Both the position numbers and the translations under genes were made by a program. From Thalassovita mediterranea (GTDB lineage: Bacteria > Pseudomonadota > Alphaproteobacteria > Rhodobacterales > Rhodobacteraceae), in contig NZ_CYSF01000017.1 of the NCBI RefSeq assembly GCF_001458435.1, positions 186,001-250,000 on the forward strand: 64,000 nucleotides of DNA, read 5' to 3'. The notes under the pieces are model-generated. The model ran no database searches. It was given only the letters and a program-made list of their open reading frames with translations, and was not told where the DNA came from. Below are positions 1 through 64,000 of the stretch, piece after piece (within the stretch, counting starts at the first letter, position 1; each line of letters starts with the position of its first letter).

Positions 1-66
1 AGGCCTGCGGTCGTCCTCAAATTATCCGTTGTGTTGCACACCCTTCTCAGTGGGCGCGCCCAACGG

Positions 67-86
67 TTATCCACATGTTATCCCCA
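67..86. promoter_or_regulatory. Two tandem DnaA-box-like 9-mers between ftsA and the expected ftsZ
   Basis: TTATCCACA at 67-75 is an exact match to the classical DnaA box, and TTATCCCCA at 78-86 differs by one base; the starts are 11 nt apart. A weaker TTATCCGTT lies at 22-30. The site is downstream of ftsA on the minus strand, where ftsZ normally follows in this cluster, so it would lie in the ftsZ upstream region. DnaA control of ftsZ is known in Caulobacter; its operation here is inferred. Confidence 0.5.
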
Positions 87-136
87 GCCTGCGCGTCTGT
101 CATCCGAAAATCAGCGCGACCGTGGGGATTTTTCCT

Positions 137-1471
137 TTACCAGTTCTCTTTGAACCAGCGCATCGCGCGCTTGAACGTGCGGTTCGATGTGCGGTCAATC
201 GGAGCCTCGAAGTCCCACCATTCATCCTGCGGATTGGCTGCAAACAGGCACATCCCCACGGCCGAGGCGAACCCCGGACCGGTCGCCGCCTGTGGCAGGC
301 CATGCACGCGCAACGGACGACCCAAACGGACCTGCTGCCCCAGAATGCGGCTGGCCAACCCGTCAAGGCCAGGGATCTGGCTACCGCCGCCGGTCAGCAC
401 GATCTGCTGGCTGGGCATGTGGTCGAACCCCGCCGCATCCAGACGTTCGCGCACCTCTTCGAGGATCTCTTCGACACGCGGACGCATGATGCCGATCAGT
501 TCAGCCCGGCTGACAGAGCGACGGTCGTGTTCCCAATCGCCCGTGTCCCCACCGGTTTCGATCATCTCACGATCATCCATTCCCGTGGCAACAACACCGC
601 CGTAGAAGGTCTTGATCCGTTCCGCTGTGGCATGGGGCACCGACAGGCCCATGGAAATATCACTAGTCACATGGTCACCGCCCATCCGCACCGCATCGGC
701 GTAGATCATGTGCTTCTTCATGAAGATCGAGATCGAGGTCGCACCGCCGCCCATGTCCACACAGGCCGCGCCCAGTTCCTGTTCATCCTCGACCAGCGCA
801 GAAATGCCGCTGACATATGCAGAGGAGGCAACACCGGCCAATTCCATATCACAACGCTTGATGCAATGCGCCAGATGCTGCACGGCGGCAGCATCCACGG
901 TCAGCATGTGCAAATCAGTCGACAAACGGTTGCCCAACTGTCCACGCGGGTCCGAAAGGCCAGAGCGATGGTCTAGGGCAAAGTTCACCGGATGGGCATG
1001 CAGCACCTCACGGCCATGGCCGTACTCGGGCACATCACAGGCGGCCAGCACCTGCGAAATGTCCTGTTCGCTGACCACCTGCCCCTGCAGGTCAATCGCA
1101 CCGGTCAGGCCATAACTGCGCGGCTCCGCCCCTGAAAAACACGCAATGACGTGATCCACACGAATATTCGCCATCTTCTGCGCAGCCTGAAGCGCGGTTC
1201 GGATGGCACGTTCGGTTTCGCCCATGGCGGTGATTTCGCCAAATTTCACCCCGCGCGACCGCGTGGTGGCGGCGCCAATCACCCGGAACCCGGCCTGCCC
1301 CGCCAAAGAGCCAACGCCCTCTGCCTCAAACCCGCCAGAGGTGCCGTCAAAGCGCAGCACCAGACAGGCGATTTTCGAGCTGCCCACATCCAGAATGGCG
1401 ACGACACCGCGTTGCATCGCAGCTTTGCGCATGTTCCGCATGGCCCGTTGGCTGTCATAAAGATCAAACAT
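137..1471 (-). CDS. ftsA: Cell division protein FtsA
   Basis: FtsA is an actin-like ATPase that anchors FtsZ filaments to the inner membrane and recruits later division proteins. The protein has 444 residues from the ATG at 1471. An upstream in-frame extension to 1531 exists but runs into ftsQ, whereas 1471 leaves only 4 nt after the ftsQ stop. The actin-type phosphate motif VVAILDVGSSKIACLVLR lies near residues 24-41, and the second phosphate loop is seen as DMGGGATSISIF. The adenosine motif VLTGGGSQIPGL lies towards the C-terminus. The gene is the last of the dcw run visible here and very likely co-transcribed with ftsQ. Confidence 0.96.
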   Translation of the reverse strand: MFDLYDSQRAMRNMRKAAMQRGVVAILDVGSSKIACLVLRFDGTSGGFEAEGVGSLAGQAGFRVIGAATTRSRGVKFGEITAMGETERAIRTALQAAQKMANIRVDHVIACFSGAEPRSYGLTGAIDLQGQVVSEQDISQVLAACDVPEYGHGREVLHAHPVNFALDHRSGLSDPRGQLGNRLSTDLHMLTVDAAAVQHLAHCIKRCDMELAGVASSAYVSGISALVEDEQELGAACVDMGGGATSISIFMKKHMIYADAVRMGGDHVTSDISMGLSVPHATAERIKTFYGGVVATGMDDREMIETGGDTGDWEHDRRSVSRAELIGIMRPRVEEILEEVRERLDAAGFDHMPSQQIVLTGGGSQIPGLDGLASRILGQQVRLGRPLRVHGLPQAATGPGFASAVGMCLFAANPQDEWWDFEAPIDRTSNRTFKRAMRWFKENW

Positions 1472-1475
1472 ACTC

Positions 1476-2558
1476 TTAATCCTCGAACCCGATCTTATTG
1501 ATGCGCCACCACTCTTGTACGGCGGCCTCATTCATGCGGATGGTTGGGCGACTGCCCAGACGCACATCCACCTGCGCCAGATCCCGCTGCATCACGTCTT
1601 GCACCTGATTGAGGGCGATCACACGCTGTAGCGCCTGAACCGCGCCCTCTTCGGGCAAAAGGATGCGCTGGTCACGATCCAGCACGATATCCCAGCGGCG
1701 CTGCCCCATACGAACAACCCCCCGGGTGCGGGGCGCCAAAGGCCCCAAAACAGAAATCAACTCCAGCGCCTCTGGCACCGCCAGATCTGCCGCGTCGCCG
1801 ACGATCAAAGGCAGATCTCGATGGGCCGCACGGCCGCCTTCGGCCTGCCCCACATAGTTCCCCTGCCCATCCAGCAGAGCCAGACCTTCGCGGGTACGCC
1901 ACAAAACCACCGGCAGGCGCTCGGTCACATCCACTTGCAATACACCGCCCGTACGCACACGGATCGACACATCCTTCACAGCTGGCAGGCCTGCAATGCT
2001 CTGACGCATTTGGTCCAGGTCCAACTCGAAGGAGCTGACAGGGAAATCGATTGGCACGATCTCTGTGATATCGTCGGTCACGGATGCGCTGGCGCCAGCG
2101 ACCTGCATTTCATCGACCATAAATTCGGGTCGCGTCTGAATGTCGTTCTTGATCCCAGCCACAAACAAGCGGAATTCGTCGCGCCGATCCTGATCGCTGA
2201 AATACAGCATCCCCGCAGCAAAGGCCGCGCCCATAGGCAAGCCAACGCGCAGGGTGAAGCGAAACAGCGGCGTCAACATCAAACGCTGCAAACGATAAGA
2301 CCAGCGCGACGGCGCTGGATCAACAGAAGGACGTTTGGGTTGTGCAGCCTGCAGGCGGTCATTCAGAAAACTGGGTGCAGCCCCCGGCAGGTATTCCTGC
2401 GGCGGCGCCGGATCAGGATGCGGCGCATGGGCCGCGCCAGCACGCGCCTCACCCGCCTGACCGTGCCCCTGCCCCGCGCCATAAACAGGCGTCCGTGCGT
2501 GCTGCTGTTGCTGTTGGGCACGCAGATGCGGCGGCTGCGGTGGGGTCACCTGTCGCAT
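1476..2558 (-). CDS. ftsQ: Cell division protein FtsQ
   Basis: FtsQ is a bitopic inner membrane protein linking early and late divisome proteins through its periplasmic POTRA and beta domains. The chosen start gives 360 residues; an in-frame start at 2579 would add seven. The N-terminal cytoplasmic part (to about residue 85) is rich in Gln, Pro and Ala and looks disordered. One membrane segment follows (about 90-115, [20 protein letters not shown]), then a POTRA-like region beginning [16 protein letters not shown]. The gene overlaps the 3' end of ddl by 13 nt, which suggests translational coupling in the ddl-ftsQ-ftsA series. Confidence 0.92.
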
Positions 2559-3460
2559 GAGGCATCCTCCACCATCCATTTGCAGAACTGACCGAATGTC
2601 ATCCCCTGCAGCGCCGCCTGTTCCGGGCTAAGCGACGTCGGCGTCATCCCAGGCTGCGTGTTAGTTTCCAGCAGGATCAGGCCGGACAGGCCCTTGTCTT
2701 CATCCCAGCGGAAATCGGTGCGGCTGACACCACGGCACCCCAGCGCCTGATGGGCGCGCAGGGCGTAGTCTTCACACGCTGCATAAATCTCGGCAGGGAC
2801 TTCGGCGGGCAGGACGTGACGCGATCCGCCAGTCTTGTATTTGGCGTCGTAATCATACCAGCCATCAGTCAGGATATCGGTCACCCCAAGGCAACGGTCG
2901 CCCATCACGGTCGCTGTCAGTTCGCGGCCCGGAACGAATGCCTCAACCATCACCACATCAGGCATATCATCCGACAGCTTCGGCGGGCCATTGGCCGCCT
3001 CATTCACCAGATACACCCCGACGGAAGACCCTTCGTTATAGGGTTTCACCACATAGGGTGGCGTCAGCACATGGTCGGCCTCCACCTCTGCTTTCGTGGC
3101 CAGCACACTGGCGGCAACGGGCAGGCCTGCGGCTACGTAGGTCTGTTTGGAACGTTCTTTGTCCATCGCAAGGGCCGAGGCTAGAACGCCGGAATGGGTG
3201 TAGGGAATGCGCATCCATTCAAGAATGCCCTGCACGCAGCCATCTTCGCCCCAGCGGCCATGCAGCGCGTTGAACACCACGTCGGGCGCAATCTCTGCCA
3301 GTCGCGCAGCCAGATCAGGGCCGGCGTCGACCTCTATGACTTGAAAACCTTCACCCTCCAGCGCCTTCGCGCACTCGTGCCCTGTGCTCAGCGACACTTC
3401 GCGTTCAGCCGAAGTGCCCCCTTTCAGGACGACGATCAGAGGGGCTGTCCTGCTCGACAT
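2546..3460 (-). CDS. ddl: D-alanine--D-alanine ligase
   Basis: Ddl is an ATP-grasp enzyme joining two D-alanines to make the dipeptide added by MurF to the peptidoglycan precursor. From the ATG at 3460 it has 304 residues, the usual length. A GTG two codons upstream (3466) is an alternative, because a GAGG lies at good distance from it. Visible motifs are the N-terminal [18 protein letters not shown], the ATP-binding [13 protein letters not shown], and the C-terminal metal site [16 protein letters not shown]. It is followed by overlapping ftsQ. The 100-nt gap behind murB holds the near-palindrome CGATCACTTAAGCGATCG (3482-3499), so ddl may have its own promoter. Confidence 0.95.
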
Positions 3461-3563
3461 ACCCACTATTGCCTCAACTTTCGATCACTTAAGCGATCGT
3501 TTTTACTGCATTTTTATTTTTATCACGGGGATATTGCCCCGCGTATTGGCGCGTTTGGCGCTC

Positions 3564-4499
3564 TTATTGCGGTGTCGATTCCCCGACCCGCATAATTTCC
3601 CAGTGTAGCGTGATGCCGCTATTTTCGTAAACCTTTTTTATAACCTCTTCGCCTAGGCCCTCGAGGTCGGCGGCAGTGGCGTTATCCGCGTTGATGAGGA
3701 AGTTTGAATGCTTCTCACTCATCTGCGCGCCGCCTTTTCGGGCCCCGCGCATGCCAGCATCATCAATGACCTTCCACGCTTTCAGGTCATGCACATCATC
3801 CGCCTTGCCTGTGGACGAAAACCCTGCCGGATTGCGGAAAGTACTGCCAGCACTGCGATCTTTGGTTGGCTGAGTGGCGTCACGTTTGGCCAGCTGATCG
3901 GCCATCCGCGCCTCCAGCTCTGCGGCGTCGCCTGTGGGCGCCTCAAAGGTCGCGTCAACCAGCACCCAGCCTTCTGGCAGGGTGGACTGACGGTAGCCAA
4001 ATTGCAGATCCTCTGGGGTGAGCGTCACCAGTTCGCCACTGAGCGTGACTGCGCGGACACTGATCAGCACATCTGCCACATAGGACCCATAACACCCCGC
4101 ATTCATCCGCACCGCACCGCCGATACCGCCGGGGATTGTGCGAAGAAACGTCAGATCCAGCCCGGCGCTTGCCGCCTTGCGCGCCACATGCGCATCCAGC
4201 GCCGCGGCCCCTGCGGTGACGCGATTGCCGTCAATCGCAATCTCGTTAAAGCCGCGCCCCAGCCGGATGACAACAGCGCGCATGCCGCCGTCACGGACGA
4301 TCAGGTTGCTGCCAACCCCCATCGGGAACACCGGCACCTCCGCAGGCAAAGCCGCCAGAAACGCCTGCAAGTCCGCCACGTCAGCAGGTTGGAACAACAC
4401 ATCCGCCGGACCGCCCACACGCAGCCAGGTTAGATCGCTCATCGGTTTGTCGTGGGTCAGCTTGCCACGAACCTCTGGCAGTGCTTCAGGCAGTTTCAT
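3564..4499 (-). CDS. murB: UDP-N-acetylenolpyruvoylglucosamine reductase MurB
   Basis: MurB is the FAD- and NADPH-dependent cytoplasmic enzyme that reduces enolpyruvyl-UDP-GlcNAc to UDP-MurNAc. The 311 residues fit the shorter type II enzymes. FAD-binding segments are visible as [12 protein letters not shown] and [18 protein letters not shown]. The catalytic serine region is [12 protein letters not shown], and [16 protein letters not shown] carries the conserved C-terminal element. The start overlaps the end of the DUF2484 gene by 14 nt, and ddl follows after 103 nt, the Rhodobacterales order. Confidence 0.96.
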
Positions 4500-4749
4500 C
4501 GTGTCTTCTCATCATTCGTTTCATTCGCCGCAGCAGAAAGATCACCGGCCAGCGCAGCACAGACATCGCACCTGCCAAAACCAACAGGCCCAGCCAAGGA
4601 CCATGCTCATAGACCACAAAGCCCAGAATGGGAATTCCACATGTGATCAATCCCCACGCCTGCGGCCAGTGGCGCCGCTGCGACGGTAACATCGCCAGCA
4701 CGTTTGCGACCAGAAACCATATACATGTCAGCGTCAGTGCAAAGCTCAT
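4486..4749 (-). CDS. DUF2484 family small membrane protein
   Basis: This is an 87-residue protein with two or three hydrophobic segments (about 3-20, 29-47 and 50-70) and a strongly basic C-terminus ([10 protein letters not shown]). The family is unassigned in function but commonly lies between murC and murB in Rhodobacterales dcw clusters. Here it shares an ATGA overlap with the permease upstream and overlaps murB by 14 nt downstream, so the three are probably translated as a coupled unit. A role in cell envelope assembly is only suggested by position. Confidence 0.85.
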
Positions 4750-5966
4750 GCCGCGCCGCCCTGTAGCAGGTCCAAAATCCCGAAATTCACCGCCAATGCA
4801 CCAAGGGCTGCCAGCAGCCCCAGAACAGGCACCAGCATCGGCACGCGGAATGGCGCCTCTGGCTGTTTGCGTTTCATCGCGATCAGGGCCAAATTGACGA
4901 TGACAAAGATGCTTAGCAGCAGTGTCGACGCCCCCTCAGCCAAGGAAGATACTGGCAATACCAGCGCCGCGACCGTGACCAAGCCACCGATCAACACAGT
5001 TGCCAGCGTTGGTGTACCAAAACGCGCACTGGTGTGGTGGAACACGGCCAGCGCGGGCGTGCGCCGCCCGATGCCGAACAGCACCCGCGCCGCCATGACG
5101 ATCTGCGCCAGCACCCCGTTCAGCGCTGCTGCCACTGCGATGGCCGACAGGAAGGCCGCTGGCGCTGCCGCGCCCGACGTGTCACCCTGATGCCAAACCA
5201 GCAACAAGGGCTGTTCGCTAACGGTCAGATCCGCCAAAGGCACCGCCCGCACCGCCGCATAAGACACCACCGCATAGATGATTGAGGTGATCATCAGCGA
5301 CAACAAGATCGCGCGCGGCAGGGTCTTTTCAGGGCGTTTGACCTCTTCGGCCATGTTGACGATGTCCTCAAACCCGATGAAGGCGAAAAATGCCAGCACA
5401 GCCGCCGCACCTACACCCGTCCAAACAGGCGGGGCCGCGGCACTCAGATCCGCCACAGGCGCGGTGCTGAGGCCGACCCAGACAACGATCCCCAGACCGA
5501 TCAGCTCAACCGCGGTGAACAAAGCGGCCAAAGCCAGACTTTCTAACACACCAACCAGCGCCACCGCGATAAGCAAGCCACCCATCACCACAATCGCCAC
5601 TTCGGCGGGAATGGGGGTGATTGCCGTCAGATAACCAGCGCCACCACGCAGCACCGCCGCGCCAGAGATGGAGCCGGTGATCACAATCGCCAGCCCGATC
5701 AACGCGCCAAGGCTGGGAATGCCCAATCCCTCGGACACATAAACTGCTTCCCCGCCGGCTTCGGGCAGACGGGTGGAAAATTCGGCGTAACTCAGCGCCG
5801 TAGGGGCCGCGATCATCCCTGCCAGAAGGAAGGCCAGTGGCGCCCAGATCCCCGCCTCGGCGGCCACCGCGCCGACCAGCACGTAGATCCCTGCGCCCAC
5901 CATCACGCCGACGCCATAGGCCGTCAGCAGTGGCAGTCCAATGCGCCGTTTCAGTGCATCTGCCAT
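4746..5966 (-). CDS. APC-superfamily amino acid permease
   Basis: This is a predicted inner membrane amino acid transporter of the APC superfamily, 406 residues, with about twelve hydrophobic segments. The N-terminus RRIGLPLLTAYGVGVMVGAG carries the TM1 glycine-rich motif, and FFAFIGFEDIVNMAEEVKRP is the family signature in the middle. The start at 5966 has AAGGGG seven nt upstream; the ORF could open 36 nt earlier. The substrate cannot be told from sequence. It lies between murC and DUF2484, positions usually adjacent in related clusters, and its stop codon overlaps the DUF2484 start. Confidence 0.88.
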   Translation of the reverse strand: MADALKRRIGLPLLTAYGVGVMVGAGIYVLVGAVAAEAGIWAPLAFLLAGMIAAPTALSYAEFSTRLPEAGGEAVYVSEGLGIPSLGALIGLAIVITGSISGAAVLRGGAGYLTAITPIPAEVAIVVMGGLLIAVALVGVLESLALAALFTAVELIGLGIVVWVGLSTAPVADLSAAAPPVWTGVGAAAVLAFFAFIGFEDIVNMAEEVKRPEKTLPRAILLSLMITSIIYAVVSYAAVRAVPLADLTVSEQPLLLVWHQGDTSGAAAPAAFLSAIAVAAALNGVLAQIVMAARVLFGIGRRTPALAVFHHTSARFGTPTLATVLIGGLVTVAALVLPVSSLAEGASTLLLSIFVIVNLALIAMKRKQPEAPFRVPMLVPVLGLLAALGALAVNFGILDLLQGGAA

Positions 5967-6003
5967 TCTAAATCCCCTTACCCTTTGGCCGTAATGCCCC
6001 ACG

Positions 6004-6102
6004 ACCGATGGGTTAAGTCATATGTCAAAATAAGAACCGCGCCCTTGAGATAGCTCAAGAGCGCAAGAGGCCGTGCTGCCGAAAAGTGGCCGACCCATCG
6101 GT
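6004..6102. repeat. 10-bp inverted repeat between murC and the permease
   Basis: ACCGATGGGT at 6004-6013 is matched exactly by ACCCATCGGT at 6093-6102. The arms are 79 nt apart and bracket the non-coding stretch upstream of the permease gene, including the hairpin at 6039-6064. It could be a regulator site pair or a scar of the event that placed the permease here; no direct evidence favours either. Confidence 0.5.
6039..6064 (-). terminator. Hairpin downstream of murC, possible weak terminator
   Basis: GCGC and CTTGAG on the left pair with CTCAAG and GCGC on the right around the loop ATAG, with a single mismatch. On the minus strand the hairpin is followed by GGTTCTTATTTTG, only moderately U-rich, so it may be an attenuator rather than a strong terminator between murC and the permease. 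Confidence 0.4.
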
Positions 6103-6162
6103 TAGACGAATACGCCCCCTGCCCCGCGTCCTGTCAACGCTGACGCAAGGGGCAGTGGCACC

Positions 6163-7560
6163 TCAGCCGCCCAGACGTGACGGCAAGGCATTGGCCCATG
6201 CTGAAATCGTGCCCGCCCCAAGGCAGACAACCATATCGCCGGGCTGTGTCTGTTCGCGCACCAGACGTTCCAGATCCGCCTCTGACAGCACCGCGCGGGC
6301 GTGACGATGACCGTGACGGATCAGACCTGCGACCAGGTCGTCGTGGCTGGCCCCCTCAATCGGGTCTTCGCCAGCGGCAAACACCTCGGCGATGCCGACA
6401 ACGTCTGCCTCGTTAAAGCAGGAACAGAAGTCCTCGAAATGGTGGCTCAGCCGCGAATAGCGGTGCGGCTGGTGCACGGCAATCACGCGGCCTTCGGTCG
6501 CTTGACGCGCGGCTTTCAGCACCGCGGCAATTTCGGTCGGGTGGTGGCCGTAGTCGTCGATGATGGTGACACCGTTCACCTCACCCACGCGGGTAAAGCG
6601 GCGGTTCACGCCCTTGAAACCTGCCAGCGCATCACGGATTTCATCGGCCTTCATGCCCAGATGACGCGCCACCGCAATGGCCGACAAAGCGTTAGAAACG
6701 TTGTGATCACCTGGCATTGGCAGTTTGCAGCCCTCAATCACCATATCTTCGGCCTGCAGGGCAACATCAAACAATGCGGCGCCCTGTTCATAGCGCAGGT
6801 TGATCGCGCGCACATCGGCCTGCGCGTTAAAGCCGTAGGTCACAACGCGACGGTCGGTGATTTTGCCCACCAACGCCTGCACATCCGCATCATCGGTGCA
6901 GCAGATCGCCAGCCCGTAGAAGGGAATGCCGGAGACAAATTCGTAGAACCCCTGATGCAGCGCCTCTTCGGTGCCCCAGTGTTCCATATGTTCGGGGTCG
7001 ATGTTGGTGACGATGGCAATGGTCGCAGGCAGTCGGTTGAAAGTGCCGTCGCTTTCATCAGCCTCAACCACCATCCAGTCGGATGTGCCGACACGGGCGT
7101 TGGAGCCATAGGCGTGAATGATACCGCCGTTGATCACCGTCGGGTCCACACCGCCTGCATCCAGCAGGGTGGCGACCATCGTGGTTGTGGTGGTCTTGCC
7201 ATGGGTGCCCGCAACCGCAACGTTGGATTTCAAACGCATCAGTTCCGCCAGCATTTCAGCGCGGCGCACAACGGGCAGGCCCAGACGACGCGCCTCATCC
7301 AATTCGGGGTTGCCCGGTTTGATGGCGGAGGAGATGACAATCACCTCAGCGCCTTCGAGGTTCGCGGCGGCCTGACCAACAAAGATCTTGGCGCCCATGC
7401 CCGCCAGACGGTCGGTGATTTTCGACGCCTTCAGGTCGCTGCCCTGAACGGTATAGCCGTGATTCAGCAGCACCTCAGCAATGCCCGACATGCCGATGCC
7501 GCCGATCCCGACAAAATGGATCGCGCCCACATCAACGGGGAGTTTGGTTGCTGCGTTCAT
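6163..7560 (-). CDS. murC: UDP-N-acetylmuramate--L-alanine ligase MurC
   Basis: MurC adds the first amino acid, L-alanine, to UDP-MurNAc at the expense of ATP in the cytoplasm. The protein has 465 residues, normal for the family. The N-terminal Rossmann motif is [17 protein letters not shown] (about 16-32), the P-loop is [17 protein letters not shown], and the central-domain Mur ligase motif appears as [11 protein letters not shown] followed by [10 protein letters not shown]. It follows murG by 27 nt on the same strand. Confidence 0.97.
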
Positions 7561-7587
7561 GACTTACCCTTTCTGCGCCGGATCATC

Positions 7588-8685
7588 TCAGCTCCGGCCT
7601 TTCTGCGCCAATGCCTCGACCATTTCACTCAATTCCCGGGCCGCATCGGGCTTGCCCTGCGACAACGCCGCCTGCGCCATCAGGGATGCACCACGCGCAT
7701 TGCCAAGGACCAGCGCTATCTGCTCAGAAAGCGTCGCAACTGCAAGTCGATTTTCCGGCAACAGGATCGCTGCGCCTGCATCCACCAGCCCACGGGCGTT
7801 GGCGGTTTGGTGATCGCCCGTCGCCGCAGCAAAGGGGATCAGGATCGACGGGCGCCCAATGACGCTGATATCCGCCACAGACGACGCGCCAGAGCGCGAG
7901 ATGACCAGCTGTGCCTCACTCATCCGGCGCGGCACATCGTTGAAGAAGGGCTGCACATCCGCCGCAATCCCGTGGTCTGCATAAAAGGCGCTGACGCGGT
8001 CATGATCCTCGGCGCGGGCCTGATGGGCGACACGGATATTGCCCAAAATCTCCAGCGGCAGTTCAGCAATGGCGGCGGGCACCATATCCGACAGGATACG
8101 CGCGCCCTGACTGCCGCCAATGACCAGCACCTCCATCGGGTAATCACCGGGGGTGATATAGCCTGCACCGGCGCGTTCCAGCACGGCGCCGCGCACGGGA
8201 TTGCCGGTGTGATGCCCCTCGACCCCCTCTGGCAAGGTGGTGGGCCATGTGCCGCAGGCCACTGCATCGACGCGCTTGGCAAAAATCTGGTTCACCCGAC
8301 CAAGGACGCCGTTTTGTTCATGGATCATTCGCGGACGACGCAGCAAGGTCGCTGCCGCCAGCGCGGGGATCGACGGGTAGCCGCCAAAACCCACAACAAC
8401 GTCAGGCTTATCGCGCAGCATCCGTGCGCTCATGCCCAGAACGCCGCCCAAGATGCGAAACGGCACCAGTGCCTTGGCCAGAATGCCGCCACGGGCAAAG
8501 GTGGCCGATGATACCTCTTCGATCTCAACCGTGTGGGGGAAGCCGCCGGTGTAGCGCGCGCCACGCGCGTCGGTGGATAGCTTTACCCGCCACCCCTTGC
8601 GCAGCATCACCTCTGCCAGTGCCTGCGCCGGGAACATATGTCCGCCGGTGCCCCCTGCCGCAATCACCAAAAGCGGTGCCGCCAT
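7588..8685 (-). CDS. murG: UDP-GlcNAc:lipid I GlcNAc transferase MurG
   Basis: MurG is the peripheral inner membrane glycosyltransferase (GT28) that converts lipid I to lipid II. The protein has 365 residues. The N-terminal glycine-rich loop [17 protein letters not shown] is at residues 9-25; [19 protein letters not shown] and the donor-domain [16 protein letters not shown] are also visible, as is the UDP-GlcNAc-binding region [15 protein letters not shown]. An AGGAGGCAGAGAA ribosome binding site precedes the ATG. A hairpin terminator lies upstream, after ftsW, so murG and murC may have their own promoter. Confidence 0.97.
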
Positions 8686-8774
8686 TTCTCTGCCTCCTGC
8701 CCTGCGCGCCTGAGCCGCCGGATCGTTGTTCTATCTGGATCAGAGGCCGCGATGCCGCGCCGCCCCTTCCCTGT

Positions 8775-8810
8775 TCCTAAAAGAAAACACACCGCCGTGA
8801 AAGGCGGTGC
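8775..8810 (-). terminator. Rho-independent terminator after ftsW
   Basis: On the minus strand CACCGCC (8803-8809), loop TTTCAC and GGCGGTG (8790-8796) form a 7-bp GC stem followed by TGTTTTCTTTT. It lies 16 nt past the ftsW stop and separates ftsW from murG. Confidence 0.75.
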
Positions 8811-8825
8811 GTTACGTTCCCTGAT

Positions 8826-9992
8826 TTAGCGGCGGTGTCCTCGCAAGATATCGCCGATCTGCCCCTGTGGCCGCGTGCGGGTAAAGGCCAAGAGCATCCC
8901 CACTGCGATCCCACCCGCAATCAACGAAGAGCCGCCATAGCTCACGAAAGGCAGGGTCATCCCCTTGGATGGTAGCATACGCACTGCCACCCCCATGTTG
9001 ATCAGAGCCTGCACCGCAAAGATTGCCGCCAGCCCGGTGCCAGCCAGTCGAATGAACACGTCGCGTTCTTTGATCAACCGATAGAAAGAGCGCAGTGCAA
9101 TCGTGGCGTAAAGTGCGATGACGACCAGCACCATCACAAGACCGTACTCTTCAGCCGCCACTGCGATAATGAAATCTGTATGCGCATCGGGCAGTGACCA
9201 TTTCACCTCACCCTCACCCAGACCAACACCGAAAAAACCGCCTTCGCGGATGGCGTTGGTGGCATAGCCAATCTGGGTGGTTGGATCGACCTCAGGGTTT
9301 AAAAACCCATCGATCCGGCGCGCGACGTGTTCCGAATTGTGATAGGCAAAAGTGCCGCCCAACATCACAACGAACAATGCCCCCATCAACAGCAAGATCG
9401 GCGCACCAGCGACGAAGTACATCACCGCCCAACCGAAAAACACCAGCGATGCCTGCCCGAAATCCGGCTGCAACGCCAGCACGACAACGATGAATCCCGT
9501 CAGAACAAACGCCCACAGGCGCCCCGGTGGACCGTTGATTTCCTGACTGGCCGCCAACAGCCAGGCCGTCACCACAACAAAACCAGGCTTCAGAAATTCG
9601 GACGGCTGTAGCGACGCAAAGCCCAGGCGATACCACCGCACGGCCCCCTTGCCGAAATCAGTGCCAAACACCGGCAACGCCAGCACAGCGATCAAAGCCG
9701 CCAAAAATCCTAGCACTGCCAGACGCCGCACCAACTGCGGCGGCATCATAGAGGTCGCAAACATCGCAACCAGCGCCATACCGCCAAAGATCAGCTGCCG
9801 TTCGACATAGTGAAACGGATCCAGTCCATTCTTTTCAGCCAACGGAGGAGAAGCCGCAAACCCAAGCAGCAACCCGATGCCGAACAGCGCCAAGATACAG
9901 GTCACCGTGACCTTATCCAGCGTACGCCACCATTTGGGGAGAACCGGCTCCACATCCCGCACGGGGACCGAGCCATGAACCATTGCTGTCAT
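8826..9992 (-). CDS. ftsW: Septal peptidoglycan glycosyltransferase FtsW
   Basis: FtsW is the SEDS-family polytopic membrane protein that polymerises lipid II at the septum together with FtsI. It has 388 residues and about ten hydrophobic segments. The C-terminal family signature around GVAVRMLPSKGMTLPFVSYGG is clear, and the conserved loop region includes EEYGLVMV. A start three codons in (ATG at 9983) is also possible; no strong ribosome binding site decides. In this cluster it is separated from murD by three foreign-looking genes and followed by a terminator. Confidence 0.96.
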   Translation of the reverse strand: MTAMVHGSVPVRDVEPVLPKWWRTLDKVTVTCILALFGIGLLLGFAASPPLAEKNGLDPFHYVERQLIFGGMALVAMFATSMMPPQLVRRLAVLGFLAALIAVLALPVFGTDFGKGAVRWYRLGFASLQPSEFLKPGFVVVTAWLLAASQEINGPPGRLWAFVLTGFIVVVLALQPDFGQASLVFFGWAVMYFVAGAPILLLMGALFVVMLGGTFAYHNSEHVARRIDGFLNPEVDPTTQIGYATNAIREGGFFGVGLGEGEVKWSLPDAHTDFIIAVAAEEYGLVMVLVVIALYATIALRSFYRLIKERDVFIRLAGTGLAAIFAVQALINMGVAVRMLPSKGMTLPFVSYGGSSLIAGGIAVGMLLAFTRTRPQGQIGDILRGHRR

Positions 9993-10122
9993 GGGAACCT
10001 ACCAATACTGCCTCAATCACTGTCCCTTTGCGGGATCTGGGCCGAATGATAACGCGAATCCCATTTTCAGGCCAGCGGTAATGCGGCCTAGGCTGGTGGG
10101 CCCCTCGCCGCCCTCGATACCC

Positions 10123-10147
10123 CCCTTTCAATGATCTGCAAATACTC
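10123..10147. repeat. Extragenic motif, copy a
   Basis: CCCTTTCAATG...AAATACTCCCC on the plus strand, in the gap between ftsW and the flavoprotein gene. It resembles copies at 14373, 50990 and 56177-56223. This copy is the most diverged, with ATCTG in place of TTC(N)A in the middle. Confidence 0.5.
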
Positions 10148-10213
10148 CCCTCCAACCGCGCAGCCACACACCACCCTCTTGCATTTCGCGCCACTCTCAG
10201 GCACGCCGCCTAC

Positions 10214-11434
<1,221 letters not shown>

Positions 11435-11436
11435 CC

Positions 11437-12165
11437 TCACAACAATCCCAGCACAGCCTCAACGGTCAATGCAGCACCTGTCGCAATTCCCATCGTTTCC
11501 AGCGTATCTTTAAAATCCGCCTTATCAACGTGCTGTCCAGTCAATACGGCACGTGCCTGAATAGCGCCAGCAATTAAAGCAGACCCCACTGCGGCTTCAG
11601 AAAATGCATCCTCAACCTGAGATGAACTCAACGCATCAAATGTTTCATGCGTTATCCGACTCAAGTCCTCATTGCGAAGCTCAGAACTTGCTACAGCCTC
11701 TCCAAATATCCCCCCGGAAGCTGAGACCACTTCCTCTGTGGCCAGAACCTCAATATCAGGATAAGCCTCAAAGTGAGCAGCAAGAGCGGCAGGGTCCTGA
11801 ACTGCCTTCAGTTGCAATGCCCGCACAACTTCACCATCTACTTCAAACTCAAGGTCTGCGCCCGGCTGATTAGTCTGTTCGAACAATCGCGCAGAGACAG
11901 CATCACCATCAGTGTTTTCCATGTGGGCAACCAGCAACTCGTGAAAAATCCCTTTCACATTACTTGCAACGCCCTGAAGTTGCGCAGGCTCCAATTCACA
12001 TAAATACGCCGCGAGCTGCCCATCTGTCGCGTCATTCAGAGACGCCTTAGATCGACGCAAGGCGTCACAGACCAAACGTTGCTCCAACGTCCATTCTGCC
12101 TTTGCACTAGACATAAGATGTTGAAATGTCACTGCGATAGCGGCGGCGCTGCTACGTCGGATCAT
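11437..12165 (-). CDS. Unknown protein with PD-(D/E)XK-like pattern
   Basis: I do not recognise this 242-residue protein. It contains NVKGIFHE (Glu76), then QTNQPGAD (Asp104), then LQLK (Gln118, Lys120). The order GxxxE, GxD, QxK is the active-site layout of Mrr-type PD-(D/E)XK nucleases, where Q replaces the usual E. The C-terminal third has two Ala/Gly-rich hydrophobic stretches (about 191-206 and 225-242), which is unusual for a soluble nuclease. The start overlaps the upstream stop as ATGA, so translation is coupled to the membrane protein gene. Base composition appears more AT-rich than the flanking mur genes. Nuclease activity is inference. Confidence 0.6.
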   Translation of the reverse strand: MIRRSSAAAIAVTFQHLMSSAKAEWTLEQRLVCDALRRSKASLNDATDGQLAAYLCELEPAQLQGVASNVKGIFHELLVAHMENTDGDAVSARLFEQTNQPGADLEFEVDGEVVRALQLKAVQDPAALAAHFEAYPDIEVLATEEVVSASGGIFGEAVASSELRNEDLSRITHETFDALSSSQVEDAFSEAAVGSALIAGAIQARAVLTGQHVDKADFKDTLETMGIATGAALTVEAVLGLL

Positions 12166-12812
12166 GCCATAGCTACCTTCTTTATCCAGCGCTGCATGCT
12201 ATACAGATTTCCTCTGAGCCGCACGCGTTGGACGGTGGTCAACTGACGAAACACACCAGCCTCCAGAGCCTTACCTATTTCGTCCAGTACAGGGCTTAGC
12301 CCAATGACAGAAAAAGCGCGCAGATCGTCATATGACACAAACGGGCGACCATCACTCCCCTCCAGCGAAGCCCGAATTGCCTCCAGCAAAGAATGTATTG
12401 CCGCCAACAAACGTATCTCTTCCTCAAGTAAAACGGTTTGGTCACGTGCTTTCCCAAACAGCAATTTCTTTATCTTCGTCGCCCCCCAGTATCCTGCCCC
12501 CAGAGCGACACCGCCAACCATCACCCCACCAGCGGCAACTCCACCCCCCACCAGGGCACCGATCCAATAAAGTGTTGCGGTAGTCTGAGCCGCGCCGGAC
12601 AGACCGGCGATTGCAGCACCAGTCGAAGCCGTCCCCAACGCACCAACCAAGCCCATGATGCCAGCACCGGCAGCCGCGCCAGTCGCGGCGTTAGTTGCTG
12701 CCCCCATCACGACTTTCACCTTTTTGTCAGTTGTCTGCGTAATACGTGCAACCGTTGCAATCAGCAGAGTTTCCACCTCGCGCAACAACTCAGCGGTTTT
12801 AGAATTTGACAT
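12162..12812 (-). CDS. Glycine-zipper membrane protein, first gene of a coupled pair
   Basis: The product has 216 residues and no function I can name. Residues 37-110 are a glycine- and alanine-rich hydrophobic region with GxxxG-like spacing (GAGIMGLVGALGTASTGAAI, then LVGGGVAAGGVMVGG), typical of glycine-zipper helices that pack in membranes. A basic segment KIKKLLFGK and an amphipathic helical C-terminal half (about 125-216) follow. It starts 86 nt downstream of the murD stop, with an AT-rich leader containing TTGACG and TATATTTA on the minus strand as possible promoter parts. It ends in an ATGA overlap with the next gene. Confidence 0.65.
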   Translation of the reverse strand: MSNSKTAELLREVETLLIATVARITQTTDKKVKVVMGAATNAATGAAAGAGIMGLVGALGTASTGAAIAGLSGAAQTTATLYWIGALVGGGVAAGGVMVGGVALGAGYWGATKIKKLLFGKARDQTVLLEEEIRLLAAIHSLLEAIRASLEGSDGRPFVSYDDLRAFSVIGLSPVLDEIGKALEAGVFRQLTTVQRVRLRGNLYSMQRWIKKVAMA

Positions 12813-12897
12813 TTAAAAACTGAATTCTCTCAAAGTTATGTTCCAGAAAAAATGACCCTAAATATACAGCACACAAACCGTCAAATTGAATGTGCTT

Positions 12898-14298
12898 CTA
12901 GCCCAACACCTTCCGCACCTCTGCGATGAAATCATCGCCGCGTTTTTCGAAACTATCGTATTGATCGAAACTCGCCGCAGCAGGGGCCAGAAGGACGGTA
13001 TCCCCTGCCTCTGCCTCCGCACTCGCACGCGCGACGGCCTCGGCCATTGTGGTGCAAACCTCACCCGCGCACCCGTCGAGCTGCAGGGCAAACTGCGCGG
13101 CTTCGCGGCCGATGACATAGGCCTTGGCCACGCGGTCCAGCGCGGGGCGCAGGGCGTCCAGCCCGCCCTCTTTCTCCAACCCGCCACAGATCCAACGAAT
13201 GTTGTCGAACGCCATCAACGCCTTCAACGCCGCATCGACATTGGTGGCCTTGGAATCGTTCACAAAGGAAACACCGTCCTTTTCGCCCACCCGCTGACTG
13301 CGGTGCGGCAGACCGGCGAAGGTGTGGAACGCATCCTCGATCATCCGTGGCGCCAACCCCAGCGCACGACAGGCTGCATAGGCGGCACAGGCGTTCTGGT
13401 GGTTGTGGGCGCCCGGCAGTCCGGCGATCTGGCGCAGGTCGATGGACCCCGCCTGCCGTCCCTTGCGGTATTCGCTGAGGAACCCCTTGCGCGCAAACAC
13501 ATTCCACCCCGGCCCCGACAGCTTGCCTGCGGCAGAGATACGGATCACCCGATCATCCGCTGCCCCGTGCGTCAGTTGGTTGACCATATAACGCCCCTCA
13601 TCCTCATCCACGCCGATGATGGCGCGATCAGGCCCGCCCTCAGCAAACAAGCGACGCTTGGCAGCGAAGTAGCCGCCCATGCCCGCATGACGATCCAGAT
13701 GATCGGGGCTGAGGTTGGTGAAAACGGCGATATCCGGCGTCAGGGCGCGGGCCAGATCGGTCTGATAGCTGGACAGCTCCAACACAACCACGCCGCCATC
13801 TTTGGGCGGGTCAATGTCCAAGACCCCGCGCCCGATGTTGCCAGCCAGCTGCACAGATTTCCCTGCCTCGCTCAGCACATGGTGGATCAGCGCAGAGGTG
13901 GTCGATTTGCCGTTCGACCCAGTGACCGCCACCACGCGCGGCGGCTGGTCATACATGTCCCATTCCCCTGACCCGAAGGAGCGGAAGAACAACCCAATAT
14001 CGTTGTCCACCGGAACCCCTGCTTCCCACGCGGCGGCGACAACCTTGTTCGGGGTTGGGTACAGGTGCGGGATGCCGGGGCTGACCACCAGCCACGCAAT
14101 GCCTTCGAACGCACCAGCACGGGCAAGGTCACGCACCTCAAACCCCTCCGCCTCGGCCCGTTCCCGCGCACTGGCGTTGTCATCCCAACAGACCGGCGTG
14201 GCGCCCCCAGCCTCCAGCGCGCGTGCGGCGGACAGGCCCGAACGGCCAAGGCCCAGAATGGCTACGGATTGTCCCTCAAACCCTGAAACTGGAATCAT
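12898..14298 (-). CDS. murD: UDP-N-acetylmuramoylalanine--D-glutamate ligase MurD
   Basis: MurD adds D-glutamate to UDP-MurNAc-L-Ala in the cytoplasm. The ATG at 14298 is preceded by AAGGAGGGCGGTGCA, an excellent ribosome binding site, giving 466 residues; a longer in-frame extension to 14406 lacks support. The N-terminal nucleotide-binding motif is [17 protein letters not shown], the ATP P-loop is [18 protein letters not shown], and [12 protein letters not shown] is the family's metal/phosphate motif. It is separated from mraY by a hairpin terminator, so it may start a separate unit. Confidence 0.97.
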
Positions 14299-14372
14299 TG
14301 CACCGCCCTCCTTGATCTTTGTCCGCACTATGCGGCGCGATTTGATCAAAGACCAGACCCCGCACCGCGCGC

Positions 14373-14397
14373 CCCTTTCAATGTTCAAAAAATACTC
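14373..14397. repeat. Extragenic motif, copy b
   Basis: CCCCTTTCAATGTTC and AAATACTC on the plus strand; on the minus strand it reads GAGTATTT, TTTGAACATTGAAAGGGG. It lies between murD and mraY and closely matches the copies at 50990 and 56177. Confidence 0.65.
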
Positions 14398-14430
14398 AAA
14401 CTGCACGCGGCTTCCACACGTCCCGCCGCC

Positions 14431-14466
14431 AAAGAAAAAGGCGCGCCCCGTACCGGACGCGCCCTT
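14431..14466 (-). terminator. Rho-independent terminator after mraY
   Basis: On the minus strand GGCGCG (14463-14458) pairs with CGCGCC (14445-14440) around a 12-nt loop and is followed by TTTTTCTTT. It lies about 30 nt past the mraY stop. Confidence 0.75.
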
Positions 14467-14491
14467 TCAAACTCTCACTCTCAACCCGATC

Positions 14492-15574
14492 TTACCGGAT
14501 CTTCAGCGTTGCCAGACCGATCATGGCGAGGATCAGGGCGATGATCCAGAACCGGATCACGATCTGCGGTTCGGCCCAGCCCTTTTTCTCATAGTGGTGG
14601 TGGATCGGCGCCATCAGGAACACGCGTTTGCCGGTGCGTTTGAAGTAGAGCACCTGAATGATCACACTCAGCGCCTCAACCACGAACAGACCACCGATTA
14701 CGGCCCAGACGATCTCGTGCTTGGTGGCAACCGCGATGGCGCCCAATGCGCCGCCCAGGGCCAACGATCCCGTGTCGCCCATGAACACAGCCGCAGGCGG
14801 GGCGTTGTACCACAGAAAGCCAAGACCGCCGCCGATCAGACCGGCAACGAAAATCAGGATCTCACCGGTGCCCGGCACATAATGCACATCAAGGTAAGTG
14901 GTAAAGTCGACGCGGCCCACCGCGTAGGCAATCACACCCAGCGTGCCAGCGGCGATCATCACCGGCATGATCGCCAGCCCGTCCAAACCATCGGTCAGGT
15001 TCACCGCATTTGCGGACCCAACGATGACGATCATCGCAAAGGGGATGAAGAAGTAGCCCAGATAAACCAGCGTGTCCTTGAACACCGGCAGCGCCAGTTG
15101 GTTTTGCAGCGCCTCAGGGTGATAGCAGGTGGCCCAGAATCCCGCGATGCCAGAAATGAGGAAGCCCAAGAGCAGCCGCACCTTACCCGGCACACCGGCG
15201 GTGTTTTGCTTGGACACTTTCGCATAATCATCGGCAAAACCGATGGCGGCAAAGCTCATGGTGACAAACAACACCAGCCAGACAAACGGGTTATCCAGAC
15301 GCGCCCAAAGGAAGGTCGAGGTCAACAGCGCCCCCACAATCAGCAATCCGCCCATCGTCGGCGTGCCCGCCTTGACGAAATGCCCTTCGGGACCGTCATC
15401 GCGGATCGGCTGACCCTTGCCCTGTTTGCGGCGCAGCACGTTGATCAGTGGCTTGCCAAAGAGGAAGCCAAAGATCAGCGCGGTCATAAACGCCCCGCCC
15501 GCACGGAAGGTGATGTAGCGGAACAGGTTAAAAAAGTCGCCGCCGTCTGACAGTTCGGTCAACCAAAATAGCAT
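14492..15574 (-). CDS. mraY: Phospho-MurNAc-pentapeptide transferase MraY
   Basis: MraY is the polytopic inner membrane enzyme that attaches phospho-MurNAc-pentapeptide to undecaprenyl phosphate, making lipid I. The 360 residues and about ten membrane segments are typical. Catalytic landmarks are visible: FADDYAK (paired Asp), [26 protein letters not shown], and the cytoplasmic HHHYEKKGW loop. It starts 11 nt after the murF stop and is followed by a terminator, ending the mraZ-to-mraY transcription unit. Confidence 0.97.
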
Positions 15575-15585
15575 TCTCAGGCCCT

Positions 15586-17019
15586 TTATTCAGAATGGGG
15601 GGCGGCATGGCCCAGTTTTCGGATCGCGTCAACAACCTTGGACACTTTTGACCCTTTGGAGCCTTTGATCAGCACAACATCGCCTGCGTCGATCAGCCGG
15701 TGGGCGTTTTCGGCCATTGCGTCAGCCTCTTCGACCCAGTCACCGCGCAAGCCATCAGGCAAGGCAGCCCACAGGAGGTTCATCCGCGGCCCGACGCAGT
15801 GGATCAGGTCCAGCTGGTCCAGAAACGGCAGATCGGCGATGGCGGCGTGAAGTGTCATTTCATCCGGCCCCAGTTCCAGCATATCACCCAGAACCGCAAT
15901 GCGCCGTCCCTTGTTGATACGGCCCAGACCGTCGGTGGGTTTGGCGGCGGCCAGCACCTCTAGCGCTGCGACCATCGACGTGGGGTTGGCGTTGAAGGCG
16001 TCATCAATCAACTCAACCACCTGTTCCCGCATTACCGGATCCAGCACCACCTGTTCGCGCGCACCACGTCCTGCAGGGGGCAGCCAGCGGGCCAGATCGG
16101 TCGCGGCCAGCGCCACGTCCAGCCCCAGCGCATCCACCACTGCCAAAACGCCCATGCCGTTTACGGCGAAGTGGCGGCCAGCTGCCATCACCTTATACAG
16201 AACGGCCAGATCGCCCGCCTGCCCTTCGGCCACGGTGACGGTATCAATCAGTTTCAGATCCTTGATCCGGTAGCTGTTGCGCGCAGCCTCGCCAAACAGC
16301 AGGGTTTGTGCCGCCTTCTCGCACGCCTTTGCCTCTAGGATCGGGGCGGTGTCTAGATCGCCATTGGTGACCGCCACGCCGTCCGGCTCCAGCCCATCAA
16401 AAATCGCGGCCTTTTCATGCGCGATGCCGTCGATGTTTTCAAACGCTTCCAAGTGGGCGGCGGCGACGGTGGTGATCATCGCCACATGGGGCCTCGCCAT
16501 CTGCGCCAGCGGGGCAATCTCACCGGGGTGGTTCATGCCAATTTCGATCACCGCAAATTCTGTATCCTCAGGCATCCGCGCCAGTGTCAGCGGCACGCCC
16601 CAATGGTTGTTATAACTGGCCTCTGCAACATGGGTTTTGCCCTGCGCCGACAGAACATCGCGCAGCATTTCCTTGGTCGATGTTTTTCCAACCGATCCGG
16701 TCACCGCCACAACCTTCGCCCCTGTTCGGGCACGGGCGGCACGTCCCAGATCCTCTAGCGCGGGCAGAACATCGTCCACGATCAACAGCGGCGCATCCTC
16801 TGCCACGCCTTCGGGACGATGCGTGACCAGCGCCGCGCCTGCGCCCTTGGCCAGGGCCTGCACGACGAAATCATGGCCATCGCGTGCGGCCTTCAGCGCC
16901 ACGAACAAATCACCTGTCTGAAGGGTGCGCGTGTCAATCGACACGCCGTTCACCGACCAATCGCCAATCGCCTGACCGCCAGTTGCGGCAGCGGCCTCCT
17001 GCGCTGTCCAAAGGGTCAC
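15586..17019 (-). CDS. murF: UDP-MurNAc-tripeptide--D-Ala-D-Ala ligase MurF
   Basis: MurF adds the D-Ala-D-Ala made by Ddl to complete the pentapeptide precursor. The protein has 477 residues. The P-loop [18 protein letters not shown], the central-domain [12 protein letters not shown], and [10 protein letters not shown] with VLGDMLELG in the C-terminal part are characteristic. The start codon overlaps the murE stop by 4 nt (ATGA), indicating translational coupling. Confidence 0.97.
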
Positions 17020-18500
17020 GTCACACCTCCATCCAGTGCCGCCACGGCAAGGCTGGCCTGTTCCACATCATCAAAGGGATAGATCACATCGCCAACGGTT
17101 TGGCCGCTTTCATGGCCTTTACCCGCGACCAACAGCGCATCCCCTGCACCCAGCGCATCGACGCCGCGCAGGATCGCTTCGGCCCGATCGCCAACCTCCA
17201 GCGCGCCGGGGCAGCCCAGCAGGACCTCTTGACGGATGACCGCCGGATCCTCGCTGCGGGGGTTGTCATCGCTGACGATCACCAGATCGGCGTTTTCCGC
17301 CGCCGCCTGCCCCATCAGCGGACGTTTGGTGCGATCACGATCCCCACCAGCGCCGACAATCACCACCAGACGGCCCATCACATGCGGGCGCAGCGCCTTT
17401 AGCGCGGTTTCCACCGCATCAGGTGTGTGCGCGTAATCAACAAACACCGCCGCGCCGTTTTGACGGGTTGCCGCCAGCTGCATACGCCCCCGTACGGTGC
17501 CCAGATGTGGCAGCGTGTCGAAGACCGCCTGCGGATCGGCACCACAAGCAATCACCAGCCCCGCCGCCAACAACACGTTTTCCGCCTGAAAGCCGCCGAT
17601 CAGCGGCAGGCGGCAATGCTGAACCTTGCCACGATAGGCAAAGCGCAATTCCTGCGCGGTGGCGTCGAAACGTTGGCCCTGCAGTTGCAAATCCGCATCC
17701 GGCGTGCGGCCAACGCGGATCAGTTTCTGCCCCCGCTCCTCGGCCAAGGCCACCACATCCTGCCCGCGCGGGTCGTCGATGTTCACCACCACCGTGCCCT
17801 CATCGGGCAGCACGCGGGTGAACAGACCCGCCTTGGCGTTAAAGTATTCCTCGAAGGTTTCGTGATAGTCGAGGTGATCTTGGGTGAAGTTCGTAAACCC
17901 CGCTGCCTTCAAATGCACCCCATCAAGGCGACGCTGGGCCAGACCGTGGCTCGACGCCTCCATCGCGGCATGGGTGATGCCCTCTGCCGCCGCGGCGGCC
18001 AATGTGCGGTGCAGGGTGATCGGTTCCGGCGTGGTGTGATTGAGCGGCGCGGTCCATGCGCCCTCAACCCCCGTGGTGCCAAGGTTGACCGCAGCCTCGC
18101 CCAGTTCCATCCAAATCTGACGCGCGAAGGTCGAAACCGAGGTTTTGCCGTTGGTCCCGGTGACCGCGATCATGGTGCGCGGCTGAGCACCGAACCACAG
18201 CGCGGATGTGTAGGACAGCGTTTGGCGCGGATCCTCTGCCACCACGACGGCGGCATCGGCGGTTTCCAGCGCATCACGGGCCAGTGCAGCGCCTTCGGCA
18301 TCGGTCAGCACCGCCGCCGCGCCCTGTTCCAGCGCCATCGGAATGAAGCGCGCGCCATGCACCTGCGTGCCAGGCAGCGCGGCAAACAGCGCGCCCTCCG
18401 CGACCGAACGACTGTCGACGCAAATATCTGAAATGACGGGATTAAGTCCGCCAATCGCGGTCAATCCCAGATCGCTAAGGGTTTTGCCCTGCTCTGCCAT
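17016..18500 (-). CDS. murE: UDP-MurNAc-tripeptide synthetase MurE, meso-DAP type
   Basis: MurE adds the third residue of the stem peptide. SDDNPRSEDP carries the DNPR motif that selects meso-diaminopimelate, as expected in a Gram-negative bacterium. The P-loop is VTGTNGKTSVSTFARQIW, and HTTPEPITLHRTLAAA and NFTQDHLDYH are further family motifs. The ATG at 18500 with AAAGGG upstream gives 494 residues; the reading frame is open 33 nt further. It overlaps murF by 4 nt and follows ftsI by 58 nt. Confidence 0.96.
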   Translation of the reverse strand: MAEQGKTLSDLGLTAIGGLNPVISDICVDSRSVAEGALFAALPGTQVHGARFIPMALEQGAAAVLTDAEGAALARDALETADAAVVVAEDPRQTLSYTSALWFGAQPRTMIAVTGTNGKTSVSTFARQIWMELGEAAVNLGTTGVEGAWTAPLNHTTPEPITLHRTLAAAAAEGITHAAMEASSHGLAQRRLDGVHLKAAGFTNFTQDHLDYHETFEEYFNAKAGLFTRVLPDEGTVVVNIDDPRGQDVVALAEERGQKLIRVGRTPDADLQLQGQRFDATAQELRFAYRGKVQHCRLPLIGGFQAENVLLAAGLVIACGADPQAVFDTLPHLGTVRGRMQLAATRQNGAAVFVDYAHTPDAVETALKALRPHVMGRLVVIVGAGGDRDRTKRPLMGQAAAENADLVIVSDDNPRSEDPAVIRQEVLLGCPGALEVGDRAEAILRGVDALGAGDALLVAGKGHESGQTVGDVIYPFDDVEQASLAVAALDGGVT

Positions 18501-18558
18501 GTGTTGCCCTTTGTGGCTATGCGGCCCGGTCAAGGGCCATACCGGGCACTGGCCCGGC

Positions 18559-20343
18559 TTAGTTCGATGTCAGGGTTATACCAGCCACCGGCGCAGGTTC
18601 AATCGACGGCCGCATACCCAGCATAGGCGCGATCCGGCGGATCATTTCGGCAGCAACGGGAACCACGGTCCACCCCGCCGTGCGGCGCGGTTCGTCGCCC
18701 GAGGTTTCCACCGGTTCATCAAGCGTCACAATCAGCACATACTTCGGATCATGGGCCGGAAACATCGACGCAAAAGTGTTGATCACCTTGTCATCATAAT
18801 AACCGGGGCCGTTTTCCTTGGGTTTGTCAGCGGTACCGGTTTTGCCCGCCACAGCGTAGCCCTTCACCTCACCAAATGATGCGGTACCTTCGGTCACAAC
18901 CTTGCGCAGCATCTCGCGGCTGGCGGCAGCAACAGCGGGCGACAAAACACGATCACCGCTTTGCGGGCCCTTTTGCTTCAACAGCGTCGGACGCACCACG
19001 GTGCCACCATTGGCAATGGCCGCATAGGCCGCTGCAAGGTGCATCGGAGTCGCGGAAATACCGTGACCATAGGAAATTGTCATAGTCGACAGTTCCGACC
19101 AATTTTTCGGCAGCAGCGGCTTGCCGCCTGACGCTTCGGTCAGTTCAACCGGCGTAGCCTCCAGAAGGCCAAGACTTGCCAGAAAATCGCGCTGACGTTC
19201 GATCCCGATCTGCTGCGCCACCCGCGCCGAACCGATGTTCGAGGATTTCACAATGATTTTGGTCAACGACATCTCGTTACCGTAATTGCGGAAATCACGG
19301 ATCTTATGCTTACCCCAGCGCAACGGCCCGCGGGTGTCATAGATCGTACCGGGATTGGCCAATCCCAGCTCCATCGCTTGAGCAGCGGCAAAAATCTTGT
19401 AGGTCGAGCCCAGTTCGTAAACACCCTGCACAGCGCGGTTAAACAACGGGCTGTCACTGGCATCCCCTTCGGTCAGGACACGCGGGCGGTTGTTGGGATC
19501 AAAATCAGGCAGCGACACCATCGAAATGATTTCGCCCGTATGCACGTCCAACAGGATCGATGCCGCACCTTTGGCGTTCATCAGTTTCATGCCGCCATAA
19601 AGAACCCGTTCGGATGCGGCCTGCACCGACAGATCCAGCGACAGTTGCAGCGGACGACCGGCATTGGCAGGATCGCGCAATGCATTGTCAAACAGGCGCT
19701 CCACACCTGCGACACCAACCACCTCAGCCGCGTGAACGCCTTCTCGGCCGAAACTGGCCCCGCCCATCACATGCGCAGCCAAGCGGCCGTTGGGATAAAG
19801 CCGCATTTCACGCGGTCCAAACAACAGCCCCGGTTCGCCGATGTCATGCACCGCCTGTTTCTGTTCAGGGCTAAGCTTCTTGCGGATCCACAGGAATTTA
19901 CGCTTACCTGTGAAATCCTTCAGCAGTTTTTCGCGGTCCAGATCCGGGAAAATGCGCACCAGTTCCGTTGCAGCATGATCCGGTTCGATCATCTGCGGCG
20001 GCACAGCATACAGCGAAAAGGTTTCCATGTTCGTCGCCAGAATGCGACCTTCGCGGTCCACGATGTCGGCCCGTTGCGCCACAATCGACGCCCCTGCCGC
20101 ATTGGCACGCGGTTCTGTCGGGTCAGTTGCGGCCAGCGAAGCCATGCGACCACCGACCGCGACAAAGGCCACGGCGAAAAACAGCCCAAGAACAATCAGC
20201 CGCCCCTCAGCACGGCTGCGGGCCTTGTCGCGCATATCCTCATGGCGTTGACGGATGTTTTCACGCTCAATCGCGTCCGGGTTTTCACCCAAACGGCGCG
20301 CTTCGAGGATTTGGGCCAATGGGCGCAGCGGGGTACGGATCAT
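18559..20343 (-). CDS. ftsI: Septal transpeptidase FtsI (PBP3)
   Basis: FtsI is the class B penicillin-binding protein that cross-links septal peptidoglycan, working with FtsW. The 594 residues have a basic cytoplasmic N-terminus, one membrane anchor (about 48-66, LIVLGLFFAVAFVAVGG), a dimerisation domain beginning QRADIVDREGRILATN, and the transpeptidase domain. Active-site motifs are GSTYK (SxxK), SSN (SxN) in VKSSNIGSARVAQQIG, and AGKTGTADKP (KTG). It overlaps ftsL by 4 nt. Confidence 0.97.
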   Translation of the reverse strand: MIRTPLRPLAQILEARRLGENPDAIERENIRQRHEDMRDKARSRAEGRLIVLGLFFAVAFVAVGGRMASLAATDPTEPRANAAGASIVAQRADIVDREGRILATNMETFSLYAVPPQMIEPDHAATELVRIFPDLDREKLLKDFTGKRKFLWIRKKLSPEQKQAVHDIGEPGLLFGPREMRLYPNGRLAAHVMGGASFGREGVHAAEVVGVAGVERLFDNALRDPANAGRPLQLSLDLSVQAASERVLYGGMKLMNAKGAASILLDVHTGEIISMVSLPDFDPNNRPRVLTEGDASDSPLFNRAVQGVYELGSTYKIFAAAQAMELGLANPGTIYDTRGPLRWGKHKIRDFRNYGNEMSLTKIIVKSSNIGSARVAQQIGIERQRDFLASLGLLEATPVELTEASGGKPLLPKNWSELSTMTISYGHGISATPMHLAAAYAAIANGGTVVRPTLLKQKGPQSGDRVLSPAVAAASREMLRKVVTEGTASFGEVKGYAVAGKTGTADKPKENGPGYYDDKVINTFASMFPAHDPKYVLIVTLDEPVETSGDEPRRTAGWTVVPVAAEMIRRIAPMLGMRPSIEPAPVAGITLTSN

Positions 20344-20690
20344 CTCAGAGCCTCCATGTTGGAGACCTCGATGGCGTCAGACAAGCTGAGCGGAGCTTTC
20401 TCTTCGGGGTAGCTAACCTGATCGGCGCGACCAAACTGTTCCGGCGCCAGCGGCAACAGGCCCAGTTTGTCAAAGTTGATATCGGCCAGATCGCGCAAAC
20501 GGTCGGGGCGGTTCAGATAGGCCCATTCTGCGCGCAGCACAGTCAGGCGAGCACGCGCCTGCCCGATTGCGCGCTGCATATCCTCGTTGTGATCCAAGGC
20601 CGCGTGCGTGCGATAGTTTTCACGGTATCCCCAAAACGCCGTGCCAATCACCGCCAGCGCGGTCAGAATGAAAAAGAATGAACGCATCAA
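20340..20690 (-). CDS. ftsL: Cell division protein FtsL
   Basis: FtsL is a small bitopic inner membrane protein of the FtsQBL complex that signals to FtsW/FtsI. It has 116 residues: a short N-terminus, one hydrophobic segment (about 3-18, [19 protein letters not shown]) and a periplasmic part predicted as helical coiled coil (about 35-70, [20 protein letters not shown]). FtsL is poorly conserved, so identification rests on length, topology and position, with 4-nt overlaps to rsmH upstream and ftsI downstream. Confidence 0.9.
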
Positions 20691-21679
20691 CGATCCCCCT
20701 TTAACATCGGCATGCCCAATCCTTTACGATCACAAGGACCGGCAGGCGCATCCGTTCTGATCCCTACCCGAAGCTTCGCCGAACGCGAGCGTGGGTTTTC
20801 AGCCAGTTCCTGATCGTCAGGGCCAATGGCTTTCTTGGATTTCACCGTAAACTGTGCAGGTTCCGCCTCGGCCATCGGGGCGTAGCGGTTGGTCGTTTTG
20901 GCCCCACCCGAACGCTGCTGAAAGAACCGCTTGACCATCCGATCCTCGACCGAGTGGAAAGTCACCACCGCCAACTGCCCGCCGGGTTTCAGCGCGCGCT
21001 CTGCAGCCTCCAGACCTTTGATCAGCTCACCGTATTCATCATTCACCGCAATGCGCAGCGCCTGGAACGACCGGGTGGCCGGATGGCTCTGCCCCGGCTT
21101 CTTGCGCGGCAGGCAACCTTCGATAATCTCGGCCAGTTTCAGCGTGGTGGTGATCGGAGCAATTGCACGTTCGCGCAGGATCGCCTTGGCAATGCGACGG
21201 CTGGCACGCTCTTCGCCGTAGAGGAAGAGGATATCGGCCAGTTCGGTCTCAGTTGCCTCGTTCACGATATCCGCTGCGGACCGACCCGATTGCGACATGC
21301 GCATATCCAGCGGACCATCTTTCATGAAGGAAAAGCCACGCTCGGCCAGATCCAGTTGCATAGAGCTGACCCCAAGGTCCAGCACCACCCCGTCCAGATC
21401 GCCCGCATACTCATCAAGACGCGAAAACACGCCCTGCACCAATTCAATACGATCGCCGTATTCGCCAACCCATGGCGCCGCCAACTCAAACGCCAGCGGG
21501 TCACGGTCAACGCCATAAACCTTATCTGCGCCCGCCTGCAGCAGTTCGCGCGTATAGCCGCCAGCGCCAAAGGTGCCGTCCAACCAACGCCCCGAAACGG
21601 GCGTGACCGCCGCGATCAACGGGCGGATCAGTACCGGGATATGTGGTGCATCATCAGAGGGGTGGACCGCATCGGTCAT
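20687..21679 (-). CDS. rsmH: 16S rRNA (cytosine1402-N4)-methyltransferase RsmH
   Basis: RsmH (MraW) methylates the N4 of C1402 in 16S rRNA with S-adenosylmethionine. The 330 residues include the SAM-binding motif [18 protein letters not shown], the motif [14 protein letters not shown], the [13 protein letters not shown] signature, and [15 protein letters not shown] towards the C-terminus. It starts 3 nt after the mraZ stop and overlaps ftsL by 4 nt. Confidence 0.97.
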
Positions 21680-21682
21680 GGT

Positions 21683-22186
21683 TTATTCCCCTCCAGTATC
21701 ATCCAACAGGGACATGGGATCGAAATCGTCCGGCATTTCCTCAAGGAAGGCCTCAATTTCGGCAGTTTCAAGTTCGTCGTAGGTGGCTGCGTTCCAAATT
21801 TCGAAATGCTCGCCCATTGCGACCATCACCGCTTCGCCATCAAGCCCGATCTGGGCGCGGCGCTCTTTGGGCAGAACAATCCGACCATCGCGGTCAATCT
21901 CGGTTTCCCAAGATTTCCCGAGGATCATCCGGCTGACCATCTGGCGTTTTTTGGACCCGCGCGGCATCGCTTTGATCTCGGCTTCGATCTCGGCCATCGC
22001 TTCGATCGTGTACGCTTCGAGTTTGTTTTTCAAATGCGGACCATAAAGGACCACCATGCGCGGATTGGGGTTTTCAGGATGGTTCGGATCACCGGATTCG
22101 AGCACACGACGAAAATCAGCAGGGATCGACATCCGACCCTTGCTGTCAACCTTCTGGTTGAACTCGCCTCTGAAACTCAGACCCAC
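21683..22186 (-). CDS. mraZ: Transcriptional regulator MraZ
   Basis: MraZ is an AbrB-fold DNA-binding protein at the head of the dcw cluster which in E. coli represses its own operon by binding tandem TGGGN repeats. The 167 residues contain two SpoVT/AbrB repeats: FNQKVDSKGRMSIPADFRRVL near the N-terminus and TEIDRDGRIVLPKERRAQIG in the second half. A C-terminal acidic tail (FDPMSLLDDTGGE) is present. Candidate binding repeats are upstream at 22671-22694 and 22497-22510. Confidence 0.96.
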   Translation of the reverse strand: MGLSFRGEFNQKVDSKGRMSIPADFRRVLESGDPNHPENPNPRMVVLYGPHLKNKLEAYTIEAMAEIEAEIKAMPRGSKKRQMVSRMILGKSWETEIDRDGRIVLPKERRAQIGLDGEAVMVAMGEHFEIWNAATYDELETAEIEAFLEEMPDDFDPMSLLDDTGGE

Positions 22187-22274
22187 TGTCCTGGCCCGTC
22201 CTCATAACTGTGGCCGCACGGCGTCTTGCCGCTTGGCGTTGTGCCGTCACCCGTCCCCGTGGGTGAAAGCGAAA

Positions 22275-22310
22275 CGGCGAATTGAGCTGCTGCCACTGCC
22301 CAATTCGCCG
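22275..22310 (-). repeat. Perfect hairpin in the mraZ leader
   Basis: CGGCGAATTG (22275-22284) and CAATTCGCCG (22301-22310) are exact inverse complements around 16 nt, about 90-125 nt upstream of the mraZ start. No U-run follows, so it is not a simple terminator; it may structure the leader RNA. Confidence 0.6.
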
Positions 22311-22496
22311 CCCTCGTCCCGCTTTGCGGGTGTGTCCAGCTGCGCGCGCCACCTGGGGGGATGTCTGCTCGCCCGCGCGCCGGATCTCTTATCTCGATGA
22401 AAGCGGGTGCCTGTATGAAACCTGACTCGGATCTTTTTATTTTAGCGGGGTCTGTCGCCCCTGATCCCGTTCTCATCGTGTGAGACATGGATCGCA

Positions 22497-22510
22497 TGGG
22501 AATTTATGGG
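22497..22510 (+). promoter_or_regulatory. MraZ-box-like direct repeat (plus strand)
   Basis: TGGGA at 22497 and TGGGG at 22507 on the plus strand repeat at exactly 10 nt, the spacing of the TGGGN-N5 repeats bound by MraZ in E. coli. Orientation is opposite to the triplet at 22671-22694. Confidence 0.4.
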
Positions 22511-22670
22511 GCGCAATAGTTTTTTTCATTCATCACAGGGGACTATTGACTCTTTTTAAGAATCGCCTCACCGGAATGTGAGCGCTTTGTTACCACAAAT
22601 ATGGCCAGACACACCAATCAAACACTATATATGGCCTATATTCAGCAAATTCTCAGTGCCTAATTTTTTT

Positions 22671-22694
22671 CCCATTCTGACCCAAATTTTTCCA
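22671..22694 (-). promoter_or_regulatory. MraZ-box-like triple repeat
   Basis: Read on the minus strand, TGGA (22694-22691), TGGG (22684-22681) and TGGG (22674-22671) recur with a strict 10-nt period, giving TGGaA-N5-TGGGT-N5-TGGGA. This matches the MraZ operator pattern in two copies and by three of four bases in the third. It lies about 490 nt upstream of mraZ. Confidence 0.5.
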
Positions 22695-23066
22695 TACGAC
22701 ATTTCCAGCGTCCCGTTTTCGCGCGCCAAGATGATGAATTCCCGTGGACGACAGGTGATTCGCACCGCATTTCCCGCCGGACTCCCCACAATTCCCAAAC
22801 CGGTGGCATGATTTCCCATGACACACCCAGCGACTATTTTCGATGCGTGCCAGAGGTTCCAGAAATTCCCAGCCACGCCTGCTTCGCTCCTCGTCCGCGA
22901 CCAACCGAACCCAGAATTTGCCGTCGAAACGGGACCAACCGCCCATTTGCATAGCTGAAATGCCCAGAAACTCCTTTCCCAGCGGGGCAAAACCCGCTAA
23001 CTGCCGGACCTTCACCTGCGCCAATGGCGCCCGATCTGCCCGGATGCGGGCCAAAGGATGACCTTT

Positions 23067-25346
23067 ATGACCTTGCCCTCCGACCTCCATCCGGCCCTAG
23101 CGCGTGCGCTGACCGCACGTGGCTACGAAACCCTGACCCAAGTGCAGCAGGAAATGACCGTGGCTGAACGCGCCACCAAGGACATGCTGGTGTCTGCGCA
23201 AACCGGTTCGGGCAAAACCGTGGGTTTCGGCGTAGCGATGGCCCCCACCCTGCTGGAAGATGGCGATGAACTGCCTCCCGCAGGTGCGCCGCTGGCGCTG
23301 ATCATTGCGCCAACGCGCGAGTTGGCGTTGCAGGTGCGCCGCGAATTTGAATGGCTGTATCGTGAATGCAACGCGCGCATGGGATCCTGCGTGGGCGGCA
23401 TGGATATGCGCACCGAACGGCGCACGCTGGAACGCGGCACCCATATTGTTGTCGGCACCCCGGGTCGCCTGCGCGACCATATTGAACGCGGCAGCATCGA
23501 CCTTAGCCAGATCCGCGCCGTGGTTCTGGATGAAGCGGACGAAATGCTGGACATGGGCTTTGCCGAGGATCTGGAACTGATCCTGTCCTCCGCCCCCGAA
23601 GATCGCCGCACGCTGATGTTCTCGGCCACTGTGCCCAAGGGGATCGAACGTCTGGCGAAAAACTTCCTCAAGGATGACGCCGAACGTGTGCGCACCATTT
23701 CGAATACGCCGCAGCACGCCGACATCACTTATAAAGGCTTCAGCGTGATGCCCCACCATGTGGATGCGGCGGTGATCAACACCCTGCGTCTGCATGAGGC
23801 AGAGAATGCCATCGTCTTCTGCAACACCCGCGTCATGGTCGCCCGCCTGACCGCCCGCCTGTCGAACCGTGGGTTCCAGGTTGTGGCCCTGTCCGGCGAA
23901 TTGACCCAGCAGGAACGCACCAACGCACTGCAGGCAATGCGTGATGGCCGCGCCCGCGTTTGTGTGGCGACCGATGTGGCCGCCCGTGGCATCGACCTGC
24001 CGAAGCTGGATCTGGTTGTGCATGCGGAACTGCCCAGCAACTCGGAAACGCTGCTGCACCGCTCTGGCCGGACAGGCCGCGCGGGCCGCAAGGGTGTTTC
24101 GGTCCTGATCGCGCCCCCCAAGGTGCGCAAAAAGGCAGAGCGTCTGCTGGGCTGGGCGAAACTCAGCGCCGAATGGGGCGATGCGCCCTCAGCTGAGGCT
24201 GTGCGCGCTGCTGACCGTGACCGTATGCTGACCGATCCCGTTTGGTACGTGGCAGAAGAGGCACGTCACGAAGACGTCGCGCTGCTGACCGACAAATTCA
24301 GCGCAGAACAGCTGGCGCAGGCCTATCTGGCCCTGCATGAGGAACGCCATTCCGCTCCCGAAGAGCTGGAAAACGCCACCATGGGCAAGGATCGCAAGCG
24401 CGAGCCGCGCGTGGAACTGGGCCCGTCGGGCTGGGTCAGTCTCTCGGTCGGTCGCAAGGAACGGGCAGAAGCGCGCTGGCTGCTGCCGATGCTGCTGCGC
24501 TCTGGCGATCTGACCAAGGATGAGATTGGTGCAATTCGCGTCGCCCGCGATCTGACCTATGTAGAGCTGGGCGAAAAGGCCCGCGCGCGTTTCCTCGACA
24601 AGATCGGGGATGGCGGCGAAATGGAAAAAGGCGTGCGTGTTGCCGCGGTGGATGAGCTGCCCGACCTGCCGAAGCCCGAACCGCGCAAGCGTTTTGACGA
24701 TGACCGCAAACCGCACCGCAAAGGCCCGCGCCGTGATGATGACCGTGGTGATCGCGGCGGTGATCGTGGTGGCGAGCGCCGTGAGCGCAAACCGCGCGAG
24801 GATCGCGACGGTTGGGGCAAGGGCAAGAACCCCAAGCAGATGGCCAAAGACTGGGAAGATCGCCGCGACGACGAAGGCAAGCGCGATAAGCCTAAGTACG
24901 ACAAGCCCAAGTTTGATAAGCCGAAATCGGACAAACCGCGCTTTGAAAAGCCCAAGCGCGACCCCGAGGTGCATGACCACGCCAAGAAACCCTTCCGCAA
25001 GGCCGACGGCGACGGCGACCGCAAACCGCGCCACAAAAAGGGCGGCTATGAGGGCAAGCCGGATCACAAAGGTGAGCGCAAGTTCGACGGCAAACCCGGC
25101 GGCAAAGGCCCCAAGGGTGATTTCAAGGGCAAACGCGATTTCCGCGATGGCCCGCGAGAAGAGCGCAAAGGCGATTTCAAAGGCAAGGGCAAACCGGGCG
25201 GCAAGAGCTTTGGCAAACCCGGCGGCAAGTTTGAGGGAAAACCTAGCGGTAAGCCGGGCGGCAAACCCGCAGGCAAGTTCGGTGGCAAGCCGAAGTCCAG
25301 CGGTCCCTCGCGCGGCCCCGACGCCATGCCGCGCCGCAAGAAGTAA
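23067..25346 (+). CDS. DEAD-box ATP-dependent RNA helicase with basic C-terminal tail
   Basis: This is a DEAD-box RNA helicase, probably acting in ribosome assembly or RNA turnover, similar in layout to DeaD/CsdA. The ATG at 23067 is best placed after AAAGG; one at 23058 directly abuts it. Of 759 residues, the helicase core occupies about 1-370: Walker A AQTGSGKT (44-51), VLDEADEMLDMGF, the SAT motif, and HRSGRTGRAGRKG. A DbpA-like RNA-binding domain follows (about 460-535). The last 210 residues are a disordered Lys/Gly/Pro/Asp-rich tail with repeats such as DKPKFDKPK and GKPGGK, likely an RNA-binding appendage. Confidence 0.93.
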   Translation: MTLPSDLHPALARALTARGYETLTQVQQEMTVAERATKDMLVSAQTGSGKTVGFGVAMAPTLLEDGDELPPAGAPLALIIAPTRELALQVRREFEWLYRECNARMGSCVGGMDMRTERRTLERGTHIVVGTPGRLRDHIERGSIDLSQIRAVVLDEADEMLDMGFAEDLELILSSAPEDRRTLMFSATVPKGIERLAKNFLKDDAERVRTISNTPQHADITYKGFSVMPHHVDAAVINTLRLHEAENAIVFCNTRVMVARLTARLSNRGFQVVALSGELTQQERTNALQAMRDGRARVCVATDVAARGIDLPKLDLVVHAELPSNSETLLHRSGRTGRAGRKGVSVLIAPPKVRKKAERLLGWAKLSAEWGDAPSAEAVRAADRDRMLTDPVWYVAEEARHEDVALLTDKFSAEQLAQAYLALHEERHSAPEELENATMGKDRKREPRVELGPSGWVSLSVGRKERAEARWLLPMLLRSGDLTKDEIGAIRVARDLTYVELGEKARARFLDKIGDGGEMEKGVRVAAVDELPDLPKPEPRKRFDDDRKPHRKGPRRDDDRGDRGGDRGGERRERKPREDRDGWGKGKNPKQMAKDWEDRRDDEGKRDKPKYDKPKFDKPKSDKPRFEKPKRDPEVHDHAKKPFRKADGDGDRKPRHKKGGYEGKPDHKGERKFDGKPGGKGPKGDFKGKRDFRDGPREERKGDFKGKGKPGGKSFGKPGGKFEGKPSGKPGGKPAGKFGGKPKSSGPSRGPDAMPRRKK

Positions 25347-25380
25347 GTCGCGGCTAACACACACGTACTAAAGGACATGA

Positions 25381-25408
25381 AAAAGGGGCCGATCACTCGG
25401 CCCCTTTT
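25381..25408. terminator. Bidirectional terminator between the helicase and mrp
   Basis: AAAAGGGGCCGA and TCGGCCCCTTTT form a perfect 12-bp stem with loop TCAC. The A/T ends serve as U-tracts on both strands, fitting the two convergent genes. Confidence 0.9.
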
Positions 25409-25430
25409 CTATTCTGCAACGGTGTCAGAT

Positions 25431-26504
25431 TTAGGCCATGCCGCCCTTCACCAGACCGCTTGCCAGCTTGGCGTAGGCGTCTGCCACCGGACCATCACCA
25501 AGGGCCACAGGTGCGCCACCATCGCCGCCCAGTCGGGTGTCCAGATCAATCGGCAACTGCGCCAGCAGCGGCACGCCCATATCAGCGGCCTCTTTCGCCA
25601 CGCCGCCATGACCGAAGATGTGGGTTTCGTGACCACATTCGGGGCAATGGAACATCGACATGTTTTCCACCATGCCAAGGATCGGCGTTTTCAGCGTGTT
25701 GAACATATCAATCGCCTTGCGCGCATCAATCAGCGCCACATCCTGCGGGGTCGATACGATAATGGCACCGGTCAGAACCGCGCGCTGACACAGGGTCAGC
25801 TGCACATCACCGGTGCCCGGCGGCAGATCGACGATCAGCACGTCCAGCTCGCCCCAGTTCACCTGCCCCAGCATCTGTTGCAGCGCCCCCATCAGCATCG
25901 GACCACGCCAGACCACGGCCTTGTCTGGGTCCAGCATCAAGCCAATGGACATCACAGTAACGCCATGTGCCGTGAGTGGTTCGATTGTTTTGCCATCAGG
26001 GCTGGCGGGGCGTTTCGACACGCCCATCATCCGCGGCTGCGAGGGACCGTAGATGTCAGCATCCAACAAACCCACACGCCGCCCCTGCTTTACCAGCGCC
26101 ACCGCAAGGTTGGCAGACACGGTGGATTTCCCAACCCCACCTTTGCCAGAGCCAACCACAAGGATGCGGTCCACGCCCGAGGGCTTCATTGGGCCGGCCT
26201 GCGGCTGCGGGTGACCACCCACCTTGAGACTAGGGGCGGGTTTCGCGGGCGCAGCCGGTCCATGCGCCGTCAAAGCCGCTGTCACCTTGTCCACCCCAGG
26301 CAGTGCCGCGACACAGCGTTCGGCCGCCGCGCGTAACGGTTCCATATGGCGCGCCTCTTCGGGGCTGGCCGCTTCGATTACAAAGCGCACCTCGCCGCCG
26401 TCGATCTGCACTGCGCGCAGCATATCACGACTCACCAAGGTGCCACCGCCGGGCAGCTCGATCTGCTTCAGCGCGGTTTCAATATCAGTTTTGGCCAGAG
26501 CCAT
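25431..26504 (-). CDS. Fe-S cluster carrier ATPase Mrp/ApbC
   Basis: Mrp proteins are cytoplasmic P-loop ATPases that bind and deliver iron-sulphur clusters. The 357 residues comprise an N-terminal MIP18/DUF59-like domain (about 5-80), a Pro/Ala linker, and the ATPase domain with the deviant Walker A GSGKGGVGKS (118-127). The conserved CxxC appears as FHCPECGHET in the C-terminal third and would bridge a cluster at the dimer interface. It is transcribed towards the helicase gene and shares a divergent 320-nt region with the DUF1127 gene. Confidence 0.95.
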   Translation of the reverse strand: MALAKTDIETALKQIELPGGGTLVSRDMLRAVQIDGGEVRFVIEAASPEEARHMEPLRAAAERCVAALPGVDKVTAALTAHGPAAPAKPAPSLKVGGHPQPQAGPMKPSGVDRILVVGSGKGGVGKSTVSANLAVALVKQGRRVGLLDADIYGPSQPRMMGVSKRPASPDGKTIEPLTAHGVTVMSIGLMLDPDKAVVWRGPMLMGALQQMLGQVNWGELDVLIVDLPPGTGDVQLTLCQRAVLTGAIIVSTPQDVALIDARKAIDMFNTLKTPILGMVENMSMFHCPECGHETHIFGHGGVAKEAADMGVPLLAQLPIDLDTRLGGDGGAPVALGDGPVADAYAKLASGLVKGGMA

Positions 26505-26824
26505 GCGCGTTCCCTCATTTTCTAATCGCTGATTCTTGCAGCAAAAGTGCCGTAGACTACGCCAGTTTCAAGGCGGACATAAAACCCGGAAAACGCCCAG
26601 CACCTACATGAAATTTGACCTAAGTCATATATTTCAGCGGCTTAGATGATAAATTGCCGAATAATGACGCAGGGGAAAATAGGTCAGCAATGCGTATGCA
26701 TCAACTGCATAGCTGCGTTGCGGCATCAGCGATTGTGCATCCGCAGCGACACCCCCATATTCAGGTCATCGAGACGAACACGGTGCCGATACGCGGCGCT
26801 GACACGCTAGAAAGAGACACTGAA
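26505..26824. promoter_or_regulatory. Divergent intergenic region between mrp and the DUF1127 gene
   Basis: The 320 nt must hold the promoters of both neighbours. The stretch around 26600-26690 is AT-rich and includes TTTGACC and TCATATATTT. In Rhodobacter sphaeroides the homologous DUF1127-CcsR unit is transcribed by heat-shock-type sigma factors, but I cannot place a confident -35/-10 pair here. The DUF1127 frame stays open back to 26654, but no good ribosome binding site supports a longer protein. Confidence 0.5.
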
Positions 26825-27043
26825 ATGGCACACGCAGTTACACATCGCAGCCACTCCTTTGGTATCGCAGACCGCGCCGCGGTGCTGATCCAGGACCTGC
26901 GCGATCGTCTGGCACGCCGCAAGGTGTACCGCGAAACCATCAACGAGATGTCGGTTCTGTCGAACCGTGAACTGGCTGATCTGGGTTTCAACCGTAGCCA
27001 GCTGCGCTCCATCGCTTGGGAAGCGGCCTACGGCAACAAGTAA
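26825..27043 (+). CDS. DUF1127 small arginine-rich protein
   Basis: The 72-residue protein ends in the YjiS/DUF1127 domain: RETINEMSVLSNRELADLGFNRSQLRSIA (start and end of a longer segment at about residues 39-66) is preceded by a basic helix LRDRLARRK. DUF1127 proteins are small RNA-associated or phosphate- and stress-linked factors in alphaproteobacteria. The gene is the first of a unit whose 3' part is an array of anti-Shine-Dalgarno hairpins beginning 12 nt after its stop. The same arrangement, gene RSP_6037 plus CcsR1-4, is known in Rhodobacter sphaeroides. Confidence 0.88.
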   Translation: MAHAVTHRSHSFGIADRAAVLIQDLRDRLARRKVYRETINEMSVLSNRELADLGFNRSQLRSIAWEAAYGNK

Positions 27044-27054
27044 GTTACAGGTTC

Positions 27055-27087
27055 CAGACACTTTTCTCCTCCTCCCTTAAGTGTCTG
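27055..27087 (+). ncRNA. CcsR-like hairpin 1
   Basis: Stem CAGACACTT (27055-27063) with AAGTGTCTG (27079-27087), loop containing CTCCTCCTCCC. It starts 12 nt after the DUF1127 stop. Confidence 0.85.
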
Positions 27088-27093
27088 AAATCA

Positions 27094-27128
27094 GCGGCGT
27101 CCTCTCTCCTCCTCCCTGAGGGCGCCGC
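27094..27128 (+). ncRNA. CcsR-like hairpin 2
   Basis: Stem GCGGCGTCCTC (27094-27104) with GAGGGCGCCGC (27118-27128), eleven pairs including one G-U; loop TCTCCTCCTCCCT. Confidence 0.88.
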
Positions 27129-27137
27129 ACTCAGATA

Positions 27138-27172
27138 CGACAGACCTCTCTCCTCCTCCCTGAGGTCTTTCG
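27138..27172 (+). ncRNA. CcsR-like hairpin 3
   Basis: Stem CGA-AGACCTC with GAGGTCT-TCG, one C/T mismatch between the two parts; loop TCTCCTCCTCCCT. Confidence 0.85.
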
Positions 27173-27181
27173 TTGTCAAGA

Positions 27182-27216
27182 GCGGCACCTCCTCTCCTCC
27201 TCCCTGGAGGTGCCGC
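27182..27216 (+). ncRNA. CcsR-like hairpin 4
   Basis: Perfect 11-bp stem GCGGCACCTCC (27182-27192) with GGAGGTGCCGC (27206-27216); loop TCTCCTCCTCCCT. Confidence 0.9.
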
Positions 27217-27262
27217 ACCTGACAGCCCCGGCCCGGCAAACCGCCGCGGGGACAACAGAATA

Positions 27263-27298
27263 CGACTGGGGCTTCTCCTCCTCCCTTGCCCCGGATCG
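27263..27298 (+). ncRNA. CcsR-like hairpin 5
   Basis: Stem CGA-CTGGGGC with GCCCCGG-TCG, one bulged A and one G-U pair; loop TTCTCCTCCTCCCTT. The 46 nt before it can form a weak stem without the motif. Confidence 0.82.
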
Positions 27299-27307
27299 TT
27301 GTCAAGA

Positions 27308-27342
27308 GCGGCGACCTCTCTCCTCCTCCCTGAGGTCGCCGC
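27308..27342 (+). ncRNA. CcsR-like hairpin 6
   Basis: Perfect 11-bp stem GCGGCGACCTC (27308-27318) with GAGGTCGCCGC (27332-27342); loop TCTCCTCCTCCCT. The 16 nt at 27297-27312 are identical to those at 27171-27186 before hairpin 4. Confidence 0.9.
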
Positions 27343-27369
27343 ATCTTTGACTGGGACCAGATTTGGATA

Positions 27370-27402
27370 CGGCATCTTCCTCCTCCTCCCTAGAAGATGC
27401 CG
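27370..27402 (+). ncRNA. CcsR-like hairpin 7
   Basis: Perfect 10-bp stem CGGCATCTTC (27370-27379) with GAAGATGCCG (27393-27402); loop CTCCTCCTCCCTA. Confidence 0.88.
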
Positions 27403-27410
27403 CGAAGAAG

Positions 27411-27451
27411 ACGGCGGCGCCCCTCCTCCTCCCTGGGTGCCGCCGTTTTTT
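27411..27451 (+). ncRNA. CcsR-like hairpin 8, also the terminator
   Basis: Twelve-pair stem ACGGCGGCGCCC (27411-27422) with GGGTGCCGCCGT (27435-27446), one G-U, loop TCCTCCTCCCT, then T6. It combines the regulatory loop with rho-independent termination. Confidence 0.88.
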
Positions 27452-27509
27452 CATGTCTGGCGGTTGGAACAGTTGGCATCCCCACAAAACGACGCGCGCA
27501 GCAGACGCG

Positions 27510-27540
27510 AAAAAGGGCACGACAATGTCGCGCCCTTAAA
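27510..27540 (-). terminator. Terminator downstream of the homocysteine methyltransferase-like gene
   Basis: AAGGGC (27513-27518) pairs with GCCCTT (27532-27537), with inner GACA/TGTC; on the minus strand TTTTTCGCG follows. Confidence 0.7.
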
Positions 27541-27571
27541 TTCCCTTGGAGCCGTGCGATCGCCCTACGGC

Positions 27572-28456
27572 TTAATCCGCGAAATGTTCCCGCAGCGCAG
27601 CGATATGGGTGGATCCGATGCCACAGCACCCGCCGACAATGGTCGCGCCTGCCTTGACCCAAATATTGGCCCAGTCAACATAGGCAGTCGGGCTCAGATC
27701 CTTGCGCAATTCGGTGATTTTGTCGTTTGCACCCTGATCGCCGTCATCCTTGTGATCATCAAACGCATTGGCATAGACACCCACGCGCAGCGCGGTACCT
27801 GCCACCTCTGCCGCGATGGCTATGGCACGCTCCATCACCTCGGGCTGGGAACAGTTGAACAGGATCGCCTCTGCCCCCACATCGCGCGCCAGTTTGGCCG
27901 CGTCAGCCACGGTTTCACCGGACCGCAACAGTGGTGCATCGACCGTATCATCGCGCAGGGTAAAGGATATCCATAGTGGGCGATCATCCCCAGCCAGCGC
28001 CATTGCAGCCGCCTGCGCTTCCTCAAGGCTAGAGGTTGTTTCCGCCAGCCACATATCCACATAAGGCGACTGCGCAGCGATCAATTGATCCAACATCGCT
28101 GGCGCGCGATCCGCGTCAAAGCGTTGCGGCTCATAGGATCCAAACAGCGGCGGCAGGCATCCCGCAACGCGCGCACCGCTGTCACCAGCCGCCTCACGTG
28201 CCAGTCGTCCGGCACGGTCTGCCAATTCAGCGCCGATGGTGGCAAAGCGATCTTCGCCAATATGAAAGGGCACCAGCGCATAGGCGTTTACGGTGATCAC
28301 TTGCGCACCTGCATTGATGAAATTGCAGTGCGCTGCAACCACCGCCGCGGGCGTGTCGATCACCGCGCCTGCGGACCATTCAGGTTGCTTCAGCTCTGCA
28401 CCACAAGCGGTCAGTTCGCGGCTCATCCCGCCATCAAGTAGAGTAATGTTCGTCAT
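27572..28456 (-). CDS. Homocysteine S-methyltransferase family protein
   Basis: This 294-residue protein has the homocysteine-binding zinc methyltransferase fold, related to MmuM and to betaine-homocysteine methyltransferase. LLDGGMSREL is the N-terminal motif, ILFNCSQPEVM supplies the first zinc cysteine, and VGGCCGIGSTHIAAL supplies the cysteine pair. The methyl donor (S-methylmethionine, betaine or other) is not fixed by these motifs. It starts 12 nt after uvrD on the same strand, so the two are probably co-transcribed, ending at the terminator at 27510-27540. Confidence 0.88.
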   Translation of the reverse strand: MTNITLLDGGMSRELTACGAELKQPEWSAGAVIDTPAAVVAAHCNFINAGAQVITVNAYALVPFHIGEDRFATIGAELADRAGRLAREAAGDSGARVAGCLPPLFGSYEPQRFDADRAPAMLDQLIAAQSPYVDMWLAETTSSLEEAQAAAMALAGDDRPLWISFTLRDDTVDAPLLRSGETVADAAKLARDVGAEAILFNCSQPEVMERAIAIAAEVAGTALRVGVYANAFDDHKDDGDQGANDKITELRKDLSPTAYVDWANIWVKAGATIVGGCCGIGSTHIAALREHFAD

Positions 28457-28468
28457 GGTTTCAGATCC

Positions 28469-30961
28469 TTAAAACGGCACATCCCCACCGGCGCTATCGG
28501 CGCTGGTGACAAATTTGGCAACCACCTTCTTGGGCCCTGCCTTTTCAAAATCAATCTCCAGCTTGTCACCTTCGATGCCGGTGATGCTGCCGTAGCCGAA
28601 TTTCTGGTGAAACACCCGATCGCCCAGCGTGTAGGCGCTGACCGCTTGCAGGTCGATGATGGTGTTTCGGCTTTCCTTCGGCTGACACATCGGGCGCTGC
28701 TGGCTGCGGGCCTGCATGCGTTTCCAACCGGGCGAGTTATAGGCATCCGCATCCGCCACCCGCCGATCGATGGAAGAGGCACCATAGTCATGGCTGACAC
28801 CGCCATAACCGCCGCCCGCATAGCCCGACCCGGTCAGCACCTCTACATGTTCTTCTGGCAGTTCATCAATAAAGCGCGACGCCATCTGCGCCTGCCACTG
28901 GCCGTAAACGCGGCGGTTGCTGGCAAAGGAAATGGTGCACAGCTCCTCGGCACGGGTGATGCCCACATAGGCCAGCCGCCGCTCTTCCTCGAGGCCTTTG
29001 GTGCCGCTTTCATCCATCGAACGCTGCGAGGGGAACAGGCCATCCTCCCACCCAGGCAGGAAGACGACGGGAAATTCCAGACCTTTGGCGGCGTGCAGGG
29101 TCATGATCGTGACCTTTTGATCCGCATCCTGACTGTCGTTGTCCATAATCAACGCGACGTGTTCGAGGAAACCAGACAGGTTTTCAAACTGTTCCAGCGC
29201 CTTAACCAATTCCTTGAGGTTTTCCAAACGCCCCGGCGCTTCGGGCGTTTTGTCGTTCTGCCACATGGTGGTGTAGCCGGATTCGTCGAGGATCATTTCG
29301 GCCAGTTCAATATGGCTCAGATCCTCATCCCCTGTCAGACGGCCCCAGCGGTCCAGATTGTCGATCAGCCGCGCCAGTTCCTTGGCGCCTTTGCCACCCA
29401 GCCCCTTGTCCTGCAACAGCAGCCGTGCCCCTTCGATCAGTGACACACCGTTCTGGCGGGCACTCATCTGGATTTTCTGCTGCGCCTTGTCCCCCAAACC
29501 GCGTTTGGGCGTGTTCACAATCCGCTCGAACGCCAGATCATCACTGGGCGATGTGACCAGCCGGAAATAGGCCATGGCATCGCGGATCTCCATCCGTTCA
29601 TAAAAACGCGGGCCGCCGATGACGCGGTAGGGCAAGCCGATAGTCAGAAACCGATCTTCAAACGCCCGCATCTGATGTGACGCACGCACAAGGATGGCCA
29701 TATCGTCCAAACTGTAAGGTTTCATCCCACGGCTGCCCTTTTGGGCGGCCTCGATCTCTTCGCCGATCCAGCGCGCCTCTTCCTCGCCGTCCCAATGGCC
29801 GATCAGACGCACCTTTTCGCCCGTGTCGCGGTCTGTGTGCAGCGTTTTTCCCAAGCGATTGGAGTTATTGGCAATCACCGCTGAGGCAGCCGCCAGAATA
29901 TGCGGGGTCGAACGATAGTTCTGTTCCAGACGGATCACCTCCGCCCCCGGAAAATCTTTTTCAAACCGCAGGATATTGCCCACCTCGGCACCGCGCCAGC
30001 CGTAGATCGACTGATCATCATCGCCAACACAGCAGATGTTTTTGTGCCCACCGGCCAGCAGACGCAGCCACAGGTACTGCGCGACGTTGGTATCCTGATA
30101 TTCGTCCACCAAAATATAGCGGAAGCGGCGGCGGTATTGCTCCAACAGGTCAGGATAGCGCTGGTAGATCGACACCACATGCAACAGCAGATCGCCGAAA
30201 TCGCAGGCGTTCAGCTCAATCAGGCGGCGCTGGTACTGCGCGTATAGCTCAATGCCACGATTGTTGAACGCCGCCGCCTCGTCCGTGGGCACCTGTTCCG
30301 GCGTCCAGGCGCGGTTTTTCCAGTGATCGATGATCCCCGAAAGCTGCCGCGCGGGCCAGCGTTTGACGTCCATCCCCGACGCCTCGATCAACTGTTTCAG
30401 CAGGCGGTTCTGATCGTCGGTGTCCAGAATGGTGAAGTTGCTTTTCAGATGTCCCAGCGGGCCCTGCGCACCGGGGATTGGACGACCGCCCAGATCCTCG
30501 ATCACCGCATCATCATTGTGCAGCTGCGCAATCGGATCCTCAGCACGGCCCAGCGCCAGATCCAGCGTGACCAGTTCGGCGTGACGGCGCAGGATTTTCA
30601 CACAAATCGAATGGAAGGTGCCCAGCCACGGCATCCCCTCCACCTGTTGGCCCAAGAGGCGCCCCACACGTTCCTTCATCTCGCGCGCGGCCTTGTTGGT
30701 GAAGGTCACCGACAGGATCTGTCCCGGATGGGCGCGGCCTTGGTTCAACAGATGCACAATGCGCGTGGTCAGCGCCTTGGTCTTGCCGGTGCCAGCGCCC
30801 GCCAACATCAGAACGGGGCCATCCAGCGCCTCAACCGCGGCGCGTTGGGCGTCATTGAGGTCTTCCAAATACGGGGCGGGACGCGCTGCCATGGCGCGCT
30901 GGGACAGGGAACCACCCGCCGATGCGCCCTCGAAAGCGTCGAATTCGTCAAAATCGTTCAT
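28469..30961 (-). CDS. uvrD: UvrD/PcrA-type DNA helicase
   Basis: This superfamily 1A 3'-5' DNA helicase acts in nucleotide excision and mismatch repair. The 830 residues contain the Q motif LNDAQRAAV, Walker A AGAGTGKT (54-61), motif Ia TFTNKAAREMKERV, motif II LVDEYQDTN, motif III GDDDQSIYGWRGA, motif IV EQNYRST, motif V MTLHAAKGLEFPVVF, and motif VI LAYVGITRAEE. The C-terminal part ends in a Tudor-like segment LGDRVFHQKFGYGSITGIEG (about 770-790), as in PcrA, which binds RNA polymerase. Confidence 0.95.
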   Translation of the reverse strand: MNDFDEFDAFEGASAGGSLSQRAMAARPAPYLEDLNDAQRAAVEALDGPVLMLAGAGTGKTKALTTRIVHLLNQGRAHPGQILSVTFTNKAAREMKERVGRLLGQQVEGMPWLGTFHSICVKILRRHAELVTLDLALGRAEDPIAQLHNDDAVIEDLGGRPIPGAQGPLGHLKSNFTILDTDDQNRLLKQLIEASGMDVKRWPARQLSGIIDHWKNRAWTPEQVPTDEAAAFNNRGIELYAQYQRRLIELNACDFGDLLLHVVSIYQRYPDLLEQYRRRFRYILVDEYQDTNVAQYLWLRLLAGGHKNICCVGDDDQSIYGWRGAEVGNILRFEKDFPGAEVIRLEQNYRSTPHILAAASAVIANNSNRLGKTLHTDRDTGEKVRLIGHWDGEEEARWIGEEIEAAQKGSRGMKPYSLDDMAILVRASHQMRAFEDRFLTIGLPYRVIGGPRFYERMEIRDAMAYFRLVTSPSDDLAFERIVNTPKRGLGDKAQQKIQMSARQNGVSLIEGARLLLQDKGLGGKGAKELARLIDNLDRWGRLTGDEDLSHIELAEMILDESGYTTMWQNDKTPEAPGRLENLKELVKALEQFENLSGFLEHVALIMDNDSQDADQKVTIMTLHAAKGLEFPVVFLPGWEDGLFPSQRSMDESGTKGLEEERRLAYVGITRAEELCTISFASNRRVYGQWQAQMASRFIDELPEEHVEVLTGSGYAGGGYGGVSHDYGASSIDRRVADADAYNSPGWKRMQARSQQRPMCQPKESRNTIIDLQAVSAYTLGDRVFHQKFGYGSITGIEGDKLEIDFEKAGPKKVVAKFVTSADSAGGDVPF

Positions 30962-31185
30962 GGCGCGACCCTAGACTGATTCAGTCGCCACGAAAAGGGA
31001 CGTTCGCACAATGTTCACCCCAACAAAGGGTAAAAAATGATGGTTCCGATCCCCGCCGCCGCGCGCGGAAACATCAAATTCTAGAAAACTTAGCGGTTGA
31101 TACAGGGACAAGGTCCAGCGCCCTTAACTCTTTGGCAAGTGTTCTCTGTCAGGCTGCCAGCGGGGTTGAGAAAGAGAGGCGGCCA

Positions 31186-33237
31186 ATGACCACCAAATTC
31201 ACCGAATTTCTGAAATCACTGCAACGCGGGGCGGGATTGATCACCCTGTTAACCGCAATGTTGCTGTCGGCTATGGCCGCAGTGGTCTGGGCGCCGGCCC
31301 CAATTGCGGAACGGCTGGTGCGCGATGACATTCACGCGCAGGCCGAACTGTGGAAACGACAGGTGATCCTGCAGCTGGATGATGCCGAACACAGTTTCAC
31401 CAATTCCATCGTCAGCGATCACGATCAACGGTTCCTGCACCTGCTGGTGCAGGCCACCGATGTCTACCGATTTCATCTGTTTAATGGCCAGGGTCTGGTG
31501 TTCTGGTCCACCGATGGCGGCAAGGTTGGGTATGTCGAAGAGGGGGAGTATTTTCACCAAAAGGTCGCCAAAGGTCAGATATTCTACAAGACCGAGGAAA
31601 AAGCGGCCTGGGAAATCGCGGCCTCCAGCGCATTGGAACATGACATTGATGCCCCCCATGACCACGGCATTGCCTCTCCGCAGGATCCGGCACAACATGA
31701 GGCGGCGGATCACGGAAATGGTCATGCAGCACCTGGTCATCATGACCATGAGGCAGATCATGTGGATGAGGGCAAGGACCACAGTCCTCCCCCACCTTCC
31801 GCCCCAATTGACCCAGCCTATCTGTCTCAAGGGGCCTCCAGCGACACGCGGCATGTGGCGGAAATTTATGTGCCCTTCATGCACAATGGCCATTTTGATG
31901 GTGCCATCGAATTCTACACCGATGTCACCGACATGCGCGCAAGCGTCATGAACCGTGTCCGTCTGTTGTTGTCTGTGATTGTGGGGGCGGTCCTGATCAC
32001 AATGATATCTGCCGGTTGGATGCTGCACCGGAACAATTCCCGCCATGTTGCCCAGCTGAACCGGCGCAACACCAAAGAGCGCGAAATCATTGATCAGCAA
32101 CTGCAGCTTGCCCGCGAAGTTCAGCTGCTAGGCGAGCTGAATGAATGGCTACAATCCAGTCACTCGCTGGAGGAGCTGTTTCAAATGGTCGCCCGTTTCA
32201 TGACCCATATTCTGCCCAACGCAGAGGGCAGTGTTTATGTCTATTCCAATTCTCGCGATGTGCTGGATGGGTCGGCTAAATGGAACGGCGGAACGGTGAA
32301 GCCGCATATCCACCCCGAGGAATGCTGGGGCCTGCGACGTGGGCGCACCTATGAATATGGCGCGTCCGAGGTTGATTTTGTCTGCGACCACGCCGAACCC
32401 CATGACGGCCGCCCTTACTACTGCTTCCCCATTCTGGCGCATGGTGAAACCGTCGGACTGATGCACCTACGCGCGGCAGAGGGACACGAAGCAAACTTTC
32501 GCCAGAACAAGAAATTGGCGCGCATGTGTGCGGAACAAATTTCCATGGCGATTGCCAACGTTCGGATGCGCGACCAACTGCAGGATCAGTCGGTACGCGA
32601 CCCGCTGACCGGCCTGTTCAACCGCCGCCACATGACCGAAACCCTGCGCAAGGCCATCGGCCAAAGCCAGAACACGGGCGCGCCACTTAGCCTGATTGCG
32701 GTAGATGTAGATCACTTCAAAAAATTCAACGACAACCACGGACATGATGCAGGTGACATGATCCTGCGCGCGGTCGGCTCTGCCCTTGAAAAGGCCTGCG
32801 ATGGCGATCAGGTTGCCTGCCGTCCCGGTGGCGAAGAGTTCACGCTGATCCTGCCCGGCGTTTACGATGAAGATGCCCTGATCAAAGCCGAAGCGCTGCG
32901 GCAAGCGGTGGAGGCGATCGCGCTGCGTTATGGGGACAAAACGTTGCCAACAGTCACGATTTCGCTGGGCGTATCGCACTACCCACAGCACGGCACCATG
33001 CCGCAGGATCTGATGCGCAGCGCTGATGAAGCTCTCTATGAAGCCAAGGCGCGCGGCCGCAATCAGGTGCAACAGGCCACCGGCGCCGCCCCCGAACCAC
33101 GTGACGCCACAGCCAACCCAAGCCCTCAGCGAAGCGAGGCTGATGCAATCACCACATGGCAAAACGATCTGAACGCGGATCAACAACGCCCCGATGACGA
33201 CGACAAAGACACCCCGCCAGTGATTGCAGCACAGTAA
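31186..33237 (+). CDS. Membrane GGDEF diguanylate cyclase with His-rich sensor
   Basis: The protein is predicted to synthesise cyclic di-GMP. The ATG at 31186 follows AAAGAGAGGCGGCCA; the frame is open further upstream without support. Its 683 residues show membrane segments at about 17-37 and 259-280, a periplasmic region between them, a GAF-like domain (about 325-465), and a GGDEF domain (about 470-632) with active GGEEF at 548-552. The inhibitory RxxD site is replaced by CDGD. The periplasmic part has 11 histidines between residues 152 and 199, suggesting metal binding. A Pro/Asp-rich tail ends the protein. Confidence 0.9.
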   Translation: MTTKFTEFLKSLQRGAGLITLLTAMLLSAMAAVVWAPAPIAERLVRDDIHAQAELWKRQVILQLDDAEHSFTNSIVSDHDQRFLHLLVQATDVYRFHLFNGQGLVFWSTDGGKVGYVEEGEYFHQKVAKGQIFYKTEEKAAWEIAASSALEHDIDAPHDHGIASPQDPAQHEAADHGNGHAAPGHHDHEADHVDEGKDHSPPPPSAPIDPAYLSQGASSDTRHVAEIYVPFMHNGHFDGAIEFYTDVTDMRASVMNRVRLLLSVIVGAVLITMISAGWMLHRNNSRHVAQLNRRNTKEREIIDQQLQLAREVQLLGELNEWLQSSHSLEELFQMVARFMTHILPNAEGSVYVYSNSRDVLDGSAKWNGGTVKPHIHPEECWGLRRGRTYEYGASEVDFVCDHAEPHDGRPYYCFPILAHGETVGLMHLRAAEGHEANFRQNKKLARMCAEQISMAIANVRMRDQLQDQSVRDPLTGLFNRRHMTETLRKAIGQSQNTGAPLSLIAVDVDHFKKFNDNHGHDAGDMILRAVGSALEKACDGDQVACRPGGEEFTLILPGVYDEDALIKAEALRQAVEAIALRYGDKTLPTVTISLGVSHYPQHGTMPQDLMRSADEALYEAKARGRNQVQQATGAAPEPRDATANPSPQRSEADAITTWQNDLNADQQRPDDDDKDTPPVIAAQ

Positions 33238-33293
33238 CCACAAAGCGCCGGTTCAGCACTGGACAATCCGAGCGCAGGGGAAAACTATGCGGA

Positions 33294-34427
33294 ATGGATT
33301 TGCATCAACGTTACCCCGCCCTTTCCGACCTGCGCGCCAAGGCCCGCAAGCGTATGCCTTGGTTTGTTTTTGAATACTTGGACAGCGCGACAGGTGATGA
33401 ACGCACACAGGTCAGAAACCGCAGTCAGCTGGATGCCGTGCAACTGATGCCGTCAATCCTGCACGGGGAACAGGACGTGGATCTGTCAGTGGATCTATTC
33501 GGGAAGCAGTATGCACTGCCTTTTGGTGTTTCACCTGTGGGCATGTCGGGTTTGTTTTGGCCAAATGCCGAACGAATCCTGGCCCGCGCCGCCACCCAGC
33601 ACTGCATTCCCTATGGCTTGTCCACCGTCGCCAGCCGCACACCAGAAGATGTGAGCGACTGCATCGACGGCAATGGCTGGTTTCAGGTCTATCCGCCACG
33701 CGATCCTGATATTCGCGCCGATATGCTGAAACGGGCCCGCGATGCGGGGTTTACCACACTGGTGCTAACGGTTGACGTGCCAGTGGCCAGCCGCCGTGAA
33801 CGGCAGGTGCGATCTGGCCTGACCAGCCCACCGCGCTTAACCCCCCGCCTGATGACGCAGGTAGCACGATGCCCGGTCTGGGCCATGGGCATGGCGCGGA
33901 TGGGCATGCCGCGCATGCGTCTGATCGACAGCTACGCGGATGCGGTGACGGGCCTAAGTTCAACCGAACATGCCGGCTACCTACTGCGCACCTCGCCGGA
34001 TTGGTCCTATCTACAGGCGCTGCGCGATGCCTGGGACGGGCCATTGGTGGTCAAGGGCGTGATGGATGCCCGCGATGTCAAACCGCTGGAGGCGGCAGGC
34101 GTGGACGGGATCTGGGTCTCCAACCACGCTGGACGGCAGTTTGATGCCGCCCCTGCCAGCATCGATGTCCTGCCAAAGATCCGCGCGCAAACCCGCCTGC
34201 CGGTCATCTTTGACAGCGGGATTGAGGGGGGGCTCGACATCTGCCGTGCGCTGGCACTGGGGGCGGATTTTGTCATGATGGGCCGCGCGTGGCATTATGC
34301 ACTCGGCGCGCTGGGGCGCTGCGGGCCGGACCATCTGGTGGATATATTACGCCGCGATCTTGTCGCGAATATGGGACAGATGGGCGTGCGCAGACCAAAC
34401 GAACTGGCCTCCCGCCGCTTAGAGTGA
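33294..34427 (+). CDS. FMN-dependent alpha-hydroxy acid dehydrogenase (LldD-like)
   Basis: A 377-residue TIM-barrel flavoprotein of the glycolate oxidase/L-lactate dehydrogenase/mandelate dehydrogenase family. MPWFVFEYLDSATGDE at the N-terminus, PFGVSPVGMSGLFWP, LVLTVDVPVASRRERQVRSG, and the signature SNHAGRQFDAAPASIDVLP with active-site His-Arg are visible, followed by VIFDSGIEGGLDICRALALG. Substrate (lactate, glycolate or other) is not decided by sequence. It begins 57 nt after the cyclase gene and precedes pyc. Confidence 0.92.
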   Translation: MDLHQRYPALSDLRAKARKRMPWFVFEYLDSATGDERTQVRNRSQLDAVQLMPSILHGEQDVDLSVDLFGKQYALPFGVSPVGMSGLFWPNAERILARAATQHCIPYGLSTVASRTPEDVSDCIDGNGWFQVYPPRDPDIRADMLKRARDAGFTTLVLTVDVPVASRRERQVRSGLTSPPRLTPRLMTQVARCPVWAMGMARMGMPRMRLIDSYADAVTGLSSTEHAGYLLRTSPDWSYLQALRDAWDGPLVVKGVMDARDVKPLEAAGVDGIWVSNHAGRQFDAAPASIDVLPKIRAQTRLPVIFDSGIEGGLDICRALALGADFVMMGRAWHYALGALGRCGPDHLVDILRRDLVANMGQMGVRRPNELASRRLE

Positions 34428-34513
34428 GCGCGACAACAGTGTGAGGTGACTCGGCTCATTGCTAAATTTGGTGTGCAAAAATGCGCACAATTCTCGCATT
34501 GAGGCGCCTTTAA

Positions 34514-34559
34514 TGCAAATTTGCAGCACAACAATGATCTTTGGTCACTTTTTGTGACC
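34514..34559. promoter_or_regulatory. Two palindromes upstream of pyc
   Basis: TGCAAATTTGCA (34514-34525) is a perfect 12-bp palindrome, and GGTCAC-TTTTT-GTGACC (34543-34559) a perfect inverted repeat. They lie 85-130 nt upstream of the pyruvate carboxylase start and look like operator sites; the regulators are unknown. Confidence 0.45.
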
Positions 34560-34644
34560 GATATGGATCAAAACCGTTGCGCTGCGATGCAGCATCGTGC
34601 CAAGCACTGTCACAGAATTTTCACGGAACGCGGGAGGGCGCACC

Positions 34645-37600
34645 ATGTCTGAGTTCAACAAAATCCTGATTGCCAACCGGGGGTGAGATTGCCATTCGCA
34701 TTATGCGGGCGGCGAACGAGCTGGGCAAAACCACCGTTGCAGTCTTTGCCGAAGAGGACAAACTGGGCCTGCACCGCTTCAAGGCGGACGAAGCCTACCG
34801 CATCGGTGAAGGTCTGGGGCCGGTCGCGGCCTATCTGTCGATCGACGAAATCATCCGCGTGGCCAAGGAATGCGGCGCTGACGCGATCCACCCGGGCTAT
34901 GGCCTGTTGTCGGAAAACCCCGATTTCGTCGACGCCTGTGCCGCAAACGGCATCACCTTCATCGGTCCCAAGGCCGAAACCATGCGCGCCCTTGGTGACA
35001 AGGCCAGCGCCCGTAAGGTTGCCATCGCAGCAGACGTTCCCGTGATCCCCGCGACCGAGGTTCTGGGCGACGATATGGCCGCGATCAAAGCCGAAGCGGC
35101 CAAAATCGGCTACCCCCTGATGCTGAAAGCCAGCTGGGGCGGCGGCGGTCGTGGCATGCGCCCGATCTACGGTGAAGATGAGCTGGAAGAGAAGGTGCTG
35201 GAAGGCCGCCGCGAAGCCGAAGCCGCCTTTGGCAACGGCGAAGGCTATCTGGAAAAGATGATCACCCGCGCCCGCCACGTTGAGGTGCAGATCCTTGGCG
35301 ACAGCCACGGTGAGATCTACCACCTGTGGGAACGCGACTGTTCCGTTCAGCGCCGCAACCAAAAGGTAGTTGAACGCGCCCCTGCCCCCTACCTGTCCGA
35401 CGAACAGCGCGCCGAAATCTGCGAGCTGGGCCGCCGCATCTGTTCGCATGTGAACTACGAATGCGCAGGTACTGTTGAGTTCCTGATGGATATGGAAACC
35501 GGCAAGTTCTACTTCATCGAGGTGAACCCGCGCGTTCAGGTGGAACACACCGTCACCGAAGAAGTGACCGGTATCGACATCGTACAGGCGCAAATCAAGA
35601 TCGCAGAGGGTAAGACCCTGGCGGAGGCGACCGGCAAGGCGTCCCAAGACGACATCCGCCTGAACGGCCACGCGCTGCAGACGCGGATCACCACCGAGGA
35701 TCCGCAAAACAACTTCATCCCCGACTATGGCCGCATCACCGCCTACCGTTCGGCCACCGGCATGGGCATCCGTCTGGACGGCGGCACGGCCTATTCGGGC
35801 GGGGTGATCACGCGGTACTATGACTCGCTGCTAGTCAAGGTAACCGCATGGGCCCCGACGCCAGAGGCGGCGATTCACCGGATGGACCGCGCCCTGCGTG
35901 AATTCCGTATCCGTGGGGTTTCGACCAACATCGCGTTTGTGGAAAACCTGCTGAAGCATCCGACCTTCCTCAGCAATGAATACACGACCAAGTTCATTGA
36001 TGAATCGACCGACCTGTTCAACTTTGCCAAGCGCCGCGACCGTGGCACCAAAGTTCTGACCTATATCGCCGATATCTCGGTCAACGGGCACCCTGAAACC
36101 ACCGACCGCCCTGCCCCTGCCGCTGATCTGAAACTGCCCAAGGCGCCGGAGCACAGCGTTGATATCCCCGCAGGCACCCGCAACCTGTTGGAGGCTGAGG
36201 GGCCGAAGGCCGTTGCCGATTGGATGCTGGCGCAGCAGAAACTCTTGCTAACCGACACCACCATGCGTGACGGTCACCAATCGCTGCTGGCGACCCGTAT
36301 GCGGTCGATCGATATGGTGCGCGCGGCGCCCAGCTATGCCAGCAACCTGCCGGAGCTGTTCTCGGTAGAATGCTGGGGCGGTGCGACCTTTGATGTGGCT
36401 TACCGCTTCTTGCAGGAATGTCCGTGGCAGCGTCTGCGCGACCTGCGCGAGCGTATGCCAAACCTGATGACCCAGATGCTGCTGCGTGCATCAAACGGTG
36501 TGGGCTACACCAACTACCCCGACAACGTGGTGCAATCCTTCGTGGCAGAGGCCGCCAAGGGCATCGACGTGTTCCGCGTGTTTGACAGCCTGAACTGGGT
36601 GGAAAACATGCGCGTGGCGATGGATGCGGTGAACGAGGCAGGCAAAATCTGCGAAGGCACCATCTGCTACACCGGCGATATTCTGGACCCGAACCGGTCC
36701 AAATATGACCTGCAGTACTACGTCAACATGGGTAAAGAGCTGGAAGCCGCAGGCGCACATGTGCTGGGCCTGAAGGACATGGCGGGTCTGCTCAAACCCG
36801 CATCGGCCCGTGTGCTGGTCAAGGCGCTGAAAGAGGAACTGTCCATTCCAGTGCATTTCCACACCCACGACACATCCGGAATCGCTGGCGCGACCATTCT
36901 GGCCGCCGCTGATGCAGGTGTGGACGCCGTGGATGCGGCGATGGACGCCTTCTCCGGCGGCACCTCGCAGCCCTGCCTGGGGTCCATTGTCGAGGCACTG
37001 GCAAACACCGACCGTGACACCGGCATCGACATCGCCCGTGTGCGTGAAATCAGCAACTACTGGGAACAGGTCCGCGCGCAGTACACCGCCTTTGAAAGCG
37101 GTCTGGCGGCCCCTGCCTCCGAGGTGTACCTGCACGAAATGCCCGGCGGGCAGTTCACCAACCTCAAGGCGCAGGCGCGCTCGCTGGGGTTGGAGGATCG
37201 CTGGCACGAGGTGGCGCAGATGTATGCTGACGCCAACCAGATGTTCGGTGACATCGTGAAGGTGACCCCGTCGTCCAAGGTTGTAGGTGACATGGCGCTG
37301 ATGATGGTGTCCCAAGGTCTGAGCCGTGCGGATGTTGAAGATCCTGCCAAAGACGTGGCCTTCCCCGACTCGGTCGTGGACATGATGCGCGGTAACCTGG
37401 GTCAGCCTCCGGGTGGCTTCCCCGAAGGCATCGTTGCCAAAGCCCTGAAGGGTGAGGCACCGAACACCGATCGCCCCGGCGCGCATCTGGCACCTGTTGA
37501 TCTGGAAGAAACCCGTGCGAAGCTGAGCGCCGATCTGGGTGGTATCGAGATCGACGATGAAGATCTGAACGGCTACCTGATGTACCCCAAGGTCTTCATG

Positions 37601-38083
37601 GATTACATGCAGCGCCACGATCAATACGGCCCCGTACGGACCCTGCCGACGCAGACCTTCTTCTACGGGATGGAACCCGGTGATGAGATCACGGCAGAGA
37701 TTGATCCCGGCAAGACACTGGAAATCCGCCTGCAGGCCATTGGTGAAACCGACGAAAATGGCGAAGTGAAGGTGTTCTTTGAGCTGAACGGCCAGCCGCG
37801 TGTGATCCGCGTGCCGAACCGTCTGGTCAAAGCATCGACCGCGGCCCGTCCTAAGGCAGAGCTGGGCAACCCTGATCACATCGGCGCGCCGATGCCGGGT
37901 GTTGTTGCCTCTGTCGGGGTCACTGTCGGCCAAGAGGTGAACGAAGGTGACCTCTTGCTGACCATCGAGGCGATGAAGATGGAAACCGGCATCCACGCCG
38001 AACGCAAGGCCGTGGTAAAGGCGGTTCACGTACAACCGGGCGGTCAGATCGACGCCAAAGACCTGTTGGTCGAACTGGGCTGA
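34645..38083 (+). CDS. pyc: Pyruvate carboxylase, frameshifted at codon 13 as given
   Basis: Pyruvate carboxylase makes oxaloacetate from pyruvate, bicarbonate and ATP using biotin. GGGAGGGCGCACC precedes the ATG at 34645. MSEFNKILIANR then meets GGGGG (34679-34683), and the extra G brings a TGA at 34684. With four Gs the frame reads ...NRGEIAIRIM and continues to 38083 with 1145 residues, the normal length. Domains follow in order: biotin carboxylase (about 1-450), carboxyltransferase (about 535-810, TDTTMRDGHQSLLATR), conserved PC/OADA domain, and biotinyl domain with EAMKMETG. Either a sequencing error, or a real lesion tolerated by a TTG restart at 34670. Confidence 0.88.
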
Positions 38084-38126
38084 TCCCCCACACCCACCGC
38101 ACGCACAGCGTGCGTTGACACCAAAT

Positions 38127-38160
38127 AAATCGCGGGCCACTGTGTCCGCGATTTTTCTTT
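38127..38160 (+). terminator. Rho-independent terminator after pyc
   Basis: AAATCGCGG (38127-38135) pairs with CCGCGATTT (38146-38154), followed by TTCTTT. It lies only 12 nt before the DUF2314 gene start. Confidence 0.75.
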
Positions 38161-38171
38161 GGAGTTTTCAA

Positions 38172-38696
38172 ATGTTTCCCAGATCTGCCCGCGCCCTTTC
38201 TCTGGTGGTATCTCTGGCGCTTCCCACTGCTCTATTGCCCGCCCTCCCCGCTTTGGCAGGCGATGATGTGGTCGAATTCGCCACCGATGATGAAGCAATG
38301 AACCGCGCAACCGCAGACGCCCGTGCCAGTCTAAACGCGGCGCTAGATTACCTGCGCTACAGCGACGGCAGCTATCCTGCCAACCTGTCGGTCAAGGTCG
38401 GCTTCCCCATCGAACACCCCGACATCAATACCGAGGTGATCTGGATCGACAGCCTCAGAGATTTAGGGGACGGCCAGATGCACGGCCAATTTGCCAATGC
38501 CCCTAACGCCATCCCCGATGCGAGTCTGGGCAGCCCCGTCACATTTGCTCGCGCCGAGGTCGTGGATTGGTCCTATTACGACGGCCAGTCGCTTTATGGG
38601 AACTACACCACCCGCACAATGCTGCCGCATTTAGACGCCGCGCAGGCCGCCCAGTTGCGTCAATTGCTGTCTGAAGATCCTAGGCTGCCCCAATAA
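38172..38696 (+). CDS. Exported DUF2314-like protein
   Basis: The ATG at 38172 follows TTGGAGTTTTCAA, giving 174 residues with a signal peptide (basic start, hydrophobic 10-24, cleavage near LPALA-GDD). The mature part resembles DUF2314/YegJ: VKVGFPIEHPDINTEVIWID, a GQMHGQFANAPNA turn, and VDWSYYDGQSLYGNYTTR. The function is not known; a periplasmic location is inferred. The pyc terminator separates it from pyc. Confidence 0.78.
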   Translation: MFPRSARALSLVVSLALPTALLPALPALAGDDVVEFATDDEAMNRATADARASLNAALDYLRYSDGSYPANLSVKVGFPIEHPDINTEVIWIDSLRDLGDGQMHGQFANAPNAIPDASLGSPVTFARAEVVDWSYYDGQSLYGNYTTRTMLPHLDAAQAAQLRQLLSEDPRLPQ

Positions 38697-38714
38697 CGCC
38701 CCTACGTCACCCAA

Positions 38715-38769
38715 GCGGTTTCACTCTGGCAATGGCTGTACGGCTTTCGCAGCTTGGGGGTGAAACCGC
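38715..38769. repeat. Inverted repeat upstream of the MAPEG gene
   Basis: GCGGTTTCAC (38715-38724) and GTGAAACCGC (38760-38769) are exact inverse complements 35 nt apart; CCAAG (38711-38715) and CTTGG (38753-38757) can also pair. It could be an operator pair or the end of the previous transcript. Confidence 0.5.
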
Positions 38770-38787
38770 CATAACAGGACAAAACTG

Positions 38788-39192
38788 ATGCCCACCGACC
38801 TGACCGCCCTCTCTGCCACCCCGCTTTATGCGGGCCTCGCTGCCCTGCTGTATCTGGCGCTCAGTGTGCATGTCATTCGCGTGCGCATCCGCCAGCGGGT
38901 GATGCAGGGCGATGGCGGCGACAAGGTGATGATGAAGGCCATGCGCACCCACGCCAACTGCGGCGAATACATGCCCATATCGCTGATCCTACTGCTGGTG
39001 GTCGAACTCCAGGGCGCACCGCTGTGGGCAGTTCATACACTCGGCATCATGTTCATCGCAGGTCGCGTGCTGCACGCGGTTGGATTTGGCCGCCACCCAC
39101 AAATCATCCCCATGCGTCAGGGCGGGATGATTCTGACCTTTGTGATGCTGTTGCTGTCGGGCCTTGGGCTGGTGGCGCATACCCTGCTTTGA
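38788..39192 (+). CDS. MAPEG family membrane protein
   Basis: A 134-residue protein with four hydrophobic segments (about 10-30, 63-78, 80-95 and 112-132). KAMRTHANCGEYMPISLILLL (in part) is the MAPEG signature region with a basic residue, His, Asn and Glu before a membrane helix, and AGRVLHAVGF follows. MAPEG proteins include glutathione-dependent and eicosanoid-metabolising enzymes; bacterial YecN-like members have no firmly assigned role. Confidence 0.88.
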   Translation: MPTDLTALSATPLYAGLAALLYLALSVHVIRVRIRQRVMQGDGGDKVMMKAMRTHANCGEYMPISLILLLVVELQGAPLWAVHTLGIMFIAGRVLHAVGFGRHPQIIPMRQGGMILTFVMLLLSGLGLVAHTLL

Positions 39193-39380
39193 CCCAGCCC
39201 CCACAGCTGTCATGATCCGATCAGGTCCAGCCCCGGCTGGGCCTGTTTGCGTTCTGGCCAGTGCGTCGCGTAGCTGAGAACGCGGCGAGCAATTCAGCCG
39301 CTACACTTTTTTACACCAACCACACATTTTCCACTTGCGGCCCCCCGCCAGTGTTTGTATTCCACGCCTCACCTAATGAA

Positions 39381-39455
39381 GCGGGCGTAGCTCAGGGGTA
39401 GAGCATAACCTTGCCAAGGTTAGGGTCGGGCGTTCGAATCGCCTCGCCCGCTCCA
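39381..39455 (+). tRNA. tRNA-Gly(GCC), copy 1
   Basis: Acceptor arms GCGGGCG and CGCCCGC close a 75-nt cloverleaf; anticodon loop TTGCCAA gives GCC; T loop GTTCGAATC; CCA is encoded at 39453-39455. Confidence 0.97.
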
Positions 39456-39496
39456 ATTAGGTATACCCACGGTGGTCACCCAACCACCAAAAGGAA

Positions 39497-39571
39497 GCGG
39501 GCGTAGCTCAGGGGTAGAGCATAACCTTGCCAAGGTTAGGGTCGGGCGTTCGAATCGCCTCGCCCGCTCCA
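39497..39571 (+). tRNA. tRNA-Gly(GCC), copy 2
   Basis: Identical to the copy at 39381, 41 nt further on; encoded CCA at 39569-39571. The spacer differs from that after copy 2, so the duplication covers only the tRNA. Confidence 0.97.
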
Positions 39572-39619
39572 ACTTCCTCCAGCCGGAGGCGTCAGAACTG
39601 CGTCAGTGTTCACAACGGA

Positions 39620-39694
39620 GCGGGCGTAGCTCAGGGGTAGAGCATAACCTTGCCAAGGTTAGGGTCGGGCGTTCGAATCGCCTCGCCCGCTCCA
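39620..39694 (+). tRNA. tRNA-Gly(GCC), copy 3
   Basis: Third identical copy, 48 nt after copy 2, with encoded CCA at 39692-39694. All three probably belong to one transcript that continues to tRNA-Thr. Confidence 0.97.
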
Positions 39695-39848
39695 ATTTAC
39701 TACCCACAACACCAACCATATCTGCATCGGTGGGACTTATCGTTCGCATGCAGCAATCTGTCATTTTTCCCGCACCTACCAGCATTTGCCCCCTTGCACC
39801 CCACCGCCCTGTCGGCTAATCCAAGGCGCAGGCCAGCACGCTGGCCGT

Positions 39849-39924
39849 GCCCCTATAGCTCAGCTGGTAGAGCAACTGATTTGTAATCAGTAGGTCCGCG
39901 GTTCGAGTCCGTGTGGGGGCACCA
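39849..39924 (+). tRNA. tRNA-Thr(TGT)
   Basis: Acceptor GCCCCTA pairs with TGGGGGC; anticodon stem-loop ACTGA-TTTGTAA-TCAGT reads TGT; T arm GGTTCGAGTCC; encoded CCA. Length 76 nt. Confidence 0.97.
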
Positions 39925-40160
39925 GTATTTCCCGAAAGTACCGGAATTTCACGTCGCTCCATGGACAACCATGCGACTTGCCAAACCGGCGCCAAATTTC
40001 CCCCAAACGCGCGGTCGCATACACAACCGTGCTAGCCGTCGCGCCATGTGCCAAACGCTTTCGCCCCTTTCATATCTGCGGGGTCTGTTGTTAATTGCCC
40101 CACGCCCGCATGTCGCTAGCCAGCCCACCTCCCACTCTTCGCATCGCAAAGGCACCTCTT

Positions 40161-41066
40161 ATGATCGTTCGTGAGCAACCTTCGTCGCTACAGCTGTTTT
40201 TTGTTATGCAGGGCTCTGTCGTCCCCAAGATCATCGGCAAGATCATAGGCATCGCGCTGTTGACTGTTGCGGTGTTGCTGGTTGATCGATTTGTCGTGAC
40301 GTTGCCGCATATTTCGATTGCCGCAATGGGCGTGTTCGGGATTGCGCTGTCGCTGTTTTTGGGCTTTCGCAACAACGCTGCCTATGACCGTTGGTGGGAA
40401 GCGCGCAAACTGTGGGGGGCGATGATTGCGGATGTGCGCACCTTGGGGCGGCACATGTCTGTGTTTGTCGGCAATGGTGCAGCGCGCGCGCAGATCCTGT
40501 CGTCGGTTGTGGCCTTTGCCCATTTGCACCGCGGTTTTCTACGCGGTGTCAATGTACGGTCGGACATCCTGAACTGGATTGGCGCAGACAAGGCAGACGC
40601 CATGCTGGCCTGCAAAAACCCTGCGGATGCAGCCCTGCGGGATATGGCTGATCAGATCAGTGCGCTAGCGGATCAGGGCGAACTGGATGGATTTGGTAAA
40701 ATGACCATTTCACAATCCCTATCCTCGCTGGCACTGGCACAGGCGGGGTGCGAACGGATCTTCACCACACCGCTGCCCTTTGTCTATTCGCTATTGGTGC
40801 GGCGCACGACCTACCTTTACTGCTGGCTACTGCCCTTCGCCTTGATCGAGGCAACGCATTGGTTCGCCCCCGTCTTTGCTGCAGTTGTGGCCTATGTTTT
40901 CTTTGGGTTGCAGGCCGTCACCAATGAACTAGAGCGCCCATTTCGCAATGTGCAAAACGGCCTGCCACTGGACGCAATGTGCCGCACCATTGAAATTTCT
41001 GTGGCTGAGGCGTTGGAGCAGGAAACCCCCGATCCAATGGCCGCACAGAACCACATCCTCAGCTGA
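40161..41066 (+). CDS. Bestrophin-like chloride channel family protein
   Basis: A predicted inner membrane anion channel of the bestrophin/UPF0187 family, 301 residues from the ATG at 40161 with AAAGG upstream. IALSLFLGFRNNAAYDRWWEARKLWG carries the family signature in parts (GFRNN and YDRWWEAR), and a second hydrophobic hairpin lies at about 215-255 before LERPFRNVQNGLPLDAMCR, which matches the conserved calcium-clasp/Pro region of the family. Physiological role unknown. It precedes the riboswitch region on the same strand. Confidence 0.9.
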   Translation: MIVREQPSSLQLFFVMQGSVVPKIIGKIIGIALLTVAVLLVDRFVVTLPHISIAAMGVFGIALSLFLGFRNNAAYDRWWEARKLWGAMIADVRTLGRHMSVFVGNGAARAQILSSVVAFAHLHRGFLRGVNVRSDILNWIGADKADAMLACKNPADAALRDMADQISALADQGELDGFGKMTISQSLSSLALAQAGCERIFTTPLPFVYSLLVRRTTYLYCWLLPFALIEATHWFAPVFAAVVAYVFFGLQAVTNELERPFRNVQNGLPLDAMCRTIEISVAEALEQETPDPMAAQNHILS

Positions 41067-41119
41067 TCCGCACCACGGATTTACTATAGGCCACGCGCGC
41101 AAAATCCACTTTGTCTGTT

Positions 41120-41149
41120 TTGGCGCGGAAAATGTCGCTTGTGTTTATA
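41120..41149 (+). promoter_or_regulatory. Possible sigma-70 promoter of the riboswitch transcript
   Basis: TTGGCG (41120-41125), an 18-nt spacer, and TTTATA (41144-41149) form a plausible pair. Transcription would begin near 41156, shortly before the cobalamin aptamer. Confidence 0.4.
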
Positions 41150-41184
41150 CGCCCCATTCGCCTGTGAATAGAGTGGCCCCGTAA

Positions 41185-42734
<1,550 letters not shown>

Positions 42735-42739
42735 ACGCT

Positions 42740-43819
42740 ATGACCCTTTCTTCGACGTCTGCACAGGTTTGGCAGGATAGCGAAATGCTGGAATGTGTCT
42801 CGGTCGTGCCCGAGGTGCCCAACACCGCCAGCTTTTCGTTCAAGGCCCCGTCGGGTGCGCTGTTTTCCTATGATGCGGGTCAGTTCCTGACGCTGGAAAT
42901 CCCCGCACCGGGTCAGCCGGGTGGTGTGGTGCACCGCACCTACACCATCTCGTCGTCACCATCGCGCCCGCGCACCATCACCATCACCGCCAAGGCGCAG
43001 GCCGACAGCATCGGCACCCGCTGGATGCTGGACAACCTGCAACCGGGCATGCGGATGAAGGCAATCGGCCCCGCTGGTCTGTTCACCAATGCCGCCAGCA
43101 AGGCGGACAAGTTCCTGTTCATCTCGGCGGGTTCGGGCATCACTCCGATGATGTCGATGACCACCTGCATGTATGACGAAGGTCAGGATCTGGACGTGGT
43201 GTTCATCAACTGCGCCAAACGTCCGTCGGAGATTATTTTCCGTCAGCGTCTGGAACAGATGGCCAGCCGTGTGCCGGGCATCGACCTGAAGTTTGTGGTC
43301 GAAGAGCCCGACCGCTACAGCCCCTGGACCGGCTATCAGGGACAGTTCAACCAGCTGATGCTGGGTCTGATGGCCCCCGACTATCTGGAGCGTGAGGTCT
43401 ACTGCTGTGGCCCCGAACCATTCATGACCGCCGTGCGCGAAGCGCTGGCTGGCCTTGGCTTTGACATGGACAATTACCATCAGGAAAGCTTCGGCGCGCC
43501 GGTGGAAACTGCGGCGGAACAGCCCGAACTGGACGACGTGATCCCCGATGACGCAACCAGCGCGGAAATCCACTTCGCCACCTCGGGCGTCACTGCCAAA
43601 GTGGCCGAAACCGATACCGTTCTGGCCGCCGCACGCGGTGCGGGTCTGAACATCCCGTCCGGCTGTACCTTCGGCGTTTGCGGCACCTGTAAGGTCAAGA
43701 AAACCGCAGGCGAGGTCCACATGGTCCACAACGGCGGTATTTCCGAGGATGACATCGAGGCAGGGTATATTCTGGCCTGCTGTTCAAACCCCATCGGCAA
43801 GGTCGAGGTCGAGGTCTGA
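42740..43819 (+). CDS. gbcB: Oxygenase reductase GbcB-like (FAD, 2Fe-2S)
   Basis: The reductase passes electrons from NAD(P)H to the Rieske partner. The 359 residues consist of a ferredoxin reductase FAD domain (about 15-115, with RTYTISSSPS), an NAD-binding domain (about 118-235, FISAGSGITPMMSM and CCGPEPFM), and a C-terminal plant-type ferredoxin domain with cysteines in SGCTFGVCGTCKVKK and the final CC. It follows gbcA by 5 nt and ends at a strong terminator. Confidence 0.85.
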   Translation: MTLSSTSAQVWQDSEMLECVSVVPEVPNTASFSFKAPSGALFSYDAGQFLTLEIPAPGQPGGVVHRTYTISSSPSRPRTITITAKAQADSIGTRWMLDNLQPGMRMKAIGPAGLFTNAASKADKFLFISAGSGITPMMSMTTCMYDEGQDLDVVFINCAKRPSEIIFRQRLEQMASRVPGIDLKFVVEEPDRYSPWTGYQGQFNQLMLGLMAPDYLEREVYCCGPEPFMTAVREALAGLGFDMDNYHQESFGAPVETAAEQPELDDVIPDDATSAEIHFATSGVTAKVAETDTVLAAARGAGLNIPSGCTFGVCGTCKVKKTAGEVHMVHNGGISEDDIEAGYILACCSNPIGKVEVEV

Positions 43820-43843
43820 CCAGACCCACCCGCCGAAAGCAAA

Positions 43844-43871
43844 AAAGCGCGCCCTTATCGGGGCGCGCTTT
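43844..43871. terminator. Bidirectional terminator between gbcB and the solute-binding protein gene
   Basis: AAAGCGCGCCC (43844-43854) pairs with GGGCGCGCTTT (43861-43871); A-run before and T-run after suit both convergent genes. Confidence 0.88.
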
Positions 43872-43897
43872 CTTCGTTTCAGACCTCTGGCGAGGGA

Positions 43898-45460
43898 TCA
43901 GTTCACTGTCACCCAACGCAGAATGAAGAAGTTGTCGGGACGCTGGGTCAGCTCGATGTTGTCCTGCGTGCCCCAGACCAGCGGCTGCACATAGAGCGGC
44001 ACATAGGCGTGTTGGTCCTGATAGATCGACACGGTTTCATCAATCATCGCCTGACGTTTGGTGTCGTCAATCTCTGACTGGATCATCGGCAGCAGCTCAT
44101 CCACACGCGCGTCCGAGAACCCGCCAAAGTTCCACGAGCCCAGCTTCTTCTCAGGGTTCGGGGTGGTAACGAGGAAACGCACGGGGTGTTCGTGGTCAAA
44201 GGTGCCCGGGCTCCAGCCCAGCATATACATATCGAAGTTATCGGCGCGCAGTTCCGGCCAATAGTTCTGCACCGGCATCGCGTCCAGTTCTGCGGTGATG
44301 CCAACCTGCGCCAGCATACCGGTCACGGCCTGACAGACCGCTTCGTCGTTCAGATAGCGGTTGTTGGGGCATTTCAGACCGAAGGAGAAGCCGTCGGCAT
44401 ATCCTGCCTCTGCCAGCAGCGCCTTGGCGGCAGCGGGATCATAGGCGGGACGGTCGACATTGGCGCTGGAATAGCCGCGCATTGCGGGGCTGACCAGCTG
44501 GCTTGCCGCCTCTGCCGAACCACGCATGATGGTCTGGCGGATGGCGTCAACGTTGATCGATTTGGCCACCGCTTCGCGCACACGCACATCTTGGAACGGG
44601 TTCTTTTCGCCTGCCATGGCGCCGTATTTCAGCTGATCCGCCTCATGGCCAAAGCCCAGCATGATCACCCGCGCCTCGATCCCGCGGATCACCTTCAGGC
44701 CATCGCGCTGATCGACACGCGCCGCATCCTGGATCGGCACAGGGTTGATCATGTCCACATCACCGGACAACAGCGCCGCAACTGCGGTGGCTGGGTTGTC
44801 GATGGGGGTAAAGGTGGCGGAGGTGATGTTATGCTCCACCTCATCCCACCAGCCGCTGAACGGAACCAGCGTGGTGGTCAGGCCGGGCTGGCGTTCGCTG
44901 ACCATAAAGGCGCCAGTGCCGTTGGCGTTCAGCGTGGCGTAGTTGCCGTTTTCCTTGTCCGGCAGGCCAGCGTTGTTTGCCTCGGCCCAGCCTTTGTCCA
45001 TGATCATCCAGTTGGCGATGCTGTCCGGAAAGATCGGGTTCGGCGCTTTGGTCATCACGTCGACGGTGTAGGCATCCACCATTTTCACGTCCGATACCGG
45101 CGCAAACCAGCTGCGGGTGTCGGATCCTTCAGAGGATGCACGCTGATAGCTGAACACCACATCTTCGGCGTCAAAGGTGGACCCATCGTGGAAGGTCACG
45201 CCCTGACGCAGGGTGAACCGCCAGCCTTCGCCATCGCCAATCGGTTCCCAGCTGGTGGCCAGCGCGGGTTCAATCGCCATGTCCTTGCCGCGACGCACCA
45301 GACCTTCGTAGACGTTGTTGAGGAACCCCAGCACCGGGGCCGAGTTCACCGCATGTGGATCCATCGTCTGTGGATCGGTTTTACCTGCCCAGCGGAATGT
45401 CTCCGCTGAGGCAGCGCTGGCGACCATAAGGGCCAGCGCCGAGACTGTTAGAAACTTCAT
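43898..45460 (-). CDS. ABC transporter solute-binding protein, peptide/nickel family
   Basis: A periplasmic substrate-binding protein of family 5 (SBP_bac_5; DppA/OppA-like), 520 residues with a signal peptide MKFLTVSALALMVASAASA. The motif GWRFTLRQGVTFHDGSTFDAEDVVFSY near residues 78-105 (in parts) is the family signature. Ligand unknown. No permease or ATPase genes are next to it, so it must work with a transporter encoded elsewhere, unless it is an orphan. It converges with gbcB across the terminator. Confidence 0.92.
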   Translation of the reverse strand: MKFLTVSALALMVASAASAETFRWAGKTDPQTMDPHAVNSAPVLGFLNNVYEGLVRRGKDMAIEPALATSWEPIGDGEGWRFTLRQGVTFHDGSTFDAEDVVFSYQRASSEGSDTRSWFAPVSDVKMVDAYTVDVMTKAPNPIFPDSIANWMIMDKGWAEANNAGLPDKENGNYATLNANGTGAFMVSERQPGLTTTLVPFSGWWDEVEHNITSATFTPIDNPATAVAALLSGDVDMINPVPIQDAARVDQRDGLKVIRGIEARVIMLGFGHEADQLKYGAMAGEKNPFQDVRVREAVAKSINVDAIRQTIMRGSAEAASQLVSPAMRGYSSANVDRPAYDPAAAKALLAEAGYADGFSFGLKCPNNRYLNDEAVCQAVTGMLAQVGITAELDAMPVQNYWPELRADNFDMYMLGWSPGTFDHEHPVRFLVTTPNPEKKLGSWNFGGFSDARVDELLPMIQSEIDDTKRQAMIDETVSIYQDQHAYVPLYVQPLVWGTQDNIELTQRPDNFFILRWVTVN

Positions 45461-45784
45461 GTTACTCTCCCCGAGTTCGTTTGTTCGCGAGTTTACCGTT
45501 ATGGAAAATTGTCGAAGGCAGCTCTCGCGCCCTACTGCAACCCAAAGCTACAACGCTAACGACAGCAAACAAGTGTTTAAGAACAAAAACTTGGCAAATT
45601 GGACCGCAGATCGCTTATAGTATAGACATAATGATGTTAGAGGTAATCAATTCTGCTTGAGCGACGCTGTTTTACGCAAAGTGGCAAACATATCCATCTG
45701 GTTGATTGATCGCAGCGCTCGAATATATATCCTCTGCACGACGCTTTGGCGCCCTACACACTCTGCCCGCCCGAAAGACCCCAA
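45461..45784. other. Intergenic region between two divergent genes
   Basis: The 324 nt separate the solute-binding protein gene (minus) from the DUF1178 gene (plus) and must contain both promoters. The centre, about 45590-45650, is AT-rich (CTTATAGTATAGACATAATG). No RNA gene, repeat or convincing small ORF was seen. Confidence 0.5.
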
Positions 45785-46312
45785 ATGATCCAATACACCC
45801 TGAAATGCAGCGACGGTCACCGGTTTGACAGCTGGTTTCAATCGGCCGATGCCTTCGACACGCTGAAAGCGCGCGGCCTGATCAGCTGCACCACATGCGG
45901 CAGCACAGAGGTGGAAAAGGCAATCATGGCCCCCCGTGTGCAATCCGGCCGCAAGGCAGAGGCCGCCAAACGCGAGGGCGCCGCGCGCGAAGCGGCTGAA
46001 AACACCGCAGATATCGCGCCGCAGCCCACACAAAGCGCCCCCGCCGTTACGCCCCCCCCCAACCTGCGCAGCGCCGGATCGGACCAAGAGCGCGCAATGG
46101 AACGGGCGATGGCCGAGATGAAACGCCAGGTCGAAGAGAATTCGGAATACGTTGGCGACACCTTCGCTGAAGAAGCCCGCGCCATGCACCTAGGCGACGC
46201 CCCCGAACGCGCCATCCACGGCGAGGCGAACCTGAAAGAGGCCAAAGAGCTGATCGACGATGGGGTGCCCGTGGTGCCCCTGCCCTTCGCCCCGAAGCGC
46301 AAAACGAACTGA
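45785..46312 (+). CDS. DUF1178 family protein
   Basis: This 175-residue cytoplasmic protein matches the DUF1178 pattern: N-terminal MIQYTLKCSDGHRFDSWFQS with SCTTCGSTEVEKAIMAPRV giving a four-cysteine zinc-ribbon-like unit (C8, and the CxxC, partly). A charged linker rich in Ala, Pro and Gln follows, and the conserved C-terminus EEARAMHLGDAPERAIHGEA with GVPVVPLPFAPKRK. Function unknown; widespread in alpha- and betaproteobacteria. Confidence 0.88.
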   Translation: MIQYTLKCSDGHRFDSWFQSADAFDTLKARGLISCTTCGSTEVEKAIMAPRVQSGRKAEAAKREGAAREAAENTADIAPQPTQSAPAVTPPPNLRSAGSDQERAMERAMAEMKRQVEENSEYVGDTFAEEARAMHLGDAPERAIHGEANLKEAKELIDDGVPVVPLPFAPKRKTN

Positions 46313-46394
46313 TCACATACGCCTTAAATCCTTGCACTTGCAGACCGTGTGCTTTTCTATTTCGCTAACGCGCAAACGGAGCAAGGACAGCCAA

Positions 46395-47039
46395 ATGCAC
46401 ATCGTGATCACCGGCGCCAACCGTGGCATTGGCCACGCCCTTTATCGTCACTACGTCGACAGCGGCGATCAGGTGCTGGGCACCGCCCGCGACGCCGAAG
46501 GCTTCTTGCCGCTAGATGTCAGCACGCCAGAAGGTTTTCCGCGCCTGGCACATCATCTGGACAGTCAACCGGTGGATCTGCTGATCTGCAACGCGGGTGT
46601 TTACCTCGACAAACATGAATCGCTGGCCACAGGCTATGAGCCGGCGATGTGGGCACAAAGCTTTGCCGTGAACGTCACCGGCGTTTTCCAGACCGTGCAA
46701 ACATTGCTGCCCAACCTACAAATGGCCGAAAATGCAAAAATCGCCATAATTTCTTCGCAGATGGCATCGCACACCCGCGCGCCGGGTGGGTCCTATATCT
46801 ACCGCGCCTCGAAAGCGGCGGCGCTCAATCTGGGACGCAATCTGGCCACGGATCTACGTGGTCTGGGCATTGCCGTGGGCATCTACCACCCCGGCTGGGT
46901 GCAAACCGATGTGGGCGGCACACAGGCGGAAATCACGGTCGAAGAAAGCGCAACTGGCCTTGCCGCACGTTTCGCAGCGCTGGACCTCGCCACGACCGGC
47001 TGTTTCCAAACATGGGACGGGCGTGATCACCCGTACTAA
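46395..47039 (+). CDS. Short-chain dehydrogenase/reductase
   Basis: A 214-residue SDR enzyme starting at the ATG at 46395 behind AAGGACAG. The cofactor motif is TGANRGIGHAL (residues 6-16), NAG appears in LLICNAGVYLD, and the catalytic Ser-Tyr-Lys are in IISSQMASHTRAPGGSYIYRASKAA (parts), with YRASK. The short length and motif fit the subfamily of small NAD(P)-dependent reductases. Substrate not deducible. Confidence 0.9.
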   Translation: MHIVITGANRGIGHALYRHYVDSGDQVLGTARDAEGFLPLDVSTPEGFPRLAHHLDSQPVDLLICNAGVYLDKHESLATGYEPAMWAQSFAVNVTGVFQTVQTLLPNLQMAENAKIAIISSQMASHTRAPGGSYIYRASKAAALNLGRNLATDLRGLGIAVGIYHPGWVQTDVGGTQAEITVEESATGLAARFAALDLATTGCFQTWDGRDHPY

Positions 47040-47205
47040 GGCGCCTCGCACCTCCACCGTCTCCAAAAACGCAAACCGACCGCCTGCCCCTAGTCGACAC
47101 ATCGGCCCTGATAGCGCAAGCGCAGCATGCAAAACCGCATTCTCCCTTGCACGGCAGGCCCCCTTTCTCTAAACCCGCGTCGATCAAAGACGCTTAGGAC
47201 AGACC

Positions 47206-48444
47206 ATGCCCGTTCTCGTGATGAAATTCGGCGGCACTTCCGTCGCCACGCTCGACCGGATCAAACGCGCCGCCAAACGCGTGGGTCTGGAGGTTGCCAA
47301 AGGCTATGACGTCATCGTCATCGTTTCGGCAATGTCCGGCAAGACCAACGAATTGGTGGGCTGGGTCAATGAGACCTCGCCGCTGTATGATGCGCGTGAA
47401 TATGATGCCGTTGTTTCCTCCGGTGAAAACGTAACCGCAGGCCTGATGGCGCTGACCCTGCAGGAAATGGGCGTTCCGGCGCGCAGCTGGCAGGGCTGGC
47501 AGGTACCGGTGAAAACCACCGACGCCCATTCTGCCGCGCGGATCGAAGAGATCCCGCCGGAAAACATCACCGCCAAATTTGCCGAGGGCATGAAGGTCGC
47601 CGTTGTGGCCGGTTTCCAGGGCGTCAGCCCCGAGGGCCGCATCACCACGCTGGGCCGGGGTGGCTCTGATACCACCGCCGTGGCCTTTGCCGCTGCCTTT
47701 GATGCGGAACGCTGCGACATCTACACCGATGTTGACGGGGTCTACACCACCGATCCCCGCATCAGCCCCAAGGCGCGCAAACTTGACAAGATCTCTTTCG
47801 AAGAGATGCTGGAACTGGCCTCGCTTGGCGCCAAGGTCCTGCAAACCCGCTCTGTCGAACTGGCGATGCGCTATAAAGTGAAACTGCGCGTTCTCAGCTC
47901 TTTCGAAGAACCGTCTGATGAAGCAGGCACCTTGGTCTGCGACGAGGAAGAAACCATGGAAAACCGTCCCGTATCCGGCATCGCCTATTCCCGTGATGAG
48001 GCGAAGATGACCCTGATCTCCGTCGCCGACCGCCCCGGCATCGCAGCCGCCATCTTTGGCCCGCTGTCCGATGCAGGTGTGAACGTCGATATGATCATCC
48101 AGAACATCGCCGACGAAGGCCGCACTGACATGACCTTCTCTTGCCCCACCGATCAGGTGATGCGCGCCGAGAAAGCCCTGCAAGAAGCCAAAGACAGCGG
48201 TGAGATCAACTACAGCGAACTGGTCGCCGACACCGAGGTTTGCAAAATCTCTGCCGTAGGCATCGGCATGCGTTCGCAGTCGGGCGTGGCCTCGACCATG
48301 TTCAAAACGCTGTCCGACGAAGGCATCAACATCAAGGTGATCGCCACCTCGGAAATCAAGATCTCGGTCCTGATCGACCGCAAATATCTGGAACTGGCCG
48401 TGCAATCGCTGCACGACGCCTTTGAACTGGATAAAGCAGAATAA
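47206..48444 (+). CDS. lysC: Aspartate kinase
   Basis: Aspartokinase phosphorylates aspartate as the first step to lysine, methionine, threonine and diaminopimelate. The 412 residues begin MPVLVMKFGGTSVAT with the kinase signature KFGGTS. GRGGSDTTAVAFAAAF and DVDGVYTTDPR follow, and two ACT regulatory domains (about 265-400) suggest feedback control. It feeds meso-DAP to MurE. A terminator follows, then ptsP, a gene order common in Rhodobacterales. Confidence 0.96.
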   Translation: MPVLVMKFGGTSVATLDRIKRAAKRVGLEVAKGYDVIVIVSAMSGKTNELVGWVNETSPLYDAREYDAVVSSGENVTAGLMALTLQEMGVPARSWQGWQVPVKTTDAHSAARIEEIPPENITAKFAEGMKVAVVAGFQGVSPEGRITTLGRGGSDTTAVAFAAAFDAERCDIYTDVDGVYTTDPRISPKARKLDKISFEEMLELASLGAKVLQTRSVELAMRYKVKLRVLSSFEEPSDEAGTLVCDEEETMENRPVSGIAYSRDEAKMTLISVADRPGIAAAIFGPLSDAGVNVDMIIQNIADEGRTDMTFSCPTDQVMRAEKALQEAKDSGEINYSELVADTEVCKISAVGIGMRSQSGVASTMFKTLSDEGINIKVIATSEIKISVLIDRKYLELAVQSLHDAFELDKAE

Positions 48445-48467
48445 TCAGCCGCTTGTTGCTGAACTTG

Positions 48468-48499
48468 AAAAGCCCGCGCAATTTGCGTGGGCTTTTTTG
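48468..48499 (+). terminator. Rho-independent terminator after lysC
   Basis: AGCCCGCGCA (48471-48480) pairs with TGCGTGGGCT (48484-48493), one G-U pair, then TTTTT. Confidence 0.88.
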
Positions 48500-48708
48500 T
48501 ATCTGCAAATTCTGTGCGCTGCCAAACCTCTGATTTGGCATAAGAAGATACCCTCTCATCCACACATATCTTGCCCAATTCCCGATCACTCCGCCCTCTA
48601 GCCTATCCAAAAACTGTCGCGATCTGACGCCCTCGACGCGATATCCGTTTTGTTCCTGTCAAACTTGTGCTCTAAAGTTCCAGCGAAGATCGAGGAGGAC
48701 CGCCGCGG

Positions 48709-50961
48709 ATGGTTGAAGCGACGGAAACAAAAGAGACAGAGAGCCGCAAACTGCTGCAACGGCTGCGCGACGCGATGGCCGAGGACAGCGCAGGGCAGGC
48801 GCGGCTAGACAAGATCACCCACCTGATTGCCGATTCAACCGGCTCTGAGGTGTGTTCGATCTATCTGTTCCGCGATGCCGAAACGCTGGAACTGTGCGCC
48901 ACCGAAGGTTTGAACGCCGAAGCGGTGCACCAGACCCGCATGAAACTGGGCGAAGGTCTGGTCGGGCGCGTCGCGCGTTATGGCCGCGTGGTGAACACCA
49001 CCGATGCACCCTCGGCCAAGGGGTTTCGCTACATGCCTGAAACGGGCGAAGAGATTTACTCCTCCTTCCTTGGGGTGCCGGTGCAGCGTCTGGGCGAAAA
49101 GCTGGGCGTCTTGGTGGTTCAATCGAAAGAGGCCCGCGCCTATTCCGCCGATGAGGTCTATGCGCTGGAAGTGGTGGCGATGGTTCTGGCTGAAATGGCC
49201 GAACTGGGCGCCTTTGTTGGCGAAGGCGCCGCATTGGCCGCACCGCACCAGAACCCCAGCCTGATCCGTGGCACCACTGGTCAGGAAGGCGCTGCCGAAG
49301 GCCACGTCTGGCTGCATGAGCCGCGCGTGGTGGTCACCAACCCCATCGCCGAAGATCCCCACGCCGAACTGGTCCGCCTGCGCGAGGCAGTGGATGAGTT
49401 GCGCGTCAGCGTTGATCAGATGCTGGATGGCGCCTTGGGTGGCGACAGCGAACAGATGCAGGTCCTTGAGGCCTACCGGATGTTTGCCAATTCCAAAGGC
49501 TGGATGCGCCGAATGGAGGAAGACATCAGCCGCGGCCTGTCCGCCGAGGCAGCAGTGGAAAAGGAACAAAGCCAGGCCCGCGCGCGCATGAACATGGCGA
49601 CAGATTCTTACCTGCGCGAACGCCTGCATGACCTGGATGATCTGTCCAACCGCCTGCTGCGTATCCTGACCGGTCAGGGCCAGAACACCGGTGCGGAAAT
49701 GCCCGCCGATCCGATCCTGATCGCCCGCAACATTGGCCCTGCGGAACTGCTGGACTATGGCCGCTCGCTCAAAGGTATCGTACTGGAAGAGGGCTCCGTC
49801 GGGTCCCACGCCGCAATTGTGGCGCGCGCGTTGGCGATCCCGCTGGTCGTCCATGCCAGCCGCATCACCACCGACGCGCTGAACGGCAACCACATCATGG
49901 TCGATGGCGATCAAGGCGTTGTTCATCTGCGCCCCGATGACACCGTGGTCACCGCTTTCCGCGATAAAATCGCCATGCAGGCCAAGGCGCAGGAACGCTA
50001 CGCCTCGATCCGCGAAAAGCCGGCGACCACCAAGTGTGGCAAGACAATCTCTTTGCAGATGAACGCCGGTCTGATGGCCGATCTGCCCTCACTGGACGGC
50101 TCCGGCGCCGAAGGTGTGGGGCTGTTTCGCACCGAACTGCAGTTTCTGGTGCGCAACCAGATGCCGAAACGGTCGGAACTATCGGCCCTATACACCCGCG
50201 TTCTGGATGCGGCGCATGGCAAACGGGTGGTGTTCCGCACCCTCGACATCGGGTCGGACAAGGTGCTGCCCTACATGAAACCCAACGATGAACCCAACCC
50301 CGCCCTTGGCTGGCGCGCGATCCGCGTGGGGCTGGACCGTCGCGGGGTCATGCGGATGCAGCTGCAAGCGTTGATCCGCGCCGCAGCAGGGCGTCCGTTG
50401 ACGATCATGTTCCCCTTTGTGGCGCAATACGAAGAATACCGCCAAGCCCGTGCCGAAATGGACAAAGTGCTGGCACGCGAGAAAAAACTGGGCCATGCCC
50501 TGCCCGAAACGATCGAAGTCGGTGCGATGCTGGAAACCCCATCGCTCGCCTTTGCGCCGGACAAGTTTTACGAAGAGGTGGATTTCCTCTCCATCGGCGG
50601 CAACGATCTAAAACAGTTTTTCTTTGCAGCGGACCGCGAAAACGAACGGGTGCGCAAACGCTATGACACGCTGAATGTCAGCTTCCTGACCTTCCTCGAG
50701 GGGATCGTCAAACGGTGCGAGGCGTCGAACACGTCGCTGTCGTTCTGTGGTGAAGATGCCGGCCGCCCGATTGAGGCGATCTGCCTAGCGGCAATGGGCC
50801 TACGATCCCTGTCAATGCGCCCTGCCTCTATCGGGCCGGTGAAAAACATCCTGCGCTCGGTCGATCTGGATGGCGTGCGCCGCATCATCGAAGAGGCCCG
50901 CCTGCGTGGCGACCAATCGGTGCGCCCTGCGGTCATGGCCTATCTGCAAAGCCAGCCCTAA
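48709..50961 (+). CDS. ptsP: PEP-protein phosphotransferase PtsP (enzyme I-Ntr)
   Basis: PtsP starts the nitrogen-type phosphotransferase relay, taking phosphate from PEP and giving it to NPr. GAGGAGG precedes the ATG. The 750 residues comprise an N-terminal GAF domain (about 25-165; binds glutamine or 2-oxoglutarate in relatives), a linker, the phosphohistidine domain with GSVGSHAAIVARALAIP (active His about 366), and the PEP-binding barrel with GVGLFRTELQFL and FCGEDAGRP carrying the catalytic cysteine. It is monocistronic here, followed by a hairpin. Confidence 0.95.
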   Translation: MVEATETKETESRKLLQRLRDAMAEDSAGQARLDKITHLIADSTGSEVCSIYLFRDAETLELCATEGLNAEAVHQTRMKLGEGLVGRVARYGRVVNTTDAPSAKGFRYMPETGEEIYSSFLGVPVQRLGEKLGVLVVQSKEARAYSADEVYALEVVAMVLAEMAELGAFVGEGAALAAPHQNPSLIRGTTGQEGAAEGHVWLHEPRVVVTNPIAEDPHAELVRLREAVDELRVSVDQMLDGALGGDSEQMQVLEAYRMFANSKGWMRRMEEDISRGLSAEAAVEKEQSQARARMNMATDSYLRERLHDLDDLSNRLLRILTGQGQNTGAEMPADPILIARNIGPAELLDYGRSLKGIVLEEGSVGSHAAIVARALAIPLVVHASRITTDALNGNHIMVDGDQGVVHLRPDDTVVTAFRDKIAMQAKAQERYASIREKPATTKCGKTISLQMNAGLMADLPSLDGSGAEGVGLFRTELQFLVRNQMPKRSELSALYTRVLDAAHGKRVVFRTLDIGSDKVLPYMKPNDEPNPALGWRAIRVGLDRRGVMRMQLQALIRAAAGRPLTIMFPFVAQYEEYRQARAEMDKVLAREKKLGHALPETIEVGAMLETPSLAFAPDKFYEEVDFLSIGGNDLKQFFFAADRENERVRKRYDTLNVSFLTFLEGIVKRCEASNTSLSFCGEDAGRPIEAICLAAMGLRSLSMRPASIGPVKNILRSVDLDGVRRIIEEARLRGDQSVRPAVMAYLQSQP

Positions 50962-50966
50962 GCATC

Positions 50967-51015
50967 GGGGCGCCGGAACAAACTGGCGCCCCTTTCAATG
51001 TTCCCATAAATACTC
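50967..51015 (+). terminator. Hairpin after ptsP followed by extragenic motif, copy c
   Basis: GGGGCGCC (50967-50974) pairs with GGCGCCCC (50985-50992). The motif CCCCTTTCAATGTTC...TAAATACTC (50989-51015) follows directly, overlapping the hairpin's right arm. The short T-run suggests a modest terminator; the motif recurs at 14373 and 56177. Confidence 0.65.
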
Positions 51016-51027
51016 AAAATCCGCGCT

Positions 51028-51810
51028 CTAGCCCGTCACCACGGGGCCGGTCACACGGCGCTTCAACTCGGCCACCAACTCCTCTGGTCGCGTATCCGCC
51101 TCAATCGCCAAACGGCGCAGGCGGAAATGGACATGGGCCATATCGCGGTAATAGCTGGCATAGGCATAGTTCGTCGCCGCCCCCGCAACGGCGCCCAGTA
51201 CAGGCACGCTTTGCGCCGCCAGTTTCTGCCCCAACACATGCGCCAAACGCGGCGCGACCTTGGCAATCAGCGCCTGCATCGACGCACCACGCAGCGCCAT
51301 GCGGGTGGCCAGAAACGCCATATCCGCCCCATCGTCATGCGCCAACGGTCCGGCAGAGGCAAAGACCTGCACGCAGTCAAACTGCACACTTTCCGCGTCG
51401 GGGTCAAAGCCATGGCTCACCGCGACGCCCTGAATGTCGCGCAGCAGAACCGTGGTGGTCAGCGGCAGCTCCGCCAGTGCCGTTGGCAGCCCGCCCATGC
51501 CGCCAGCGGCCCCCATGACTGTGGTCAATGCACCGTGAAACCAACCCGGCTGATCGCTGACAACATCACGCGATTTATGCGCTGCCCGCATCGCGGCAAA
51601 CAGCGCCGCCTCGGTCGCGCTATCTAGCTGGATGCGCACTTTCTCTGGCAACCGATCCAACAGGTTTTCCGCCGATCCGCCCAAAAGGTTCAAGAGTTCA
51701 ATCACCGGACCAGATGCGCCACGATACCGACGGGCCAGCTGATCCAGCTCTGCCTCCAGATCCAATGCGGATGGATCCACCAGTTCTGCCAAGGCTTGTT
51801 CTGTCAGCAT
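51028..51810 (-). CDS. EcsC family protein
   Basis: A 260-residue protein from the ATG at 51810, which follows GGAGGGTGCAAC. The EcsC family pattern is seen in the Ala/Gly-rich stretch TVMGAAGGMGGLPTALAELPL, LRDIQGVAVSHGFDPD, and VPVLGAVAGAATNYAYASYYRDMAHVHFRLRRLA (parts). EcsC homologues are loosely tied to ABC transporters, but no function is established. It converges on ptsP. Confidence 0.85.
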   Translation of the reverse strand: MLTEQALAELVDPSALDLEAELDQLARRYRGASGPVIELLNLLGGSAENLLDRLPEKVRIQLDSATEAALFAAMRAAHKSRDVVSDQPGWFHGALTTVMGAAGGMGGLPTALAELPLTTTVLLRDIQGVAVSHGFDPDAESVQFDCVQVFASAGPLAHDDGADMAFLATRMALRGASMQALIAKVAPRLAHVLGQKLAAQSVPVLGAVAGAATNYAYASYYRDMAHVHFRLRRLAIEADTRPEELVAELKRRVTGPVVTG

Positions 51811-51902
51811 GTTGCACCCTCCAACCACACCCCGCATCTATGGGCGGGCTTTAGGAACAGGTGGTTGGTCTGACGAGGGTTTTCAAGGCAGCACCCGCCA
51901 CC

Positions 51903-52394
51903 TCAGCCCTGCTGAAACCGCGTCACATCGCCCGCAACGCCCTCCCAGACACCGTCGGACACACCATGCCCCAGCACCCGATCAGGGTTCGTCGGCGGCG
52001 GCATCACCACGCCGCTGAGGCGCTGAAAACCGAAACGGCGATAATACGGCTCATCCCCCACCAGCATCACCCGATGCCAGCCAAGGCGCGCCGCCCGCTC
52101 CATACTGTCGTGGATCAACGCGCCGCCCAGACCCTCGCCCTGATGGGTCGGGTGTACGGCCACGGGGCCCAAGAGCAACGCCACATCACCCCCGATAGAC
52201 ACAGGCCAATAGCGGATCGCGCCCGCCACTATCCCCAGATCATCGCGCGCCACGATGGACAGATCCGCCACCGGCGCCACGTCTTCGCGCAGGCGGTAAG
52301 ACGACAGTGCAGTGCGCCCCGGTGCAAAACACAGGTCATAGAGGGCTTCCACCTCCCACCAGTCGTTTTTGCTCTCTACCTCAAAGCGGAACAT
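51903..52394 (-). CDS. GNAT family N-acetyltransferase
   Basis: A 163-residue acetyl-CoA-dependent acetyltransferase. The acetyl-CoA binding motif is LGPVAVHPTHQGEGLGGALI (about 72-91), followed by GWHRVMLVGDEPYYRRFGF, typical of the YhbS-like subgroup. The acceptor is unknown. It lies 92 nt upstream of the EcsC-like gene on the same strand. Confidence 0.9.
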   Translation of the reverse strand: MFRFEVESKNDWWEVEALYDLCFAPGRTALSSYRLREDVAPVADLSIVARDDLGIVAGAIRYWPVSIGGDVALLLGPVAVHPTHQGEGLGGALIHDSMERAARLGWHRVMLVGDEPYYRRFGFQRLSGVVMPPPTNPDRVLGHGVSDGVWEGVAGDVTRFQQG

Positions 52395-52497
52395 GATGTG
52401 CGCTAAGCCTCTAGGAAATCAGCCGAAGATCTGGAAATGGGCGTAACATGCCCTTAGGTCTGATACAAACGCGAAACCCAGCCGCAGATGAGGGCAC

Positions 52498-53112
52498 ATG
52501 TTCTACAAACCCACCGAGGGCCACGGCCTGCCGCACAACCCGTTCAATGCCATTGTGACACCGCGCCCTATTGGCTGGATCTCCACCCGTTCTTCAGACG
52601 GCGTGGACAACCTCGCGCCCTATTCGTTTTTCAACGCTGTCGCGTACGAGCCACCGCAGGTGATGTTTGCATCAACCAGCGCGAAGCCCGATCAGGACAA
52701 CACCAAGGACACGGTGGCCAACATCCGCGATACCGGCGTGTTTGCCTGCAACGTGGTATCCTATGCGCTGCGCGATGCGATGAACGCCAGCTCTGCCGCC
52801 CTGCCTGCTGGCGCAGATGAATTTGCCCACGCCGGTTTGGTAAAGGCGGAATGCGACACCATCGCCTGTTCCTATGTCCCCGCCGCACCGGCGGTGCTGG
52901 AATGCAAACTGACGCAGATTGTGCAGCTGCCGGGCGAGTCAAATGTGGCGGTCTTTGGCGAGGTCACAGGTGTGCGCATTCAGGATCAATACCTTGTCGA
53001 TGGTCAATTTGACGTCAGCCTGTTTCAGCCACTGTCACGTCTTGGTTATCGCGACTACTCTGCAGTGCGCGAGCTATTCTCGCTCGCCCGACCGGATGAT
53101 AACAACGCATAA
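52498..53112 (+). CDS. Flavin reductase-like FMN-binding protein
   Basis: This 204-residue protein belongs to the flavin reductase/FMN-binding split-barrel family. N-terminal NAIVTPRPIGWISTRSSDGV and NLAPYSFFNAVAYEPPQVMF carry the FMN-binding pattern, and NTKDTVANIRDTGVFACNVV is also conserved. It might be a flavin:NAD(P)H reductase or a stand-alone oxidoreductase. The mtnP gene follows after 45 nt on the same strand, so they may be co-transcribed. Confidence 0.88.
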   Translation: MFYKPTEGHGLPHNPFNAIVTPRPIGWISTRSSDGVDNLAPYSFFNAVAYEPPQVMFASTSAKPDQDNTKDTVANIRDTGVFACNVVSYALRDAMNASSAALPAGADEFAHAGLVKAECDTIACSYVPAAPAVLECKLTQIVQLPGESNVAVFGEVTGVRIQDQYLVDGQFDVSLFQPLSRLGYRDYSAVRELFSLARPDDNNA

Positions 53113-53157
53113 GAGACCACGCCGCGATTTGGCGTAGACAGACAGAGAGGCACAGAG

Positions 53158-54030
53158 ATGGACACATATATCGGCGTGATCGGCGGATCGGGCATCTATG
53201 AAATTGACGGGCTGGAAAATGCTGAATGGGTCACGGTCGACACCCCTTGGGGTGCGCCGTCGGATCAGATCCTGACCGGTGTGTATGAGGGCGTTAAAAT
53301 GGCCTTTCTGCCGCGTCATGGCCGCGGCCATGTGCATTCACCAACCACCGTACCCTACCGCGCCAATATTGATGCGCTGAAACGTCTGGGCGTCACCGAT
53401 GTAATTTCTGTGTCGGCCTGCGGGTCGTTCCGCGAAGAAATGGCACCGGGCGATTTTGTTGTGGTGGATCAGTTCATTGACCGGACGTTTGCGCGGGAAA
53501 AATCCTTCTTCGGGACCGGCTGTGTCGCCCACGTCAGCGTCGCCCACCCCACCTGCCCGCGCCTGTCTGATGCGTGCTTTACCGCTGCCACCGACGCCGG
53601 GATCAAGGTGCACAAGGGCGGCACCTATCTGGCGATGGAAGGGCCGCAGTTTTCCACGCTGGCGGAATCCAAAATGTACCGCGAAAGCTGGGGCGCGGAT
53701 GTCATCGGCATGACCAATATGCCCGAGGCGAAATTGGCCCGTGAGGCAGAGCTGTGCTACGCCTCCGTCGCGATGATCACCGACTATGACAGCTGGCATC
53801 CTGATCATGGTGAGGTTGACGTGACCGAGATTATCAAAACCCTGATCGGCAACGCCGACAAGGGCCGCGCATTGGTCAAACGCCTGCCCGCCCTACTGGG
53901 TGCCGAACGTGACGATTGCCCCCACGGCTGCGACAAGGCGTTGGAGTTTGCAATCCTCACCGCACCAGAAAAGCGCGATCCAGACCTAGTGGCGAAACTG
54001 GATGCGGTCGCAGGCCGCGTGCTGGGCTAA
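53158..54030 (+). CDS. mtnP: S-methyl-5'-thioadenosine phosphorylase
   Basis: MtnP cleaves methylthioadenosine, the by-product of polyamine synthesis, to adenine and methylthioribose-1-phosphate. The 290 residues begin IGVIGGSGIYEIDGLENAEW, with LPRHGRGHVHSPTTVPYRAN, ISVSACGSFREEMAPGDFV, and MEGPQFSTLAESKMYRE. The adenine can be salvaged by Apt encoded 1.3 kb downstream. AGAGAGG precedes the ATG. Confidence 0.95.
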   Translation: MDTYIGVIGGSGIYEIDGLENAEWVTVDTPWGAPSDQILTGVYEGVKMAFLPRHGRGHVHSPTTVPYRANIDALKRLGVTDVISVSACGSFREEMAPGDFVVVDQFIDRTFAREKSFFGTGCVAHVSVAHPTCPRLSDACFTAATDAGIKVHKGGTYLAMEGPQFSTLAESKMYRESWGADVIGMTNMPEAKLAREAELCYASVAMITDYDSWHPDHGEVDVTEIIKTLIGNADKGRALVKRLPALLGAERDDCPHGCDKALEFAILTAPEKRDPDLVAKLDAVAGRVLG

Positions 54031-54102
54031 GGCGACCAGAGAATGAGTGAGAGAGGCGGGCCATTGGTCCGCCTTTTCACTATATCATTTCACTATTTTT
54101 AC

Positions 54103-54200
54103 GCCAAATCAAAGATTTGGCAGCGCCCGAACCGACCCGTTTTGTCGAAGACAAACCTGTGGTTTGTTGGGGCGGGCGCTTTGCTTCGCCCCTCGGTTCG
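54103..54200. repeat. Nested palindromic extragenic element
   Basis: Five inverted repeats interlock in 98 nt: GCCAAATC/GATTTGGC (54103-54110, 54114-54121), AGCGCCCG/CGGGCGCT (54122-54129, 54173-54180), CGAACCGA/TCGGTTCG (54128-54135, 54193-54200), ACAAACC/GGTTTGT (54151-54157, 54161-54167), and GGGGCG/CGCCCC (54169-54174, 54187-54192). The layout resembles REP/BIME or MITE-like extragenic elements. No second copy was noticed in this window. Confidence 0.6.
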
Positions 54201-54288
54201 AGCGCCGCGCAAAACACTAGCGAAGCGTATGGATTTCCCACCGCAAATCCTCTTAGACTGCCGCCATTGCAGAACCAAAGGATTTTCA

Positions 54289-55290
54289 ATGCGCCTCGAC
54301 GGTCTCGACATTGCCCGATTTCTTGCGTTTGTCGGCATGGTCCTCGTCAACTTCCGCATCGCGGCAGAGGTGACGGGCGTGGGCGACCTGCCCTCCACCA
54401 TCATCGACCTTTTAGAGGGGCGCGCAGCCGCGTTGTTTGTGGTGCTGGCAGGCATCGGCCTTGGCCTGTCGCGGGCGGGGATGGCGCTGGTCAGCCGGCG
54501 GGCGGTGTTTCTAATCGTACTGGGCATGATCAACGTCACGATCTTTGAGGCAGATATTCTGCACTATTACGGCACCTACTTCCTCTGCGTGTTGCCGCTG
54601 CTCACCGCCCCTGCCCGCGCGCTCTGGACCGCAGCCGTTGCTGTCGCGCTGATCGCCTATGCCGGGCTGATCTTTGGCAACTACGACGCGGGCTGGGACT
54701 GGGACGCGCTGGTCTATGCGGATTTCTGGACCGTCACGGGCTACCTGCGCCACACGTTTTACAACGGCTGGCATCCGGTGCTGCCGTGGCTCAGCTTCCT
54801 AATGATCGGCATGGCATTGTCACGGCTGGATCTGGGCAGCCCTGCCATACGCCTGCGCATAGCGCTCTACGGTGCCCTTGCCTGCATCGCCGGTCTGATC
54901 CCTGCCGCGCTGACAGCTGATCCCGACCTAACCGACCTCCTCAGCACCGCGCCCATCCCGCCGACACCCTTCTACATCCTATCGGCCACCGGCAGCGCCT
55001 GTGTGGTGATCGCCGCCTGCCTTTGGGCAGGTCCTGCACTGATGCGCAGCCGCCTCACCCGCACGCTGTCACTGGCCGGACGGCAGAGCCTGACGCTCTA
55101 CCTTGCCCATATCCTGATCGGCATGGGTACGATGGATACCCTCGGCCTACTGAACGGCAGCCTGTCCAATGCTGCGGTCCTGTGGATCAGCCTCTCTTTC
55201 TGCGCCGCCTGCCTCATCTACGCCCACCTGTGGCAGTATGTGGCAAAACGCGGCCCGCTAGAGGCATTGATGCGCAAACTGGCAGGCTAA
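54289..55290 (+). CDS. DUF418/DUF1624-like polytopic membrane protein
   Basis: A 333-residue membrane protein with about ten hydrophobic segments. The N-terminal [20 protein letters not shown] is the motif of DUF418/DUF1624 and acyltransferase-3-like proteins, and [19 protein letters not shown] is the matching C-terminal motif. These families probably transfer acyl groups across the membrane to envelope sugars, but this one is not characterised. The ATG at 54289 follows AAAGG; the frame is open back through the palindromic element, which is unlikely to be translated. Confidence 0.8.
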
Positions 55291-55361
55291 GAAACCCCTT
55301 GAAACACGGGCGCGGCCTTGCCAAACACCACAGGCATTCAGCTACAGAAAGGCGCAGCCCA

Positions 55362-55904
55362 ATGGCACCGCAGCAGAAAACCGTCAAAGACTACATCCGC
55401 ACCATCGTCGACTTCCCGCACGAAGGCATCATGTTCCGCGATGTGACCACGCTGTTTGCCGACCCGCGCGGCTTTCGCATGGCGGTAGACCAGATGCTGC
55501 ACCCCTACGCCGGTCAGCGCATTGACAAGGTTGTCGGTCTGGAGGCACGCGGTTTCATCCTAGGCGGTGCCATCGCGCACCAGCTGGGCACCGGATTTGT
55601 GCCGATCCGCAAAAAGGGCAAGCTGCCCGGCAAAACCATTTCCGAGGCCTATACGCTGGAGTATGGCGAAGCGATCGTAGAGCTGCACGACGACGCGATT
55701 GAACCCGGTGAAACCATCCTGTTGGTTGATGACCTGTTGGCCACCGGCGGCACGGCCGAGGCTGGGATCAAACTGGTGGAGCGTCTGGGCGGCAAAATCC
55801 TCAGCTGCGCCTTTGTGATCGACCTGCCCGAACTGGGTGGCCGCCAAAAGCTGGAAGCGATGGGCATGGACGTGTCTGTCCTGTGCGAGTTTGAAGGGCT
55901 GTAA
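55362..55904 (+). CDS. apt: Adenine phosphoribosyltransferase
   Basis: Apt salvages adenine with PRPP to AMP. The ATG at 55362 follows GAAAGGCGCAGCCC and gives 180 residues. [21 protein letters not shown] at the N-terminus, [18 protein letters not shown], and the PRPP loop [17 protein letters not shown] are clear family motifs. It complements MtnP in adenine recycling. A probable 6S RNA gene lies about 40 nt downstream on the same strand. Confidence 0.95.
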
Positions 55905-55944
55905 ACCCGCCCGAGCCTAAAGGTTCGAAACACCCTCTTGCCGC

Positions 55945-56131
55945 CCCCGCCCGGACACCCTATCTAAGTCCTCGGCGGGTGCTGCTCTTCACGAGACACG
56001 GTTGCATTCCGGTGGCCTTAAGCAATTCCGAGGGAGCTGGCTCTGTCTGGATCCTGGTCTAGTTACCTGGCGCCCACCTGTACATACAGGTCCTCGGGAA
56101 TGAGATAACCGAACGGTCGCTGCGGGCCCGC
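55945..56131 (+). ncRNA. ssrS: Probable 6S RNA
   Basis: A GC-rich stretch of about 187 nt closes by GCCCG (55949-55953) with CGGGC (56123-56127). GGCGGGTG (55973) faces CGCCCACC (56071) across a largely double-stranded rod. ACCTGT-ACAT-ACAGGT (about 56076-56091) forms a small hairpin on the 3' side of the expected central bubble, as in 6S RNAs. CTTAAGCAATTCCGAGGGAGC and CCTCGGGAATGAG resemble alphaproteobacterial 6S sequences as I remember them. 6S RNA binds housekeeping RNA polymerase as a promoter mimic. Ends are approximate. Confidence 0.68.
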
Positions 56132-56176
56132 CACTTTACCACCGTTCATGCTGCGCTTTTGTCTCAACGACAGGTA

Positions 56177-56223
56177 AGTATTTATGGAACATTGAAAGCG
56201 CTTTCATCGTTCCACAAATACTC
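56177..56223. repeat. Long near-perfect palindrome from two inverted copies of the extragenic motif (copy d)
   Basis: AGTATTT, TGGAAC and TGAAAGC on the left match GCTTTCA, GTTCCA and AAATACT on the right, with small internal mismatches, over 46 nt. Each half is a copy of the motif at 14373 and 50990. No U-run follows. Confidence 0.7.
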
Positions 56224-56244
56224 TGGGGGATGAATTTGCGCAGC

Positions 56245-56268
56245 AAAGAAGGGGGCAGCGCCCCCTCT
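56245..56268 (-). terminator. Hairpin downstream of the small membrane protein gene
   Basis: GGGGGC (56251-56256) pairs with GCCCCC (56260-56265); on the minus strand TTCTTTGCTG follows, fitting termination of the gene at 56300-56614. Confidence 0.5.
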
Positions 56269-56299
56269 CCTATCTCAATACATCGAAAATCCGCGTTAA

Positions 56300-56614
56300 T
56301 CAGCGCTGACGCTTCGCAGGTGCTTCCTGCATGACGCGTACAGGTTTGGTCAGATCGACCCGCACCGGACGACCACGGCCACCTTTGGGGTCTTCATCCT
56401 TCAGCTTCATCACCGCGATGCCGAACTGCACGCCGGCAAAAACGATCCCGTTGGAGAACCACAAAAGAAACACCGCCAGCAGACCCGCATCCGAATTCGC
56501 CACCAGCGACCCAAGATTGCCGAGGTTGAACCACAACAACATCGCCACGAAGGCCGCAGCGATGGCAAAGCCGATCAACACGTTGGTGATATAGAGACGG
56601 ATGAGCTTGGGCAT
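56300..56614 (-). CDS. Small membrane protein of unknown function
   Basis: The 104-residue protein has two hydrophobic segments (about 8-30 and 42-66) and a basic C-terminal tail (DPKGGRGRPVRVDLTKPVRV, KRQR). AGGAGGCACTGCC precedes the ATG. I do not recognise a named domain; similar short proteins seem common near nusB in Rhodobacterales, but this is from memory. It lies downstream of nusB on the same strand, separated by a terminator. Confidence 0.72.
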   Translation of the reverse strand: MPKLIRLYITNVLIGFAIAAAFVAMLLWFNLGNLGSLVANSDAGLLAVFLLWFSNGIVFAGVQFGIAVMKLKDEDPKGGRGRPVRVDLTKPVRVMQEAPAKRQR

Positions 56615-56680
56615 GGCAGTGCCTCCTGTAAGAGCTGCCTAAGATCGTATGCCAAAAGCCGAAGGTTTCAAGCCCAATAT

Positions 56681-56720
56681 GAAAAACGCGGCACATCTTG
56701 ACGATATGCCGCGGTTTTTT
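56681..56720. terminator. Terminator downstream of nusB
   Basis: CGCGGCA (56687-56693) pairs with TGCCGCG (56707-56713), with inner ATC/GAT. Runs of A before and T after give U-tracts on both strands; the minus-strand use ends the rib-nusB unit. Confidence 0.82.
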
Positions 56721-56744
56721 GTGCAAACTTTAACGATGGGCCAT

Positions 56745-57239
56745 TCAGAACGCTTCGGGCTTGGCCTCGCGCGCCATGTGATCCAGCACCGCGTTCACGA
56801 ACTTCGGCTCTTTGCCTTCGGGGAAGAAGGCGCGCGCGACATCCACAAACTCGGTGATCACCACCTTGGGCGGGGTTTCTGCCTGTGTCAGCTCAGCACC
56901 TGCGGCACGGAACAGCGCCCGCAGGGTGGAATCGATGCGGCCCAGCGGCCATTTGGCCACCAGCGCACGGTCGGTCATCTGGTCAACCTTGGCCTGCCAG
57001 TTCACCGCTTCCTTCACCAGCTGTTGGAACAGCTTGGCGTCGCCTTCCAGCCACTCCACATCCTCAACAATCGCACCGAAACGGTGATCCAGAAACTCCA
57101 GAATGACCTGATCAAGGATCTGCTCCCCGACCTCCAACTGGTAGAGCGCCTGCACAGCATACAGCCGCGAGGCGGATTTCATCTTGCGCTTCTGGTTGTT
57201 CGAAAGCGGTTTACGCTGTTCTTCTTCGCCGGTGCTCAT
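56745..57239 (-). CDS. nusB: Transcription antitermination factor NusB
   Basis: NusB binds boxA RNA with NusE (S10) in rRNA antitermination. The 164 residues are all-helical; SASRLYAVQALYQLEVG at about 23-39 and the C-terminal VVITEFVDVARAFFPEGKEPKFVNAVLD are family hallmarks. It is the last gene of the ribE-ribB-ribH-nusB series, starting 45 nt after ribH. Confidence 0.95.
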   Translation of the reverse strand: MSTGEEEQRKPLSNNQKRKMKSASRLYAVQALYQLEVGEQILDQVILEFLDHRFGAIVEDVEWLEGDAKLFQQLVKEAVNWQAKVDQMTDRALVAKWPLGRIDSTLRALFRAAGAELTQAETPPKVVITEFVDVARAFFPEGKEPKFVNAVLDHMAREAKPEAF

Positions 57240-57284
57240 GCGATCTGGTGCCTTGTAGAATGGCGTGGCTAGGTCACTGCGGAA

Positions 57285-57815
57285 TTATGCTTTGCCTGCC
57301 AGCTGGATTTCATCGGCGGGAACGAATCCCACGCCTTTGCGCTGATCGCCCCATTTACGGGCCAAAGCGATCAGGTGCAAGGCCGCAGCCGCTGCGCCGC
57401 CACCTTTGTTCTGATCGTCGGGATCAGCGCGCACCTCAGCCTGACGGCGGTTTTCCACGGTCAGGATGCCGTTGCCGATGCACAGGCCCTGCAGACCCAG
57501 CATCTGAATGGCGCGGCTGCTGTCGTTGCAGACGGTTTCATAGTGGGTGGTTTCCCCACGGATCACACAGCCCAGCGCGACATAGCCGTCAAAGTTGCTC
57601 ATCCGTTCGGCAATGCCGATGGCGGTGGGGATTTCCAATGCGCCGGGCACTTCGACCACCTCATAGGTGCCGCCAACGGCCTCAATCTCGGCCACGGCGC
57701 CTTTCAGCATGTTGTCAGCGATGTCTTTGTAATAGGGCGACATCACGATCGCCAGCTTCACCGGTTTGGAAAACTCGGCGCGGGGCATAATGTAATGCTG
57801 TTCATGTCCAGCCAT
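57285..57815 (-). CDS. ribH: 6,7-dimethyl-8-ribityllumazine synthase
   Basis: RibH condenses the pyrimidine intermediate with 3,4-dihydroxybutanone phosphate in riboflavin synthesis. The 176 residues include VVEVPGALEIPTAIG, VALGCVIRGETTHYETVCND with the catalytic His, and the substrate loop GNGILTVEN. It follows ribB by 13 nt. Confidence 0.96.
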   Translation of the reverse strand: MAGHEQHYIMPRAEFSKPVKLAIVMSPYYKDIADNMLKGAVAEIEAVGGTYEVVEVPGALEIPTAIGIAERMSNFDGYVALGCVIRGETTHYETVCNDSSRAIQMLGLQGLCIGNGILTVENRRQAEVRADPDDQNKGGGAAAAALHLIALARKWGDQRKGVGFVPADEIQLAGKA

Positions 57816-57828
57816 ATCTCAAACTCCT

Positions 57829-58962
57829 TCAGGCGTCGCCGTTGATCGGGCGGGTGCCGACGATCTCGATGTCATAAGCATCCAGACCAACGTATTTGGT
57901 GCGTGGGCTATCGGTCAGCAGGACCAGCTTGGACAGACCGATTTTCGACAGCATCTGCGCGCCTGCACCGACCTGCTTGATGGTTTTCACGCCTTCTTCG
58001 TCCTGCGCAAACAGCGCATGGCGCGGCTCACGGAACAGGCAGACCACACCGCGGCCCTCTTCGGCGATGATCTTCATCGCGCGGGGCAGCTCATCGGCGG
58101 GTTTCGGGCCGAGGCCCAGAATATCGGTCGCCTCATGCAGCGCATGGGTGCGGGTCAGAACGGGTTCATCGGTGGTGATGTCGCCCTTGATCATCATCAC
58201 ATGCTCAACACCATGGATCTGATCGGTGAAGATGCGCAAATCCCATTCGCCACCAAATTCCGAGGTGACGGTTTCACGGCTGGTTTCCACCACAAGGTTG
58301 TCATTCTTGGAACGGTATTTGATCAGGTCACTGATGGTGCCGATCTTCATGTCGTGTTCTTTGGCGAACTCTACCAGATCAGGCAGACGCGCCATGGTGC
58401 CGTCTTCTTTCATGATCTCGCAGATCACCGCCGACGGGTGGCAGCCCGCAAGGCGCGAGATGTCAACAGACGCCTCGGTATGGCCAGCGCGTACCAGCAC
58501 GCCACCACGCTTGGCGCGCAGCGGGAAGACGTGGCCGGGGGTGGCGATGGCCGCCATGGTGTTCTGTTCGTTGATCGCGGTGGCGATGGTCAGCGCGCGG
58601 TCAGCGGCAGAGATACCGGTAGACACACCTTCGCGCGCCTCGATCGACACGGTGAAGGCGGTTTCATGACGCGACGAGTTGTTCACCGCCATCATCGGCA
58701 GGCCGAGGAAATCCACACGCTCTGCGGTCATCGGCAGACAGATCAGACCGCGGCCATGTGTCGCCATGAAATTGATCGCAGCCGCATCGGCAAATTCCGC
58801 CGGGATGATCAGATCACCCTCATTTTCGCGGTCTTCATGATCGACGAGGATATACATCTGCCCCTGACGGGCGGCTTCGATGATCTCTTCAATCGGGCTG
58901 ATGGCATCACGCAGTTGGGCCTCTACGGGACCGGGCGTTTCAAAGGCAGCGCTTTCAGGCAT
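57829..58962 (-). CDS. ribB: 3,4-dihydroxy-2-butanone-4-phosphate synthase with degenerate RibA-like domain
   Basis: The N-terminal domain (about 20-215) is DHBP synthase: [32 protein letters not shown], and [14 protein letters not shown]. It uses ribulose-5-phosphate. The C-terminal half (about 225-372) has the GTP cyclohydrolase II fold region, but its zinc-binding CxxGDxF...RCDC motif is missing, the place being taken by [16 protein letters not shown]. So GTP cyclohydrolase activity is not expected, and a separate ribA should exist. Such RibB-X fusions are known in proteobacteria. Confidence 0.92.
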
Positions 58963-59093
58963 AGGGCATTCCCTTGGTCAGTGTTCCCCTGCCAAATACC
59001 GCAGGCACAGGCCAATTGCCAGAGCAGACGCGACGCCACCCCGACCGAATGCGCCAGAGCTGCGCGGGCGTCAGCGCATCAAAGCCGAATTGT

Positions 59094-59681
59094 TCAGGCG
59101 AAGTCTTTCAGACGGGCCACGTAACGGGCCAGCGTATCAATCTCTAGATTGATGCGATCACCCACCTTGGCTTGCCCCCAGATGGTCACCTCTTTGGTGT
59201 GGGGAATGACGTTGATGCCAAAACGGCAGCCGTCCACCTCATTCACCGTCAGCGAAGTGCCGTTCAGGGTCACAGACCCCTTGGGCGCGATAAACTTAGC
59301 CAGTTCTTCGGGCGCTTCAAACACCATACGAGTGCTGTCGCCCTCTTCCACCATCTCAACCAGATCGGCAACGCCATCAACGTGACCGCTGACGATATGG
59401 CCCCCCAGTTCATCACCAACCTTCAGCGCGCGTTCCAGATTGACGCGACGACCAACTTCCCAGTCGCCCAGATTGGTTTTGGACACCGTTTCGGCAGAGA
59501 TTTCCACATCATACCAATCCGCACCCTTGGCGATCACGGTCAGGCAGACACCGTCGCTGGCGATAGAGGCGCCCATGTCCACGCTTTCCAGATCGTATGC
59601 CGTCTGAATACGGGCACGCAGATCACCGCGTTTTTCCAGTTCCAGAATGGTGCCAAGGTCAGTGACAATGCCGGTAAACAT
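59094..59681 (-). CDS. ribE: Riboflavin synthase alpha subunit
   Basis: Riboflavin synthase dismutates two lumazine molecules into riboflavin. The 195 residues carry two lumazine-binding repeats. The N-terminal MFTGIVTDLGTI is diagnostic, with SDGVCLTVI and GGHIVSGHVDGVADL, and the second repeat NGTSLTVNEV. It is the first gene of the visible rib series; no ribD is adjacent, and I saw no FMN riboswitch in the 226 nt upstream. Confidence 0.95.
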   Translation of the reverse strand: MFTGIVTDLGTILELEKRGDLRARIQTAYDLESVDMGASIASDGVCLTVIAKGADWYDVEISAETVSKTNLGDWEVGRRVNLERALKVGDELGGHIVSGHVDGVADLVEMVEEGDSTRMVFEAPEELAKFIAPKGSVTLNGTSLTVNEVDGCRFGINVIPHTKEVTIWGQAKVGDRINLEIDTLARYVARLKDFA

Positions 59682-59907
59682 AGGTGCGCTCCTCTACTGT
59701 TTGGGGATGTCCCAAACCTAAACCGACCGAAGATCTAGCCGTTGACAGACAGAAGGACAAGCCGCTGAGATTTCCCACTGAGCGAGCGCACCTGCACAAA
59801 GTGCCTTATTTTTGCCGAAGACCTCAATTATAAGCTGTCGGCAAAGCACCTAATGCCGCGGCAACGGCATTTGAGAACAGGCAAAACCAAAAGAGGAGGC
59901 GCAGATC

Positions 59908-61200
59908 ATGCACAACGATACGCACGCATCGCGCGTCTTTTTGTGTCTGCAGGGTCCTCATGGTCCGTTTTTTCACCAATTGGCGAAAATGCTGCGCTGT
60001 GCGGGCGCCACTGTCTGGCGCGTGGGGTTCAACGCGGGTGATCGTGCGTTCTGGTTCGATAAGAACAGCTATATCCCCTATCAGGGCACACCCGACGATT
60101 GGCCTGACACCTTTGCCGACCTGATCGCCAGCAAAGGCGTGACTGACGTGGTTCTTTACGGTGACACCCGTCCGATCCACGCGCAGGCTGTGGACATCGC
60201 CAAGGCAGCAGGATTGACCGTGCATGTGTTCGAAGAGGGCTATCTGCGCCCCTTCTGGGTGACCTACGAACGCGAAGGCGCAAACGGGCACTCACGCCTG
60301 ATGGAGTTGAGTGTGAACGACATGCGCGACGCCCTCGCCCAGAGTGACATGGACACCCACCTACCGCCAGCGCGCTGGGGCGACATGCGCCAGCATGTGT
60401 TTTACGGCGCGCTTTACCATTGGTTCGTGATGTTCAGGAACGGTGACTACCGCAACTTTCGGCGTCATCGCGAATTGCCGGTCGCGCGCGAATTTTCGCT
60501 CTATTTCAATAGATTGATGCTAACGCCGATTCAGATTCTGGAACGCGGCATCGCCACATTCCGCATCCGCAATGGCGGCTTTCCCTATCATGTGGCGCTG
60601 TTGCAGCTGGAACATGACAGTTCATTTCAGGAACATTCACCGTTTTCCCGCATGACGGAGTTTTTGCAAGCCACCATCGATGGGTTCGCAAAAGGTGCCC
60701 CTGGCCATCATCATCTGGTGATTAAGGCGCACCCGCTAGAAAACGGCCGCGTTCCGCTGAAGCGCGAAATCCAACGCATCTCTCGTGAGGCTGGCGTTGA
60801 AGATCGCATCCATTTTGTACGCGGCGGCAAACTGGCCCGCTTGCTGAACGAAGCGCGCAGCGCCGTTACCGTCAACTCTACCGCGGGCCAGCAGGTTCTG
60901 TGGCGCGGCATACCGCTGAAGGTCTTTGGCGCTGCGGTGTATGACAAACCAGAATTCGTATCAGATCAGCCGGTGGCCGAGTTCTTTGCTGCCGCCAAAC
61001 GACCAGATCTGCCCGCCTATCGCGACTATCGTCGCTTTTTATTGGAAACCAGCCAACTGCCCGGCGGTTTCTATTCCGCAGGCGGGCGCCGCCAACTGAT
61101 GCGCCATGTGGTCGATATGATGCTGTCGCACGAAGATCCCTATCAAGCACTGGCCAGCGGCACCGCGGCCCCGAGGCAACAGTTGCGTGTGGTGAACTGA
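59908..61200 (+). CDS. kpsS: Capsule polysaccharide biosynthesis/export protein, KpsS-like
   Basis: KpsS-type enzymes add the first beta-Kdo residue to the lipid anchor of group 2 capsules in the cytoplasm. The 430 residues follow GAGGAGGCGCAGATC. FLCLQGPHGPFFHQLAKML at the N-terminus, HVFEEGYLRPFWVTYEREG, and the C-terminal VTVNSTAGQQVLWRGIPLKVFG are typical of the family. It is followed by the Wza/KpsD-like lipoprotein and kpsC genes on the same strand. Confidence 0.9.
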   Translation: MHNDTHASRVFLCLQGPHGPFFHQLAKMLRCAGATVWRVGFNAGDRAFWFDKNSYIPYQGTPDDWPDTFADLIASKGVTDVVLYGDTRPIHAQAVDIAKAAGLTVHVFEEGYLRPFWVTYEREGANGHSRLMELSVNDMRDALAQSDMDTHLPPARWGDMRQHVFYGALYHWFVMFRNGDYRNFRRHRELPVAREFSLYFNRLMLTPIQILERGIATFRIRNGGFPYHVALLQLEHDSSFQEHSPFSRMTEFLQATIDGFAKGAPGHHHLVIKAHPLENGRVPLKREIQRISREAGVEDRIHFVRGGKLARLLNEARSAVTVNSTAGQQVLWRGIPLKVFGAAVYDKPEFVSDQPVAEFFAAAKRPDLPAYRDYRRFLLETSQLPGGFYSAGGRRQLMRHVVDMMLSHEDPYQALASGTAAPRQQLRVVN

Positions 61201-61294
61201 CACCCACAAAGTCTAGCGCTGGATTTTTGTTCCCGATTCCGATATTTTGGACAAAAGACTTGAGGCAGATAATACAGGTCGAGGAGACCGAGCA

Positions 61295-62428
61295 GTGAAA
61301 TTCTTTAGCTCCCGCCGGGCGAAGTCCGTCGCCCTTTTGGCTGCTGTGGCGCTGGTTGCGTCCTGTGGCCTGCCGCGCGTCGGCCCAAACAAAAAAGAGA
61401 TTTTTGCAGGCTCCGTCCTGCAAGAAGGCGACGCCTACATCGTCAGCGTCAACGATCGTGTGACCCGCGCAACCGCAGTCACCCCCGCCCTCGGTTTTCC
61501 AGAGCGGTTCCTGAAAGCGGGCCAGTTGGGATCAGACATCGTGCGCCCAGGTGACACGCTGAGCCTGACAATCTGGGAAAACGTCGACGTGGGCCTGTTC
61601 ACCCGCACCGGCACCAACTCGACCCTGACGGAAATTCAGGTGGATGGCGCTGGGTTCATCTTTGTGCCCTACGCAGGTCGCATCCGCGCCGCCGGTAATA
61701 CGCCGGAACAGATTCGCAACATCATCACCCGCAAGATCGAAGATCAAACGCCAGAGCCGCAGGTCGAAGTGCGCCGCGTTGCAGGTGATGGATCCACCGT
61801 GTCGCTGGTCGGCGCGATCAGCGGTCAGGGTGTCTATGCTATCGAACGTCCCACCCGCACCCTGTCCACCATGCTGGCGCGTGCAGGCGGTGTAACAATT
61901 GATCCCGAAATCGCTCAGGTCACTGTGATCCGCGGCACCGAACGCGGCCACATCTGGTTCCAGGATCTGTATCAAAACCCCGAACTGGACATCGCCCTGC
62001 GCGGTGGCGACCGCATTCTGGTTGAGGGCGACACCCGTTCCTTCACCGCGCTTGGTGCCACTGGCAGCCAATCGCGTGTCGGCTTTGAGAGCCAGACAGT
62101 GTCCGCCATCGAAGCGATTGCGCAGGTTGGTGGTCTGGTGCCAACTGCTGCAGATCCCACCGGTGTGTTCGTGCTACGCAACGAACCGGCAGAGATTGCC
62201 AACAGCGTCTTGGGCCGTAACGATCTGGAAGGCGCACAGCGCATGGTCTACGTGCTGGATCTGACCCAGCCGAACGGTTTGTTCCTGGCCCGCGATTTTG
62301 CGGTACGCGACGAAGACACCCTCTATGTGACCGAGGCACCGTTCACCCAGTGGGATCGTACCATCGCATCGCTGACCGGCTCGCTGACAACCGTTAGCTC
62401 ACTGTCTACGTTGGCTGGCGGCAGCTAA
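61295..62428 (+). CDS. Polysaccharide export lipoprotein, Wza/KpsD-like
   Basis: This outer membrane polysaccharide exporter has 377 residues from a GTG at 61295 preceded by GAGGAG; a TTG at 61247 gives a less likely longer form. The lipobox LVASC (about residues 19-23) marks a lipoprotein. The poly-export domain follows (DIVRPGDTLSLTIWENVD), with VPYAGRIRAAGNTPEQI, then SLBB domains (VSLVGAISGQGVYAIERP). The stop overlaps the kpsC start (TAATG). Confidence 0.92.
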   Translation: MKFFSSRRAKSVALLAAVALVASCGLPRVGPNKKEIFAGSVLQEGDAYIVSVNDRVTRATAVTPALGFPERFLKAGQLGSDIVRPGDTLSLTIWENVDVGLFTRTGTNSTLTEIQVDGAGFIFVPYAGRIRAAGNTPEQIRNIITRKIEDQTPEPQVEVRRVAGDGSTVSLVGAISGQGVYAIERPTRTLSTMLARAGGVTIDPEIAQVTVIRGTERGHIWFQDLYQNPELDIALRGGDRILVEGDTRSFTALGATGSQSRVGFESQTVSAIEAIAQVGGLVPTAADPTGVFVLRNEPAEIANSVLGRNDLEGAQRMVYVLDLTQPNGLFLARDFAVRDEDTLYVTEAPFTQWDRTIASLTGSLTTVSSLSTLAGGS

Positions 62429-64000
62429 TGGCGCCACCCGATTGGATCGGATTTGAACCCGCCGGGATCCCCTCTCGGCGGGTTGCTTATTTCAACGCAG
62501 GCTTCCTGCGTCAGAAACGCCTGCGCCGCATTCTGGAACTGGCGGGTTATGACCTGCGCCTGACGCGGCCCGAACATGCCGAAACGGTCGCTGTTTGGGG
62601 CCATTCGCCCTATGCCGCACGCGGTGAGGCGGTGGTGGCCAAAACAGGTGCCGACCTGATCCGGGTTGAGGATGCCTTCCTACGCTCGCTGCACCCCGGT
62701 CGATCAGGCGAACCACCACTGGGTCTGGTCGTGTGCAAGCAGGCGATGCACTTTGACATCACGCAACCAAACGATCTGGAACAGATCCTGAACCAGCACC
62801 CGCTGGATGATGCGGGCCTCTTGACCCGCGCCCGCGACTGCATCGCACGGATCAATGAGGCGCGATTGAGTAAATACGCCGCCTTTGATCCTGACGCACC
62901 GCTGCCGGACGCAGGCTATGTGCTGCTGGTCGATCAGACACGTGGCGATGCCTCGATCAAGCTGGGCCGCGCCAACCAACACAGCTTTGCCGAAATGCTG
63001 ATGCAAGCGCGCGAAGATCATCCCACCGCCCGCATCGTCATCAAGACCCACCCCGAAACCCGCGCAGGTCATCGCACGGGCCACTTCACCGACGCAGACC
63101 TGCCCGACAACGTCACGCTCTACGATGGCGCCGCCAGTCCCCACGCCCTGCTGAAAGGTGCGGTGGCGGTCTACACGCCCTGCTGAAAGGTGCGGTGGCG
63201 GTCTACACCGTCACCTCCGGTCTGGGGTTTGAGGCGATCATGGCCGGTCACCGCCCCAAGGTGTTTGGCCAGCCGTTCTATGCAGGCTGGGGGCTAACCG
63301 ATGACATATCCCCCCTGCCCCGCCGCAGCCGCACACTGACCCGCGCGCAGCTCTTTGCTGGGGCGATGATGCTCTACCCGATCTGGTATGATCCCTACCG
63401 CGATCGCCTGTGCCGGCTGGAGGATGTGATCGACACGTTAGAGGCGCAATCGCGCGCCTATGCGGCGGATCTACACGGCTGGCAGGCCAGCGGCATGCGG
63501 CTGTGGAAACGCAAAGCACTGAACGGTTTCTTTGGTCAGGTGACGCCAATGCAGTTCACCAAAACACCGCAGGCCACAACGCGCAAACAGATGATCTGGG
63601 CGCGCGAGGCTGAACGCCTAGACACCCCGCCGGACGGTCTGGTGCGGGTGGAGGATGGATTCCTACGTTCCCGCGGCCTTGGCGCTGCTTTGGTACCGCC
63701 CTTGTCCCTGGTGACAGACCATCAGGGCATCTACTACGATCCCTCCCGCCCCAGCGATCTGGAGGATCTGATCAGATCCCGCGCACAGTTGCGCGAAGAT
63801 CAACGCGCCCGTGCCGACCGCCTGCGCCGTGCGCTGATCAAGGCGGGCCTTAGCAAATACAACCTCGGCGCCGCCGCGCCCGACCTGCCTGCGGGCCATC
63901 GTATTCTGGTTCCGGGACAGGTAGAGGATGACGCCTCTATCCGCCTTGGCACCAGTGAGGTGCAGACCAATCTGGCCCTGCTGGCCGCTGCCCGTGAGGC
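62428..64000 (+). pseudogene. kpsC: Capsule export protein KpsC, broken by a 32-bp tandem duplication, cut by the window edge
   Basis: KpsC adds Kdo residues to the capsule lipid anchor. The first of its two related halves opens at 62428 (ATG within TAATG) and shows IRVEDAFLRSLHPG, LLVDQTRGDASIKLG, and IVIKTHPETRAGHR. At 63143-63206 a 32-bp tandem duplication shifts the frame, and translation stops at 63186 after VYTPC. Removing one copy restores VYTVTSGLGFEAIMAG, followed by the second half (VRVEDGFLRSRGLG, VPGQVEDDASIRLG) to the window end. It may be a real lesion or an assembly fault. Confidence 0.85.
63143..63206. repeat. 32-bp perfect tandem duplication in kpsC
   Basis: The unit beginning ACGCCCTGCTGAAAGG and ending GGCGGTCTAC occurs at 63143-63174 and again at 63175-63206 with no difference. 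Thirty-two is not a multiple of three, so the second copy breaks the frame. Confidence 0.95.

Follow-up and report, generated by a model that had tools for sequence, protein, structure and literature searches.

The window analysed here, a stretch of 64,000 nucleotides from Thalassovita mediterranea, carries a DUF1127 gene followed by eight hairpins that very probably form a small RNA operon of the CcsR type (cuckoo, ar14-like), with four processed two-hairpin sRNAs that would block Shine-Dalgarno (SD) stretches and damp uptake and oxidation under stress. The array is an ordinary-sized, well-conserved member of the CcsR/cuckoo group, and its hairpins, their spacing in pairs, the covariation of the stems and the conserved layout of the operon can all be observed directly. 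The CcsR sRNA operon is known for oxidative and other stresses, and in Rhodobacter sphaeroides the CcsR units are cut out by RNase E. In the window a single transcript would consist of the DUF1127/CcaF1-like mRNA with four two-hairpin units held in its 3'UTR, RNase E would excise each unit to give an sRNA with two unpaired CUCCUCCUCCCU loops, and these loops would pair with extended SD stretches (GGGAGGAG...) and block translation, with the operon lowering uptake and oxidation when the cell is stressed. Transcription, processing, targets and stress induction are thus the predicted part of the scheme.

Structure and selection of the hairpin array

The earlier note had described eight stem-loops with an identical loop at 27055-27451, and this description is confirmed. 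Across the 64 kb of the window the 12-mer CTCCTCCTCCCT is present in exactly eight copies, which all lie on the + strand at 27066-27434 with none on the opposite strand, and each copy forms the loop of a separate predicted hairpin (with local folds of -14 to -30 kcal/mol). The predicted fold of 27041-27460 is a row of hairpins at -203 kcal/mol. Scanning both strands of the window for hairpins with a CCTCC loop gave a single cluster of eight at 27050-27451, outer pairs included, and no further cluster of two or more such hairpins on either strand. The count depends on the rule that is applied, with three versions of the scan giving 8, 7 and 8 hairpins for the window array; the last version was used, and the stricter version that gave seven had missed hairpin 5.

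Fold and hairpin scan place all of the hairpins on the + strand, with hairpins 1 and 2 (pair 1) at 27055-27087 and 27094-27128, hairpins 3 and 4 (pair 2) at 27137-27173 and 27180-27218, hairpins 5 and 6 (pair 3) at 27266-27294, the one absent from stricter scans, and 27306-27344, and hairpins 7 and 8 (pair 4) at 27368-27404 and 27406-27451, the last having the shape of a terminator with TTTTTT at 27446-27451. The loops are 40, 44, 44, 81, 45, 60 and 43 nt apart, a spacing that fits four pairs, although the fit is weak between pairs 1 and 2, where the 44-nt gap is about the same length as those inside a pair and counts against the pair reading. Across arrays with at least four hairpins and all spacings below 90 nt, the unit is the hairpin pair: the odd-numbered spacings (first, third, fifth and so on) have a median of 39 nt and the remaining spacings one of 64 nt. 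Hairpins 4 and 6 with their flanks are 82% identical across 51 nt, which suggests a duplicated unit.

The covariance model of Rfam family ar14 (RF02344) gives 65.3 bits at 27088-27221 (hairpins 2-4), above the gathering score of 58.8, and 50.0 and 39.7 bits, under that cut-off, on two other parts of the array. A plasmid search returned short matches only. Elsewhere in the window Rfam models find a cobalamin riboswitch at 41209-41394 and a run of four tRNA genes at 39381-39921, three of which score equally.

That the array follows a DUF1127 gene, as had been claimed, is also correct. A 72-aa open reading frame (ORF) at 26825-27043, on the same (+) strand and directly upstream, matches Pfam PF06568 (E 4e-10) and is CcaF1-like, the array starts at most 20 nt past its stop codon, and DUF1127 relatives stand ahead of the array in all nine genomes of the genus.

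It is apparent that the array is selected as RNA, with stems that vary and covary and loops that are nearly constant. In the nine genus arrays (the window array and L146-L153, with orthologous hairpins matched by order alone) a 5' arm pairs with its own 3' arm at 8.7 of 9 positions but at only 5.2 of 9 when matched to the 3' arm of a different hairpin from that array, and when arms are swapped between genomes pairing drops for all hairpins. Both sides have changed at 55 of 72 stem positions within the seven genus genomes that have eight hairpins, and the core CCTCCTCCC is intact in 54 of 56 loops, all but those of hairpin 7 in L146 and hairpin 6 in L149.

A further observation concerns the leader of the DUF1127 gene. 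GGAGG within 22 nt of the start (26803-26824 in the window) is found in none of 97 DUF1127 leaders, whereas among 232 control starts 12 have it (Fisher p 0.02), a test that is weak because shorter SD pieces are commoner in these leaders than in controls (46 of 97 against 59 of 232) and some starts are probably misplaced, too far upstream in at least seven regions. With GGAGG-free leaders the DUF1127 gene may escape the RNAs of its own operon, on weak statistics.

Relatives of the array and the number of hairpins

The anti-SD (aSD) character of the loops and the kinship with CcsR1-4 proposed in the earlier note are borne out, both by the ar14 score above the gathering score and by the DUF1127 gene upstream, the layout published for ccaF1-CcsR, in which the CcsR RNAs lie behind a DUF1127 gene (PMC10253847, in the text accessible). 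As in R. sphaeroides, so far as the accessible accounts describe it, a DUF1127 gene precedes a tandem series of RNAs, each with two CCUCCUCCC stem-loops, that closes with a terminator; the window differs in that its stem sequences and protein have diverged and in a promoter whose site 1 (described below) is nearer the -35 and has an RNY centre. Cuckoo RNA/ar14 (RF02344), which includes NfeR1 of Sinorhizobium meliloti, has the same CCUCCUCCC aSD loop and variable, covarying stems, but the motif as described in the accessible part of PMC4504443 has 2-4 hairpins per RNA, whereas eight lie in the one window array behind DUF1127.

The claim that eight hairpins represent an expanded version of the four CcsR RNAs does not survive. 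RS0680a of R. sphaeroides has two stem-loops with the motif in each (PMC3927594), and RSs0680a-d were later named CcsR1-4 (PMC5036791, in the portion accessible), therefore four CcsRs equal eight stem-loops. Eight is also the number in seven of the nine genus genomes, the others having 7 and 10, and among close relatives of R. sphaeroides it is the number found in Cereibacter azotoformans (L066); another such relative, C. johrii (L065), has nine, one of them just 17 nt from its neighbour, or eight by the stricter scan. In a family sample of 61 genomes, one per genus, 47 arrays lie close behind DUF1127; their hairpins number 2-17 with a median of 7, and 18 of the 47 have at least eight. The named set L065-L110, which is mostly Rhodobacterales and in which some Paracoccus genomes contribute several loci, holds 43 arrays of 1-14 hairpins (median 9; at least eight in 30), and L111-L144, mostly Rhizobiales, hold 28 arrays of 1-6 hairpins (median 3), of which 26 have one or three. 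L001, L002 and L004 were dropped as duplicates of the window array. Correcting the earlier miscount, arrays of at least eight hairpins behind DUF1127 are common in the sampled Rhodobacteraceae.

The number can nevertheless change. G051 has 14 hairpins behind DUF1127 (L038, 1300-2300), arranged as seven pairs of which the last five are near-identical, in what is apparently a recent tandem expansion. This genome is probably R. sphaeroides, with a PufX match of 115 bits, from a search used solely to locate Rhodobacter-type genomes, and a DUF1127 protein 99% identical to that of Cereibacter johrii.

Hairpins of this kind are also seen away from DUF1127. Pairs of aSD hairpins lie directly after genes that, by reading of the sequence, are ammonium-transporter-like in three genomes (L051:1546-1615, L061:1526-1596 and L062:1470-1558, reverse-strand coordinates), neighbours that recall the nitrogen link of NfeR1, and another pair lies right after a gene that reads as small heat-shock-protein-like (L052:1542-1609, reverse-strand coordinates).

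Candidate targets and alternative roles of the array

If the loops act on extended SD stretches, the genes behind such stretches are candidate targets. In the window's own genome the pattern GGGAGGAG-N2-9-ATG occurs at 17 places, against 2 for a backward control; three of the 17 are the array or phasin hairpins read backwards and were excluded, and 12 of the remaining 14 start an ORF of at least 80 aa, shorter target and control ORFs being left out. Ten of these 12 resemble importer parts or metabolic enzymes by NCBIfam and Pfam. Four are importer-like, namely TRAP DctP, TRAP DctQ, a UrtE/LivF-type ABC ATPase and an ABC binding protein, and the enzyme-like ones are an acetate-CoA ligase, a CoA-transferase-like protein, an acyl-CoA ligase, a succinate-semialdehyde dehydrogenase, a CO/xanthine-dehydrogenase-type flavoprotein and a PALP-family PLP enzyme. 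The other two are DUF proteins; for one of them (L262) the start codon is probably misassigned, because its domain begins only at residue 87.

For the control SD AAAGGAGA there are 28 places, with 22 ORFs that reach 80 aa, of which 21, all except L297, were scanned with Pfam. Among them are regulators, peptidases, ribosomal protein L19, an S30AE protein, a universal stress protein, a ketoacyl synthase, other enzymes, a Clp protein, PPK2 and a cation-efflux protein, with no importers among the 21 scanned. Importers are therefore 4 of 12 candidate targets against 0 of 21 controls (Fisher p 0.012), for a target list that comes from one short pattern in one genome, with targets and controls named from partly different libraries and metabolic enzymes also present among the controls. 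This contrast may mirror the genes that use long SDs instead of regulation.

Since stretches of the GGGAGGAG type stand in front of importers and acyl-CoA catabolism genes, among others, the operon would be expected to turn uptake and oxidation down under stress. As a pattern match, distinct from a measured regulon, the candidate list fits the CcsR work on C1 metabolism and cox genes (PMC5036791) and the predicted targets of NfeR1, which include transporters (PMC10746234), as far as the accessible parts of both go; flhR is a further target of CcsR1-4 (PMC8307010, likewise in part). The ribosome would compete with the loop for the SD, and the pairing may depend on Hfq or CcaF1.

Other roles for the array can be imagined. 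The earlier note had suggested a dose-dependent trap, in which the expanded array as a whole would act as one sponge that soaks up any mRNA with GGAGG or any leader free of ribosomes. The wide range of copy number, from 2 to 17 hairpins in the 47 family-sample arrays, would suit such a sponge, as would the five near-identical tandem units of G051, which show that dosage can change by duplication. Set against this, eight is the usual number in the genus (seven of nine genomes, otherwise 7 and 10) and equals that of the four published two-hairpin CcsRs, the loop sequence is the sole support for action as a general trap or on ribosome-free leaders, and the published relative NfeR1 silences ntrB through its aSD seeds by blocking one specific ribosome binding site (accessible text of PMC10746234), so that we consider the sponge very unlikely. 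It is also conceivable that the hairpins chiefly stabilise or terminate the DUF1127 mRNA as its 3'UTR, with the loop sequence of little weight, and both the terminator shape of the last hairpin and the stability predicted for all eight would agree with that. Yet the loops are the most conserved part and the stems change with compensation, and for stabilisers an identical 12-nt loop would be unnecessary; this role appears extremely improbable. Excised two-hairpin sRNAs acting at particular SD stretches are thus the preferred reading.

The promoter and a possible link to carbon storage

The block upstream of DUF1127 is conserved across the genus and much of the family. The window has the candidate promoter TTGTGC-N17-CATATT, which may correspond to the RpoHI/RpoHII promoter expected of a CcsR-ccaF1 (CIN1) operon and is recognised by a layout that is widely conserved, in which the -35-like TTGTGC is overlapped by an operator-like site 2 (TTGTGCATCCGCAGC; 26733-26747, + strand, a pattern match) and the -10-like CATATT lies at 26756-26761 (+ strand), at an offset of 23 nt from TTG by hand-written patterns. 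The element TTGTGCAnnYGCAG overlaps the TTG...CATnTT promoter, and its longer form TTGTGCAnnYGCAGC has two places in the own genome, one of them the window promoter. Ahead of it, operator-like site 1 (CTGCGTTGCGG; 26713-26723, + strand) is PhaR-like, with one mismatch to CTGCN3GCAG, the PhaR site of R. sphaeroides (PMC12542648, in the text accessible). Further upstream, at 26696-26710 (+ strand), is ATGC-N7-GCAT, the most frequent 4+4 spaced palindrome (gaps 0-12) upstream of such operons and present in 82 of 97 regions; forms of it persist in genomes without phaR, so it may serve another regulator. A separate element, AATAGGTCAG at 26678-26687, upstream of the promoter, is well conserved in the genus and present in several other genera.

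The geometry of this promoter resembles that of phaP promoters, which PhaR controls. A -10-like hexamer 23 nt after TTG is the commonest offset among DUF1127 promoters (55 of 76 scored, 86 having the element) and occurs in 22 of 24 scored phaP promoters of 30 examined, these being the best 30 matches among those listed in the family sample (L188-L217, one second copy omitted). The phaP operators begin 20-21 nt ahead of TTG in 22 of the 30 promoters and 18-22 nt in 29, and site 1 begins exactly 20 nt ahead in all nine genus members. Of 97 upstream regions, each 350 nt long and one per locus where there are several arrays (as in L048), 65 contain the exact CTGCN3GCAG: 26 of the 45 from the family sample, 34 of the 43 from the named set and 5 of the 9 from the genus. 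Two hundred first-order Markov shuffles averaged 1.4 and never exceeded 5, and among the 4+4 palindromes compared (gaps 0-12) ATGC-N7-GCAT alone outnumbers this site. The window's own 350-nt region has no exact copy, and among L111-L144, outside the 97, there is one in 1 of 22. The pattern CTGCNNNGCAGCA is not strongly enriched in the own genome, with 34 places against 21 for the backward control.

A clean call of PhaR sites was considered and dropped, for the exact CTGCN3GCAG matches looked strong but the centre and spacing differ from phaP operators. The window sites deviate from KCTGCRNYGCAGMA, and site 2 coincides with the -35 instead of following it. On a matrix of phaP operators, which themselves have a median of 26.5, only 32 of the 97 regions exceed the 99th percentile of control segments (17.1), although the median of the 97 is 15.9, far above the -5.6 of controls.

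There is about an even chance that the conserved TGC/GCA sites serve some regulator different from PhaR, or are contacts of a sigma factor, and that their loss without phaR is coincidental. Window site 1 scores 8.4 on the phaP matrix, near the control 95th percentile of 8.1 and far below the phaP median. Outside the genus the centre of site 1 is mostly ATR, which none of 51 phaP operators has, all 51 being RNY, and the site mostly begins 28-29 nt before TTG, while the half-sites of site 2, TGC-N4-GCA, are one base further apart than the N3 of phaP. The same doubt is raised by site 2 being missing in nine of 53 family and genus loci, two of which have near-matches (L016, L023); in the other seven (L019, L039, L044, L047, L048, L053, L060) phaR is present, so site 2 can be missing with phaR present too. 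Six of these seven loci precede arrays of 2-3 hairpins, and the arrays of L048 have 6, 2 and 3. What speaks for PhaR, besides the promoter geometry shared with phaP in the window's genus, is the fate of the sites where phaR is lost. PhaR (PF07879) is nearly universal, being present in 386 of the 395 family genomes that are 95% or more complete and in 59 of 61 in the family sample, so few genomes are left for such a test, but five of the nine phaR-less genomes keep DUF1127 and the array (G003, G405, G362, G150 and G462; three genera, 2-10 hairpins). The sites as defined are absent from all five, site 1 being found in 0 of 5 against 80 of 96 other regions (Fisher p 0.0003) and site 2, by a loose pattern, in 0 of 5 against 86 of 96 (p 0.00004), both values uncorrected for kinship in a set of three genera; phaR status is known for the family sample and three of the nine genus genomes within a comparison that also includes the named set, and the phaR-less L049 was left out of the 96. 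By eye the TTGT...-10-like core is still readable at these loci and site 2 is clearly broken, but site 1 is eroded rather than gone, its GCAT-rGC parts being kept. Control of the DUF1127-CcsR operon by PhaR is therefore plausible, not proven, given sites that deviate from phaP operators, and another regulator is about as likely as PhaR.

The phasin genes, which are known PhaR targets (accessible text of PMC12542648), carry similar hairpins. In the window's own genome there is one further ar14-like place, outside the window and below the gathering score (C18, L003:1506-1565), and it consists of two hairpins between a phasin gene and phaR. Of 29 phasin genes, 20 have a hairpin with a CCTCC loop within 100 nt past the stop, compared with 7 of 229 controls, the frame of L215 not having been found and that locus excluded; the full CCTCCTCCC loop is present in only 7 of the 29 and two hairpins in only 2. 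Together with the shared promoter geometry, this places anti-SD-like hairpins in two transcripts with similarly built promoters.

A precedent for a link to storage is MmgR (alpha-r8) of S. meliloti, which has the aSD motif in a loop and is repressed by PhaR/AniA and linked to PHB and phasins (PMC7143759, PMC12542648), although it belongs to a different family and the accessible descriptions give the motif for its first loop only and name no DUF1127 neighbour. We tentatively propose, at somewhat less than an even chance, that the anti-SD RNAs of Rhodobacteraceae are one arm of a carbon-storage switch, in which PhaR represses DUF1127-CcsR as it does phaP, PHB granules soak up PhaR and both promoters open, and the CcsR units with the phasin 3'UTR hairpins shut down translation of importers and of acyl-CoA and C1 catabolism, matching uptake to storage. 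PhaR is a protein that binds storage granules.

Among the matches listed in the open-access literature, none connects PhaR with CcsR or with DUF1127 in its title or first lines, and the sole listed paper with all four DUF1127/PhaR/PHB-type terms is, from the text accessible, a Rhodovulum genome comparison. DUF1127 goes unmentioned in the accessible main text of the S. meliloti PhaR paper (PMC12542648), as does PHB in PMC7074977. The PhaR-CcsR link would be new to print, on weak evidence.

It is the promoter that would matter most, as an sRNA operon known for stress may also answer to the carbon store of the cell by way of a granule-binding regulator. If this is true, control by storage would fit the likely targets, importers and acyl-CoA genes, and would parallel MmgR in S. 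meliloti.
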